From Liolophura sinensis (taxonomy: Eukaryota > Mollusca > Polyplacophora > Chitonida > Chitonidae), in NCBI RefSeq assembly GCF_032854445.1, contig NC_088301.1, positions 25,280,402-25,344,401 on the forward strand: a stretch of DNA of 64,000 nucleotides, written 5' to 3'. The notes below the pieces were generated by a model that was not told where the DNA came from, ran no database searches, and saw only the letters and a list, made by a program, of their open reading frames with translations. The position numbers were made by a program, and so were the translations under genes. Numbering within the stretch: position 1 is the first letter of the stretch; each line of letters starts with the position of its first letter. Shown piece after piece: positions 1 to 64,000 of the stretch.

Positions 1-153
1 ACAGCATTAAGGTGGGTGGAAACCCACGACCATCCGCAGGTTGCTGACAGACCTTACTAGGTACGGCTGGAGAGGAAGCCAGCATGAGCTGGACATGAAC
101 TCACAGTCATTACGCTGCGCTAACGCGCTAACCAACTGAGCCATGGAGGCCCA
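1..153 (-). repeat. tRNA-derived SINE, family A (partial copy at window edge)
   Basis: Reverse-strand copy of the commonest repeat in the window. Read on the minus strand it begins with a tRNA-like head (A-box-like TGGCTCAGTTGG near 145-130), followed by the 'AGCTCATGCTGGCTTCCTCTC' type body and the CCTGCGGATGGTCGTGGGTT segment. The piece between A and B boxes is shortened and the GC-rich CCCGGGCTC segment is missing. It continues off the left edge. Confidence 0.85.
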
Positions 154-189
154 ATGTAGAAGGAATTAAAATTCCGTATTAAACGCCAG

Positions 190-258
190 GTTTGAATCCA
201 CACAATATGACCTAGCTACGGAACAGCAACACACTTAACCACTAGATCAAGTCCTGCT
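190..258 (-). repeat. tRNA-like SINE head, different family
   Basis: On the minus strand the segment reads GACTTGATCTAGTGGTTAAG (A-box-like) and about 40 bases later GTGGATTCAAACCTGG (B-box-like). The spacing fits a tRNA-derived Pol III promoter. There is no convincing acceptor stem, so I call a SINE head rather than a tRNA gene. A similar head borders the nested SINE at 47.5-47.9 kb. Confidence 0.45.
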
Positions 259-637
259 CCAAACAAGGTTTTATGTATTTTTGCATTCCAAAACAGACAA
301 TCTTGGTAGGAGTGTTGAACATTCATCCCACCTCAATCATGGAAGCTAAAAAAATTGTGATGTCCAAACTTTAATACCATGACAATGCTCTTACTGTAGC
401 AAACTGTTCCCTTCATTCGCTGTAACTTAAATTGTTAAGCTGTAACCACAACAACCTAAAACAAGACCTGGTCCTATCATACTGATAGGAAAAGCGCGTC
501 AAAGTAAAATAAACTACAATTTTCATGTTGTAAGATACAGAATTTCTTCAGCTCCAATGACTTTCTGTTTCTGAGTTTACTCTCATGTGTTAAGACTCCA
601 AGACAACATTGTCACGGATGAAAAACAATTAACATTT

Positions 638-731
638 GTTTATTTATTTACCTCATAGATATTATTCACCATATTCAAGAATATTTCACATATACACTGA
701 ATGGCAACCAGCATTATGGTGGGAGGGGCCA
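638..731 (-). repeat. SINE family A, 3' tail fragment (diverged)
   Basis: Shows, in reverse orientation, the (AAAT)n tail and the conserved 3' domain (ATTCAAGAATATTTCAC ... CCAGCATTATGGTGGGAG). The element is 5' truncated, as is common after incomplete reverse transcription. Confidence 0.7.
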
Positions 732-3700
732 CATTTAACATTTGTGTACACATCAGCTAAGACTTAACATCAAAGTACCATGGGCAAAGATCGAAAAACA
801 AAAGAGATTCTTTTTACATGTATCAGACAAAATCATTTGGGCAAACATGCTCCTCATGACAACATGATTTAAACTTCCCATATGGACTGCTGTGAATGTT
901 TTAATCTTACGGATGTGTTGTTGTGGGCACCTTAATGGCAAAACCTGTCCACTTTGTATGGACACTTCTTTCCTTACTTTTTTTTCGTCATCTGACAATT
1001 TTTTTTTTCTGTTGTTGTCTATGATGTCAGTGCAACTTTTGAAATTCAGCTTCACTTCACTAGTCCACTCAGAGTAGCTTTTATTTCAAGAGCCAATTTC
1101 CAGACACACTTCAGTATGTTTACCCATTTCTCATAGCCAACACATTAAGATTGCTGATTATTTTTCTACTTGTGCTAAATGCACTCTGAACGAAAAGAAA
1201 TCTCCTGAACGATACCGACTAAAAAAAGGGGAAATTATGAGGTTTCTGCTGGTGGCATCCATGATTTTTTGGGTGTTTTTTTTGTAGGCGAGTAAATTAG
1301 GTTTACTTAACACAGTGTAAATACTGGTCCAACTACATGTACATTGGGTGCCGGCATGTTCAGCTAAAAAACACAAACTACTTATAGTCATGCAGTTGGG
1401 CTCTCAGCTCTTTTAAGGCTTTGAGGTAAAATAGTACGGCCTGATTTCATCTTCAGCATTCTGTGTCTATTACATCGGCTTTTAAAAACAGGTGCTCTGA
1501 ACATGCAAGATGTGTGTTCTTTCTCATTAGCTGACCTATCACAGATCTAATTTACACATGTATTGTGTTTCAATCCTTGGAGTCTTGAAGTTTTTTTGGC
1601 AAAAAATGAAATGTTAAAGCTTGGTACTATAGAGACTAGGCTAGGCAATGGACTTTTATATCCAGTATAACAGACATAAGAGATTTTTCTTTGCTTTTAA
1701 TCAGATGTAATGTTTCCATTTTCAAAAAATAAAGCAAACAACAAATATGTGCTTAATCAAGAATTTTTTTAGAGATTTTTTTAGCCCTTGATTTTTTAAA
1801 TTCAGCATCAAATAAATTCAGACACAGTCTTAATGCCTTTCTTGGGGATCACTGAATTTATGATTAAGAAAATAGCCAAACAGAAAAAACAAAAACTGAG
1901 TATTTTTGTTGATACCGTACATGTACATGTATTTCTTATTTTATATATGCCTTCAATATAAAACAGTACTTCACTTTCCACAAAAATCATGGAACCTGGA
2001 CAAGATTCTGGTGCATTCCTGCAAGGCAAATTCTGGTAAAAAATGACCAAAACATAGACCTGTAAACCCATGACAATAATGGTCCGGCTCTGAGAATGCT
2101 ACATGTATGCACAACTTATACTTTTGCCTGGAGTATCTCACTGGCAGTCCTGACTGGATTCAATGTTGTTTAATATGGTTTGTTAAACAAGAGTATATGT
2201 CATGTAGATACAATAATACCTAATACAGTCTTTCATAGTTACATCTGCATACCGATGGACAACATAAAGGCAATATTCCGCAGAAAAAACATTGTAAATA
2301 TTGAACATTAACAAGACCTGAAAAGTTTAATTTGCAAACAAGAAACTATGCAAGAGTGACATGCCTAGATTTAAACTTCTGCCCACGTCTTATTGGTAAA
2401 AGTTATCACCTGAACAGTGCCACAATGACTACTCTTTGTTTGTGTATCAATTACGATACACTATTTGGATGAGTGGATATGAGTACAACTTAATGCCAAC
2501 GGATATGTCAGGTCTGCTCATTATGGAATGTGGTTGCATGGATAAGCAATAATGACTTCTGCTAATATGTCAAAGCTGTTCATTTTAGACAGTAAATTTA
2601 TAATGTCCACTGACAGCATGGAACATCTGTCTATCACTGTAGGTGGACAACATCTGGATCAGATTCTGTGTCTTCTTATCTTCTCATTAGATGGTAAGCA
2701 TATTGGTTTAATAAAGTATATATCCTATGGGCATGAGCTTGAGTCTTAATGTCCACTGATGGCACATAACACCTGTTTGACATCATGTAGACATGAGTTT
2801 ATGCCTAGTTTTAAAGACATGGTAAGCACTAAAGTTCAAGACAGTGGACATCCTGTACTACATACAGATGTCCACTGATAATACATACTGTCTGATTAAA
2901 ATTGAGAATGAACAACATGAGGAGGTGCACTTAAAGAGATCCATAAATCAATTTTGATTGGCTGGTGTGAGAGATAGGCGAGTCCAGGCTAAATTTCTGA
3001 TATCGTATTCATTCAAGCATGACCAAGGCCTGGTTTAACCCTGGAAACCCTATCTCTACTGTCAGCCAATCAGTGTCCATTCTGTATCCCTTAAAACGTC
3101 TCCTTATTTATGATAGGCGTTTACATGTCATTGGTTTTACAGTTGATATTTGACAGCCTGAGGCTGTTCTGCTGCTCCTTCATTATTACCACATCAAATA
3201 ATACAGGAAGTTTGCTCTTCTTAGCACGTGTACAAAAGGTGGACATGAGTTAATGCCTGTTAAGGATGTTATCCCCGTTGGTTACCAACTAAGTACTTGA
3301 GTAACTTTTGCATTGATTCCACGCACATGTACACGAAATGAGTAAGATTCATAATTTTAGTGACACCGATCATGTCAACTGACAACAGTTGTCTTTGCAT
3401 CACACGTTAGCACGTTCAAGCTGCTAGATGGAGTCCTACTACTATACTGAACACAGCTGAGCGCTTCGATATCCGGGTAGAAAAACATTACTTTCGTTGC
3501 CACTACGCTACGCCATGTGAACAAAGCGAGTGCTCTGTGTTATTTGACTCGGAGCTAGTGACATGCCTCCAGTTTCCCTCTAACTGTCACAATTATCCCG
3601 TTATGTACAATCGATCTACGTATGAAAATACCTCGTGGTATATAAAAAACGATGACCGCATTACTTACCCGTCCATAACTGCGTGAATATGAGATGAAAT

Positions 3701-4230
3701 GTTTGCGCCGTGTTCGGAGTGATTCACCCTCCAATTGTCAGTCAGCAAAATGGCGGTAAAACAATCACGAGGCTATGGATAGGCCAACACGCATCGAAAA
3801 ATATAGCAACGAACCTCTGGAATACATAAAGATGAGCTACGTGTACATAAACAATAAAATGATCGCAAAAACAGTGCTAAAAAGTGCCTTTGGTAACCTT
3901 TTCTGTTTTGAACACGTCCTAAGCTTTTGGTAAAGAGAGTATAAGACTTACACACAAAGTGCCCGGATTTCTTTCTGTGGAGGGTCTAGAATACAAATTC
4001 GACACTCGAAAAGTTCATCGTTCAACAAATATTCACAAACATTATTCTACATTAAAGCTATTTTTTTTCATTGTCATATTAAACAACCTGAAATGAAGTA
4101 AATACAACTGAAGACAAAACAGTAGTGAGTGATAAATACAGATTTTACTGAGCCCTTTGGAGCCTCTGTAATCCACAGCAGCATGAATGGGCGAAGCTAA
4201 AATTAAACGAGCGGTTCGAACCCAGAATAA
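732..4230. other. Non-coding stretch with no convincing gene
   Basis: No reading frame here has a convincing coding pattern. Short open frames at 753-1055 (-), 1158-1391 (-) and 1808-2071 (-) are AT-rich and end without plausible splice context. Between 2550 and 2900 the phrase 'TGTCCACTGA' recurs at about 2603, 2751 and 2870 beside 'CATGAG..T', suggesting an old irregular repeat. The part from about 3300 to 3760 is richer in CpG and may hold a promoter (listed separately). Confidence 0.5.
3655..3770 (-). promoter_or_regulatory. Possible promoter and first coding exon
   Basis: On the minus strand an ATG at 3676-3674 is followed by GAC GG and a strong donor GTAAGT (exon end 3669), the pattern of a very short first coding exon (M-D-G...). 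About 70 bases upstream is CCGCCATTTTG (3745-3756), the complement of the YY1-type AAAATGGCGG motif often found at housekeeping promoters. The region is richer in CpG than its surroundings. No second exon was identified between 3660 and 1, so any gene would have a long first intron or be absent. On the plus strand the ATGGCGG could itself be a start codon. Confidence 0.3.
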
Positions 4231-4234
4231 GACA

Positions 4235-4408
4235 CTTATTTATTTTTTTTATCTGATTGGTGTTTTATGCCATATTCAATAATATTTCACTTATACGACG
4301 GTGGCCAGCATTGTAGTGGGGGTGGGGGGGAGAGAGGGAACCGGACAGAGCCAGGGGAAAACTCACGACCATCCGCAGGTTGCTGGATGACTTTCCCACG
4401 TAGGCCTG
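4235..4408 (-). repeat. SINE family A, 5'-truncated copy
   Basis: Reverse-oriented copy starting with the ATAAAT tail, the 'GATTGGTGTTTTATGCC' tail junction, the GTATAAGTGAAATAT domain and the CCTGCGGATGG segment. A G-rich expansion interrupts it near 4318-4335. The tRNA head is missing. Confidence 0.85.
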
Positions 4409-4576
4409 CTAGTTTTGAAATGGTATCACATAATAATAACAGTATTTTGATCACATCCCCAACAACAAGAAAGCCTTGTAATTTTTGTTTTGTGAAATGA
4501 ACATTAGAAATTATATATTGGGGCTATACATCTTACCATGTGTGGGCCCATCTGACTGGCATCACAGTGGACTTTG

Positions 4577-4726
4577 CCAAATTATTTATTTATCTATCTA
4601 TCTATATATCTATCTATTTTAATGGTGTTTTACGAAGTACCCGAGTTAATATCACTTATACGACTGCGACCAGCATTATTGTGGGAGAAAACCGGGTAGG
4701 GCCTGAGGAAACCCACGACCAGCATG
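4577..4726 (-). repeat. SINE family A, 5'-truncated copy with TCTA-type tail
   Basis: Reverse-oriented 3' domain whose tail has drifted into a TCTA microsatellite (4590-4618). Match to the family ends after 'GAAACCCACGACC'. Confidence 0.75.
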
Positions 4727-4949
4727 TGGTGATGAAATGCATGTTTTCATGTATATAACAAACGTATGCCTATAAATCTAACTACATGTATACATAAACA
4801 GCTAGCAGCTTTGTATACATAACCGTGTTCGCTGTAAATAAAGACATAAGGCCTACTATATATTATGTATTGGTCTGCGCTCGTTGTCCTCGTGGTACAA
4901 GCATTGCCCACCGCTGCATACCTGTGTATAGGCCTACGTAAGTAATATA

Positions 4950-5139
4950 TGGGCGACCAATGCGGATGCTGTGAGTTCAAGTCCGGCTCATGCTGGCTTC
5001 CGCTCCGGTTGCAAGTTGGAAGGTCTGCCAGCAACCTGCGGATGGTCGTGGGTTTCCCCCGGGCTGTGCCCGGTTTCCTCCCACCATAATGCTGGCCGCC
5101 GTCGTATAAGGGAAATATTCCTGAGTACGGCGTAAAACA

Positions 5140-5141
<2 letters not shown>
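4950..5141 (+). repeat. SINE family A, well-preserved 3' two thirds
   Basis: Contains the B-box region GTGAGTTCAAGTCCGG, the body and the complete 3' domain (CATAATGCTGGCCGCCGTCG ... CGGCGTAAAACACC). The A-box half has been lost or replaced. The tail is now a long AT microsatellite. Confidence 0.88.

Positions 5142-5214
<73 letters not shown>
5142..5214. repeat. (AT)n microsatellite
   Basis: About 73 bases of nearly pure AT dinucleotide directly following the SINE 3' end, probably grown from the SINE tail. Confidence 0.95.
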
Positions 5215-5217
<3 letters not shown>

Positions 5218-5539
5218 GATTATATTATATTATTTAGGATTCTAAATATCGTTTCCTTTTGTGCATATGTTCTCAGAAGCCCCAGTCCCAAAGGTCGTTG
5301 GTTCAAACCTCCAAAGGGTTGCCCTGTGAAATACTGAAATCACAATGTATTTATAAGACTTCTCGTATCAAGCGGTATATATATATATAGATAGAGATGT
5401 ATGTGCATATCTTTATGAGTGTGTGTGTGTGTGTCTACACTGATAATCGGTGTTATCATTTTGTTCAATGTACAAAGGTTTTACGGTTTAGATTTGTGAA
5501 CAGGTTGTATATGGCTTGTCTCCGACACGTGGAGGCCAC

Positions 5540-5865
5540 AACAATTACAAGGAGGAGGAAACAACTGTTATAACGTAGAAGAAATAACAGTCATAACGTA
5601 GTTATCAATCAGCTATAACGTGGAGACAACAACAGTCAAAAAGTGGAGACAACAACAGTTATAACTTGGAGACAACAACAGTTATAACGTGGAGACAAGA
5701 CCAGTCAAAACGTGGAGACAATCACAATTATAACGCTGAAACAACAACACTTATAACGCAGAGGCAACAAGTTATAACGTGGAGGCAAATACAATTATAT
5801 CATGGAGGCAACAACGGCTGTAACGTGGAGGTAAAAACAGTAGCAACCTGGTTACAACAACAACA
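5540..5865 (+). repeat. 23-bp minisatellite upstream of the thioredoxin-like gene
   Basis: Roughly 13-14 diverged units resembling GTGGAGACAACAACAGTTATAAC. The start of the TGGAGAC core recurs at 5621, 5644, 5667, 5690 and 5713, a strict 23-base step in the best-preserved part. The array ends about 70 bases before the start codon of the next gene, so it occupies that gene's proximal 5' flank or 5' UTR. The open frame through it is a consequence of the repeat, not a gene. Confidence 0.88.
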
Positions 5866-5934
5866 ACGTGGGCGGTAACATCATTTACAACGAAAGATTT
5901 ATAGACATAATCATAAAGGGGTTCAACCTTTGAA

Positions 5935-8900
5935 ATGTATTTCAAAGTTTCAAGCAACATGATCGTTTATTATTTGTTTGGTTTAGCTCTTTTATTAGCC
6001 ACGTTTAGCGTCGACGTCAGCTTTAGTCAAACCGAGTCTGATGACGAATCTTACCATCTGATCAGTGTCGACTACACGAAGTTCTCAGAGCAGGTGCTCC
6101 ACAGCAACGACTCGTGGATCCTGATCTTTTATCGTGGTCAAGTCGATCAGAAGTGGAAAGAGCTGGCTAAATCGGCGCGTGGATTGACTTGGCTAGGTAC
6201 TGTGGATGTGAAGTCGCAGTCCAAACTACTCCAAGAATTGGTAAGCCACATGGCTATACATGTACACAATGTTAATTTACATACATTATTGCTTGGCTTT
6301 TCAGGATAATAGTGATTCCCCTTTGGCTTAGCACACGTTTAACAGATGTCAAACCGTGCACCAGCAAACCCTCAATAATCCAACCATTCAAAATTTGGAA
6401 TCAAGAAGCGTAACTGACGACCGCCTGCACTTATAGCCTACCTTGCCTGTTCGAATATCAGGCAAGGTATAAGTGCTGGCGGTTTAAAAGACAAACTGTT
6501 GACCATGAAATCTAATGACTAGAATAATGAAGCCACTCCAAAAAAGGCAAAAAGCAAAATAAATTCCCAACGAATAGTTCTGTTCTGTTTTCGAACAGCC
6601 AGCATGTACTTTGCCCGAACTTGGCGGAAGTTCAAACTCAACACATGGCGGATGTTGATTCGATATGTTCGACTTAAAAATCTAAATTCCTGGACAACTG
6701 TTTAAAAATTGTTTACCGATGCAGGTTTGTACACGTCAACACATCGGATGACTTAGCGAATTAACGTAAGCCAATTGCAAGGTTCGAGTTGTTAAGGTCA
6801 GTGAAATTTTCCGCTCTACGTATATAAGCAACAGCCCGGTCCGACTGTCTTAGTTTGGCTTGGGGTATAAGGCAGGCTTTCAGCACTCTTTGGGTACCTG
6901 CTTAATGCCACTGCCGCTCTCAATGTTACTACATTTATAATGCTGTTTCCAATGCTGCCCACAATACCTGACACCCTATATACCGTCTAACTTTATACTG
7001 ACACCAATTAAAATGCATGGTCTAACCTCTTATGCTGATATTCGCCACTGTATCACTGTAATATGTAATATTACCAAGTAATAAGTGTCGTTAAGCAATA
7101 ATAATATTATTCATTCGTACATGCTAATGAACGCCAAACAAATTACCAAGATTGCCAATTTTAACATTTATGGCTGACCTGACACGGGGTTATGTACTGA
7201 TAAACAGTTATCTGTCTTCATTCTACATGTTCTAGAAGCGGATTCCCAGATTCGCAATAATGTCCTGAGCTCTATGGGCTCTACTTAAGGCGGGCATTAC
7301 GATCTATTGAGGTTGTAGCCGTTTGTTCCCTATTGACATGACACTGGCAATTGCCTTCCACAAGTACCATCAGCTAACTATGTAAGTGGCGGATTAGACC
7401 CAAGTCTCTTTATCTGGCGACCAGCACATTTCTGACCTCCTAGGCTAACGGACATGGGTGTCAGGTAAAAATCCCCGCTGACTTACAACATTTCCCCTCT
7501 CGTTTATCTCTTGTCCTACACGGTTAGACGGAGAGAGATCTCTAATCCCCTCACACGGAAACTGCCCCCCGAGGGCTAGACCCCGCTTGAATCAGAAGCA
7601 GGATAAACACAGGACGCTATCTGACAAGAGTGTTGAGTCCCCGACCAAGAGATCAAATGTCTGACCAGTCAACTGGACACGAGGCCTTCCCTCGTCGAGA
7701 GAGGCTACTTCCGGTGTCTGACGGGTGCACAGTGACAGATTATCTGACTCAGCGCATTTTCTCCGAGCTCATGCATTAACTAATCTGATAGGCTATAATA
7801 TGCTCTGCGCATCTATCAGACTATAAGAATATATACAATGACGATGCATCCGCGGCTAGCTGTCTGACATCAAAGAAACGGGTTCGGTACATTGACGGTA
7901 TATACCTTCCTTCCTCTCTGTACAATCTTGGTTAAGTGCATTGAAGAATTTAACAATTAGGTAGAACATGAAAGGGAAGAAGTTTACAAGCCATCTTTCT
8001 TGTGAGGGTACAAGAAACATCACAGGCGTACCAAAAATAGACAATAGATGATATACACGGGATGGATGGCATCACAGATTGAGCTGCAACCTGACTCTGT
8101 CTTGGAATTAAAGTTTGAAGAAAGCATCCACGCATTATTAGGTCATTTTTCTTGTAACTGACTATAGTAAAAAAAATATACACATGTAATAATCTTGGAA
8201 GTACAAACACAAGTGATGCCACCGTACAGTCCAAGTCAACCGCCTTATCTTGGTATTTCCATTTAAAGGAGAAGAAAACTTAAAACAATGACACTATGGG
8301 CTGAAAAGAGCACATTTTTTTCTATCTGGTGGTGCCTGTTGCATAATTTTGCGAATTTTCCTCCTCATACACGTAAAGCCTGAAAACGGCAAAGCTGGCA
8401 CAAATCGCTGAGCCCATGGCGTCCTCCATCTTTAACACCCTGTAATTTATGCTGGGGGTGTGTTGCCTCTCAGACATTGAGAGTCGTTAAAACTGCCCGC
8501 TTGTTCGTGTAGCCTCATGACCTTCGTCCAACATTCCGATTTCCCGATCGTCAAGCGGAAAACGAACTGTACTGTTCGCTACCTTCTGAGAAGAAGAGTT
8601 CTACCGGAAATGTACGAACTGTACTTCGGCGGTTTCCGACGGCAATTCTCCTCCTAACACAGAAGACTTCAGGACTAGTTCTTAGGCAAAATAGAGTCTG
8701 AGAAGAAGAGTTCTACCGGAAATGTACGAACTGCACTGCGGCGGTTTCCGACGGCAATTCTCCTCCTAACACAGAAGACTTTAGGACTAGTTCTTAGGCA
8801 AAATGGAGTCGCCCACAGCGGATTTTGGCACTGACTTTATTTATGATTTATCAGCCTGAGGTACATATTAGAATTGTTTTTATGGCATGCTCCTTCGAGG

Positions 8901-10993
8901 AAATGCATACTCTTTTCAATGGTATTTGTTTGATATTTAAATTTTCTTCTCCTTTAAGGAGGGCATACAGTATGGTCGAGTAGGTGTTATTGTCTGACCT
9001 AGTTAGGCGCGCGCCATAGACATGGTGTGTTTGGAATAGTTGTTTCGGTGAGGCAAGACGAGGAGTATGTTGAGATGGGCATATAACAAAGGGATGCAAA
9101 CGAGACTTGACAAATATAGCTGAAAGACACGTTTAAAAAGAAACAAAAACGGAAGTACACTTTTCATTGCTTGTACAACGACAATGGGTTAAAACGCCTT
9201 TTGACTGTTTGGAGTTTTTTTTTGATGTTGTGTTCTGCAACGTCCTTTTTCTGCTCATACACGTTACAAAAGAAAAAAGAGGGAAAAAACGGGCATGTCG
9301 CAGTTCAACACGCTACGACATTGTTAATGTATACCTAACGAAGGGCATTTTTTGTACCCGTCTCTTCGCCTATATAAACATATATCATGCGCCGTCGTAT
9401 AAATGAAATATCCATGTATGCACACGACGTAAAACACCACCAAATAAATAACGTTAAAGAAATCATGTCATCAAAATTATGACGCGCAAAAAGTGCATGC
9501 AATTAAACATGATGGTCTGTGGCCTAATGAACGCCTGCCTCGAAGTCGGATCAAACCCGACCCGGGTTTGATCCAAAAGGTTTTTAAAATGGTACTTATT
9601 TCTGCCTCGATAGATGCTCTACACTGAGAGGCTAGAGCAAGGCCCTTTGTCAGTATAATGTGACTGGGTTGGGTGTCATGTCTGGTGTCTTCGGCATGAT
9701 ACTACAGTGGTTGCTGCACTTTGGCGGCATGGATTCGCTCTACCACAAGAAGGCATGGTGTATATACACGGCACACATCTAATTGATTTTCCTGATTGAA
9801 ATAATTGTTAAGTACGACGTTAAACTGCAAGCATTCATACATACATATGCAATTAAACATGCCTTTATCCACATGTTAAGGGGCGATACTCAAACATCCA
9901 TATGCGTTTCAATTTGTTGTCTTCTTCAGGGTTTGGATGCGGCCAATGTTCCAAAGGCACGAGTTTACCCTTTTGGTGGATACAGTCAGAAACTTTCAGA
10001 ATGGCAGGACGTTCATGACTGGAAGGAAGCGGAGAGGTTCGCCCTCAAATCCATCCCTGCCGACATCCCTGTACTGTCGTCTTCAACCATTGACCGGTTT
10101 ATTAAGGACAGCCATTATTCCTCATCCACACCCAGATTTCCAGCCGTATATCTCACAGGTATATTTATGCACAGCCATAGAAACCTTTAACAAAATCAGG
10201 GGCATCCTTGGCGTAGCGTGCTAGCGCAACACAATGACCAAGGAAGCTCTCACCAATGCGACCATTGTGAGTCAAGCTTATGCTGGCTTCGTTTCCCGTC
10301 ATATACGTGGCAAGGTCTGCCAGCAACCTTCACCCACCATAACTCTGGCCGCCGTGACGTAAGTTAAATGTTCCTGAGCATGACGTAAAATTTCTATCAA
10401 ATAAATAAATTTTAAAACATTTATTTGGTTGTGTTTAATGCCCAATTCAAGAATATTCATTGACTTTTACGAAATATGAAGTAAGGAAACCTGGCAGAAT
10501 TCGGGGGAAACCACCAAATCTCGCCATACATGCCGTCCTCCACAAGTCCACTCCAGCTGAAGTCCTCCAGTTTTTTTCAGTAAACTTTCACTTGAAGCAT
10601 GCAGTTTTTGTGGTAGTAAGAATGTGTCAGCATGAATGCTTTTGACTGATGCCTTGAAAGAGATCCTTTTTATCAAAAAAGCAATTAACGCCATGGAATC
10701 TTAAAACCGTCTACATATAATGTTGACATATAGTGCCCTTCTGCGTGATTTTTTGTACAGTTAGATAGGAGTTTGCTAGAACGGGACGATGGGTGAATGT
10801 ACTTCCGATTTCAACTTTCATTAAGATAAAATATCCTCGCAAAGTGAAGAAACAAAAATAGTGTGATAATTGGTGTCATGTCATACGATGATAATAGGCC
10901 TATTATATTAAGAAACGAAACAGTTATACTTATATCAGATCAGATCAGATTACATCAGATCACAAAATAATCAGTGTAATATTGTTTTAATCC

Positions 10994-11054
<61 letters not shown>

Positions 11055-13841
11055 GTTTAAATGGCCTTATGAAGTAATCAACTAAATTGTCGGACGAAAT
11101 ATAATAGCGATTCATAATATTAGCATATAAGTTTTCGAGTGTCAGGTATATGTATATAAAAAAGATTTGTAAAAAAAATCAGCATGTGCATAACCAAAGA
11201 ATCAATGTTACTGCATGACTATGTACAATGGTCAATATACATAACAAAAGTAGTCGGGCATGTATGTACAATGTTCCATGCCAACATGCCATTCCACTTT
11301 ACGTACCAAATGCAAAAATGTCGAATTCTTTAATCTTTAAATCTTGAGTCTTGCACGTTTAGCATACAACAATCGAAACATGTCTTCTGAGCTGGGTTCA
11401 AGTCTTGCATATAGGGTAAACAGTATGTTTGATACCCTTAATATCAATGTCTGGGAGGACGGCTTATACCCTAATCGCATGAAACCTCAACATTAACTGG
11501 TATAAAACAAGACATGCATGCCTTCTAAATACTTCGTATCGATTTTTCTATACATGATTCAACAGGCTTTACGGCGTCATTTAAAGCCTTACATGACTTG
11601 AACATGGTTAAATACCGTGAACATTACGAATTGACTGCTGTACTGTACAGTTAATGGATTTCTAATAATATGATCGTGACGTTTCAATGATTATTAATAT
11701 TATTAAATTTTATGCAAATGCTATAGTCTGAAATATCGCATACCTGAAAAAATCCGGCTAAAAATCCCGGGAAACTGATTGTTGTCCACTACAATTGTTT
11801 TGCTTATAACAGGCCTAACGACCTTTTTATCTGAGCCATGTTTTAAACCTTATATTTGCTTGATGGGTCCCACGTGGTTCAGTTGGTTAACGCGCTAGCG
11901 CAGCGTAATGACACAGGAGCCTCTCACCAATGCGGTCGCTGTGAGTTCAAGTCCTGCTCATCTGGCTTCCTCTCGGGCCATTCTTGGGAAGGCCTAGCAA
12001 GTAACCTGCGTCTCTTCATGGGTTTCCCAAGGGTGTTTTCGTGGTTTCCTCCCACCATAATGTTTGCCGTCGTCGTATAAGTGAAATATTCTTGAGCACG
12101 GCGTAAAGCACCAATCAAATAAATAAATAAATATATATATTTGGATGGTGGTCATCACCTTTTTGTACGCCGTACTCAAGAATATTTCACTTGTACGACG
12201 GCAGGCAGCATTACGGTGGCTGGAAACGAGGCAGTACCCAGGGGAAACCCGCGTCCATCCGAAGGTTGCTGAGCTCACAACCACCGCATTGGTGAGAGGC
12301 CCCTGGGTCATTACGCTGCGCTATCGCGCTAGCCAACTGAACCACTTAGGTCCCACCAACCAAATACAAGGTGGGAGGCTCCTGGTCATTGCGTCGTGCT
12401 GGCGTGAACCCCCTTGGCCACGTAGTATATTTAACAATATATAAGCATCGTTTACTTAATGGCTCGTATATACACAGTAAGTATAAAAATTACTTGACTG
12501 ACCTGACTGCTGTCTAACACCATGTACAGTGGACTCAAATCAGTGTACAACATATAGTTGGAAGTCAAATGGTCTTCAGTGATCTTCATCCAGTGAACGG
12601 CTTTATGGGGGCTATCGAACGCTTATTGTCACCAAGGCCCTTATCTCTAGGATTCCCTGCCCTAGGCTGTTATCGAACCATGCAACACGAACTAGCGACT
12701 GAAAGACAAGCATCTTATGCCCAGTTGGCCACGACCAACAATGAATCATAGAGTCATATTATTGGTTGGCTGTATTATTACTTTAGTACAACATATATAC
12801 TCCCTTACTTACTGTTTTGTATCATCACTGTCGTACAACCTCTATAATTCCTTACTTACTGCTTGTATCATTACTGTAGTACAACCTCTATGTTTCCTTA
12901 CTTACTGTTTGTATCATTGATGTAGTACAACCCCTGTACTTTCTTACTTACTGTTTTTTCTCATTGCTGTAGTACAGCCTCTATACTTCCTTACTTATTG
13001 TTTGTATCATTGCTGTAGTACAGCCTCTATACTTCCTTATTGACTGTTTTCTATTATTGCTGCAGTACAGCCTCTATACTTCCCTACATACTGTTTGTAT
13101 CATTGCTGTAGTACAACCTCTATACTTTCTTACTTACTGTTTTCATCATTACTACAGTACAACCTAGTTACTTCCCTAATTATTGTTTCAGACTCAACGG
13201 AAGTTTCTCCTGTACTACGAGCCATTAAGGAAAGGTTTAGACGGTACTTCAGTCTAAGCAGGCTGCTCTCGCCGACAACAAACGAGTTAAGGAAACTGGG
13301 GCTGGAAGAGAAAAAACCTGTTACATTGCCTTCATTAATTGTCGTTATCAAGCAGAGAGAGAAAAATGCGCCGGCGCCGTCCAAGACAAAACCCCAGAGG
13401 CCCACCTCTAAACCTAGCAAGGCGGAGAAAAGTACCGAGGATCATCAGCCTAGATTAGTGACTCAGGCGGTGCAATATGACGCGAACAACTTCGGCGAGT
13501 TGTCTTATTCCGGTGTGATGCGCTTTTTCTTCAGCGTGAACCACCAGTTCCGTTACACGTTACCGGAAGGAAGTGACAAAGACACGAAAACGCAGGCTAT
13601 GATGGCGGACGTCATGGACATCGAGCAAGAAAGATTTGACGAGTTCTTCAACAGGAAACATATTTCCAAATCGCAGAAAGCTGAGAGGAATTCTGGCACA
13701 GACAAACCAAAAGCGGGGAAATCTAAGCCGGAGAATCCGGATAAAAAGGATCCCGGTGGAAAATGTCCGTTTGGATTTGATAAACTGTCCGGGGATTTCG
13801 CAAAACCAAACCGACATCAGATGAAGAAAGAAGAACTATAA
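5935..13841 (+). CDS. ER-luminal thioredoxin-fold protein without CXXC, ending in KEEL
   Basis: Three exons: 5935-6240, 9930-10158 and 13192-13841. Introns begin GTAAGC and GTATAT and end CAG; phases 0 and 1 join without a shift, giving 394 residues. An in-frame stop at 5914 limits the start. Met1 or Met9 is possible, and Met9 gives a classic signal peptide (MIVYYLFGLALLLATFSVDV). Residues ~40-140 look like a thioredoxin fold: 'WILIFYRG' sits where PDI-family proteins have 'FYAPWCGHC', then 'LGTVDV' and 'VPKARVYPFGGY' around the usual cis-proline strand. No active-site cysteines are present, so oxidoreductase activity is unlikely. Exon 3 encodes a Lys/Pro-rich linker and an aromatic-rich segment ('GVMRFFFSVNHQFRY'). 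The C-terminal KEEL is a known KDEL-type ER retention signal. I infer a non-catalytic ER chaperone or redox-partner protein; I recognise no precise orthologue. Confidence 0.75.
8263..8957. mobile_element. Non-autonomous DNA transposon (MITE) with TTAA target site
   Basis: The left end reads TTAA then AGGAGAAGAAAACTTAAA (8267-8284). The right end is its reverse complement with one mismatch (8936-8953) followed by TTAA (8954-8957). That gives an 18-bp terminal inverted repeat and a TTAA target site, the target used by piggyBac-type transposases; the TIR sequence itself is not one I can assign. The 687-bp body has no transposase frame, so it would need a helper. An internal 112-bp tandem duplication is listed separately. 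A related single end (TTTAAAGGAGACGAAAAC) occurs at 51060-51078. Confidence 0.75.
8586..8809 (+). repeat. 112-bp tandem duplication inside the MITE
   Basis: Two adjacent copies (8586-8697 and 8698-8809) of a segment beginning CTGAGAAGAAGAGTTCTACC and ending AAAAT(A/G)GAGT. They differ at only a handful of positions, so the duplication is recent relative to the SINEs nearby. Confidence 0.95.
9388..9451 (+). repeat. SINE family A, 3' tail fragment
   Basis: Retains only GCCGTCGTATAAATGAAATA, a diverged middle, ACGTAAAACACC and the AAATAAATAA tail. Heavily 5' truncated. Confidence 0.8.
9545..9850 (+). repeat. SINE family B copy
   Basis: Begins with a tRNA-like B-box stretch (ACCCGGGTTTGATCC), continues with 'TCAGTATAATGTGACTGGGT', 'GGTGTCATGTCT', 'GGCATGATACT' and 'GGCATGGATTCGC', and ends in the family hallmark 'TTGTTAAGTACGACGTTAAA' with a CATAC-type tail. 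The reverse copy at 28020-28230 shares these blocks. It lies about 80 bases before exon 2 of the thioredoxin-like gene. Confidence 0.8.
10200..10412 (+). repeat. SINE family A, near full length, diverged
   Basis: Tracks the family from 'GCGTGCTAGCGCAACACAATG' through the B-box region, GCCAGCAACCTTC, a deletion of the CCCGGGCTC block, and the ACGTAAAATTTCTATCAAAT tail. It starts about 42 bases inside intron 2. Confidence 0.85.
10418..10470 (-). repeat. SINE family A, short tail fragment in opposite orientation
   Basis: ATTTATTTGGTTGTGTTTAA followed by 'CCCAATTCAAGAATATTCA' is the reversed 3' tail. It abuts the plus-strand copy tail to tail. Confidence 0.6.
10998..11052. repeat. (AT)n microsatellite
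   Basis: About 55 bases of uninterrupted AT dinucleotide in intron 2. Confidence 0.95.
11863..12132 (+). repeat. SINE family A, full-length copy
   Basis: Complete from the tRNA-like head (GTGGTTCAGTTGGTTAACGC, A box) through the B box (GTGAGTTCAAGTCC), the body, the 3' domain and the (AAAT)n tail. It is the left member of a head-outward, tail-to-tail pair with the copy at 12141-12357. Confidence 0.92.
12141..12357 (-). repeat. SINE family A, inverted partner with internal deletion
   Basis: Reverse copy with intact head (A box at 12345-12325, CACCAATGCGGTGGTTGTGAG region) and tail (GTACGCCGTACTCAAG), but missing the segment between the B box and CCTTCGGATGG. It shares long complementarity with the adjacent plus copy. 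Confidence 0.9.
12770..13191 (+). repeat. 46-47-bp minisatellite running into the exon 3 splice acceptor
   Basis: About 8-9 pyrimidine-rich units of the type GTAGTACAACCTCTATACTT + CCTTACTTACTGTTTGTATC + ATTGCT. The GTAGTAC core or its variants falls at 12876, 12922, 12969, 13015, 13062, 13108 and 13154, alternating 46 and 47 bases. The last, partial unit ends TTCCCTAATTATTGTTTCAG, which is the acceptor of exon 3 (13192). Nearly every unit carries a pyrimidine run followed by TAG or CAG. Confidence 0.92.
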
Positions 13842-14086
13842 AGAACTATAGACATATGCATACAGCTCCAATGACACAATCACGCAAATTCTACCGATTT
13901 ATAGGCCTGCGTTCCGGAACTGTGAAAAATTCATAGGTATTCACTAAACGCAAATATAGCATAATTTGACATTCTTGTTGGGCCATTTGTTCAAAAGTGC
14001 ATGTATTAAAAGTTAAGTGCGACATGTATTTTAATGTCTATTTTGAGACAATTCTATAACATAAAACTATTGGGCATATAGCCCAG

Positions 14087-14092
14087 AATAAA
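14087..14092 (+). terminator. Candidate polyadenylation signal of the thioredoxin-like gene
   Basis: AATAAA 246 bases after the stop codon at 13839-13841, the first canonical hexamer downstream. A second AATAAA occurs near 14150. Confidence 0.45.
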
Positions 14093-14099
14093 GTTAATA

Positions 14100-16325
14100 T
14101 CGGGCTTGTCTACTAATGCACCACTGAGCAACTGAACACAAGGGTCATAAATAAAGTATGACGTGTAATATTAAGTCGAAAATCGCCTTTTGGAGGAATC
14201 GGACCGAGAGATTGCCTTCCACAACTTGTCCATGACAACTCAAAATAATTCAAAGTAGTATAATATTATTTGGTTTAGACGTTTCCAGAAGTTCGAATTG
14301 TGTAAAATCTTTGTCACTGACACTAAAACACTCAAAGAATTGAGGGTGTATTATAAATGTGGCCTTAACTTGAAACTGCGTTGTTTTGTTGAACTGCGGC
14401 TTTAAATGGACAGACATTCTTATTTTTTGTGAAATGTGATTTTTTACAAGGAGATAAATTTATGAACACATAAGACAGTAGGTATTATTATGAGACAAAA
14501 TCGTCACTGTTCTAATTTCTTTTACATTAAAGCAGCAACGAATTCTAATGCATTTGACAGTTGTGAAGGATTAAATAGACAAATGGTCAGTCTATTGAAT
14601 ATGGTGCATTAAATTTATTTCAGATTTTTACTTTATTAATACAGGTGTGGTGAAAGACAGGTGTTTCGTAACGAAAGAACGAAGGAAAGGGAAAAAAGGA
14701 GTAATAAAATTCCGTACTCGATTGCTTACATGTGAAAAAGAATTGGCTAAAATTTTGCATCACGCTCAAGAGTATTTAACTAACATTATTTACACAAAAG
14801 CTATAATCCGTAGCTGAACCAGCGGGAGTCATTGGTAGAGATTATGTCGTCTGCAGCCAGGCTGGATAGAATCTAACACTATCTTAAAGTGGGTTTTGTT
14901 CTACCGTACCAGCCAGATTGGCGCTCTGGATGACAAAGTCAAGGTCCTGGTTAGCACCATCCTGATATTGAAAGACGATGTACTCTTTAGCACTGTCTTG
15001 ATTACATAAGAATTAAATGCCAACAATGCGTATTATATATCACGTACACTGTCTAGAACTTTTACAGAATGCCATGTCACAAAGGCTAAAACAATATTTA
15101 CAAGGCTGTCTGTTATATAGGTAGACCCTCAGTCTTGCATTTGCATAACGGTTTACTGAGACTTCTTGTTCGATTCGTTCCTTGGTGACCTTAATACGCT
15201 GGCGCGGTCATTGAACGCTTTGTGCCTGTAGAGCAAAACGCTGTTTAAGCTCACGAATAAAACGATCTGTCAGGGTCAGGGGACTATATGGCCCTGAAAT
15301 GTTGACATTTCCGCTAATCTACTTTCTTTAGGGTTTGGTATTTCTAGCAGGACTATAATCTTCCTTCTTACCCATCTATAATTCAAGGTAACACCCAAAA
15401 GCTTATACCATCTTTGCGTGTCAGACTATAGCTCTCTTCTTTTTAAAGGTCTTTTTTTTAAAGTTTGGTTTTATGGTTGTTGTCTTAACTCCTTGTCCGA
15501 ATAAATAATCCTTTTTATCCTTCTTAGTTTGGATCAAAACAATAGGTTTGCTCTTTAATTCCATCCTTAAGCTGAAAGTATTTACTTATGTACTTCATTG
15601 TCTTGTAAAGGTCAAATTGTCGTGTCTAACAGTTCACATGTAAAAGGTCCAAGGGATTTTCTTTTCCGAACATATAACCGATAAATCAAAAGCTCATATA
15701 ACTTTAATCTTCATTGTACAGAATACACAGAATAAAAAGTTATGGTGAAGTGAAGATCACACAAGACGGTTAATGAAAACAGCGAAATCTTGAAAATTCT
15801 CTGGGAATGGGTTTTAACCCGCGTGTCTAGTGACAAAGGGTTTGAAAGGTATGTAACTTTAATCGCGTAACATTGTATTAGAACCTTCTCAAAAGATAAG
15901 ATCTTTTATTTGGTTGTAGCTTTACCCTCTGGTATATGGGACAGCCTGGAGAACATACCGGTAATCATCTTACGAGAGTCAGTCATCTGGAGACCGGGTT
16001 CAATCCCGGGTCAGATCTGACGTAAGATTTCTCTCATAAATATTTATTTGTTTATAATGCGCCCACTGTATGAATATGAAACAAACTCTGGTCCAGACAT
16101 ACTCTGATTGACTGAGAGTTCTGCGTATAGAGTCCAGTATAAAGGAATGTAGACCAAACAGTGTTCTCGGTGTCGGCATATATCTTCTGAACACACGCGG
16201 GTTTTGCTTTGTGTTTACAATAATGGAATAAATCAATACTGTTCTCGGTATCAAGGAACTATGGTAGCCAGGGTGGAGGTTTTGCTGGTGTCAGTACACT
16301 GTGACTGGATATAGGTGTTTTGCTT
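14100..16325. other. Intergenic stretch without recognised genes
   Basis: AT-rich, with no long open frame on either strand. Near 15975-16020 there is a T-arm-like palindrome (CCGGGTTCAATCCCGG) that could be a decayed tRNA or SINE head; no A box is visible at the expected distance. Confidence 0.5.
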
Positions 16326-16331
16326 AGCGTT

Positions 16332-16565
16332 TACACTCAAAAAATTGATCTGTTAATAACAGAAAGTCTGTTGTCTGGGTGATGCTAGAATGTATTCTGC
16401 TATTGCAACGAATTATTCTATTAATTCAACATAAAGATTATATTAGACTAACAGGGTATTATGTTGACTATGACACAGCGTTATGTTATAATAACAGAAT
16501 ACATTCTAGCATCACTCAGATAACATACTTTGTTTTAAACTTAACAGATTTTTTTTTGTAGTGTA
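16332..16565. mobile_element. Foldback MITE with TA target site (mariner-like)
   Basis: Flanked by TA on both sides, with ends CACTCAAAAAATTGATCTGTTAA (split here only for clarity: CACTCAAAAA then TTGATCTGTTAA) and the inverted TTAACAGAT ... TTTTGTAGTG. The arms stay complementary inward and include a perfect 19-base match, 16381-16399 against 16495-16513. The whole 230-bp unit can fold into one hairpin. It has no coding capacity. TA duplication and CACT-type ends suggest Tc1/mariner-type mobilisation, which is inference. Confidence 0.72.
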
Positions 16566-16686
16566 GATTAAATTAACTTGATGGAAGTTCTTGCAGGACA
16601 TTCGTGTGAGAGATAGTCATTCCATCATTTATGTAGTTAATGAATTAAATGTTTTTGGTTCAATGGTTTAACGTCTAATTTTCTAC

Positions 16687-16844
16687 TTCAAGTCCAGCTC
16701 ATTCTGGCTTCCTCTCCGGCCGTACATGGGAAGGTCTTTCAGCAACTTGCGGGGGTTTCACCCGGGCTCTGTCCGGTTTTCTCCCATCATAATGCTGAAA
16801 GCCGCCGTATAAGTGAAATATTACGGCGTAAAACACCAATCAAA

Positions 16845-16911
<67 letters not shown>

Positions 16912-16913
16912 AT
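16687..16913 (+). repeat. SINE family A, 5'-truncated, with long (AAAT)n tail
   Basis: Starts at the B box (TTCAAGTCCAGCTC) and runs through the body and 3' domain with a small deletion in the GTGAAATATTCTTGAG block. The tail is about 85 bases of AATA tetranucleotide (from 16830). Confidence 0.9.
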
Positions 16914-18400
16914 CTAATATTACTGGTTTCGCATCATTTTTATCTAATAAAATATGCTATGTGGTTGTCTGTATTTATCATAGATACCCCATTTGCATTA
17001 TATTTGGATGTGTTACATGAAAAGACGATAAATTTGTAAATCAAATATCCGCACGTCTCGTCTACATAACATCAATGCCCATTAAACCATGCAATGATGA
17101 TGTGATATTGATGCGAACTTTCTGCTTGTGGATATGTCAGATCGACCATGGTACTATGGTGCAATGTTATACAACACCTCTAAGCCAACCGATTCCCAAG
17201 TGACAGAGTATAGATCATGGCCTGAGCTAAAATCAGAGGAATTGGTGAAAAAAACGGCATTAATAGCCCCCTTTACCAGCTCAGCTGGGCACTTTGGACC
17301 CGAACACTGGCGCAGGGAGGTAATTCCGTTATGTGAAAATTCTATATAAGTGTTTCATCAATGGGCGGACAGATGGAAGGATATCTGGATCTTCAGACCA
17401 ATTCTTACGCTCTTTCTCAACATAAAATCAATAAGATCAACGTTTTTTACAAACATCTCGGCTATAGAAAGGGAATAACATTGATTTTAAGGTACGGGTT
17501 TCTTTCGTTGAGTATAAAACGTGTTTCTTCAATAAACTAATATAAATGTGCATTATATATAGCAAGAGTCCGTGAACTTTGCCAATGTGGTATCAAGCCT
17601 AACACACCAATGAAAATATCTGTATTTTATACAGATATTTCTAGGGAAACGTGCCTTGTCAAGTACACATGTATAGCATCCCCGTAGAAATTATTTATTA
17701 GGTGTATATTAGGAATATATATATATTAGTCGCAGAAACATAGCACATGTCATGGCCTCATAAGAACATAACGTGACCAAGCACGTGAGAAAGAAAAAAT
17801 GGCTATGACCGTTTATGCCTGTTTCCTTCTCCCGTTCTTCCTAAATAACTCAGGCCATATTGTTTATAACTTCCTTTATCCACCTTAATTATGACATGTA
17901 TGTCTTTTTGAATACATATGCACTTTTGCAAAGTGGAAAGACAATATTCTGTGTTTCCTTTGGCTTCCTTGAATAGGAGAATGGTACAGATAATTTTCAA
18001 GGTGTGATGCGGGACATGACCTTTTCTATCCCCTTACTCCAAACCTTCGGTTCGAAAGGTCACATATATAGCTAAAATTGACCTTCACATTTGTACAGCT
18101 ATATATACATTTGATTGCAGTCCACACATAAATACACATGCGATGCACATTCTTAGTCAAACTATAAACCATATATTAAGAGGGTTGTGTTCCTGTCCCT
18201 GGAGACATGCAGCTACGGCCAGGTCACATCACTAATCCAACTAATGACAAATCGACCCACGCGGAGTCGAAGAAAGGACGGAGTTGACAAAACGAGACGA
18301 TGATACTCTTTAGCAAGTATTTCATGACTCGATGGTGACTACCCCTCGTTCGATTGCGGCTTTAAGTCATGAAGTTTGCTAAATACTTGAAGAATGGCGG
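16914..18400. other. Intergenic stretch without recognised genes
   Basis: A 73-codon open frame at 17128-17349 (+) is not supported by splice sites or recognisable sequence. The rest is AT-rich with only short frames. Confidence 0.45.
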
Positions 18401-18401
18401 T

Positions 18402-18490
18402 GATTCCCATTCCCGGGCTCTGTCAGGTTTCATTCTTAAAAAACTTGGTTGCTGTCGTTTCAACTGAACTATTCTTGAATACGGCGTAAA
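18402..18490 (+). repeat. Diverged SINE family A tail
   Basis: Shows CCCGGGCTCTGTCAGGTTTC, a degraded middle and ATTCTTGAATACGGCGTAAAA in the right order and spacing for the family 3' half. Confidence 0.6.
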
Positions 18491-18534
18491 AGCAATACGG
18501 TACTGTAACAAATCCCTCACAGCAAACAAAAAAT

Positions 18535-18680
18535 CGATGGGAACTACTGTCTTACACAAAAGAGCACAGTATTGAGAGTAAAACCAAGGCAAAGACGACA
18601 GTGTTATATTTGGTAAATGGTCGAAATTAAGCGGTGAAATGTGGCCTCTTTTTAATTAACATGCATGTACACCGGTTAAC
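18535..18680 (+). repeat. Fragment of a dispersed repeat shared with the 37-41 kb cluster
   Basis: The order 'GAGAGTAAAACC', 'AAGACGACAG', 'AAATGGTCG', 'GGTGAAATGTGGCCTC' is also found at 37090-37180, 40080-40130 and 40540-40610. It is noncoding in all copies. Confidence 0.5.
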
Positions 18681-18697
18681 GTTTTATTCTAGTTTTT

Positions 18698-18831
18698 TCC
18701 AGCAATCTGCAAATGGTGTTGACTTTCCCCGGTTTCTTCCGGGTTTCCTCTCACCATAATGCTGGCCGTCTCCGTATAAGTGAAATATTCTTGGGTTCGG
18801 CGTAAAACACCAATCAAATAAATAAATAAAT
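18698..18831 (+). repeat. SINE family A, 5'-truncated copy
   Basis: Begins at the CCAGCAATCTGC block and continues through TCACCATAATGCTGGCCGTC to CGGCGTAAAACACCAATCAA and an (AAAT)n tail. Confidence 0.88.
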
Positions 18832-20936
18832 ATTTTCGTGTAAATGCTTAGATATTAGCTGCGGTACTTTCTTACTTACTTACTGCTACCTTTTATAAAC
18901 CTGTAGATTGCTTACTTAAAGACACCACATATAATCATGACATATATATTTAATCATTGCTCTGAATTTACATATATATATAATCCTATATATACCTTTC
19001 CCTCCCAGGAGTGCATGCATACTGTGTAGACGTACTTCTTATATACCATCTTATATATGCATATATCCCTTAATTACAGGCAGGCAAATGGCATGGTTTA
19101 TAATACATTCCATGTGACGAATCTCATGTTTGAAATTCCATGGCCGATTGTACCGCTCTTTGTACAGGCCTTTGCTAAAAGCGTCTGGAATACCGCCACA
19201 CAATCAAGAAAGTCTCTCCAAACCGCCCGTCCAGCTGTTCGCGCCAATCGCAAGCCTAATCAATCGTCCAATACATGTTTAATGGGAAGCATGGTCGAGA
19301 TGCGCACTTCGCGTTTAGATGTATCACCCTCGAGGGAAATCATGTCATTAACGATGACGAGGTGATTAACAACTTCCCAGATAAATATGTTTTCTGATCA
19401 ACCGTGTAGATAGGTCGACTGGAATCGTTTAGATTGTTCATTCACGTCTCCTCATTCCGTGGATTCCTTATCAAGTGCCAATCCCGGTATATTTGCGTAT
19501 ATACGGAATTATTGAGCGATGTCAGTGAGATGTGGATATATCTTTGTCCAAACCGAACATCAATTTTAAATAAATTATGGTCCGATTACAGGAAGAAGCA
19601 AACGCGCAAAAAGATGTAGTTAATATTATTCAAACAAATGTATCTGGATGCCTCTGATGCAAGTTTGATGGCAATAATTTGAATTTTTTTAAACAGTTAT
19701 TCATTATCGGTGAAATAATTTGATTAAACTATATTCGCATCAAAAATCTGAATTTTTAACTATGAATAATTAAATGAAGTTTGATCTTGTAATTTAATAA
19801 AACAAAATATTTTACTTTTTCAAAAAAACAAAACAAAACAAGAATTAAAATTAAAACTTGCATCAACAAACCTCTTGTATCGTCAGCGTTTCAGTTAAAT
19901 TTACTTTTCGTTCTTTATATCGTAGCGTATAATCTTCAAATATTCCATATATCATATCCAACTCCCATTTTCCCCCACGCCTGGGCGATATGACAGAAAT
20001 TATTGTAGAAAAGCCCCGGTCCGGCGCAGATGTACGGTTACTAGGCCCATTTTATTGGAAAACGAATATAGACCCGTGTCTCTATTGGCGACTGATCTAA
20101 ACGATGTGTACATAGTAGGTGTATGTATCATGACCAAGAACAGGCTTAAGGTTTATACCACAGATGGAATTGGTCCACTCGACCAGTAACAGGAAGCGTA
20201 ATTCCATCCCAGGTACACGAATTACCAGGCGATGGACTTCGGCCGGAATCTCCTGTGACCTCGGTTTCCTTAATGGAACCCTTAAATCTTGCGCGCGAAC
20301 AAATTGCTGAACGGAAACACGCTTTGTTTCCGCTCACAGAGCCTGCTTATACGGCGTTCCAAGCCTGCTCCAATTCTGAAACAAAAAAAGATACGGAAGG
20401 ACCACATGCATGACTGGTCTCATACAAATGAGGGATAACGTGACCAGAGTCAAGGACGAATGCCTTATGGTTATATAACGCCTAGGACCCCTATGGATTT
20501 TAAGTGTTGTCTTTTTTGCATACATTTAATTAGAATGGGTTTGGTACTGCTGTGTCATGTCCCTAAACTCCGCCATATGCTGGTGGAAAAGAAATGTGGC
20601 CTTTACAGGTTTAATCAAGTTTGCTTGATGGGACTAAAGCTTGGTGTAGGTCAAACGTGTTGCCTGCTGGATTGGCTGCCTGATTCCCCGGGGAAATCAG
20701 CATTGAGTGGGTCCGGATCGGACAGTCTGTTCCACATCTCTCCTCATTTAACTCACTTAATAGATTTCTTGATCAATTGCTTCGCTGGATAATATTAGAT
20801 CAAAGTGTTAAGCATGGGTAAATTGTCCCCTTGTGATTTACACCGCCTGTAACGTATCACACTGCTATAGGCTGCCCGAGAGCGGAATCCTGTGGTCAGG
20901 TCAGGTACAAAGCCTCCATATCACTGAAGGTACATG
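18832..20936. other. Intergenic stretch without recognised genes
   Basis: Open frames at 19057-19365 (+) and 20460-20792 (+) have no recognisable motif and no convincing splice context. Short AT and poly-A runs are present (19800-19860). Confidence 0.45.
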
Positions 20937-21985
20937 TGCAGGACAAAAGAACTATAGTCACTAAAAGTCATTAAAAGACGCACGATGAAAGCGAATAATA
21001 AAGACATTAAAAAAAAAACAAGAAAACAAACTTTAAGGATTCATTAGGAGAACAAAGTTTAGATGGTAAAATTAAAGTTGTTATGTCACACAACATAAAA
21101 GGTATATTTACAGAGCCAGGACAGAAAGCAGGCATTAAAGGAACGTAATCAAAGCGAAACTGAACAACACATTTTGGATGTATTGAGAGGACAAAGCCAG
21201 TGGGATAAAATTAAAGGCGAAGTGTTACCTACCCAGATCATCATGCAATGTGTATTTGAAGAACAAAGCAAGGGAATAAAGCTGGTAGTTAAGGGACGCA
21301 ATCAAAGCCAAAAATTAACGGCACACTGTAAAAGATGCATTATGAGAGTCAACGAGATGAAATTAAAGGTGTAATGTATTAAAGGTACATTCACAGAACA
21401 AAGGCATACAGTTGGCATTAAAGGGACGCAATCAAAGCGAAAATGAATCACACATTATTAAAAGTGCATTAAGAGAACAAAGCACAGACGAGGATCAAAT
21501 GAAAGGTGTAACTTTAAAGGTATACATTATCAGAACAAAAGGATATCCCGAAGCTAATAAAGCTACACAAGGCAGCATTAGAGAATTATTACCAGAATAA
21601 AGCCAATGATATAGAATTAAAATTTTGTCAATAGGAAAGGTACATTTTCGGAACAAATGCACAAAGCTGAAAACGAACAACACACTATTAAACTTGGATT
21701 ATGAGAACAAAGTCAATGAGATAGAATTTCCTTAGGAAAGCAACATTAAAAGTACATTCGCAAAACACATGGGAAATGATAAAGGCTTCAGTTTGATTAA
21801 TGGAGAGACAGACAAGGCAACATCAGGGATCTATTATCAGAGCAAAGCTAAGCAGATAAAATGGTGAAAAAGGCGTGTTGTAAACACGCAAGAAAGCGGC
21901 AGTAAAATGTGCATTTCCAGAACAAAAGCATAAAGCTGGTATTAGAGGAGAAAATCAGCCAAATTGATGAAAATAAAGGTGCATA
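20937..21985 (+). repeat. Degenerate ~135-bp tandem repeat array
   Basis: About seven irregular units marked by 'CAGAACAAA' followed by 'AAAGCTGG.ATTAAAGG', 'ACGCAATCAAAGCGAAAA' and 'ACACATTATTAAAAGTGCAT'. Unit starts fall near 21118, 21259, 21394, 21531, 21648, 21768 and 21918, with steps of roughly 117-150 bases. Where the step stays near 135 the reading frame is preserved, so two successive open frames (21174-21374 and 21412-21600) encode similar 'KGRNQS' peptides. I take this as a repeat effect. Confidence 0.7.
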
Positions 21986-22389
21986 TAAACAAGGAAATGG
22001 AATAACAAAATTGTCATCTGACCAAAATACGCCTGCATTGCAGATTATGTATATAGTATAGTATATACCATTGCAAAATTCGTTGTCAGTTTGCAGCTGT
22101 TGATATTAATGGTAACAAAATTATTTAAATTATTGGAAACTTTATTGTTTTGAAAACAGTTTGGTATTGTGGGTAAGCCAAACATTTCAAACGCCATGTT
22201 TCCATTGATGGGCGGGAATACCGAGAAATCAGACGATTCGGACAACAATCAGTAGCAGTGAAGAGGAATCAACGGTTCTTATATTCCAGGGAGGATGTTA
22301 AAGCGAGGAAACCAAACAATTTCCTTAGGCCGCCAATTTCCGTTGATAGTGGTATTTTCCACACGTTGTTCACATACAGGAAAATTCAT

Positions 22390-22511
22390 CAGTAACTTGC
22401 TAAGGGTCGGTGGTTTACCCAGAAGACAACCCGGTTTCCTCCATCCATAAAAGGCAAGGCCATCGTGAAAAATTCTTGAATATGCTATTTAACAAAAATC
22501 CAATCAATAAA
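22390..22511 (+). repeat. Diverged SINE family A tail
   Basis: Contains AACCCGGTTTCCTCCATCCATAA-like, 'GCCATCGTGAAAAATTCTTG' and CAATCAATAAATGA in family order; highly mutated. Confidence 0.6.
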
Positions 22512-24780
22512 TGAACTTGCTGTTAGGCGGCAGCCGAAGTATCAGGGGCTTACCTGAATGTGGAATGACTGGGCTATGTGATGGGAAGGTGGTTTTAACC
22601 TTTGGTTATTCTATTGTGTTGAAAAGCACTATTATCATTAACAGTCCACCACGTCTTGAGAAACCATCAGCTATGAGGAGTTTCTTCAGACTGCATTTTC
22701 TCCTTGCTGAAATTTAATTTTGAACAGGCATTGAAATTGGGTGCCAACATAAAAAGTATCTCATCAAATTCCGAAAAAAAAGATGAAAGAAAAAAAACAA
22801 CAACATTTGAAATGGTTTTGTCGAACAATTACGGGAGACAAGCGAGCGCCATGCCGTGAAGGCCGGAAATAATCCGTGTCGAAGCAGCGAATGTTATTCC
22901 GTACACGTTCCTGCTCTATGGTCATTTATCCCGGAGAAGCAGAACAGAACTGTTTCCTCGATAAAACCTTCGCCGCCAAGAATGATTAAACCACAGCGAC
23001 TTCCTTCTCCATGCAGCTGCCTCGGGCTCATCCCCTGCTGCGTCTTCAACTCGTCTCGACGTGTGCCAGTGACAGCGTCTCCGAACACTCCAATCTTCTC
23101 TGAGTTACTTACCCCTGATCGAAATCCCGAGAACCGCAACGATATGTTGAACGCCTCCTTTTTGTCTGAGGTTCGCCATGACAATGTGATCCAGAACACT
23201 GATTATTCTTTCATTCTGGTTTCAGTGTTCTCTGAAAACTAATCTGGTCAACTGACAGAACGCTATGTTTTCCGAGTAGTGACAGAAGAGATTATATTAT
23301 TGGTGCAATCTAATAAGTTATAAATCCCAGATTTGTTCCGTTATTCCAACATAATACATTTGCTAGCGTAACGGAAAATTGCGTTGTCAATGACGTAATG
23401 CTGTGTTGCAGTAAAATAAACTGTTCTGTAATACCCCTTAAATTTACTGATCAGTTTTTAGAAAGTAGGCGCAACTAACACTGTCGTTTCTCAGATTGTT
23501 ATACATTTAAGCGAAGAACTTGGTCTCAATGCACAGACAAATATAAAGGCTAATGGATAAATAAAAGGTCTAAGTAATAATTTTCTCCTATTTTGCTACG
23601 CTACGCATGCCCTAATGTGTGTAGATACAAATAGGCAAAAGAACTCCATGGGAGGCGATGATAGATTGGACGCTATATGTTCTTTAGACAGCGCAGGGTT
23701 CCAGAATCGGGGTCTGAAGGATGGATTTTTACGCACCAATAAAAAAAAAACAAGCTATGGATTTTCATTTTCTTATTTGTTCATTCAACGTATTTATAAC
23801 CGAATATTTTTTTAACATTCACAATAATAGGATTTATTGCTAAATCGTAGTACGTGATCCAAGCAGAATGGAGAAAAATCGAAGACAAATAGTTCAGTTT
23901 CATATTCACCTCGCACGAGGTTATTGCACGCAATTGAAAGATAATACAAAAAAGGCGGAAAAGATATTATATGCTGCTCACATATATTTTGACAAGTGAA
24001 CATGTTTGATGTATAATGGCCGTGTCGCTGGACAGAGGCTATAATGCCTCGGGAGGATGGTTAAATTGTGAACATCTATAGGCAGAGTGGCCGAGTTAAC
24101 ACACGGGTGATCCTGGGACGTGTAATATGCTCACGAGGGCATTTGTGATGGATGGCAAGAAGTCTAGGACGATAAGGTTTCCATTTGCCTCTCATTTAAC
24201 AGCCTCTCGCGGGGAGCTCGGTACTTCTATAAGGCATTACCAGTCACTTCTAGCCTCTTCATATCGCACGCTATGAAAGTAAATCATTTCTTGCAGAGGC
24301 CTGCAACCAGATGAATTGGATTCGTGTCAACATTCACATCGGAACATCCGAGAAAAATTAATCCCAAGCGAGCAATGGAATTGGACAAGACATGCCACTT
24401 AGGACATGCTCTCATGGCCTGAGTTAGTATACGGTTTACTATGGTGTACTGACTATGCGCTCTTTTTAAACAGATTATTTGGCAAAGGTGACTTAAATTT
24501 CCCAAAGTGCCTGTATGCGTCATGATTTTTTTTTTCGTGCTTTTCTCTAAAAGGGGATACAATCTTTTAGGTACAAAATCCTGGGATTGGACACAATAGC
24601 TCCTTTCCTTAATTAGCAGAAGGTCCATGGGCGCCGACAGAAGGCCTTCCATAACTTCAATAACAGCCTTCGTTACATTCCATAACAGTAACTTTCTGCT
24701 TCTTAATGTATTGCCCGGTGTCCGAAACAAAATCTTGTATGAATCTTGTACAAGACTCAACGCGCTTTTCTTCTTAATAT
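22512..24780. other. Intergenic stretch; one GC-richer patch open on both strands
   Basis: Most of it is AT-rich and featureless. The patch 22856-23242 has higher GC and is open on the plus strand (128 codons) and, at 22894-23199, on the minus strand (101 codons). I do not recognise either product. Another open frame at 24284-24841 (-) overlaps a SINE head and is not convincing. Confidence 0.4.
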
Positions 24781-24784
24781 AATA

Positions 24785-24965
24785 TAAGTTAAGAGGCCGG
24801 CATGAAAGACCATTGGGATCACAGGTTCGAATCCAGCACACCTTTTAGCCAGAAGGTATGTTAGATGCCTAGTGAAGGGCGGTGATTTGAGTGGATACAT
24901 TGTGGTTTCCTCTACCTGTAAACTTAACTGAAACTTAACTGTAAACGTTCTGAGTATGGAGTTAT
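24785..24965 (+). repeat. Diverged SINE with A-type 3' end and a different tRNA head
   Basis: CACAGGTTCGAATCCAGCAC at 24820-24840 is a near-perfect B box. The downstream GGTGATTTGAGTGG ... GTGGTTTCCTCTACC ... GTTCTGAGTATGGAGTTA follows the order of the family A 3' half. The A box is degraded. Confidence 0.5.
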
Positions 24966-25866
24966 AACTCAATCACAAAAAAATGGATACATTGATTTAT
25001 TCTGTTGATTGCGTTGGTCACCGTGTTCTCAGGAGGCATATAAAGCTGATTGTATCGCTTGTGATTGTACACTTTATTGAGAGTCCACAGATACACACTT
25101 TTGCACATGTTATCGCAAATAACGGTAAGAGTGATTGATGGTTCCATTGATCAGATGACGATAAATCGATTACAATCCATCAAGTGTATACAGCGATAGT
25201 AATTAATCAAGAGAACACGTATTCGTAACACTTCCGTGCCCATGAAGACTTGTATTAACGCCATACTTGATGTAGCGCTGTCATCGCTCATCCATTCTGG
25301 GTGGATTCTTTGGATTTATGTTCATAGATGTACCCAAGAATATTTCCCTCACACGATAGCAGTCGTACATATTAGAGTAGGAAACTCGTAAAGGCATTAT
25401 TGGCAAAGAAAACTCTAAAATGAAGTATATATCAAATGAAAGACTCTGCATTAAACACTGTCCTGGAAAAGAGATCGATTCTTTTAATTATAAGTTTTCG
25501 AAACCAATGAAATGCTTTAAAAAATATTCGGTTATTTGCTGTCTGTTGAGACCCTGTGGGTATCAAGAACATCACATCCATGCCTTTTGCTTCATATTCT
25601 TCGTTTGAAGATCACAGGCAAATTCGTTCATAGATCTGTATGTCTTTGCATTTTGAAAGCAGAAGTCTAGCAGTTTGTTTGTGTTAAGTGTCAACTATAT
25701 TCTCGGACAATGTTCAATGGTATTTCATCTGAAATATGTCATGTGCTTCCTATTTGTGTTGTCTTCATCGCATTCACGGTGTACCCGAGAAAAATGTAAG
25801 CCCTATAGTCTATATATTTCTGGTGGCATCAGAAAAATCTGCAAGGACGAACATTAGGTAGCATGA
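24966..25866. other. Intergenic, nothing recognised
   Basis: Only short AT-rich frames; no repeat family identified. Confidence 0.4.
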
Positions 25867-26070
25867 AGATTCAAACAAGCAACCTCACTGGTCCAGGATG
25901 AACGGTCGGTTGCAGGTAAATTAGAACAAGCGATCTCATTGGTCAAGGGAGAACAATCATAGATTCAAACAAGCGACCTCACGACCTCACTGGTCACGGG
26001 GGGAACGATCTGTTGTGGGTAAATTGGAACAAGCGACTTCATTTGTCAAATGAGAAAAATCTGTGATAGG
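25867..26070 (+). repeat. Short tandem array, ~50-bp units
   Basis: Four imperfect units with the core 'AACAAGCGACCTCACTGGTCA' (variants at about 25873, 25925, 25975 and 26025). One unit carries an internal duplication of 'CGACCTCA'. A G-run follows at 26088-26100. Confidence 0.7.
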
Positions 26071-26100
26071 GTGTGTGTGTGTAGGGTAGGGGGGGGGGGG

Positions 26101-28019
26101 GTTAGTCTGAGGTCTATCAGTTTAGATCGGCTCCCAAGGGCAAGAGGAATGAACAACTGTACGGTACAGATAATACACAGCTTGGACCTTTAGTCAGGAT
26201 AGGTTTCTTATTACTCAAACATAGATCTTCATTGCAAGGGAAACAACCCTATGGATATATCAACACTAAAGAAGACAGCACTAAATAAGTATGTCTGCAC
26301 TGGGACCTCACTGGGACCTCATAGGGATCTCAATGGGACTGATAAAAAATGCATTATATTCAATCATCAGGCATACATTATATGATACATTATGATACTA
26401 TATAAAATATATTTGTCAACACTATTAACACATAGAAATATATCTCGAAAATTACTAACACACTATAGGTCATAGATCTTCAATACTGAGAAACAAGTCC
26501 CGAAACGAAAAGTTAACACCAACTTTGATAGATTTCTTGATTGTTATGGAATGTATGGAGAGTAACGATAAAATGGTATGTATGTGGAAACGTTTTGTTT
26601 CATTTCCTCTTTTAGCACATTAAAGTCGTTGGCTGAATGGTCATAATAAAATAACAGTTTTTCGGACAACGGGGAACAGAGCTAGGTGGGGAAAAAAACG
26701 AAAAAGAAATAAGCCAAATGTAAATTCGACAAAAGAGAAATAAAGAGATATCGTACAGTTTCAGAATTGGTTAATACACCGGGTTTGTATTGATTGGTTT
26801 TCGGGTAATTTATTACAGGTTGTGAGCTGTGTACTCCACATCTGGGCGGCACGTAAACTCGATCACCGATGTAATTTAACACAACATTATCGGTCAGTTA
26901 GAGCGCTCACGTTTAATTTGTGCCAGCGCTGCTTAGAATGAGTCATCAATGCTCGTTGGAAAAGCTGAGAGGGATGTGTTTTTATTTTACATTTTTTTAT
27001 GTATTTTTTTCTTGCCAATTGAAGACAGAGGAGGACAAAGCCACGTTAAGGAAAAGCTTCGGTCTGATCTAAATTGATCTGCAACCAGCAGCAGTATATC
27101 AGGTCGTAGTGACATTTGTAGAGAATGAGTGTTGAAGGTGTCGGTGTATTGACAGCTATACGCATCAACACGTCGACTTGACCGAAACTACAACGGAATG
27201 CATTCGTTCTTAATACATCCTTATTCCGCATCTGAAGAGAAACGAGTGCAGCGGGGTTATGAAGCGCAGGCTCTGATCGTGTCTTTGACATCTTCTTAGG
27301 CTATAAGCTTTCCTGAATGGACGGATGGGATCATTCCGTGCATAAAGGGGTGATTCGATAATCCTGTGAAATTCTTCCTGCACTAATGGATTGGGACCTA
27401 ATATAAATTACGGAATACCAAAACCCTGTAGACGTAAACACCATGTACTTCAATTTGCGTAGCTTGAGTTAAAAAAAAATATACCATTCGGTAGTATAAA
27501 GGCCAAGGAAAAGGAAGAAAAAGTATTACATTCTGAAAAATTTTAAAGTTATAAGCCTAACAGCCAGAAAAATGTTCTTAGGCAGAAAATCTAATGTATA
27601 TCTATAGCTGATTTCCTGACAAGGATGTTCTAGTAGTGCTGATGAGGCGTTTCAATCACGAAGGATATAACTAGATACTAATTAGATTTGTCTATATTTA
27701 TATATTTCATAACTGAAATATTTGGCGTGTATGTGTTCATATCTTATGCGTGTGTGATTTCTACATTTTAGTAAGGATTGTGATGCACGTTTATGATAAA
27801 ATTAACTTTCCTGAGTAAGCCTTTGATATACTGATATATCTTGTAGTTGTTGAATAATTACAAATTCTTAATTTCGTAACGATCGAGTCTCTAAATACTT
27901 CTTGCAATCACCTTTTTACAAATATGTCTATCCGATAGGACAGATTGAATATCAAGTGCATTATCGAAAAATGGTGTTTTTTTAGCTAAATATATATGTA
28001 TGTGTGTATGTATGTATAC
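26101..28019. other. Intergenic, nothing recognised
   Basis: AT-rich. The 81-codon frame at 27046-27291 (-) has no motif and no splice context I trust. Confidence 0.4.
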
Positions 28020-28230
28020 TTGGGGTTTCACGTTGTACTTAATACGTTTCCAGCCATATGAGGACTAGGCGTCACTGAATGTGTGTACATACACTGTGTC
28101 TTCTTGAGGCAAGGCGAATCCATGCCGCTAACGTTCTGCCGCCTCTGAAGTATCATGCCAAAGACATGACACCCCATCTAGTCACATTATACTCATATCG
28201 GGTCGACCAGACCTGTCTCCTTGCTCCAAG
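28020..28230 (-). repeat. SINE family B copy
   Basis: Reverse-oriented. Read on the minus strand it shows 'GAGTATAATGTGACTAGAT', 'GGTGTCATGTCTTTGGCATG', 'GCGGCATGGATTCGCC' and the ending 'TTAAGTACAACGTGAAACCC', matching 9545-9850 block for block. Confidence 0.82.
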
Positions 28231-30110
28231 CTCTAAGTTCTGTTTAACTAAATAAAATCCAAACAGGAAAAAATATTAAAGCAATGTATTTAAAAAATGA
28301 ATGAGATCAAGTTGACAACTGGGGGTACAAGAAGGTGCTTGTGTGCCAAATTAAAACAGATTGATTTAATTAGACACATCCACCCATGGACAGGTGCAAA
28401 CCAAAATGCCTCCATTGCAATTCATTGTAAATATGAAATAGTTAGACTCTCCGTTCAAAATACTACAAAAAACACAGGACAGCAGTGAAAGAAATGAAAA
28501 CCTATCGAATTTTGCACCTCCCCTTAATTCGAAAGAGGTTAATTTATACAATCTTAGCGTAAAGCAGTTTGTTCTCTCTTGTGTTCAAATCACATGGCCA
28601 AGGTGTAGTCTTTTGCCTTCAGGCACTTACTCCATAGTCGTTCCAGACTTCAGTGCAGTGTGTTAAGAATGGCATATAATTACGATGCAATGAACAAAAA
28701 CCCAGTATGACCTGTAACTATGTTATACATTCTGAGAGCTTTTTTCATCTTGTAGAGCGGTACTTTCAGGTTTGTTTGGAAGGTATAGAATGATATTCTT
28801 TTGGGAAAATGTTTCAGCTCCAAAGGTCATAATTTATTACATATATCTGGCCGTAAAATGTACTTTTTGGCGCGAAACTTTAGGTCAGTTACCAAGCATC
28901 TGTAGGCTCACAAACTGCCAAAAGAGCCTGTTTGTTTCCAAGCATTACCATTGTCTGTGAGGAACTGTTTATCGCTGTACGTATAAGATATTTCCCCTAC
29001 ATACAAGCCGGGGTTTATTATTATTTTTTTCTCTCCCAAGAGATTAAAGGGATTTACTACAACATATGCACGTGTTTGTTGGTGTAAATATCTTTTGGTG
29101 AATACGTCATGCCAAACAGCATATGTAAAAACCCACCACTTTACACTGTAAAAACTAATCTGTTAAATTTGATGTAACATCATAACATGTAACATAATAT
29201 TCTGTTATGGACAACACAATACAGCAGTAAACTGTAGTGTATAATATAATAGTTTGTTTAGCAATAACGTGATATGCTCCTCCATCATTCAGAAAGCATT
29301 GTATTCTGTCAATTCAACAAATCCGTTTTTAGAGTGTATATCACAGAAATACGCGTTGCCTTCGCCTGAGTGCCCGGAGCGAATACCCTTGAATGAAGCT
29401 TCGCTCTTACGAGGTTTATTTTTCCGAACGTTTGTTTGTAGCTCGGCTGGCTGTGAAGCATCCATGGTATATCCGGTATTGGCAAAATTTGCGGGAGAAA
29501 CGGATGCATCCTGATCCGTTAAGGCTTGCATTCTAACAAATGGAAGAGAATAGCTGCTGGTGGTATAACCAGATTTTCACCTTCAAACCAAGAAATATAT
29601 ATTTATTTGTTTGATTCTTGCTTAAGGCATGTTATTCAGCTTTCTACGATGGCGGTAAGCTTTTTAGGAAACAGTGTTTCCCACCCACATCCCACATGTG
29701 ATGTACACAGATATAAATAAAAAAGAAAACAGAACATCCAGTAGAAGATGACAGAGCCCATTGATGAAACAGACCATAACAAGGACTGTGGCACAAAATG
29801 GATCGCACATGAACTACACTCTAAAGAAATTGCGAGTCTAGTTTTCATTACGTTTGGGAAGGCAATGGCCATTGCATTGTTAGCAGAGGTGCTTGCTATG
29901 TTAATACATATGGGGCCGTGTAAAAACACAGACACGTCTGCTTAGCGTGGATAAAATTCCCCCTCGCATTTATTTTCTGTTTCCTCAAAAGAATATTAAA
30001 AACACTAGCCAGCACAAAGAAATGTGTGAAATCCTCGTGGATATATTTTTATTTTTCATTCCGAAACCCGCTTTCCATTAGGGAATTAGACACGGACGCA
30101 TATCCTACAT
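28231..30110. other. Intergenic, with a small MITE-like element
   Basis: At 29142-29241 a TA-flanked unit begins CACTGTAAAAACTAATCTG and ends CTGTAGTG, like the MITE at 16332-16565 but only about 96 bp long. Open frames around 29254-29945 on both strands are short and unrecognised. Confidence 0.4.
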
Positions 30111-30114
30111 GGGT

Positions 30115-30300
30115 GGTATCGGCAGGTCAGGATTTACCCTTATCTCTTCCCCCCCCCCCCCCCCCCCCCCCGGAGTAATTCTCACACCCAGTTAACACGT
30201 CTTGATCTGTGTTTAGAATACTAACACGTCTGGCCAACACGTCCTAACTGAATATAAAATGTGGACAGAGGTATGCGTGAGGATTTATCACTATGAGCTT
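30115..30300 (+). repeat. Cluster repeat, module 2, copy 1
   Basis: 'GGTATCGGCAGGTCA', then 'GTTTAGAATACTAACACGTC', 'TGGCCAACACGT' and 'GAATATAAAATGTGGACA'. The same order occurs at 36265-36405 (+) and, inverted, at 37520-37640. A C-run (30149-30171) interrupts this copy. Confidence 0.75.
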
Positions 30301-30404
30301 AGATACATTCACATTATCTCGCTTTGTGTTACGTGTTACTGCATGAGTTTCTTGATGAATGGCATATAATAAACAAAAGGACAAGAAAGACGTACACCTT
30401 GTCA

Positions 30405-30795
30405 GATAAATGAATAAAAAGCGATGAATACATCTGTGCACTAATGAAAAAAGAGCTATGAATACATCTGTGGACAAATGGATAAATAACTATGAATACA
30501 TCTGTGGACAAATGGATGAAAAGCTATGAATATATCTGTGCACAAATGGATAAACAGTTTTGAATACATCTGTGGACAAATGGATGAAAAGCTATGAATA
30601 TATCTGTGCACAAATGGATAAACAGTTTTGAATACATCTGTGGACAAATTGATGAAAAGCTATGAATATATCTGTGCACAAATGGATAAACAGTTTTGAA
30701 TACATCTGTGGACAAATGGATAAAAAGCTATGAATATATACATGCACAAATGGATAAAGAGCTTTGAATACATCTGTGCACAAATGGATTAAAAG
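30405..30795 (+). repeat. 34-bp minisatellite with 68-bp higher-order repeat
   Basis: About 11 units of the type GAATACATCTGTGGACAAAT + GGATGAAAAGCTAT, alternating two variants (AGCTAT and AGTTTT ends), so the higher-order period is 68 bases. Because 34 is not a multiple of 3, the minus strand is open in several frames and yields look-alike peptides rich in 'PFVHRCIHS'. These are not genes. Confidence 0.95.
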
Positions 30796-30842
30796 GATGA
30801 AACATCCATGTATGCGGTCAATAATACGTAACAGCACGAACT

Positions 30843-31620
30843 TATGTATTTACATCTTCCAATGTTGCAAAAAATCTTCCTCTGTGGCAGTGTAAGCCTT
30901 GCCTCAAAGGTGCATATCTGTACTGATCATTCTTTACAGCGATGGGACGATCAAGGTGGTTGTCTTGTTTACAGAATCTCTAACAAGGTTAAGTAAAGTT
31001 TATTTGAAAAATCAGCTCTGACAGAAGATAAATCGATAGACATCGATCGTCTCCAGAGAAATATTAAAACATTAATAATTATAAAATAACACCAGAATGT
31101 TCCCGAGAGAAATAACCGATGATATACTTAAGCAGTACACTAGACAACCGGTGCCATCTAAATCAAGACCTAACCTAAGCAACCAATCTCTAAATGCTAC
31201 AAATCAACCAGAAAAAAGGAGTATTATAAAGCAAGATAATGGAAACCAAAAATGAATTTCCAACGCTGCTTAACAGCTCTTAAAGCATAATTTTTCTTGT
31301 CTTTGTTAATCCTTTTGAGATCGGCCAAAAGCAAAAAGTGACCTACTTTATATATGTCAATAGTTATTTCAGCTTTTTACGCCAAAGTAAGTGGAAATAC
31401 GTCGTGATTTATACTCGGATGTTGTCGTCCCAGAAGGAAATCATAAAAGAGGTTCATTGTTAGATTAATGTTATGGACATAACCATAAAGTGAGAGATCA
31501 TCTAGCAATGACAGAAGACATGAATGCAGGGAACTAAGAAATTGTTCTTTCAGCCTTTGATCAAATTCCGCGCTATGTTTACGTTTCACTTTTCGCCCTT
31601 CATGATCAGCAGAGGATCGG
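30843..31620 (+). repeat. Cluster repeat, module 1, copy A
   Basis: Marked by 'AGTGTAAGCCTTGCC', 'AAGGTGCATATCTGTA', 'CTTTACAGCGATGGGACG', 'ATCAAGGTGGTTGTCTTGTT', 'CAACCAATCTCTAAATGCTA' and 'AACAGCTCTTAAAGCAT'. Copies lie at 35275-36200 (+), 37690-38480 (inverted) and 41765-42560 (+). On the minus strand this copy is open for 139 codons (31796-31377), but the frame is broken in the other copies. Confidence 0.85.
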
Positions 31621-34234
31621 CAAGTCCTGCACATGAAATCAATATATAATACGGTCTTACTGCCCACGGCAGCCCCTGATGTTACCGTATATCGATTTGC
31701 GATGGCGAAAAGTTGGCGTTGTACGGCTTCCATATAGATGCCATATAGATGAAACACTTTGTCACAAGTGAATATTGTTGTTACAGCTTGATTCACAGTG
31801 TGTTTATAAATAAAGATTTACATCATTTAGTGATGGTTTGTGTCACGTGCACAGACAAACAACGTATATGACACTATCTAGACGTTCTCGACAAGGTGTG
31901 ATGCATAAATACTCTAGTATATCGGGTGGGCATAAAAAATGGGCCTTACTTTCATGCTGCATTGCTCCATTATTCTTTGTTCAAATCTTTCAAACTTTAC
32001 ACATTCAAATAGCATGATTTTGTTAATATACTGAGGTCATAGCTTGAGTAGTCTGTACACAGGGTTAAAATGAAAACATAGCCTCAAAAACGCACGTTCC
32101 GGTGACCCACATTGCATTACCTGTCGGGTGTCATGAGTAGAGCGCGCGCTGCTCATGTGTGACACGCATCAAATACTGCTACTCTTAAGGAGATTCAGGA
32201 CTCAGTAAGTTCATGGAAGAAACGCTTCCGCGGCGTCTCCAATATGGAGGACTAATTGATCACCTTTTCAAGTAAAACAAGGTAGAACATCATTTTGAAT
32301 TGTCCGAAACATGCGTTTTTGACTCGCATTTTGATTTTTGTCCCGTAAACAGAAATTTTAAAGGATGAAATTGAAGTTTGGTCTGTATACTTAGGACATA
32401 ATGGCTTTTGAGTGTGTAAATTTTTAGAAGCTAACGTAAGAGGGTTTCGGAGATATTGAGTGCCAAAGTACGGCCCATTTTTTTATGCCCACTCGATATA
32501 TCTCTATGGACGGACGATACAGCTTAAAGGCCATGCGGTAAACCGCGTTTCTAGGCCTATTGGCCTACATCATACGTTCTACATAGAACCCAGTATAAAT
32601 AGCTGTATACAAAGTATCCTGAAACCACAGCAAAGAACCCCAATGGAGCATTACACTTTTAAACTATAGAGTAAAATGGGCCTACTATGAGGATGGATTT
32701 ACGCCCAAAAGAGTAGTATACTTTCACGTATACCATTGTAAATAATCAGTTAACTCCATTGTAAATTAACAAAATCTACATACCTACCAAGAAAGATTGC
32801 TGTACATTTACAGCAAAGTGCACTGTAAATGGTCAAACCGCTACAGTTTTACAGATAATGCTGTAAATATACATCGACTAGAGTAAAATTACACCACATA
32901 GGTGCAGACCTGCGCTGGAAATGGTTTGTAAAATATTTACAACATGGTTTACTGTAACAATATACAATGCTTCAGGCTGTAAATTTGGATTCAATTCTTA
33001 CAGTGTAGTTTACACTGTTAAACACCTACACAATCATTCCTTTCCGATAAGATTCGTTGGTATTTGATGTCTTCTTAAGTGTTAAAACTCAACCAATGTT
33101 TAATTGTTATGTCTTTAATATTGAATTAACAAATGGGATTGTTTTAATACGTTTAATAAACAAATAAGATTAAATGTGACGACATTACAGCACTCTCAAT
33201 ATTTCAAGACAAGCGAAGACTAATCAATTAGGTGGGACAGCTGGGACACCTATTGAAATCGTTCGTCTTTTTATTATTTTTTCCGTTGTTTTGAAAGCTT
33301 TTTGCAAGCTTTAAAAGAAAAAGTTTTGCTTGGATGATGTTGAAATTTGTTGGTTTCAGGAACAAGGTTACGAGGCAAATTTTGGGTAACTTTGGTCACA
33401 TGACATGGCATCCATCTCGGTTTTTTTTATCAAAACCTTTAAAAATCTTTATCTCTAGAACCAAGTAGCGGATTCTTCTGAAATTTGATATATTTGTTGA
33501 GTGATCCCAGTTAGAACAAGATTGAAAAAATCTTGGACATGCATTGATAAAATGGAAGCTCGTCAATGGTGGAACTGTGACGTCATAAAAAGTGTCTAAG
33601 TTTGATAATGTGTTCATGTTTTCTGGTGTATTTGTATTTTATTCCGAATGTGCTTTCGGATTTTGCCTATCTTTGAGATATGATCCAAAACATTCAGTTA
33701 GGTAATTTCAATGGCCTGTAACTGAAAACTACGACAGCTAAAAATCTGAGGCTTGCATCAGATGGTAGCCCAAGACGTGTAGTTTCTACTACGTGTCAAC
33801 GGATATGAGCTACGATAAATAGCTTTCTCCCGAGAAATGTTTAACTGACGCCACCCTACTTCAGAAATAGAAATGTAAGCCTGTGCATTTAACATAGATT
33901 TCGGAGGTAACTGTGTATTACTATACATATGCTGCAGGTAACTTGCCACATAGGTCGGCCGCCAAGGTCGACATAGGTCGAACCGAGAAATGATCAACTT
34001 TCCCTCCTCTCCAAAGCTATCAACGGAAAATTTTGAATGTTCACAGGTAAGCCAGCCATGTTCGCAATGTACCATGGGTAATTCTCGTTTTTTGCTCTTT
34101 TATATATATTTTTATATATGTTTTATACTGGATTTTGTACTGGATAGATCTTGGATGACCACTGCAGGATGAATCCGAATTCATGAACCTATTTTAACGT
34201 GTACGTACAAAACACATGTTTGTACATCATGTAA
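31621..34234. other. Intergenic, with CACTGTAAA-type repeat ends
   Basis: Between 32750 and 33025 several 'ACTGTAAAT' and 'TTTACAG' motifs recur in both orientations, and at about 32999-33022 two inverted ends meet (ACAGTGTA then TACACTGT). This looks like remnants of MITEs related to those at 16.3 and 29.1 kb. No gene is recognised. Confidence 0.4.
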
Positions 34235-34239
34235 ATATC

Positions 34240-36405
34240 TTCCGACATAAACTGAGATGTTTCCACAATGGACATCACTATATATGATGTCCTTACACAA
34301 AAAATCTTAACGATTGCATTAAAGTCAATGAGACATTTAGCAGGCCTATTAATGGGCAAAGCACATTAAACGTGTATACGGGTGGTGGGTTAAGATGCCA
34401 ACGATGTGCCTTGTATTGGCTACAGTAACTGTAATCCCTCAATTGGCCACACAAGCCACGAAGCATTAGTGATGAGTTTGGAAGCCAGTGCTCCTTGGAG
34501 AATAATGTCTTCTTTTGAATGTCAGTTTTGCAATAACAGACCAACAACATATGAAAGGCTCCGGCTTGATATATAGATTAGAGCGCGATAAAAGCATAGC
34601 GACCACTTGCCGATTGTGTCATCTAAATTATTCAGCAATTCTTGTGACCATCTTTATGGCGTGATGTATGAGTTTAAACGGACTAGGACGTTCTACTAAA
34701 GAACGCTAAGCGCTGGTGTAGGGAGCTATTCAATTCTCTAGGGGAAGAACCTGCTAATAAACCTTAAGATTCGCTGACAGATTTAGAATCGCCATTCTCC
34801 CTCACAACACACGAGAAGAAGTTCCTCTCAGATTTTCAATTTGGGTTTTACTTTCTTTCAGTGATACAATGTCCCATTCTTGTAGACCCCTTAAAGGGGT
34901 GGTCAGACTGACAGATTGGTTAGTTCGCAGACGACAGGCCACAAACTAAAGCAACGTTTGAATAGCGTTTTGGACCAATCATGTTGGACTGCACTTTGTT
35001 TGGGCGAGCTTATGGCTCATGTAAATTCTTATATAGGATGATCCTACATTGACTTCATGGAAAACAGCAGACACGACAGATAAACGAAAAGAAAAAAAGA
35101 CTAGCAACTTGTCAGCCAGCCACAAAAGTATTATTCGATTACATTATCGACGTGTGGCCTAGAATAATATTCAGTGAATATAGTTAAGTGATGGATGTAT
35201 CATACGGATGAAATGCTACATTCAGAGGGTGACCTTCCTGGTACTAAGCAAGTGTGAAACGAGGAGATGTTCGACAGTGTTGCAAAAATCATTTTCCTCC
35301 TAGTCAGTATAAGCCTTGCCCAAAAGGTGCATGCCTGTATCGATCACTCTTTACAGCGATGACATGATCAAGGTGGTTGTCTTGTTTACAGTAGGGTCTG
35401 TAACATGGTTAAGTAGCTTATTTGAAAGATCGTAACGATCGTATCAAGAGAAACATTGAGCATTTGAAAGAAACGACGCGTGTAAGATAACACCATTGTG
35501 TCCCCCGAAGGCTTAACTGATGATAGCTGTACACTGGACAAACGGTGTCATCTAAATAAAGACATAACATAAGCAATTAATCTCTAAATACTATAAATCA
35601 AACAGAAAAAAACGGATTATTACAAACCACGATTTTGGAAACCAAAGATGAATTTTACAGTGATGATTAACAGCTCTTAAAGCATCGTTCTTCTTGTCCG
35701 TGTAAAAAATTTCTTTTGGGCCAAAAATGAAAGATGGCACACTTTACTTCCGTCAATAGTTATTTGAGGTTTTTACGCAAAGTAAGTCAAATTAACTAGT
35801 GATTTATACTGGGATCTTGTTTTTTTGGACAAAACTATGAAATGCAAGGTCATCTGGCAATGACAGAAGACATGTTGGTGGCTAAGAATGTTGAAAGAAC
35901 AGTTATTCTTTCACCCTTACCGGCCCCGATAACACAGTTGGTAGGGCGTCCGCTTCGGGAGCGGTATATCCAGGATTAATCCTGGATGGAGTCACACCTC
36001 ATACCTCAAAAGAGGAAGTTGTAACTTCCTCGCTTGGCGTTTGGCCTCTGGTAAGCCGTCTCAGTGAAGGAGCACTAGATAAAAGAGCGGTGGAAATCCG
36101 TCCTGAAACAAGGAGGCTAAAGTATATTTTACGTTTCGAGTTTTCCCTTCATCGGCAAACCCGGCGCTCAGATTCTACAGGATAAACTAAAATATCATAT
36201 TTAATGCGAAAGTCATTAACAGGTCCCGACAGTGCAAGTTACTGGCTGTTATTTGATCTTTCGGATCTGGTATCGGCAGGTCAATACTTTACCGTTATCT
36301 TCCTCCTCGTTGAGTAACACCTAATTAACACCTCGTAATCTTTGTTTAGAATACTAAAACGTCTGGCCGACACGTTCTGACCGAATACGAAATGTGGACA
36401 CAGGA
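34240..36405 (+). repeat. Left arm of a large imperfect inverted repeat
   Basis: Matches, in reverse complement, the right arm 37520-39920. Anchors, left then right: TTTCCACAATG at 34260 / 39910; CATTAAACGTGTA at 34363 / 39800; GGCCACACAAGCCACG at 34444 / 39710; AGATTAGAGCGCGATAAA at 34576 / 39575; GAATCGCCATTCTCCCTCAC at 34787 / 39365; GACGACAGGCCACAAA at 34933 / 39225; GATCAAGGTGGTTGTCTTGT at 35368 / 38425. It includes module 1 (copy B) and module 2, and has a SINE B insert absent from the right arm. Confidence 0.88.
35931..36122 (+). repeat. SINE family B copy inside the left arm
   Basis: Starts with a tRNA-like head: 'CGATAACACAGTTGGTAGGG' (A box) and 'GCTTCGGGAGCGG' (resembling the anticodon stem-loop of a tRNA-Pro), with a diverged B box. 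It continues 'GTAAGCCGTCTCAGTGAAGG', 'AGCACTAGATAAAAGAGCGG', 'TGGAAATCCGTCCTG'. The copy at 47545-47851 has the same blocks. The inverted arm and the 31.5-kb copy both lack it, so they show the empty site. Confidence 0.85.
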
Positions 36406-37519
36406 ACGCATTTGGATTCATCACTATAGAGGTATTCAGACGACCTCAAATAGTGTTGCAATAAATTTTACACGTAAAATGTGGTAACGTGGGTAAACAA
36501 TCAGAACAAAAGCCGGATATGGCAATGCACGCAAGCGAGATGCATTATGGTCATTTTGCCTACGATGTCACTGATGAATCTTCTGCTTCAGTGCAGTAAA
36601 AGTATTTTCATTCTTACAATGTCTGTGTATTAGAATTCAGATCGTCAGAAAGATGTAGATGTATAGGAACATCACAGGGCGATTGCATAGGAGGATGGAG
36701 GAAGAGTTGGGTGAGGGGGGGGGGGGGGCGATGTCTGCATTGGTTGGGAGTCGGGTGGGGGACAATGGGCACAATAGCGGGTCTGCATTTCAATGACGTC
36801 AGATGAGACTACCGGACTATGTGGGCATAATCTTACAGTCACACCGGATGACAATAAACGACTATCTGGGGGCAATGATACGAAGCTATGTTTCGAAGCA
36901 TCCTCCTCAGGGTGAATCAGTCATCGTTCCCCGATGTTAGCGCTATGTCGGGTTGCGAGGTTGCGACAATCATCGAGGGACCATGATTGAGGTATAAAAA
37001 CGGGAGCGATGCTTAGAAACATCTCCTCGTCACACTGCCTCAAATAATCTCATATTCTCATCCGATGTATATAATTAAGACATACAGCATGAAGAAAAAA
37101 CCCAGAGCGGCGACGACAGAGTTATAGCTGCCAAATGGTCACACGTAACTGGTGAAATACGGCTTCTTGTCAAGATACCTCAGTTAGGGTTTCATTCTAA
37201 GTGTTCATGTAAATGCATAAATTGTAGCGAAATACACGCCCCATATCGCAGTGGCTTAAGCAGAATTATGTAAAAAAATGCAGTGATGTTAATTGCAATT
37301 CAATGGTCAAGAATGAATCAAAAACACTGTGTTGTTATCACATTTAACATCCAATCACATTAAAACAATGCAAAGCCTTTAACATCGCCCCCCCCCCTCC
37401 CCCCTTCCGCGCAGTCGCACTCATAACCACTGCCCAACCCGCGTGCCCACACTCCCGGGTTTCTCTCCCCACCAATGTCAACAACCGTCCTCACTCAGCC
37501 ATGCTAACATCAACCATGC
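36406..37519. other. Spacer between the inverted arms
   Basis: About 1.1 kb. Contains a G-run (36715-36729), a C-run (37387-37396) and, at 37085-37385, a sequence shared in the same orientation with 40060-40260 ('GCGGCGACGACAG', 'GTGGCTTAAGCAGAAT', 'GTGATGTTAA', 'CATCACATTTAA'-type blocks). No gene is recognised. Confidence 0.6.
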
Positions 37520-39920
37520 CAACATCGCAAAATTCGCATTCAGTTAGGTGTGACGGTCAGACGTTTTACAATTCTAGCCAAAGATCTAGGCGTGTTAAAT
37601 GGATGTTAGAATTACTCCAGGTGGAAGAAGATAACACTAAAGCTTGACCTGCAGATACCAGAAAAAATAACTTGAACTGACGAATTATTTTAATGACTTT
37701 CGCATTAAATACGGCGTGTTACATGTTCCTTCTGTGTTGCCATGAAGGTAGAATAACGGAAACGAAACATTAGCATATTTTAGAAAGGAATTTGATCAAA
37801 TGGTGAAACAATAACTACTTAGTTCCCAACATTCATGTTTTCTGTCATCACCAGATGATCTCGCACTTCATGATTATGTCCATTACCATTAATTGAACAA
37901 TAACCTTCTTTCATTATTTCCTTCTGGGAATTCAACATCCGAGTATAAATCACGACTTAATTTATCGTATAAAGCTCAAATAACTAATGACGGAAGTAAA
38001 GTGAGCTTGTTTGTTTTGTTTTTGGGCGATCCTAAAAGTAGGCCTAAATTTTTAGAGCGACAAGAACGATGCTTTGAGACCTGGTAAGCAGCGCTGGAAA
38101 TTCATCTTTCGTTTCCAGTGTCATGTTTTCGATTTTTCACACAAGGGCTTTTTTATGGTTGATTTATAGCATTTAGAGATTGATTGCTCAGGTTATATTT
38201 GTATTTAGATAACACCAGTTGTTCAGTGTACAGCTTAAGTATATCGTCAGTTAATGCCCTCGAGGGCACACGGGTGTTACCTTATACGCCTGGTTTCTTA
38301 CAAATGCTCAGTGTTTACATTGATGCCATCGATGTGTATCGGTTTATTTTCTATCAGAACTGATCTTTTAAATAAACTTTACTTAACCATGTTACAGACG
38401 CTATTGTAAACAAGACAACCACCTTGATCGTGTCATCGCTGTAAGGAACGATCGATACGGACATGCACCTTTCCAGCAGAGGTTTACATTGGTGCTGTTT
38501 GGTTTTATTGAGGAATTCACCCTTATTTTCCATTTGTGCACAGTTGTGTTACTCCCTTCCCTTTGTCATATTTTGACTGTGATTTCGTTATATATAGGGA
38601 ACAACCGCGCCTCCCGTTGTCACACCTTTGGTACCTGGACGGTCACCGGCTTCATGTCATAGTCCATTATAATACATCATATGACCGCATTCCTTGAAAA
38701 TAACCCATTTCAATACTCTAGTCGAAAAGTAATTTTGTAGATAGCTGACAAGGTGTGAGTCTTTTTTTTCTATTCGTTTATCAGTCATTCATCAAGGCGT
38801 CCCAGTGACAGATTGATCACGGTTCTTTCCTGGAAAGAAGACAATATAAATTCTATACTTTGGTAGTAAATATGTCGGTATTTGGATAGCTCAATAACTT
38901 GCTGATATCTTCTTTCAAGGAAATTATTATAACCATGTAAAGAACATAATGACCACGATCTCCTTGACCTGAGCCGTAAAGGCACGTGGGTGTTGGAGAT
39001 CGCTAATGAAACGTTCTTTGGGTTTGTGGCCTAGATTAGAGCTTTCAACGTATAGACATTCCAACGCCCTCTTCTATACTGTCTAAAGGGTATAAAGTTC
39101 ACCACCTCCTGTAAGGTAGTATAGGAACCATTCTATTTTAGGATTTACCTGAGCCATAAGCTTATGCAATCCAGGCACGTGACGGGTCGAGATAGCCGAT
39201 GAAACGTTTCTTGGTTTTGTGGCCTGTCGTCTTCCACGCAAGCAGTCTGTCTGTCTGATCACCACTTTGACGGGTCCGAGAGAAAACGGCATTATATCAC
39301 TGAAATAGGGTAAAACCCAAATTGAAAATCAAAGAGGAATTCCGTCTCGAGTTTTGTGAGGGAGAATGGCGATTCTAAATCTGTCAGCGATCTTAAGGTT
39401 TATTAGGAAGATCGTCCCCGGGGGGATTGGATAGCTCCCTACCCCAGCGCTTAGTGTTCTTTAGGAGAACATCTTACTCCGCTTAAACACATACATCACG
39501 CCATAAAGATGGTTACAAGAATTGCTGAATAGTCCAGATGACACAATGAGCGAGTGGTCGCTATGCCTTTATCGCGCTCTAATCTGTAAATCAAGTGAGA
39601 GGTTCTATGATGTTGTTGGTCTTTTATTGCCAAACTGCATGACAATGAGAAAAAGACATTATTTCACGGAGCACTGGCCTACGAAGTCATCACTAACGCT
39701 CCGTGGCTTGTGTGGCCAAACAGGGGATTACAGTTACTGCAGCCAATACTGGCATCTTAACACTGGCATCTTAACACTGGCATCTTTATGCGTACACGTT
39801 TAATGCAGTTTGCCGATCATATGCGCAGTGAAATGTCCCATTGACTTATAGCCACTAGTTCTTAATCGTTCACATCTTTGTAAGGGCTTCTATGTGGTAA
39901 AGAGCATTGTGGAAACTCTC
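37520..39920 (-). repeat. Right arm of the large imperfect inverted repeat
   Basis: Reverse complement of 34240-36405, at my rough visual estimate about 70-80 percent identical in the best blocks. Its module 1 copy (37690-38480) lacks the SINE B insert. The short open frames in both arms (39522-39803 plus here, 34550-34293 minus on the left) share 'SSL.LRGLCGQ..DYSYCSQY' because they derive from the same sequence. I do not regard either as a proven gene. Confidence 0.88.
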
Positions 39921-40059
39921 CGTCTCTGTAGAAAGATTTATGATGTACAAAGATGTCTATATGCATACACGCTAAAAAGTAGGTTTATGAACGGTTCTAC
40001 CGGCAGTACTCATTCAAGCTATCCAATACGCAGAGCACTCGATACACACTCTTAAATAT

Positions 40060-40640
40060 AGAAGACAACACCACGGTGAGAAAAACCAGAGCAGCGACGA
40101 CAGCGAGATAAATTTACACGTCACCCAACACCGTGGCTGAAGCAGAATGAAGTAAATAAAGTAGTGATGTCAACTGAAATGCTCAAAATGCTATGTTTTC
40201 ATCACATTTAATAAACAGTCACATTTGTTTAACTAACTGCATTAAAACTGTTCGTTTTGTTTATTCAATACAGTGAGAACATAAAAGGTGGAAAGCTGGT
40301 TGAGTTTAAACACTTACAAAGTCCTAGACATACATCTAATATAAAACAACGTTAAATACAACCTATGAGTACATGTTTGGTAGTGTGAAGTACACCATCC
40401 TTAGAGAATCGAACTGTTCTTACAAGTTCTTCGTCTCGCTTTGAGGGTAGTTTGTTACAAGGCTTTCGGTTTTTATAGCTGCTATAAACAGGTCACAACG
40501 CACAAAGTATGATGTATGATATAGTTAAAGACGTACGGCATAGAGAGTAAAACCTCAGCAGAGACCACAGTATGATAGCTGACAGATGGTGAAATGCGAC
40601 CTCGTGTCAGTTTACCTCAATTAGGGCTTTATTCTGAGGT
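40060..40640 (+). repeat. Two further copies of the spacer repeat
   Basis: 40060-40260 and 40520-40640 both contain 'GAGAGTAAAACC/GAGAAAAACCAGAG', '(GC)AG.GACGACAG' and 'GGTGAAATGCGACCTCGTGTCA'-like blocks seen at 37085-37200 and 18535-18680. Confidence 0.6.
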
Positions 40641-40849
40641 AAAGTCTGGAAACGCAGTTTGCTGCAAGCCCTCTAAATTCATTCGTCCGTCCATTGGGAT
40701 ATACCGGTATATTTAAACATGATACCGTGTCAAGATTCAGTCGTATATATATCAGTTGTCGTCTGGCTAGGGTCATATACGTTACATATCTGTACGGATG
40801 ATGATGCCATGTAATTGCTCAGAAGCCATCCTTAATCAATGTAAATCCC

Positions 40850-42560
40850 TTGATGGTAAAACAGGCGGATTAGTTCCGTGGCTGACGATAGGCCACAAAA
40901 CCAAGAAACGTGTCATCGCTCATTCTTGACCAGTTTTTGATTGAAACAACTTTTGACTTGAATATATTCCAAAATATGGATTATATTATTGGTTTAAATA
41001 CTTTCCTTGAAAGAAGACAATATAAATTCTATACTTTGGTAGTCTCTCTAAACCAGATCGTCCTAACCTATCGGTACCCTACCAATGGACTTACGGCTAC
41101 GGTCCTCTGCATAAGGAGAGTAATACCTTTGATGCTCTACTCGCACTATTCTCCAACTGTGCCTTCCACTAAAACATTTTTTTTTTACAACAAATGTGAC
41201 AAATTCTTTGGAAAATGCTTGCCCTTGTATGGAATGACTAACCTTCGGAGACTTTTCAAAGCATATGCGGCAGGACATCGTATATACCTGTCTTTACATA
41301 TACACAGTAGAACAAGGTGTTAAACCAGAATGCCCGGAAACACTCAGTGTGAGTTCAAATCCGGTCTTTTGCACGGGATTCCCCTGCTCTCAATCCTTGG
41401 TGACAATGCCTCAACGCTCCTGTAGTCTTCATTTCGTTGAAGACCACTAGCGGCTTCCATCAATATGTCCAATATGTACACCACATGTGGGAAAGTTCAT
41501 CAGCAAGCAGTTTACGCCAAACACTCCCCTTTTATCCTCTCATAAAACTGACCGCCATCGTATAACTTCTCAGGTAGGACGTTAACGAAAAATTGAATGA
41601 AAATACAAACAAATAAACCAGAAGACACGGACGATAGCTATACAGACAAGACTTGCCAACTATACAATAACTGAAAAAGTATGAACACAATTCTACACAA
41701 AAGGAAAAGTATGATACAGTATGACACTGATACGTCGATGACAAACAGGATGACCTCATACATCTACACCTCTCGATGTTGCAAAAAGCATCTTCCTCCT
41801 CGCTTAGCCATATGTAAACCTTGCCTAAGAGGTGCATCTCTGTATCGACCTTCCCTTACAGCTAAAACCATATCAAAGTGGTCGGCTTGTAATGTTTAGA
41901 GCAGCGTTGGTAACAACTAAGATGTATTTGAAAGATCAGTTCCGATGGCAACGATCGGTTCAAAATAAATTTTAATCTTCGTAAACAGAAACTATGCGAA
42001 TAAGGTAACACCAGTGTGTCCACGAGGGATTTAGCTAGTGATACTTAAGTTGTGCACTGGACAACGTGTGCCTTTTAAATCAAAACATAACCCAAGCAAT
42101 CAATCTCTAAATGTTACACATCGACCGGAATTTAAAAAAGCCCCTGGTAGTCGAGTATTATAAAGAGGGAGGCTGGAAACCAAACTTGAATCCTATAGCT
42201 GTTTAAGAGCTCTTTAAGCATCGTTCTCTTCCAGGACTGGGAAAAAACACACAGATTGTTAGTTTACTTGCTTGAATAGTTATTTTTTGTTTTTGTGATT
42301 TATACTTGGATCTTGTCTTTCCAGAAAAAAAAAACACATGAAAGAGGTTTATTGTTTGGTTAATGCTTATGGACATGAATGTTGCCATTGGCGGTGAAAG
42401 AACAACACACGAATGCTGTGAACTGTATATGGAGTTTTTCTGTCCGCCTTTGATAATATTCTGTGCTATAATATACTTTACAATCCAATTTTGTTCTCTT
42501 CGTGACAAGTGAATGTAGGATCAGCAAAAACATGAACGTCAACTTTACAGGAATAACATG
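40850..42560 (+). repeat. Third cluster copy (D), same orientation as the left arm
   Basis: 40880-40925 repeats 'GACGATAGGCCACAAAACC' and 'AAGAAACG'. 41005-41043 repeats, almost exactly, the 'AAGAAGACAATATAAATTCT' stretch of 38830-38866. 41765-42560 is module 1 ('TTGCAAAAAGCATCTTCCTC', 'GTAAACCTTGCCTAAGAGG', 'GCAATCAATCTCTAAATG', 'TTAAGAGCTCTTTAAGCATC'). A diverged SINE A copy (41343-41610) splits it. Confidence 0.75.
41343..41610 (+). repeat. Diverged SINE with A-type B box and 3' domain
   Basis: 'GTGTGAGTTCAAATCCGGTC' near 41348-41367 matches the B-box region; 'CATAAAACTGACCGCCATCG' + 'TATAACTTCTCAGG' at 41541-41575 matches the 3' domain. The middle is unrelated or badly mutated. Confidence 0.55.
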
Positions 42561-44596
42561 TCAATCGTATTTATCACCACAGTCATTAATATAATCCTTC
42601 GGTACAAGTTATAGACTGTAAGCGACTTACATATTCGGCTTACAATGACCAAAATAGAAGTGCAAAATTAGAACCGGGGGAAATAGTTCAAATGTTTCAT
42701 TTTCCTTTCCGGGAATTTACCACAGGCTTTACCTGCGAATGTGCGGTGCTTTTTTAAGTTTCTTCTGACATTAGGCACCCTTTGTCACGAGTAAAATTTA
42801 CTGGCAAAAAGGGCCTTAACCACAATAATAAACAGAGCAAATATTGAAGACAAATTCAAGCAAATAAGAGGATGTTCAGTGTAGACGTTTGGGCGTTTGT
42901 ATTAGTGGCATGTTTGCCGTTTTCTTTTCCGTCATATCACAAGGGTGTCTCTTTACAGGCAGCCTCTCCCAATGCTGATACATAGACTGCAACGCCGTAT
43001 TGCAGACAACAGACGTGTGGCCCAAACTCCATCCTATCAAAGTAGGTCTATGCTGACCTTAGACTCACCACTATAATACTTGACGTGTCTACCAAGATTG
43101 TCAGTTTTAGTGATAGTATTGTATTGCAGTCCACTTTGTATCCGTCTTTTCTTTTCTTTTCTTTCCCAGCTATCACGAACGGCTTTCGGCTTCACTTCAA
43201 TAGAATACTTGGTGCAGCTTTCACCCAAAAACTTTCAGATTCACTTGTACAGGACTATATATCTGACTGTTATTGCAAGTTTTGGACATCTCCGCCGACT
43301 TGTTTGTATATATGCAAATCCAAGTGAAAAAAAGGTTAAACATTCAAAACCTGAGTTTTATATTTAAGATTGCTTTTAAGTGACCAGCTGTGGCGTCAAG
43401 GCCATAAAAAAAATGGACATGTAATACATGCATAATCAGATCGCTGTTTTATATCAGTTTAGGTATGCAAACAATTCATCTGGGGCCTTAATTTCTTTAC
43501 TGAAAAGTAAGTCCCACGTTTTCAAGTTCTGTTTGAACTCCTTCAGGAAGCTTTGTACTACACTCTTACACCTGTTCACTATATATCATCATCCTGGCTC
43601 TGGATGAGTGAAACACGAGCATCTTGGTGACTTGAAGGACATATAAAGTTACACCTTCGTATGGTTGTTTCACACTTCACTTTGATCAATGTGACTAACG
43701 TTTAAGCTGCTGGTAAAGTAGCTCACAAATAAGATAAGAGAGAGGGAGTTTTATTTGGAAAACCAGGTAAAGCAGTATATAACAGGTTTCCTCATTTATT
43801 AAAACTTTCACGCCAAAAAATGAAATGAAAAACAAAAAAAGCAACAAAATATAACAATAAATTATATCTCACAGTGACTATTGTTTTCTTATATTTTAAG
43901 GCTTTTTTGTGTGAGAAAACAATTCAAAACTCTTCTTTACAAACCAACACATTCTGATATATTATATTTATGAAGAAGTTAAATATCTGATATCTGGAGA
44001 AAAATTGTCCCTTCACTGGCCTTTTCCTGTATAGTCTAATACACACATAAATCGGCACTGACAAACCATACAAGAAACCAACCAATTTAATATTTGAGAC
44101 TGTTTTTGGTTTTTTAGCTTCATCTTCAATTACAGGTGCATTGCTGTTAACTGAGAGAATAATGTTTAATAGGATTAAGTCATTATCTCTGAATTGCATC
44201 TGATTCAAAGTCGCATAAAATTTTATCACATTTACCTGAGAAAAAGTGTCTTGCTGTTTACTACATGTACTGTGCATGTGTACTCCCTGTTCCTGGCAAT
44301 TTCTCCCACCTTCTTCCAGCTCACAATATAAGGTACTTACCAGACATAAGAGTAAGTTGTAATCAAAACCATGTCATCTGAAAATTCTAATTTAACTTAA
44401 AAATTCAGACATACATGACCTTGACTTATCTACATACAATACACTTCAGGCGCCTTGAACGGTTTTCAGTTTCAAAAGAAATTTCCCACGCTCTCCATCA
44501 TTCATTTGAAGCAAATCCTGTTGTCCTCGCACAGTGTTTCTCAGTAAGACAGTACTTCACACGCATGATTCCACTTATCTCCACTACCTTCACTTA
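42561..44596. other. HCCS 3' flank, nothing coding recognised
   Basis: AT-rich. On the minus strand candidate AATAAA signals lie at 43800-43795 and 43757-43752, about 800 bases after the HCCS stop codon; a 3' UTR of that length is possible but unproven. Confidence 0.4.
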
Positions 44597-47500
44597 TCAG
44601 CTGCCCGAGCTGGCTGTCCTTGTGTCACTGTTCTCTCCTGTGGGTAAGTGAGGAACAGATTTGGTTCCTGATGGGTTAGAATCACTGCTGAAACTAGAGG
44701 TCCACCGCCACCAAGCCACCTTAGTACGGTCCCAAAACGCCCCTGGAGAGTCCAGGGCAGGGCGCACATCTAGAAGGGTGAACTGAAATGTGTTAGGGTC
44801 CACTGAGCCCCCGTCGTAGTAATCAATGATGTAACGGACCTCCTTCCCACAGCGGTCTACAATCCAGTCATGTCTGTCGAATGGCAACTCGTATCTGAGG
44901 GACAACAGAAAGAAAGACTCAATTATACATGTGTACCTTTATATTCATGGTAAATCGAACTGTGCCTTAATCATGTTGACATAAAAGACCATTGTATATA
45001 TGTTGCAGTTTTCGCCTTTGGGAAACTCTTACCATCTAGGTGAACTTTTATCATTCCACTAAATAAGGAAAGACTTGTCTTTAGTAAATTTTCACCATGC
45101 AAAGTCTTTCTGTAGGTAAATAGGCGAAAATTTCAATACTGATGTTCTCTTGTGTAGAAATCATCGATTAATTGCTGAAAATGCAGATTTCTAGTTACAT
45201 CATTATGACTACAGACCAGTGTCACAGCGCAAAATGATGTTGCTTTACCACATGGTTTGGATAAAACTACCACAAGGACAACATTATTTTTAAATTCAAA
45301 AGATTACTCCAATCCTGTTTTACTGCTTTCCTTCATTCTATAAACCACCTTATGGTAAAATTGACAGATTGGGACGTGACTTTTTTTTAGATCATGCACG
45401 ATGGTGTGTCTGGAAACAAGCGAATTGGGAGTTTTATACATTCTTTAAATGCAGCCTTGTACAGAGACACATGATTTTATCCCGAATCAGACATCAACGG
45501 TCACAAGGGGTACAGATATATTCTTGAATCCTGCAGATGGTGTAAAATTTGCTGAGTAGGTTATCTCCCTTTGTTAATGTCCACCAATGGTGGCATCGCT
45601 GAAGCAGTTCACCTATACATCGGTCTTCTGCACTAAACTGATGGGTCTTTGCACGATAAATTCGTTACATGGTGACTCGGTGATAGGATACACAAACATA
45701 TGGTGTCAATAATCCTCATATTGGGCTCGGCATCAATACCTGTAGAGGATTATTGACACCAAATATTATATTTGCATATCCTATCACTGAGTAACCATGT
45801 TGTCCACGAGTGAGGGAATAATATTCATATAGTTTTATGTCAATATATCTGACTGCTACTAGATGTCATGCTTAAGCTCATAGCTTTCACATATACTATG
45901 TAATATATCAGTGTCTAATAAACTAGGCTGTTGTATATTCAGTTTTTTCCCCTTCTGCTACATTTGCAAATTTGGTTTAATAATATCTATACAAATCTTT
46001 CCTGCTGTGATAAAGACAAGGTCAAGTCCATTAACTCCAGCTAATTGCAGTCACATCCCCTACAATCTTTTTTTTTTTTTCATTTAGAGAGATAACACAT
46101 TATTCACAGCATGTACTCAGTTGTCAGGTTTGCGTGGGATCTGTGTCAATATTAGATAAGTCTGCGGCAGTGTTAAACAATCTGTAAGTGTAATACAGAT
46201 GGCCCATGTTAACAGGCCCTCTCTCCTCATAGCCACTACAGTAGCAGTCTCCTCTTGATTGATCCCCTTTGGGTCTGCAGATGATAGATCTGCCCCCACC
46301 CCGCACAGTCTGCCATGTCAGGACAAGCCGTAACTAACACAATCCTCGTCCTTCCCTCTGATTCATAGCCTCTCCCACCTCCTTTAACCAGTTATTACAT
46401 CAGGATTACCAGCAGCCAGCTTACACAGTGTCATCCATCAACCTGACCGCTTGCTCAATGAAGTCACCCAGAGCTATATCAGCCACACCATTACCCTCGC
46501 AGTCTACTGTATATCTGTCAATTCCTCCAATTTACTTCATCAACTCCACGCCACCAGCTTGCCTGTTTCTATAGTAACGCACAAACCCACATTCAGGTAG
46601 GAATCGTTACCAAGCTTTGCTGTTATCAAGGTGCGAGGACAGGTTCATTCTGCTGTTAGGTAAATCCTAATTACTGAGTACCCCTAGCACTGCTTCCTTA
46701 ACACCGCCATGTAATCATGCCATCTTTTATCATCACAATGAACACTGTGCTAATATGTGGGATTGGATGATTGTTCATCAGGATATTATCCAATCATGTT
46801 GGCAGATCAACATAAATGGATGCCAACTACATGTCAGTATAGTTTTTATTTAAAGAAACACTTGAAAGCATATGTGTGCCTATGCTGAAAGTGTGTTGAT
46901 GGAGAAATTTTCAAATGGACAAAAATAAACATATCATAAGCGACCAAAAATACTGGTATTGATCCATAAAATTTTAGCTAATTTATTTCAAACCATAACA
47001 TGTGGCAAGGACTTCAAGGAATATTTCAATCACGCCACAACACAACTGCTACCCCGGCTGAGAAAGACCCTAAAATTTTTGCCACCAAAAGTGAATATTT
47101 AGAGGTAAATAAATGTCACAAGAGAGTACACTTGATACTACAAGTTATATTTAACCAGTAGGAAATCATCCTACTTTCTAAAACACCTTTTTAAGATCTA
47201 CAGAACTCTCAGAAACCGGCAAAATATGCAACCTAGTCGTGGAAGAAATTTTATGTCATTTCAATTATTACAGTCAGTACATCATCCCCAAAAAGTAGCC
47301 TCGGTCTCAACAAAACACATTGCATACATGCGTATGTTCTCTGAGTTACTGTGTATTAAGTGTGATTAGTTTATTTAATTAATGTCTGCATTCAAGAGAA
47401 CTTCACTTTAATATAACCATGGTCAACAGTAAGGAAAAAAATGTACCCTACCAGGTAGATGACCACTCTACTGATAACTAATCAGAAACGGTGCAGTAAG

Positions 47501-50500
47501 AGCTGGATTCAAACACTTGTCTCCAGTGATGAAGTCTGTATGAAGGAGTGAGTGAGTGAGTGCTTGGAGTTTAACGTCGTACATAACAATTTTTCAGTCA
47601 TATGACAACGCAGGAATCCTCAGAGTGCATGTAATGCGCATGTAAAGTTGCATTACGGATTTCCACCGCTCTTTTATCTAGTGCTGCTTCACTGAGACGG
47701 CTTACCGGAGGCAAATAAGCCGCGCCGCCCGAGCCATTATACTGATACGGGTCAACCAGTCATTGCACTATCCCCTTCATGCTGAACGAAGTCTCAGGAC
47801 TTAACCCAGGATCGAACCTGGATCTGCCGCTCCCGAAGCGAGCGCTTGACCAGTCTGTATGAAACAACCCATTAGACTACTTGGCCAGCCACAAAATGTG
47901 CATAGCAGGGGAGTAAGGAGCAGCCACATTAAAGTTATTTAGGCCACCCTAAAAAAAATTCATTGTTGCCCACATCACTCTCTCATTATCATGGAGAGAG
48001 AAAAAAAAAAGCCTTCTCTCAAAATCCAATAAAACCTTCACAGCCGCACCCTTTTTTTAAAAGAGGTTCAGGTTAGGCTCAATAAGTATAGTTTTAATGA
48101 TTTTTTTTTTATACTCATCCTCAAGTCTGTGTCAATGAATAACAAATACATGTACGGTTTATAAATACATGTACCAGTATTTCAGTTCAACTCACACTGT
48201 TAGTTCACAATTCTGTATTATATCTTCACATATGTACTTACCCCAGCCAATGCCGTATCCGGGCTCTTGGAGAGAACTGTGTAGCCTTTCCGCCAAACCT
48301 TTTCAGTTTTGGATTACCACATTCCCTGGGGGGAAAAATGAACAATTCTCACCCATCTGGCCCTTGGTACAGAATGATAACTGACAGAGGAAATCTAATA
48401 AACAGCTGTAGTGTTTGTGATTATATTATATGTCTGCTGATATTGTCATAACTGATAAGGTGCATGAAATGTGAGTGTAAAACAACAACTACTTTGACAA
48501 AGAGTTGGCAGCTCAGTTCCATCTATTATGGAAATAAAAACACAAAAGCTTACCACTCAACTTTAAACGCAATAGACCACTGATGAGATCAAATCTGCAC
48601 TTTATAGGCTATGTGCTGATGAGTAATTTTTTACGTGTCCTTCTTCATTTTCCCCCTTTATCTTACAACAAACATTTCACAATGAAGCAAATATAACATA
48701 CAGGTATACCAATTAGCCATACAGAGCACCCTTTCAAAAGTGTCCAAACTTAGAATGTCAAAACTGTAAGACTGTGTTTAATACACTGTACAGATTTTTG
48801 TTTTGAAATCAAACTGTTGATTATCTCACATATCCAAGCAATATGAAATTTTTTTACAGATGTTCGAAAACAAAACAAAAAGTAGTTTTAATGGTGTCAG
48901 AGTTGGCAAAGTGTATGAACCTAAAAGTGTATTTGGAAATTATGATTAACAACTGTCATTGGTGCATTCAGTGTAACCCATGTAATGTCATAATACAGCA
49001 TCAATCCTCTCTAGATTTGTACTCCCAATAAGATGATTTTTTTTTTTTTTTTTTTTTTTTGATTGGTGTTTTACGCCTTACTCAAGAATATTTCACTTAT
49101 ACTACGGCAGCCAGCATTATGGTGGGTGGAAACTGAGCAGAGCCCGAGGGAAACCCACGACCATCTGCAGGTTGCTAGCAGACCTTCCCACGTACGGCCT
49201 GAGAGGAAGCCAGCATGAGCTGGTCTTGAACTCACAGTGACCACATTGGTGAGAGGTTTCTGGGTCACTATGCTGCGCTAGCGTGCTAACCGACTGAGCC
49301 ACGGAGGCCCCCCAATAACATGAGCAGAAGTCAGCAATATTATTTGTTTCTTACCTGGCATGGAGAGCCTCCCACTTAAGAACTTCTTCCCAGGCCTGTT
49401 CATTGTTCGCATTATGAATCCTGATAATGGCATCCATATTTTCTGGTTTGACATCATCTTCTTTCCATCGCCAACCTGGAGGGTAGATAAAAAGCAAAAA
49501 ACTGTGAGGCACAAAAGAATCTACACTTCACTTTGACATGCCATTGTCTCTAAAACGGTAAATATGAATATAGTGCCAGCTTATACATGTGCTCTATCGG
49601 TTTGAGTTAAGCAAGTAGAATATATAGTACAGCCTACTACAGGCCTTGACACTGACATGCTGCTCAAAATTTAACTTGAAGCCAGAACGCAAAGCATATC
49701 ATATAAACTACGTGTGGAGACTAAAACAGATCTATTACATATTTTCCACAAAATTATATATTGTGCACATTAAAAAAGGGCTTTTGTTTAAATAACACTA
49801 CAAAAACCACTCTTAATAATAATAATATAATAAAATAATTTTAAAAAATTAATGATTTTTTTTCCTGACAAGAATATTGACTTTTGACACAGTAACTGAT
49901 CTGTTTAAATACCCCTCACCCCCCCCAAAAACAACAATCTCTCCACACACTTTGTGAAAAAAACATTAGAAGCTCTAAAACTAAGAGTTCTAAAATTCAA
50001 TGAAGTAAAAATCCAGAAACCTCACAAGTGAAAAATCCGGACACTTCACAACAAAAAGGCACCAATACATTTTGGAAAGGCAGATAATGGCAGGCAATCA
50101 GCATTAAAGTACTAAATCATCGTTGAAGGGATTGTCAAGATCAAACTGTCTGAAATTCGTTACAAGAAATAAATTTCAAATGCCTTTTATAGCCCAGAAA
50201 AAATCATAACAGTAAATTGCTTGATACTTTGAGTGGCATCATTTTCTATTTTCCCTTTTCTTACCAAGCTGACAACAGGTAGAAGTTTAGAAACCTGATG
50301 TGTCTCACATTCCTGAAGTTAACCAAGTTTCCTGCTGATTTCCTTCCAGTATTAGGGTAAATACATGTACCACTGCTATCCAGCCTCTGACAGGAAACTA
50401 AAACTCTAATGTGTAAAGCTGTTAAACCATGTACCACAAAAAAGTACTTGTTTGACATGAAAATAAACTATGAAACCTTTTGGATCAAGCCTAAATAATT

Positions 50501-51603
50501 TTTAAATTGGTGCTGGAGATGTTTGGCAACTCACATCCAAGCAAATCCCATTTCCAAAAAGTTACAATGTTATTTATTGTGGCAGCTGTCCTGTACCAAA
50601 TACTTGGCGAATGTCAAAATATGATTGGATGCAGGACACGTCCTTATTTCCAAGCTTGTGTATGCTGTTAAACTTGCCTTTTCTCAACATTGCATTCCAG
50701 AACATTTGTGGTGAGGGATATACCCAGTTTTCATTGGAATCTGCCTTCGGGATTGATGATACTTGTCTGTTTATTGGTAAAGGGAATGGTTGATCAGGAG
50801 CTGGTCGCTGGTTAGGTGGTGGCATCTGATGAAATAAATGCATAACCACTTACAGATCACTGGCAGACATTAATGCATTCAGAATATAATGAGTCCATTT
50901 CTCCTTTGTATATTACATTCATCAGGCAACATAACCCTGCTTTTAGTTCCTTCATGCCATAACTCAGGAGCCTTTACGAGTATAATGTATCTACTTGTTC
51001 CATCATCAATGGATGGGAGACAACTTTGCAATACTACAGTACTTCTAAAAATATATCTTATTTAAAGGAGACGAAAACATAAAAATGATGCCAAAATCAG
51101 AGGAATAGAACATGAAAACTTATTTGCAGACATTGTCTTAAGTTATTTTTTTAATCTTTTGTTTTCAGAAAATAGGGTATTTGAAAACATTTTTGTATTG
51201 TGGATATTTGATACCACCCCTTGGTATTTATCGTCTTTGCATAATAATGTTCTAAATAAGGAAATGATGCACGTCTTATAAATTTATTTCACTGTAAGTT
51301 CTTTGTTTATAACCAAACACATGTATTAAATCTGAATTATGGTAATATTTATGGATTTATTAAAAATCACACCAAATACATGGTGAATGAAGGTTTATTT
51401 ACCATATTGTCCAAGTTGACATTATCTGTGTTAGTTTGATGCATTGGGCAGCCAGATGGTGTTTGATTAGCTTGATGCATGGGACATTCACTGGGATAGT
51501 TCTGATTTGTGTTGATACCAAGTGCTGCCTCTCTGGCTGTCTTACTGTCAATTGTGGCTTGAGCTGGATTAACATTGTTCTGAGAGGAGTTTGAAGAGCC
51601 CAT
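44597..51603 (-). CDS. HCCS: Holocytochrome c synthase (cytochrome c-type haem lyase)
   Basis: Attaches haem to the CXXCH motif of apocytochrome c (and c1) in the mitochondrial intermembrane space. Five coding exons: 51603-51403, 50825-50678, 49475-49355, 48325-48242, 44894-44597; phases 0,1,2,2 join cleanly into 283 residues (about 268 in human). Residues 40-43 and 52-55 are CPMH haem-regulatory motifs. Family signatures follow: '[17 protein letters not shown]', '[17 protein letters not shown]', '[13 protein letters not shown]' (the IHN histidine corresponds, as I recall, to the haem-ligating His154 of human), 'LKWEALHA', '[18 protein letters not shown]', '[17 protein letters not shown]' and '[11 protein letters not shown]', '[11 protein letters not shown]'. 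The N-terminus MGSSNSS would also fit N-myristoylation. The C-terminus is about 30 residues longer than human after WWRWTS and is Ser-rich. Intron 2 uses a GC donor. Divergent from SKP2. Confidence 0.95.
45667..45800. mobile_element. Hairpin (foldback) element in HCCS intron 4
   Basis: ACATGGTGACTCGGTGATAG ... GGTGTCAATAATCCTC (45667-45717) pairs with GAGGATTATTGACACC ... CTATCACTGAGTAACCATGT (45745-45800). There are a few mismatches and one short bulge, and the loop is ~27 bases. The structure fits a short foldback MITE; no coding content. Confidence 0.75.
47440..47895 (-). repeat. Older tRNA-derived SINE interrupted by a SINE B insertion
   Basis: Outer element on the minus strand: 'TGGCCAAGTAGTCTAATGGG' (A-box-like, 47885-47866) and, on the far side of the insertion, 'AAGTGTTTGAATCCAGC' (B box, 47518-47502). 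Joining the two sides across one copy of the target duplication restores normal A-to-B spacing. Confidence 0.6.
47545..47851 (-). repeat. SINE family B, full-length, with target-site duplication
   Basis: Flanked by a perfect 12-bp duplication AGTCTGTATGAA (47533-47544 and 47852-47863). On the minus strand: tRNA-like head 'GCGCTCGCTTCGGGAGCGGC', B box 'GGTTCGATCCTGGG', 'CAGTATAATGGCTCGGGCGG', 'GGTAAGCCGTCTCAGTGAAG', 'CACTAGATAAAAGAGCGGTG', then 'TACGACGTTAAACTCCAAGC' and a (CACT)n tail. It is the best copy for defining the family. Confidence 0.92.
49037..49312 (-). repeat. SINE family A, full-length, with target-site duplication, in HCCS intron 3
   Basis: Complete reverse copy with a poly-T (poly-A in sense) tail at 49037-49060 instead of (AAAT)n. 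Flanked by CCCAATAAGATGA (49024-49036) and CCCAATAACATGA (49311-49323), a 13-bp duplication with one mismatch. The head ends about 42 bases from HCCS exon 3. Confidence 0.93.
50676..50825 (-). CDS. HCCS: HCCS exon 2 with non-canonical GC donor
   Basis: Encodes [14 protein letters not shown] ... FWNAMLRK and ends AAAAG followed by GCAAGT (donor GC at 50677-50676). The next exon starts GT TGG (49475), and joining AAA G|GT TGG gives the conserved K-G-W. No GT in the vicinity preserves this conserved junction, so this is a GC-AG intron. The flanking AG|GCAAGT is the usual strong context for GC donors. Confidence 0.88.
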
Positions 51604-52318
51604 TCTGCAAAAACTAAAAGTAGAAATGACATTACAAATAGTGTGAGTAATCGGCATAGAACAGCGCTATACTAATGTAAGACCTGACATCTTTGCTTGT
51701 TCTAGTTTTTCAATTAAAAAAAAAAAAAGTTAACTGGTAGATCACATTTTCAGAACTTTTAATTTTGAAGCCAGCTTGCTGATTTCCTGCACTTTAATTC
51801 AACAAAAACTGCATATTTCATCAATCTCCATTGTTACTTCTGACTGTCTGAAGGGGAAGTATGGAGGTGTTCAAGGTAAGATAGTGGATCACGCCAGGGC
51901 TGTGATATTATACGTAATCACTGCTCTACAGAGCTAGAGAACCGTGATATGCGTATTGTGCTTATTACATCACAGTTAATGATTAGGCCTACATATTTAT
52001 TGTTAAGACTATTTCTGATATACCCAGATATTAAATTGTGTGAAGTGTTACGTTTTTCATCAACATGATAAGGCAACCACAGGTTTACTAAATAAATCAA
52101 TGCGTTCCCGGGACGGTAGGCCTATACTAGTAATGCGTATTTATTCATGCCACTACCAGCGTACCATACGGTGCCTAAATTTCGTATTTCGCATGTGCCG
52201 CAAATGAAAAGAATTGATTAAACAACAGTATCCTCTTATCACGAACTTAAACATCACTTTATGAAAAAGACACACATTCTTATCCCTCTTTAACCAAACT
52301 TAGGTTCATCTACTGACC
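51604..52318 (-). other. HCCS: HCCS 5' UTR intron and probable non-coding first exon boundary
   Basis: The first coding exon is preceded by a clear acceptor (TTTTAGTTTTTGCAG, AG at 51606-51605) just one base before the ATG. Upstream on the minus strand a strong donor AAAAG|GTCAGT lies at 52318/52317. I infer a non-coding exon 1 from about 52380 to 52318 and a 712-base 5' UTR intron. Transcript data would be needed to fix the start. Confidence 0.65.
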
Positions 52319-52463
52319 TTTTCTGCCTCTACTTGGCAGAAAGAGGAGCCGTCTGCTAATTCTGAAACTTCCGGTGTATTATTGGTTTGCGCATGCGTGC
52401 AGAATCAAATCTCGAGACTGGTCAAGTTGGGCCGATCGGCAAAGGTTGGCGGTAAAGACGAAA
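52319..52463. promoter_or_regulatory. SKP2/HCCS bidirectional promoter
   Basis: Only 145 bases separate the HCCS exon 1 donor (minus) and the SKP2 start codon (plus). Motifs: ACTTCCGG (52367-52374, ETS/GABP core in reverse), ATTGG (52381-52385, inverted CCAAT box) and TGCGCATGCGTG (52388-52399, close to the palindromic NRF1 consensus YGCGCATGCGCR). No TATA box is placed for either gene. NRF1 and GABP are known regulators of nuclear genes for respiratory-chain assembly, which suits HCCS. GABP has also been reported to control SKP2 in mammals. Confidence 0.75.
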
Positions 52464-55400
52464 ATGGGAAAGACAAAGCTCTCAAAAAATTCTACAGCTG
52501 AAGTTGACAAAGAAAATGTTGGTCCAGTTTCAAGGTATTCGAACGCTAGTGTGCTAGAATTCATAAAATTCACCACAAGGGTATCCACTTAATTTAGTTT
52601 TCTGGAGGAAATAAGCAATTCCTTTCCATTTGGTTGTAACGTTTAGGCGCCACTACGGCAGTAACCCATCTGGGCCAGTGTTTTGTCATTTTTTTTTTCT
52701 GGTGCAGTTGCTCATACTGCTTCTGCGTTTCCATTTATTTGACTAAATTATGTTGATCCGTATCTGTACGTCCTGAAAGCAACTGCTGGTAAACGGAGAA
52801 ATGAAAGGTTGGGATTGTTGCAGTAGAAGAAATCTCCAGAAAACATGAACTCCTGTTGCAATTGGAGATGGCGAGGATAATTAGGGCAGGGCTGTTGGGA
52901 GCCCTCTGTAATACTAAAGTTTAGGGTGCTGTTTTGGTCACATTGTAGAGGATATGATGTGAGTTCATTAAAGACCCTGCTTTTCTCTATGATGAATGAA
53001 GATGTGAGAAGTGGCTCTGCAACACAAACAAGTGCACCACCCTAAACTTTACTACTTAATAAATTTATAAATGCTGCCTTTTGAATGGCCTGATGTTCTG
53101 GAGTATTCCTCCCCAATGGCATCGAGACCTCTTAAGATGACGTTGTTGTCACAGTGACATAGTAGAGTTGCGCCAATTCATTGAAGAACCTGCTTTTCAC
53201 AACAACAAAAAAAACACGTGTTGTAGGTGACTAACAAATCATCAGCCCAATCTTTACAACTGGATACAACTCTCATGGATTTAAATAATATTATGGCTTC
53301 CCTTTTCTTACATCTTTTTGCTAGACCCTAGGTCTTCTGCTCAAAGTAGTGTAATAGTACAAGCCACTGACTTCATTTCAACATTTCATAATGGTGATAC
53401 TACATTCCATTTATTTTGAGTACTGTAGTTTCTTAATTTTGATGAATCAGAATGTTAAAAGAGATGGATTCCTGAGAATGCCAGCTTGTTGTCCAACTGG
53501 TGAAATTCAACATTGTGTAAAAAAAAAAACCCCTTTGTTCATGTGCATTGACAGTTCAAACATTTATTAGTAGTTCTTCACAGTAATTTGGTATATTGTA
53601 AGGTATTAAGTTCAGGTTCCATAATATCTGAAAATATTTTAGCCCAAATTAGGCTACCAAAATGGTGCCTAAATTAAAAAAGCTGTATTTGACATGGCAT
53701 GAATGTCAGAAAGTGTTGATTGAGCAGTTTGTCTAGAATTACAAGTATGAATAGTGTGTTACCTGGTAGGTAACCTCCGATCATCTGCTTTGTGATAGGT
53801 CATGAAAGGACCACATCATCACAATTCACCAGTCCAGTCCCTAGACCTTCATTTTTCATGCCGTGAACTAGTATAACTCCTGCATTTCTAGATTAGCTTT
53901 AAATACCATCTTGTTTCCTGGTTTTTAGGAAGAGAGCTGCAGAGGATCCATGCCATGGTCACTTGTCCAGGAAGACTCGGATGAAATGGGATGTAGATCC
54001 AAATCTATCCAATCACATCTATAATGAGATGGGTGTGGAGCCTCTATCAAGTGCTGAAAACAGCTTGGATTCCATGCCTCTTGTTACAGAAAAAACACCT
54101 GCCCTGAATCTAATATCCGAACCCAAACAGACTGTGCCTCAGGTCAGTGCTGGAAGTGCTTGTGATCTTGTATCAATGCACAATCATTTATTTCTTCCCT
54201 AGTCTCCAGGTCCACTTCAGAATTACAAGTAATTGAAATTTATACGCAAACATGTATGGCTCGATATTAAAATGAATAAGGGGACTCAGTGGCCCAGATG
54301 GCCAGGTGGCTTGCAGTGACCACCGGGCCCTTGGCCAAATGAGGTCGCGTGTTCAGATCTAGCTTTTGATGTTTGGCTTCAGTAAAGAGGTTTGTCCAGT
54401 ATCTGACAAAGGTCACTAGTTGACTCCTGTCATTCCAGTTTTCTCCACCCATAAATCTGACCATCATCTTGTTAGTGAAAACTTCTTGAACACAGCTTCA
54501 AACACCAATCAAATAATTATAATAAAATGAATAGTAAGATTGGGGAAAATTGACCTTGGAGAACAGTTAGTGTAAAACATGTAAAGCTAAATACATGTTA
54601 CTTGTGTATGACCTGTATGTTACAAACTGTTATACATGTCTGGATCTGCTTCTCTGACTAAATCAGGTTGGCGAAACATCTCCCTAACACGTTCCTTGTC
54701 ATTTATTGTGTACCGGTAGTTTATAGGAGAGTGAAAAATAAGCAAAATAATTCTCATCAGGAGTTGTCATAAACATTTTACGCACCTGTAATTTCACAAT
54801 AGGTAAAAAGGTGGTATTGTTTACTTTTATTTCATTGTTCTGTGTTTATATCCTTAACAATGTTTATGTGCTCAAAATGGAATGAATTGTTCTTTGTGGA
54901 TTATCACAAATTTTACAGTTTTCAGAATTAAATTGGAACAAAAGCTTAAAACTAAGTTTTCTTTTCTGTTTATTTATTTCTTTTTTTGTGTCGCTTAGGC
55001 TCCCAGAGTTTTGCAGGAGAGACAAAATCGGCTTGTTCAGGATGATCAGGCTCGCCTTTATAACCCACCAGTGGACACGTCAAAGGTGAACACATTAGAG
55101 GGAATCCTTAGGAATGATGACAACTTCTTGTGTAGACGTGTCAAAGATGTTTATGAGGATGAAGGTATGCAAAAATGTAAAAAAAAAAAAAAAAACCATG
55201 GCAGTGATTAAGGCTTGTCAGCATATGGCAAAACTTTAAAGTGAACAGACAAGATGGGGGCAGTGAGGGAATTGTAGGCACATTGTGGTGTGGTTTTCCT
55301 GTCAGGCTATGGTGTAGAGTGCACTACTATTTAGAGCATGATTTGGCAAGAATGGATGTTTACTCGAGGGCAATATTCTTTCGTAAGCTATGTAAGTAGG

Positions 55401-58400
55401 TCGATAGCTGTAAAACTGTGGTATTAGTTTAGGTCTTTTAGATTTAACTAGATTACAAGTTTTATTTGTTTATTGGTGATAACTTTTCCGTTGGGTGATA
55501 TACATTCTCTGAATCTGTTGCTAGCTTCATTTCAGGTTCGTATTTATAATGTTATTTTAACTTATATTTCAACATGAGCCACTTAAAGTGTAAAATGAGC
55601 TCTGCTCATTGAAAAGTTCACAAATTGTTTAAAATGTATCCTTTTGGCTTTTCAGATCACTTTGGTCGACTGTCAGATGAGATGATTCTGAATGTTTTCC
55701 GATGGCTCCCAAAGTTTGTCCTATCTAGGTGTTCTAGAGTGTGCAAAAGATGGAGTAGTCTTGTGTATGTAATTATTAACTATTAGTTTTACTCCATAAA
55801 GTACTATGTGGCTTTCATGCTTCCTGGAATTCTTCTTCACAATCTGACCATTCTTATATCTCATTTTGATATCAGGGCTTTAAATTATACAAATCTGGGC
55901 ACATCCTCGATTTACATTTTCAATTGATCATTTGAGAACATTTCAAGCCAAATTTAGCCCATGTACATGTGTACAATTTATGATTACATGTACATGTGTT
56001 TGGTGTGTCTACATATAAAGATATGTCATGTAGGCACAACCATGAAGAGATAATTTGTAACATTTAGTTTATGGGTTGATGAAATCATTCTTTCAGTAAA
56101 GTCTGTCTAACATACTGAAAGCAAATCTTAAATTTTATCGGTCTGCAGAATAAACTTTATTCATACATGTTGTGCTTTTCAGACTTGATGAGAGTTTATG
56201 GAAGAGAATTGACCTAGCTGACAAATTTTTGAAAGCTGGAGTTTTGGGTAAAGTCTTGAACAGAGGGGTACATATACTCAGGCTGACACGTGCTGAGGTG
56301 AGACTTAAAAAACGCAAAGCAATGATATCACGAAAGAAGTGAATAAGAAATATACATTTTTAGGGCCAGTATTGTAAACCTCAAAAATATTTTAGATATA
56401 CCCTTATACCGTGTGTAGTTGGTGAAAGAAGGATTTGATGTACACACCATGCAATTGTACTTGATGAGAGACCTTTTAGCCCACAGCTATGAAGTAGGGC
56501 GAGGTATTGTGAGTGTGGACACTGTACAAGTGTATATGTAGCCTCAGAGTAAGGTTTTATGTTTGAGGGAAGCTGATATCAGTTTTCAGCTGCTCAATAT
56601 GAATTTAAATGTTGGGTTTCTCATAAGCCTTGTTACAGTCTGTGATGTTGTCTTGATGAATTTTATCTTTGTAGAAGTTCACCCTCTTTGATTTATGTTT
56701 TCTTCCTTCAGATAATGACTCCTTTGTTTACCCACACTGGCTTCACATCAGCATTTAGAACACTTAAGTAAGTTTTCCTTGCCTTACCATTACCCAAGAT
56801 CAGTGTCTGATATAGGCACACTCCACTTTTCTGTATGTCCATAAGCAATAAATCAGCACACACATTTCGAACAATACAAACAGGCCCTTGGTTCAGCACA
56901 TTTTATTCCTCTCACAGCTGTATATTGTCCTCAGATTACGAGATATTCTTACAGGTTTCATATCACATTGTTCAATACAACTCTGTAAAGTGTGTTTTAC
57001 TTGAATTAATAATAATGTCCATGCCATGTCATGGGAAGATAAATCTTTATGGTTACAACTGTCTGTTGAATGTTTTGTTTCTTTTCTTTCAATCTGCAGC
57101 ATGTGTAAAGTTCAGTATTTAGACCTCAGCATGGCTGATATATCCACAGAAGGCTTATCAGAGATGTTTGGTGTGTGCCGAGATTTGAAAAAGATAAGCC
57201 TAGAAAACTGTGTGCTCAATGACACAGTTTGCAGGTATGTGTACATTAGAGTTTTAAAAACGTTAGAGATTATTATCTTGTTTTTTCCTGAGGCATACCT
57301 GGTGGTAAGATTGGCCCTGAAAATCGTACAGTACCTGATTTTTGTGTTCATAAGTTTCTTTCTTGAAGACCGTTACCACTTAGCCTACATGTACATGCCA
57401 GCTTATTTGAGCAAAGCCTGTAGTTTATTTTCCACCCACAAAAATACCTGATAAATAAAAAGTTCTTGGGTGAGGTATCAAAACACATTAAATTTAATTT
57501 ATCTTTATCAATCTCCATGTGAATAATATTAAGTGTTGAAAATGATTGCGTTCTGGTCAGAAGAAGTATTGGCCATCAAAACAACAGATATCATCATGTC
57601 AACTGTTGTATCCACTGACTTTTGTTATCAGTGGTTTTGAGAATTATGAAGGCAGTGTGATACCCCTATAATGCTGTTTCTTTGTAAGGATCAAAATGAT
57701 TAACTGACATCTGCTCCATACTTTTAATATTTACAGACATATAGGAGAGAATGTCTACTTAGAAACCCTGAATCTATGCATGTGCCAAGGAATCTCAACA
57801 GAGGGTCTGATAGGAATTGCTGGAAACTGTAAACAGTGAGTACATGTGTGATAGGCTGAATGAAACCATAGTGCTATCAGTAAAATAGCAGTGTAAAAAT
57901 GGTGTTGTTTTTATACAAGGAAATGCATCATTGTGATTTAATAAAAGTGTTATTTAAGCTACAGCAAAAAAGGCACATCTGCAATGAACTTTATATCTGA
58001 TGTAAAAAAAATTGCAGTTACCGTGTGTTGATACATTTTCTGATATCTAACTTACCTGTAAGACCAGTCCTCTGATTTCAGAAAGCACGAAATTCACAAA
58101 TGACTTTATTACAGGCACGTTTGTTAGGTTTCGAACAGACTCCAAGATAGTGACTTCATTTATATATTGACATGGCATTTCAAAAATGCATTTTTGTGTT
58201 TGTCATTCTTTCTTTACAAAGACTCTTATTTGTTGTTGCTGTTTTCAGGTTGGAATCTATCAATTTGGCGTGGACATCCCTGAGTAGAGAAACATTGATG
58301 TATTTGGTGATGTGTTTGCCCCAAACATTGTGCAAGCTTAATCTGAGTGGCTGTAGAGAAAAACTGCTGGATGAAGGTATACTTACATCAGTTTCAGTTA

Positions 58401-60445
58401 AATGCAGTTCAACAGATGATTGGTCAACTTGGGACTTGGAAGTACAGAATTCAAGCTCTAGTACCTATTGCAGTACACAGTAAAAAACAAATGGACAATG
58501 AACACTTTGAAGCTTAATTTTTTTTTTTGATTGGTGTTTTACGCCGTACTCAAGAATATTTCACTTATACGACGGCGGCCAGCATTATGGTGGGTGGAAA
58601 CTGGGTAGAGCCCGGGGAAACCCACGACCATCCGCAGGTTGCTAGCAGACCTTCCCACTTACGGCCGGAGAGGAAGCCAGCATGAGCTGGACTTGAACTC
58701 ACAGCGACTGCATTGGTGAGAGGCTCCTGGGTCATTATGCTGCACTAGCATGCTAACCGACTGAGCCACGGAGGCCCCTTGAAGCTTAATAGTTAAGATC
58801 TTAAATTCCATTGAATGTGCAACTTTCAACATTTTTTTATGGATTTGCGATGGTATTAAGTGAAAGAAGGTCGACTCAATCATTGCCAGCATCCAACAGA
58901 TGATCGTGGATTAATCTTGGGCTATGCTCAGTTTCTGCCCACAGTAATGCTGTCCGCCATTATATTATTGAAATCTTCTGTGTAAAACACCAATAAAATA
59001 GATACACAAACATGCATGTGTGTAAGAAGTTAACATGCCTTCGCCAACTATAACCTATTTCTTTCAGAGTCGCCTGTATTCAGCTGTCTGTAAAATCAGT
59101 CCTGTTCGCTCCCAAAATTGCCCTCAGCCAGTGACATGTAACAACCCAAGCTCTACACATTGACATGTTGAACGTCCATATTATTACAAGGAAAATGCAG
59201 TTAGAATACTTTTTCTAATTCATAATGTTAAACTCCATAAGCTTAGTTTTGACACCAAGAACTAAAGGCCTAGGACGACGTCATAATATTTGAAACATTA
59301 CGTTAACATTGTGAATTGGAAAAAAAGTGTTCTCACTTCATTTTCCTAGCAATAATATAGACTTCCAACACATCCATGCGTAGAGCTTGTGTTATGTGTC
59401 AATGACTAAGGGCAATTTTTGTAGTGAGTATGACTGATTTTACAGACAGCTGTACTGCAATCCATACATAGTCAGTGAAAAATTCCATGAAGTTATCATT
59501 GCATAAAGTGAGGAACACGTCCATTAAAGCAGTGCATGGTTCCCTGTTTCAGATGTTTCCCACCTGGTGGACACCTGCCCTCATCTGAAGGAGATTGACC
59601 TGAGTGACGCCACTGCCCTCACCTGTAACGCCTTACACCACATAGCCAACAACCTGCATGGTCTGGAGTACGTCGCCCTCAGCAGATGTTACCATATCAT
59701 GCCAGCCTCATTACCGTAAGAATCACTCTTGCCTTCCAATCTGCTGCCTATTAACCTGCCGATCAAAATATATATGCCAAGTTTAAAATTCCAATTTTTA
59801 TTTCAAAGTTAGCTGATTTCATCCTTCAAAATCTTTTTTTTTTTTTTTTTTACATGATACTCAGTGGCAGATTTAGATACAGTGTATTTTTCACCTACTG
59901 TCATTTTCAGTTTAATGAGATTAATGCTTGATTTTTTTCATAAACTACACTGACAGATCATCTGTTAAAATATCTAACATCAAAATTTTGCAAAAGTTTT
60001 GTTTTAGCATCTAATGTCATAAAGTTTTTATAGATTATGAATATTATAAATGTAAAAAAGATGCTTAGGTTTGTATCATTTAACCACAAGTGAATTACCT
60101 CTATCAGCGTTCACTAAGAATGTTCATTTGTTGTCTGATCTTGACTTTTTTCAGGGTGTTCTAATGACTCCTCTTTGTCATGACTGAAAAATTGTTAAGT
60201 ATGACATTAAACCCCAAGCTTTCATTCATTCATTCATTCATTCTTCCAGGGTGTTAACTAAGATTGTCACTCTCCTTGCTGTGGATATGTTTGGAATGCT
60301 ACGTGAAGCTCCCCTCCAACAGCTGCGAGAAAGCATGCCTAGGATTGAGATCAACAAGTTCCCCTTCTCTAGCATAGCTCGCCCCACCACCGGGATACGA
60401 CGTACCAGCCTGTGGGGAATGCGGGTCCGAGACACCAATGTTTAG
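52464..60445 (+). CDS. SKP2: S-phase kinase-associated protein 2 (F-box/LRR receptor of SCF)
   Basis: Substrate receptor of the SCF E3 ubiquitin ligase, best known for targeting p27/Kip1 together with Cks1 in G1/S control. Eleven coding exons: 52464-52534, 53929-54142, 54999-55164, 55656-55764, 56183-56297, 56712-56767, 57100-57234, 57737-57835, 58249-58376, 59553-59715, 60250-60445. All introns are GT-AG and phases join without a shift into 483 residues (424 in human). Residues 1-150 are a poorly conserved, charged N-terminus with a bipartite basic stretch ('SRKRAAE ... SRKTRMK'). The F-box is at ~151-200 ('FGRLSDEMILNVFRWLPKFV', 'VCKRWSSLVLDESLWKRIDL'). LRRs occupy ~225-420 ('VQYLDLSMADIS', 'LETLNLCMCQGIS', 'LESINLAWTSLS', 'LKEIDLSDATALT', 'LEYVALSRCYHIMP'). 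The C-terminal tail 'IARPTTGIRRTSLWGMRV' matches the SKP2 tail. The last 3' splice site has been remodelled by a SINE. Confidence 0.95.
52535..53928 (+). other. SKP2 intron 1
   Basis: GTATTC donor, TTTTTAG acceptor. Contains a foldback pair: TAATACTAAAGTTTAGGGTG (52909-52928) and its inverted match ending CTTTACTACTTAAT (to 53060), suggesting a ~150-bp MITE. No coding sequence is seen. Confidence 0.6.
54279..54525 (+). repeat. SINE with a distinct tRNA head and A-type 3' end, SKP2 intron 2
   Basis: The head reads GGACTCAGTGGCCCAGATGG and GGTCGCGTGTTCAGATCTAG (A- and B-box positions). The 3' end reads TTTTCTCCACCCATAAATCT, GACCATCATC and AACACCAATCAAATAAT, the diverged tail of family A. The element probably shares only its 3' domain with family A. 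Confidence 0.65.
58519..58778 (-). repeat. SINE family A, full-length, perfect target-site duplication, SKP2 intron 9
   Basis: Complete reverse copy, from poly-T (58519-58528) through all domains to the head GCCTCCGTGGCTCAGTCGG on the minus strand. Flanked by identical TTGAAGCTTAAT (58507-58518 and 58779-58790). The perfect duplication and near-consensus sequence indicate a young insertion. Confidence 0.95.
58901..59003 (+). repeat. SINE family A, 3' fragment, SKP2 intron 9
   Basis: GATCGTGG ... CCCACAGTAATGCTGTCCGC ... TGTAAAACACCAATAAAAT in family order, 5' truncated and diverged. Confidence 0.7.
60152..60255 (+). repeat. SINE family B 3' fragment inserted at the last SKP2 splice acceptor
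   Basis: Between two copies of CAGGGTGTT (60152-60160 and 60247-60255) lies a short segment with the family B ending 'AAATTGTTAAGTATGACATT' + 'AAACCCCAAGC' and a (TTCA)n tail. The duplicated nine bases include the intron-end CAG and the first six exon bases, so the insertion created two acceptors. The (TTCA)n tail now supplies the pyrimidine-rich tract before the functional acceptor at 60249/60250. Confidence 0.82.
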
Positions 60446-60891
60446 CGTTGCCACTAACAAAGATAGTTTACTCAGTTTACTCTTGGCAGCTTAGAACCAC
60501 TTCACAAAAGCATTTCATTTTTTTGTTGTTGTTGTTGATGATACCTCTTATGGCATTGTAACTTATATTGCCCGGTCAGTGCCGCTTTGTATGTTTGTAT
60601 GACAGTCAAGGAATGCTAGTTAATGTATGATGGACAACAATGTTGACATGAATGTGTTTTTGGCATGGTGCATGAAGGCTACGTACAATTACTTTAGTAT
60701 TGTCTTGACATGACACTTTTGCTCCTTGGTTATGCAATTTGGACGACATAACATGTTGATATACATTCGATAATTAATGAAGTTGAGCTATGTAAAATGT
60801 ATGATACTTCTCAAAGATTTGTCACACTATATTTTTCCTTGAGGTTTACTCTGTATTTTCATATTTTCATTGTAACATTTCACTTAACGCT

Positions 60892-61113
60892 TGGTCCTCC
60901 GTGGCCAAGGGGGTTAGCACGCCAGCATGGCACAATGAGCCAGGAGCCCTGCACCAATGTGAGTTCAAGTCCAGTTCATCTTGGCTTTCTCTCAGGCCGT
61001 AAGTGGGAAGGCCTGTCAGTAACCAGCGGATGGTTGCAGGTTTTCCCGGGGCTCTGCTCAGTTTCCTCCCACCATAATGCTGGCCGCTGTCGTATAAGTG
61101 AAACATTTTTGAG
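60892..61113 (+). repeat. SINE family A, near full length, in the SKP2 3' region
   Basis: Head GGTCCTCCGTGGCCAAGG, body and 3' domain to GTATAAGTGAAACATTTTTG. It is missing the interval CTCTCACCAATGCGGTCGC and the terminal tail. Confidence 0.9.
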
Positions 61114-61664
61114 ATTATTCCTCAGTTTGGAAGGTTGGACATTATCATAGTTCAAGTTTAGTCAATTCACTTTCTAGACGTTTTCCATTTTCGTTTCAAA
61201 ATTACATTGCACATAGAAGCCTGATCATGCACTTTTAAACCGTGTTGTTATCAGCTCTGAATTTGCAGTTTACTTTAATTTTGTTTGATTTACTTTGTCT
61301 TTTTAGTTATTTTTTTGTCATGAATTACTCAGGGTTGACTGTAAAGTAGATGTATTCTTGTTTCCTCAATTATTGCAATTCATGATGACTTGTTTTGTCT
61401 TCAATTATGAGAAGTCCTATCTATTTTTGAATGAAATTTGTTCTTAGTCACTATATTGATGTGTAAAACTCAAGTCATTTTGATACATAACTTGCATGAT
61501 CATTTCTCCTCACTTCATTTTGCAGAGAATAAATCTCTGTTGTTGTTAAGGCATGTATTGTTGATGGCATCATTCCATGTTCCAGTTACAATTGTGATCT
61601 CAACTATTTATAAAGTTTAATGTACCTAATTATTGTAAAATCAATAACTTGATGACACTGAAAG

Positions 61665-62262
61665 TCGAGTACAGGTATGGTTTTCCATGATGCTTTACAT
61701 TCTAACCAATTTCATGTTTAGGAATAGTGGACCAATAGTACAGGTATGTTGTGTAATACTCCACGTTAAGCCAACTGCATGTTTAGGGACACTGAAACTA
61801 TAGTACAGATGCATGGTGTCATGTTAAGAGTTAAGCCAACTGCATGTGTAGGGATTCTGAAACTATAGTACAGATGCATGGTGTCATGTTTAGAGTTAAG
61901 CCAACTGCATGTGTAGGGATACTGAAACTATAGTACAGATGCATGGTGTCATGTTTAGAGTTAAGCCAACTGCATGTATGTGGACACTGAAACTATAATA
62001 CAGATGCATGGTGTCATGTTTAGAGTTAAGGCAACTGCATGTGTAGGGACACTGAAACTATAGTACAGATGCATGGTGTCATGTTTAGAGTTAGGCCAAC
62101 TGCATGTGTAGGGACATTGAAACTATAGTACAGATGCATGGTGTCATGTTTAGAGTTAAGGCAACTGCATGTGGAGGGACACTGAAATTGTAGTACAGGT
62201 GTGTGGTGTCGTGCTTAGAGTTAAGCCAACTGCCTGTATAGGGACACTGAAACTGTAGGTTT
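61665..62262 (+). repeat. 65-bp minisatellite
   Basis: About nine units containing GTTAAGCCAACTGCATGTGT, AGGGACACTGAAACTATAG and TACAGATGCATGGTGTCATG. The AAG(C/G)CAACTGCATG core recurs near 61768, 61834, 61899, 61964, 62029, 62094, 62159 and 62223, i.e. every 65 bases. Central units are most alike; outer ones are diverged. Confidence 0.95.
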
Positions 62263-62800
62263 AGTGATAGGGACACTACATGTATATGTTGTTGAAAGAG
62301 GCTTAACATTGTATCCAACAGAGTGAACGCACCTGGAGTGACCATTTACAATGAATTGGTAGACCCATTTTGTGATTTCCTTATAACTTGTTGATTGGAT
62401 TAAACAGGAACATATGCAGCAGGCATATCTGCAAAGGGAATCCCATTGTCTTCCTCAGGGTAAATAACAAATGACATTATCATTGTCAGATTGAGAATGA
62501 TGTACTTTTAAATTAGGGCCCCTGTGGATCTATTTAAATCATTTGATAATCTTCATTGCAAATTGTGATACTAGTATTTAACCATTTGATCCCAAATGCG
62601 GGTTCTGTTAATATCTTTTAGCAGATGAATTGTGCCTTCCCGCTGAAGCAGTGACATTGTATGCTTATCACTTCTGACTTTGTTATTTTATAAACTCAAC
62701 TGAATGTTGACACTAATTAATTTAAGTGTCTTGTTCATAGTTACCACTGTATTCTATCATTTGTCATCTTTTTAAGAAAAATAAAATTATTTGATCATGA

Positions 62801-63558
62801 TTCATGTTTTTTTCCTGTCATGGTTGGTTTTTCTGTGTTTTTCTGGTTTGTTTTGTGTGACATTCCTGTAAGGCAAAAATTATATCGAAATTTTGTGTTT
62901 CAAGATAAACCCATGCTGATGAGTCAATCCTATGAATTTGAAGAAAATTTGTGTGCAATTTCACATCACACACACACTATATCCCATTTCTCAAGTTCTG
63001 CTGCTTTTGAAGTATGGTGGTTTACTCCAATACTTTAATTTCCTTCACTTGGTACCTTAATTCCTCAACCTTTCCACATACAAAAGAGCAATTTTCAGTG
63101 CAGTTTATGCATGTTTCTAACTTCATTTTGGACAAACAAAACTACTACGGTTGGATTGGAAGATTTCAGGGTTTCACAGAACGTAATTTTATGTCAACAC
63201 AGAATAATATCCTCAGAATTTGCTTGAATAAACACTGCAAACATGTGAAAAGGCTGAAGAATTACAGTAAACAGGTATTCCAGGTATGCCATATCCTATC
63301 ATGATTAATCGTGTCTCTTAGCAACAAGATTATTGGCATCCTTAACTCCATTCAAGTGATGACACTTTGCCTGAATTATAATGGGCAATAAAAGCTTCCT
63401 AACATAAAATGAAGTCAACCAAAATTAAGGTTTTGATACATGTTCCCATATTTTCAGCATCCCCACACACATGTAAACAGTATTGAAACACAGTCTGAAG
63501 AAATTCATTCCTTCATTCTTTGCCCATGCAAATGGTTACTTTCAGTCAAGCCTCACAT
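62801..63558. other. Short convergent intergenic stretch
   Basis: Separates SKP2 (+) from the partial gene on the minus strand. Short frames at 62820-63304 are AT-rich and unrecognised. Confidence 0.4.
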
Positions 63559-64000
63559 TCATGAAGTTTTTGATCTCTTCATTTTCTGTTTGAACGTCTT
63601 TGGGTTAATTCCATAGGCCTTTAGACGATCGTCTGAAATAATGGGTTGGTGTCGTTTCTTCTTCCTCTTCTGTTTTTTCTTCTGCCGCATGTTCTGTTTC
63701 ACGTTTTGTGACGTGTCTGTTTGACTACCTTGTTTGGTTTTCTTTAACACTCCATCGGCATGGTAACCTGACCCACCCTGGACCTGGTCTGACAACCGGT
63801 CACCCGTATCACCTATTGATCCATCTCCTGTGAGAAGAAGATCTTCACGTGATTCCTGCTTCCATTTCCGTTTCTTCTTTGGGATGTTCTTCGCTGAATG
63901 TGCTGACCCCGCTGTCTCTGAGCACTCCCCAGAACCATCAGACACGATCATGTCTGTTGCACTACTTTCACTTGTAACTGTTTCAATGCGCTGTTTCTTT
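63559..64000 (-). CDS. Lysine-rich C-terminus of an unidentified gene (partial)
   Basis: The frame is open from the right edge of the window (residues KKQRIETVTSESSATD before the first Met at 63951) to a stop at 63561-63559, so only the 3' end of the coding sequence is here. It is Ser/Asp/Gly-rich first, then strongly basic with nuclear or nucleolar-type clusters ('IPKKKRKWKQ', 'MRQKKKQKRKKKRHQP'). It ends in a less biased motif 'IISDDRLKAYGINPKTFKQK' that looks conserved and functional. I do not recognise the family with certainty; a nucleolar or ribosome-biogenesis protein is plausible from composition alone. It is convergent with SKP2. Confidence 0.65.
   Translation of the reverse strand, partial: KKQRIETVTSESSATDMIVSDGSGECSETAGSAHSAKNIPKKKRKWKQESREDLLLTGDGSIGDTGDRLSDQVQGGSGYHADGVLKKTKQGSQTDTSQNVKQNMRQKKKQKRKKKRHQPIISDDRLKAYGINPKTFKQKMKRSKTS

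Follow-up and report, generated by a model that had tools for sequence, protein, structure and literature searches.

The last coding exon of SKP2 in the chiton Liolophura sinensis carries two copies of its own 3' splice site, separated by the end of a SINE. Insertion of this SINE appears to have duplicated the acceptor, and the exon would now very probably be spliced after the downstream AG, with signals supplied by the tail of the element. A first-pass annotation of the window (the whole 64-kb stretch of DNA analysed here) had proposed such a copying of the acceptor by target-site duplication, and the evidence below bears that proposal out. The Liolophura assembly was first published under the species name japonica (PMC11068029), which has been corrected to L. 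sinensis (PMC12441733).

The penultimate SKP2 coding exon occupies positions 59553..59715 of the + strand, as judged from its translation and homology to SKP2, with the donor GT at 59716. When the exon translations were joined through the downstream acceptor, SKP2 chains were the top matches in the PDB (e.g. 1fqv_A, E = 2.2e-47), whereas the best match to any other protein in the same search, F-box/LRR-repeat protein 2, had an E-value of 2.6e-22; the SKP2 chains are presumably human. The predicted protein has the F-box, the leucine-rich repeats and a C-terminal tail best matching SKP2 that are expected of an SKP2 orthologue, in agreement with the earlier naming of the gene. Joining 59553-59715 to 60250 gives ...MPASL-P-V-L-T-K-I-V... 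and a last coding exon, recognized by translation and homology, at 60250..60445 (+ strand), which is open for the junction codon and 64 further codons up to the TAG at 60443-60445. The alignment with SKP2 crosses the junction without a gap (...aslP-VLTKIV... against ...etlL-ELGEIP...) and reaches residue 302 of 305, so that the C-terminus, ...IARPTTGIRRTSLWGMRVRD, is intact and alignable nearly to its end.

Joining the same exon to 60155 yields P-V-F-stop upon translation, with a TAA at 60162..60164 (+ strand). Thus, only the downstream acceptor continues the SKP2 tail and the upstream one is truncating, just as the first-pass annotation had stated, except that 63 rather than about 62 residues would be lost. 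Its further suggestion of an NMD switch is not supported: the premature stop lies within the last coding exon and begins at the eighth base past the last known junction, so exon-junction-dependent decay is not expected, barring an unseen intron in the 3'UTR. A search of the same genome with the last two exons returned both SKP2 exons and one weak extra match (E = 0.11); neither a second SKP2 copy nor an empty site was found in this assembly, which has gaps.

The two acceptors lie within exact copies of the 9-mer CAGGGTGTT, which the + strand of the window contains only at 60152..60160 and 60247..60255, with one occurrence on the - strand; random expectation is ∼ 0.24 per strand. The junction between intron and last exon falls inside this 9-mer, which includes the AG, at 60153-60154 in the upstream (original) copy and at 60248-60249 in the downstream copy, behind which SKP2 continues. 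The two copies border the intervening 86 bp (60161..60246, + strand) exactly, nine bases of nine on both sides, and this insert matches copies dispersed in the genome. From the flanks, the original acceptor would have read TTTTTTCAG/GGTGTTAACTAAG (slashes mark splice junctions).

Dispersed copies were sought in 632 contigs (609,464,459 bases) of the same genome, and 40 of 2195 first-look candidates were scored, comprising the window itself and 39 other copies. For 37 of these 39, the first matching query base lies between 59 and 64, base 62 being window position 60161; for the remaining two it is 68 and 80. Of the 39, 35 copies reach at least ∼ 80 bases further 5' than the SKP2 copy, and the other four (L012, L019, L032 and L036) extend no further or hardly any further. 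In a family consensus of 371 positions built from 38 copies, the SKP2 insert corresponds to 295-371. Since the matches start at the border of the upstream repeat and most copies extend further 5', the insert is, on this comparison, a 5'-truncated SINE 3' end in sense orientation, as had been claimed, and the flanking 9-mers are its target-site duplication. The consensus match of L019 (G000:C6:78326416-78326999) also starts at 295; the shared start could be due either to chance or to a common short form of the element.

The 39 other copies make up a dispersed family with a common 3' end and a simple-repeat tail, (CATT)n. By eye, the head of the consensus is tRNA-like; this head is absent from the truncated SKP2 copy, and Rfam searches with three family copies each (L029, L033 and L013; L029, L033 and L015) returned no match. 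A clear duplication of ∼ 9-15 bp was seen at both borders in eight of the 22 copies with a placeable 5' end (L009, L015, L016, L017, L022, L027, L028 and L038), and the nine-bp duplication in SKP2 fits this range. In the other 14 it was shorter, displaced or unrecognisable, which counts against the insertion account. By eye, the 5' flanks of the copies tested for duplications gave no sign that the SINE prefers pyrimidine-rich targets.

The window holds three more copies of the SINE end, with 73-82% identity, at 47540-47618 (-), 9787-9846 (+) and 27996-28057 (-). A second repeat lies at 58565-58744 (-) and 60752-61150 (+), with frames MTQEPLTNAVAVSS... and MSQEPCTNVSSS..., both of which include GFLSGRKWEGL; MTQEPLTNAVAVSS recurs past the tail in the 3' flank of L028. 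Elsewhere in the genome, flanks match within two pairs of copies, L023 and L041 (G000:C12), separated by about 85 kb, and L078 and L079 (G000:C3), separated by about 29 kb; such pairs are a sign of segmental duplication and not of independent insertion.

With respect to splice signals, pyrimidines make up 82% of positions -20 to -4 of the acceptor built from the tail and 76% of those of the old acceptor, which keeps TTTTTTCAG/G. Since the seven other SKP2 acceptors range from 65 to 82%, both sites are plausible as acceptors, and the tail-built one is joint highest of the nine compared. The (TTCA)n tail (60221..60246, + strand) occupies the position of the polypyrimidine tract, as the annotation had noted, and its yUnAy/TTCAT motifs provide potential branch-point adenines at -25, -21 and -17 relative to the new acceptor; the nearest AG upstream is at -32. 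By general splicing principles, the old AG would be the first to be met from a branch point located 5' of the SINE. Because that AG is the first one after the native signals, full-length SKP2 most simply requires a branch point inside the SINE, and the branch-point and pyrimidine signals of the downstream AG most likely lie within the SINE tail.

The following course of events would account for these features. Target-primed reverse transcription would have placed a 5'-truncated, sense-oriented SINE transcript at the junction between the SKP2 intron and last exon, just after CAGGGTGTT. As the 9-bp duplication spanned the junction, the AG would have been copied together with the first six exon bases, and the last exon would now start behind the downstream AG, its signals lying in the SINE tail. 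The old acceptor would stay as a competing site, use of which would shorten SKP2.

The insertion does not appear to be recent. By eye, the SKP2 copy differs from the family consensus by four substitutions and by a deletion of two bases over ∼ 64 non-tail bases and, because three of the four substitutions fall at variable consensus positions, its divergence can be put at about 1.6-6%. With the heterozygosity of about 1.24% given in the published description of the Liolophura genome (PMC11068029), this corresponds to ∼ 2.6 to 10 mean coalescence times, from which we infer that the insertion is probably fixed. In simulations at 3-8% divergence, the frame of the last exon stayed open under neutrality with P = 0.67-0.85 for substitutions only and 0.13-0.47 when indels were included, and the upstream 9-mer was unchanged by chance with P = 0.47-0.76. 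At such divergence neither outcome proves selection: the open exon is weak evidence when taken alone, and the unchanged upstream 9-mer is uninformative on retained function.

As regards the present role of the upstream acceptor, it is probably a mostly inactive relic, with the tail acceptor taking nearly all of the splicing and any leakage to the old site amounting to noise. The intact full-length frame and the pyrimidine-rich tail acceptor with its three branch-like motifs argue for this reading; against it, the old site comes first in the transcript and has kept its native upstream signals. Retention of TTTTTTCAG/G and of a 76% pyrimidine tract at the old acceptor speaks for another reading, in which both acceptors are used and the insertion has created a regulated, truncated SKP2 without the C-terminal domain. 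Such a form would loosely resemble human Skp2B, which differs in its C-terminal domain, localises to the cytoplasm and fails to regulate p27 (PMC3035582). We consider this dual use unlikely, as chance alone would leave the old site unchanged in about half of cases or more and the truncated form would have a plain stop after a single new residue. Decay of the gene, with the old acceptor in use and SKP2 truncated in this lineage, is very improbable: the old acceptor is intact and an open frame alone is compatible with neutrality, but the search of the genome gave no second SKP2 copy and the C-terminus remains intact and alignable. Finally, a chance 9-bp match at a SINE that merely lies beside an ordinary acceptor can be practically dismissed, since, although short repeats arise randomly and 14 of the 22 family copies have no clear duplication, the match is exact at two fixed borders (4^-9) and the + strand of the window has no further copy of the 9-mer.

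The account of a tail-built SKP2 acceptor is supported by two other genes in which acceptors of ancient exons lie directly behind the same tail. The sample consisted of 132 other copies, namely 38 of the 39 best matches (L041 was excluded because it is nearly identical to L023) and, from 100 listed places with an exact SINE 21-mer, the 94 that did not already belong to the first set; the copies are partly non-independent, the flanks of L078 and L079 being identical as far as shown. Without regard to an acceptor, the 21-mer has 186 exact copies. A straight run of the tail into a coding acceptor of an ancient gene was confirmed in two of the 132 copies, L015 (KSR) and L054 (SCM).

L015 is a full-length SINE inserted into the pyrimidine tract at a KSR acceptor (G000:C10:5884249-5884833, minus strand). 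Its tail runs into TTTTTCCTCAG/C-ACG-GTG-TGG and the KSR exon (G)TVWYELLTGEWPF, which matched KSR in the PDB (E = 2.4e-16); Pfam returned nothing for the L015 flank. The element is bordered by TTTTCTTCCTC and TTTTTTTCCTC, a target-site duplication identical in 10 of 11 bases. Upstream, in the same orientation, is an exon reading SEQSDVYAFG with the donor GG/GTGAGT, which by eye is the preceding kinase exon. This copy came from a query that extended past the tail; it is also among the matches listed with the element alone as the query. In L054 (the L054/L106 locus, G000:C1:27799662-27800400, minus strand), the tail runs into TTGTTCTGTCACAG/GAG of the SCM exon encoding the SAM domain (PDB Sex comb on midleg, E = 1.3e-14; Pfam SAM_1). 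The SINE spans consensus positions 36-371, is flanked by TTCTGTC (by eye) and has just upstream of it the remnant of an older SINE copy (311-368). Apparently, the SCM acceptor has been hit twice by the same SINE, the older copy having once preceded it.

The duplications in KSR and SCM cover the pyrimidine tract and not the AG, which leaves a single AG behind the SINE tail and places the native tract an element's length upstream. These two cases add plausibility, beyond that from SKP2 alone, to the use of splice signals from the SINE, and they suggest that a sense-oriented tail can restore the acceptor that it disrupts.

There was no general excess of acceptors behind the tail. An offset control on the 132 copies looked for YAG leading into an open frame of 30 codons or more: 32 copies had one next to the tail, or 23 with equal room, against 29 with one at 55-90 nt beyond it. 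Thirteen of the 132 copies (12 of 98, plus L127) also passed a pyrimidine filter; two of these are L015 and L054, and the other 11 are unconfirmed candidates. Eight of them (L010, L019, L021, L051, L062, L068, L073 and L077) gave no acceptable database match, L051 having a sub-threshold match to DUF7402 only; the other three candidates are L028, L053 and L127. L018 likewise had no acceptable match, nor did two open frames taken from flanks that do not belong to the 13. A strict pattern, the SINE end with YYYYYNCAG within 26 nt, had zero matches, against the 186 exact copies of the 21-mer, and would miss SCM as well. By chance, ∼ 0.3 of 132 random insertions would end sense-strand within 15 nt of an acceptor, given an assumed 200,000 introns and a distance window chosen afterwards, and the two confirmed cases against this expectation are suggestive only. 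The filtered copy L077 (L077/L107, G000:C2:25596400-25597107) is a ∼ 30-base tail-only remnant (consensus 341-371) that ends in CATTCCAG/GATCTG; behind this candidate acceptor is a 45-codon open frame with a stop, possibly a last exon, for which there was no database match.

We would put forward only tentatively the wider possibility that the chiton SINE acts as a portable 3' splice-site module that rebuilds acceptors, with repeated capture in SKP2, KSR and SCM and a decoy where the AG itself is duplicated. An insertion at a splice acceptor is expected to be harmful; a tail that replaces the missing signals would account for its survival. If the possibility holds, a sense (TTCAT)n tail, with its yUnAy motifs and pyrimidine-rich tract, mends a broken acceptor; the captured exons depend on transposon-derived splice signals, that of SCM apparently twice in succession; and use of the decoy acceptor may vary with tail length. 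The three genes would then offer a natural series for the choice of branch point and AG, the AG having been duplicated in SKP2 and the pyrimidine tract in KSR and SCM, and a possible way for core regulatory genes to become dependent on transposon sequence.

Of the known systems, the merle SINE in PMEL of the dog, as described (PMC7349775), is a clear precedent: a 15 bp target-site duplication holds the splice acceptor and, as in chiton SKP2, the SINE sits at an intron/exon boundary, its tail serves as the polypyrimidine tract and two acceptors are possible. The merle SINE is tRNA-derived, and the head of the chiton family looks tRNA-like by eye. However, the merle element is in reverse orientation, its poly(A) providing a poly(T) tract, and has a cryptic acceptor in the SINE body (PMC7349775), whereas the chiton element is in sense orientation (+ strand), 5'-truncated and probably fixed, and has a duplicate of the native site as its second acceptor. 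Introners also derive splice sites from target-site duplications, but create new introns (PMC9860276); we rejected an introner reading, as the SKP2 element occupies the 3' part of an existing intron (from 59716) that was only lengthened there, with no intron gained. In the SVA insertion in GAA in Pompe disease, the element's CCCTCT repeat forms the polypyrimidine tract of an acceptor, as the chiton tail would, although that SVA is exonised (PMC8509548), whereas the chiton SINE is predicted to be intronic, with the native exon kept. Human Skp2B (PMC3035582) shares with the predicted short chiton form an altered C-terminal end, which in Skp2B comes from a different exon and in the chiton would be a plain truncation. 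Among the open-licence papers listed for duplicated acceptors, in part as titles and abstract openings, none described a SINE whose sense-strand tail rebuilds a native acceptor. The first-pass description of the SKP2 SINE as a rare clear case is therefore apt as to clarity and less so as to rarity, given the merle precedent and the two further acceptors directly behind the tail among 132 copies: it is a true, clean example of a known phenomenon in a variant form.
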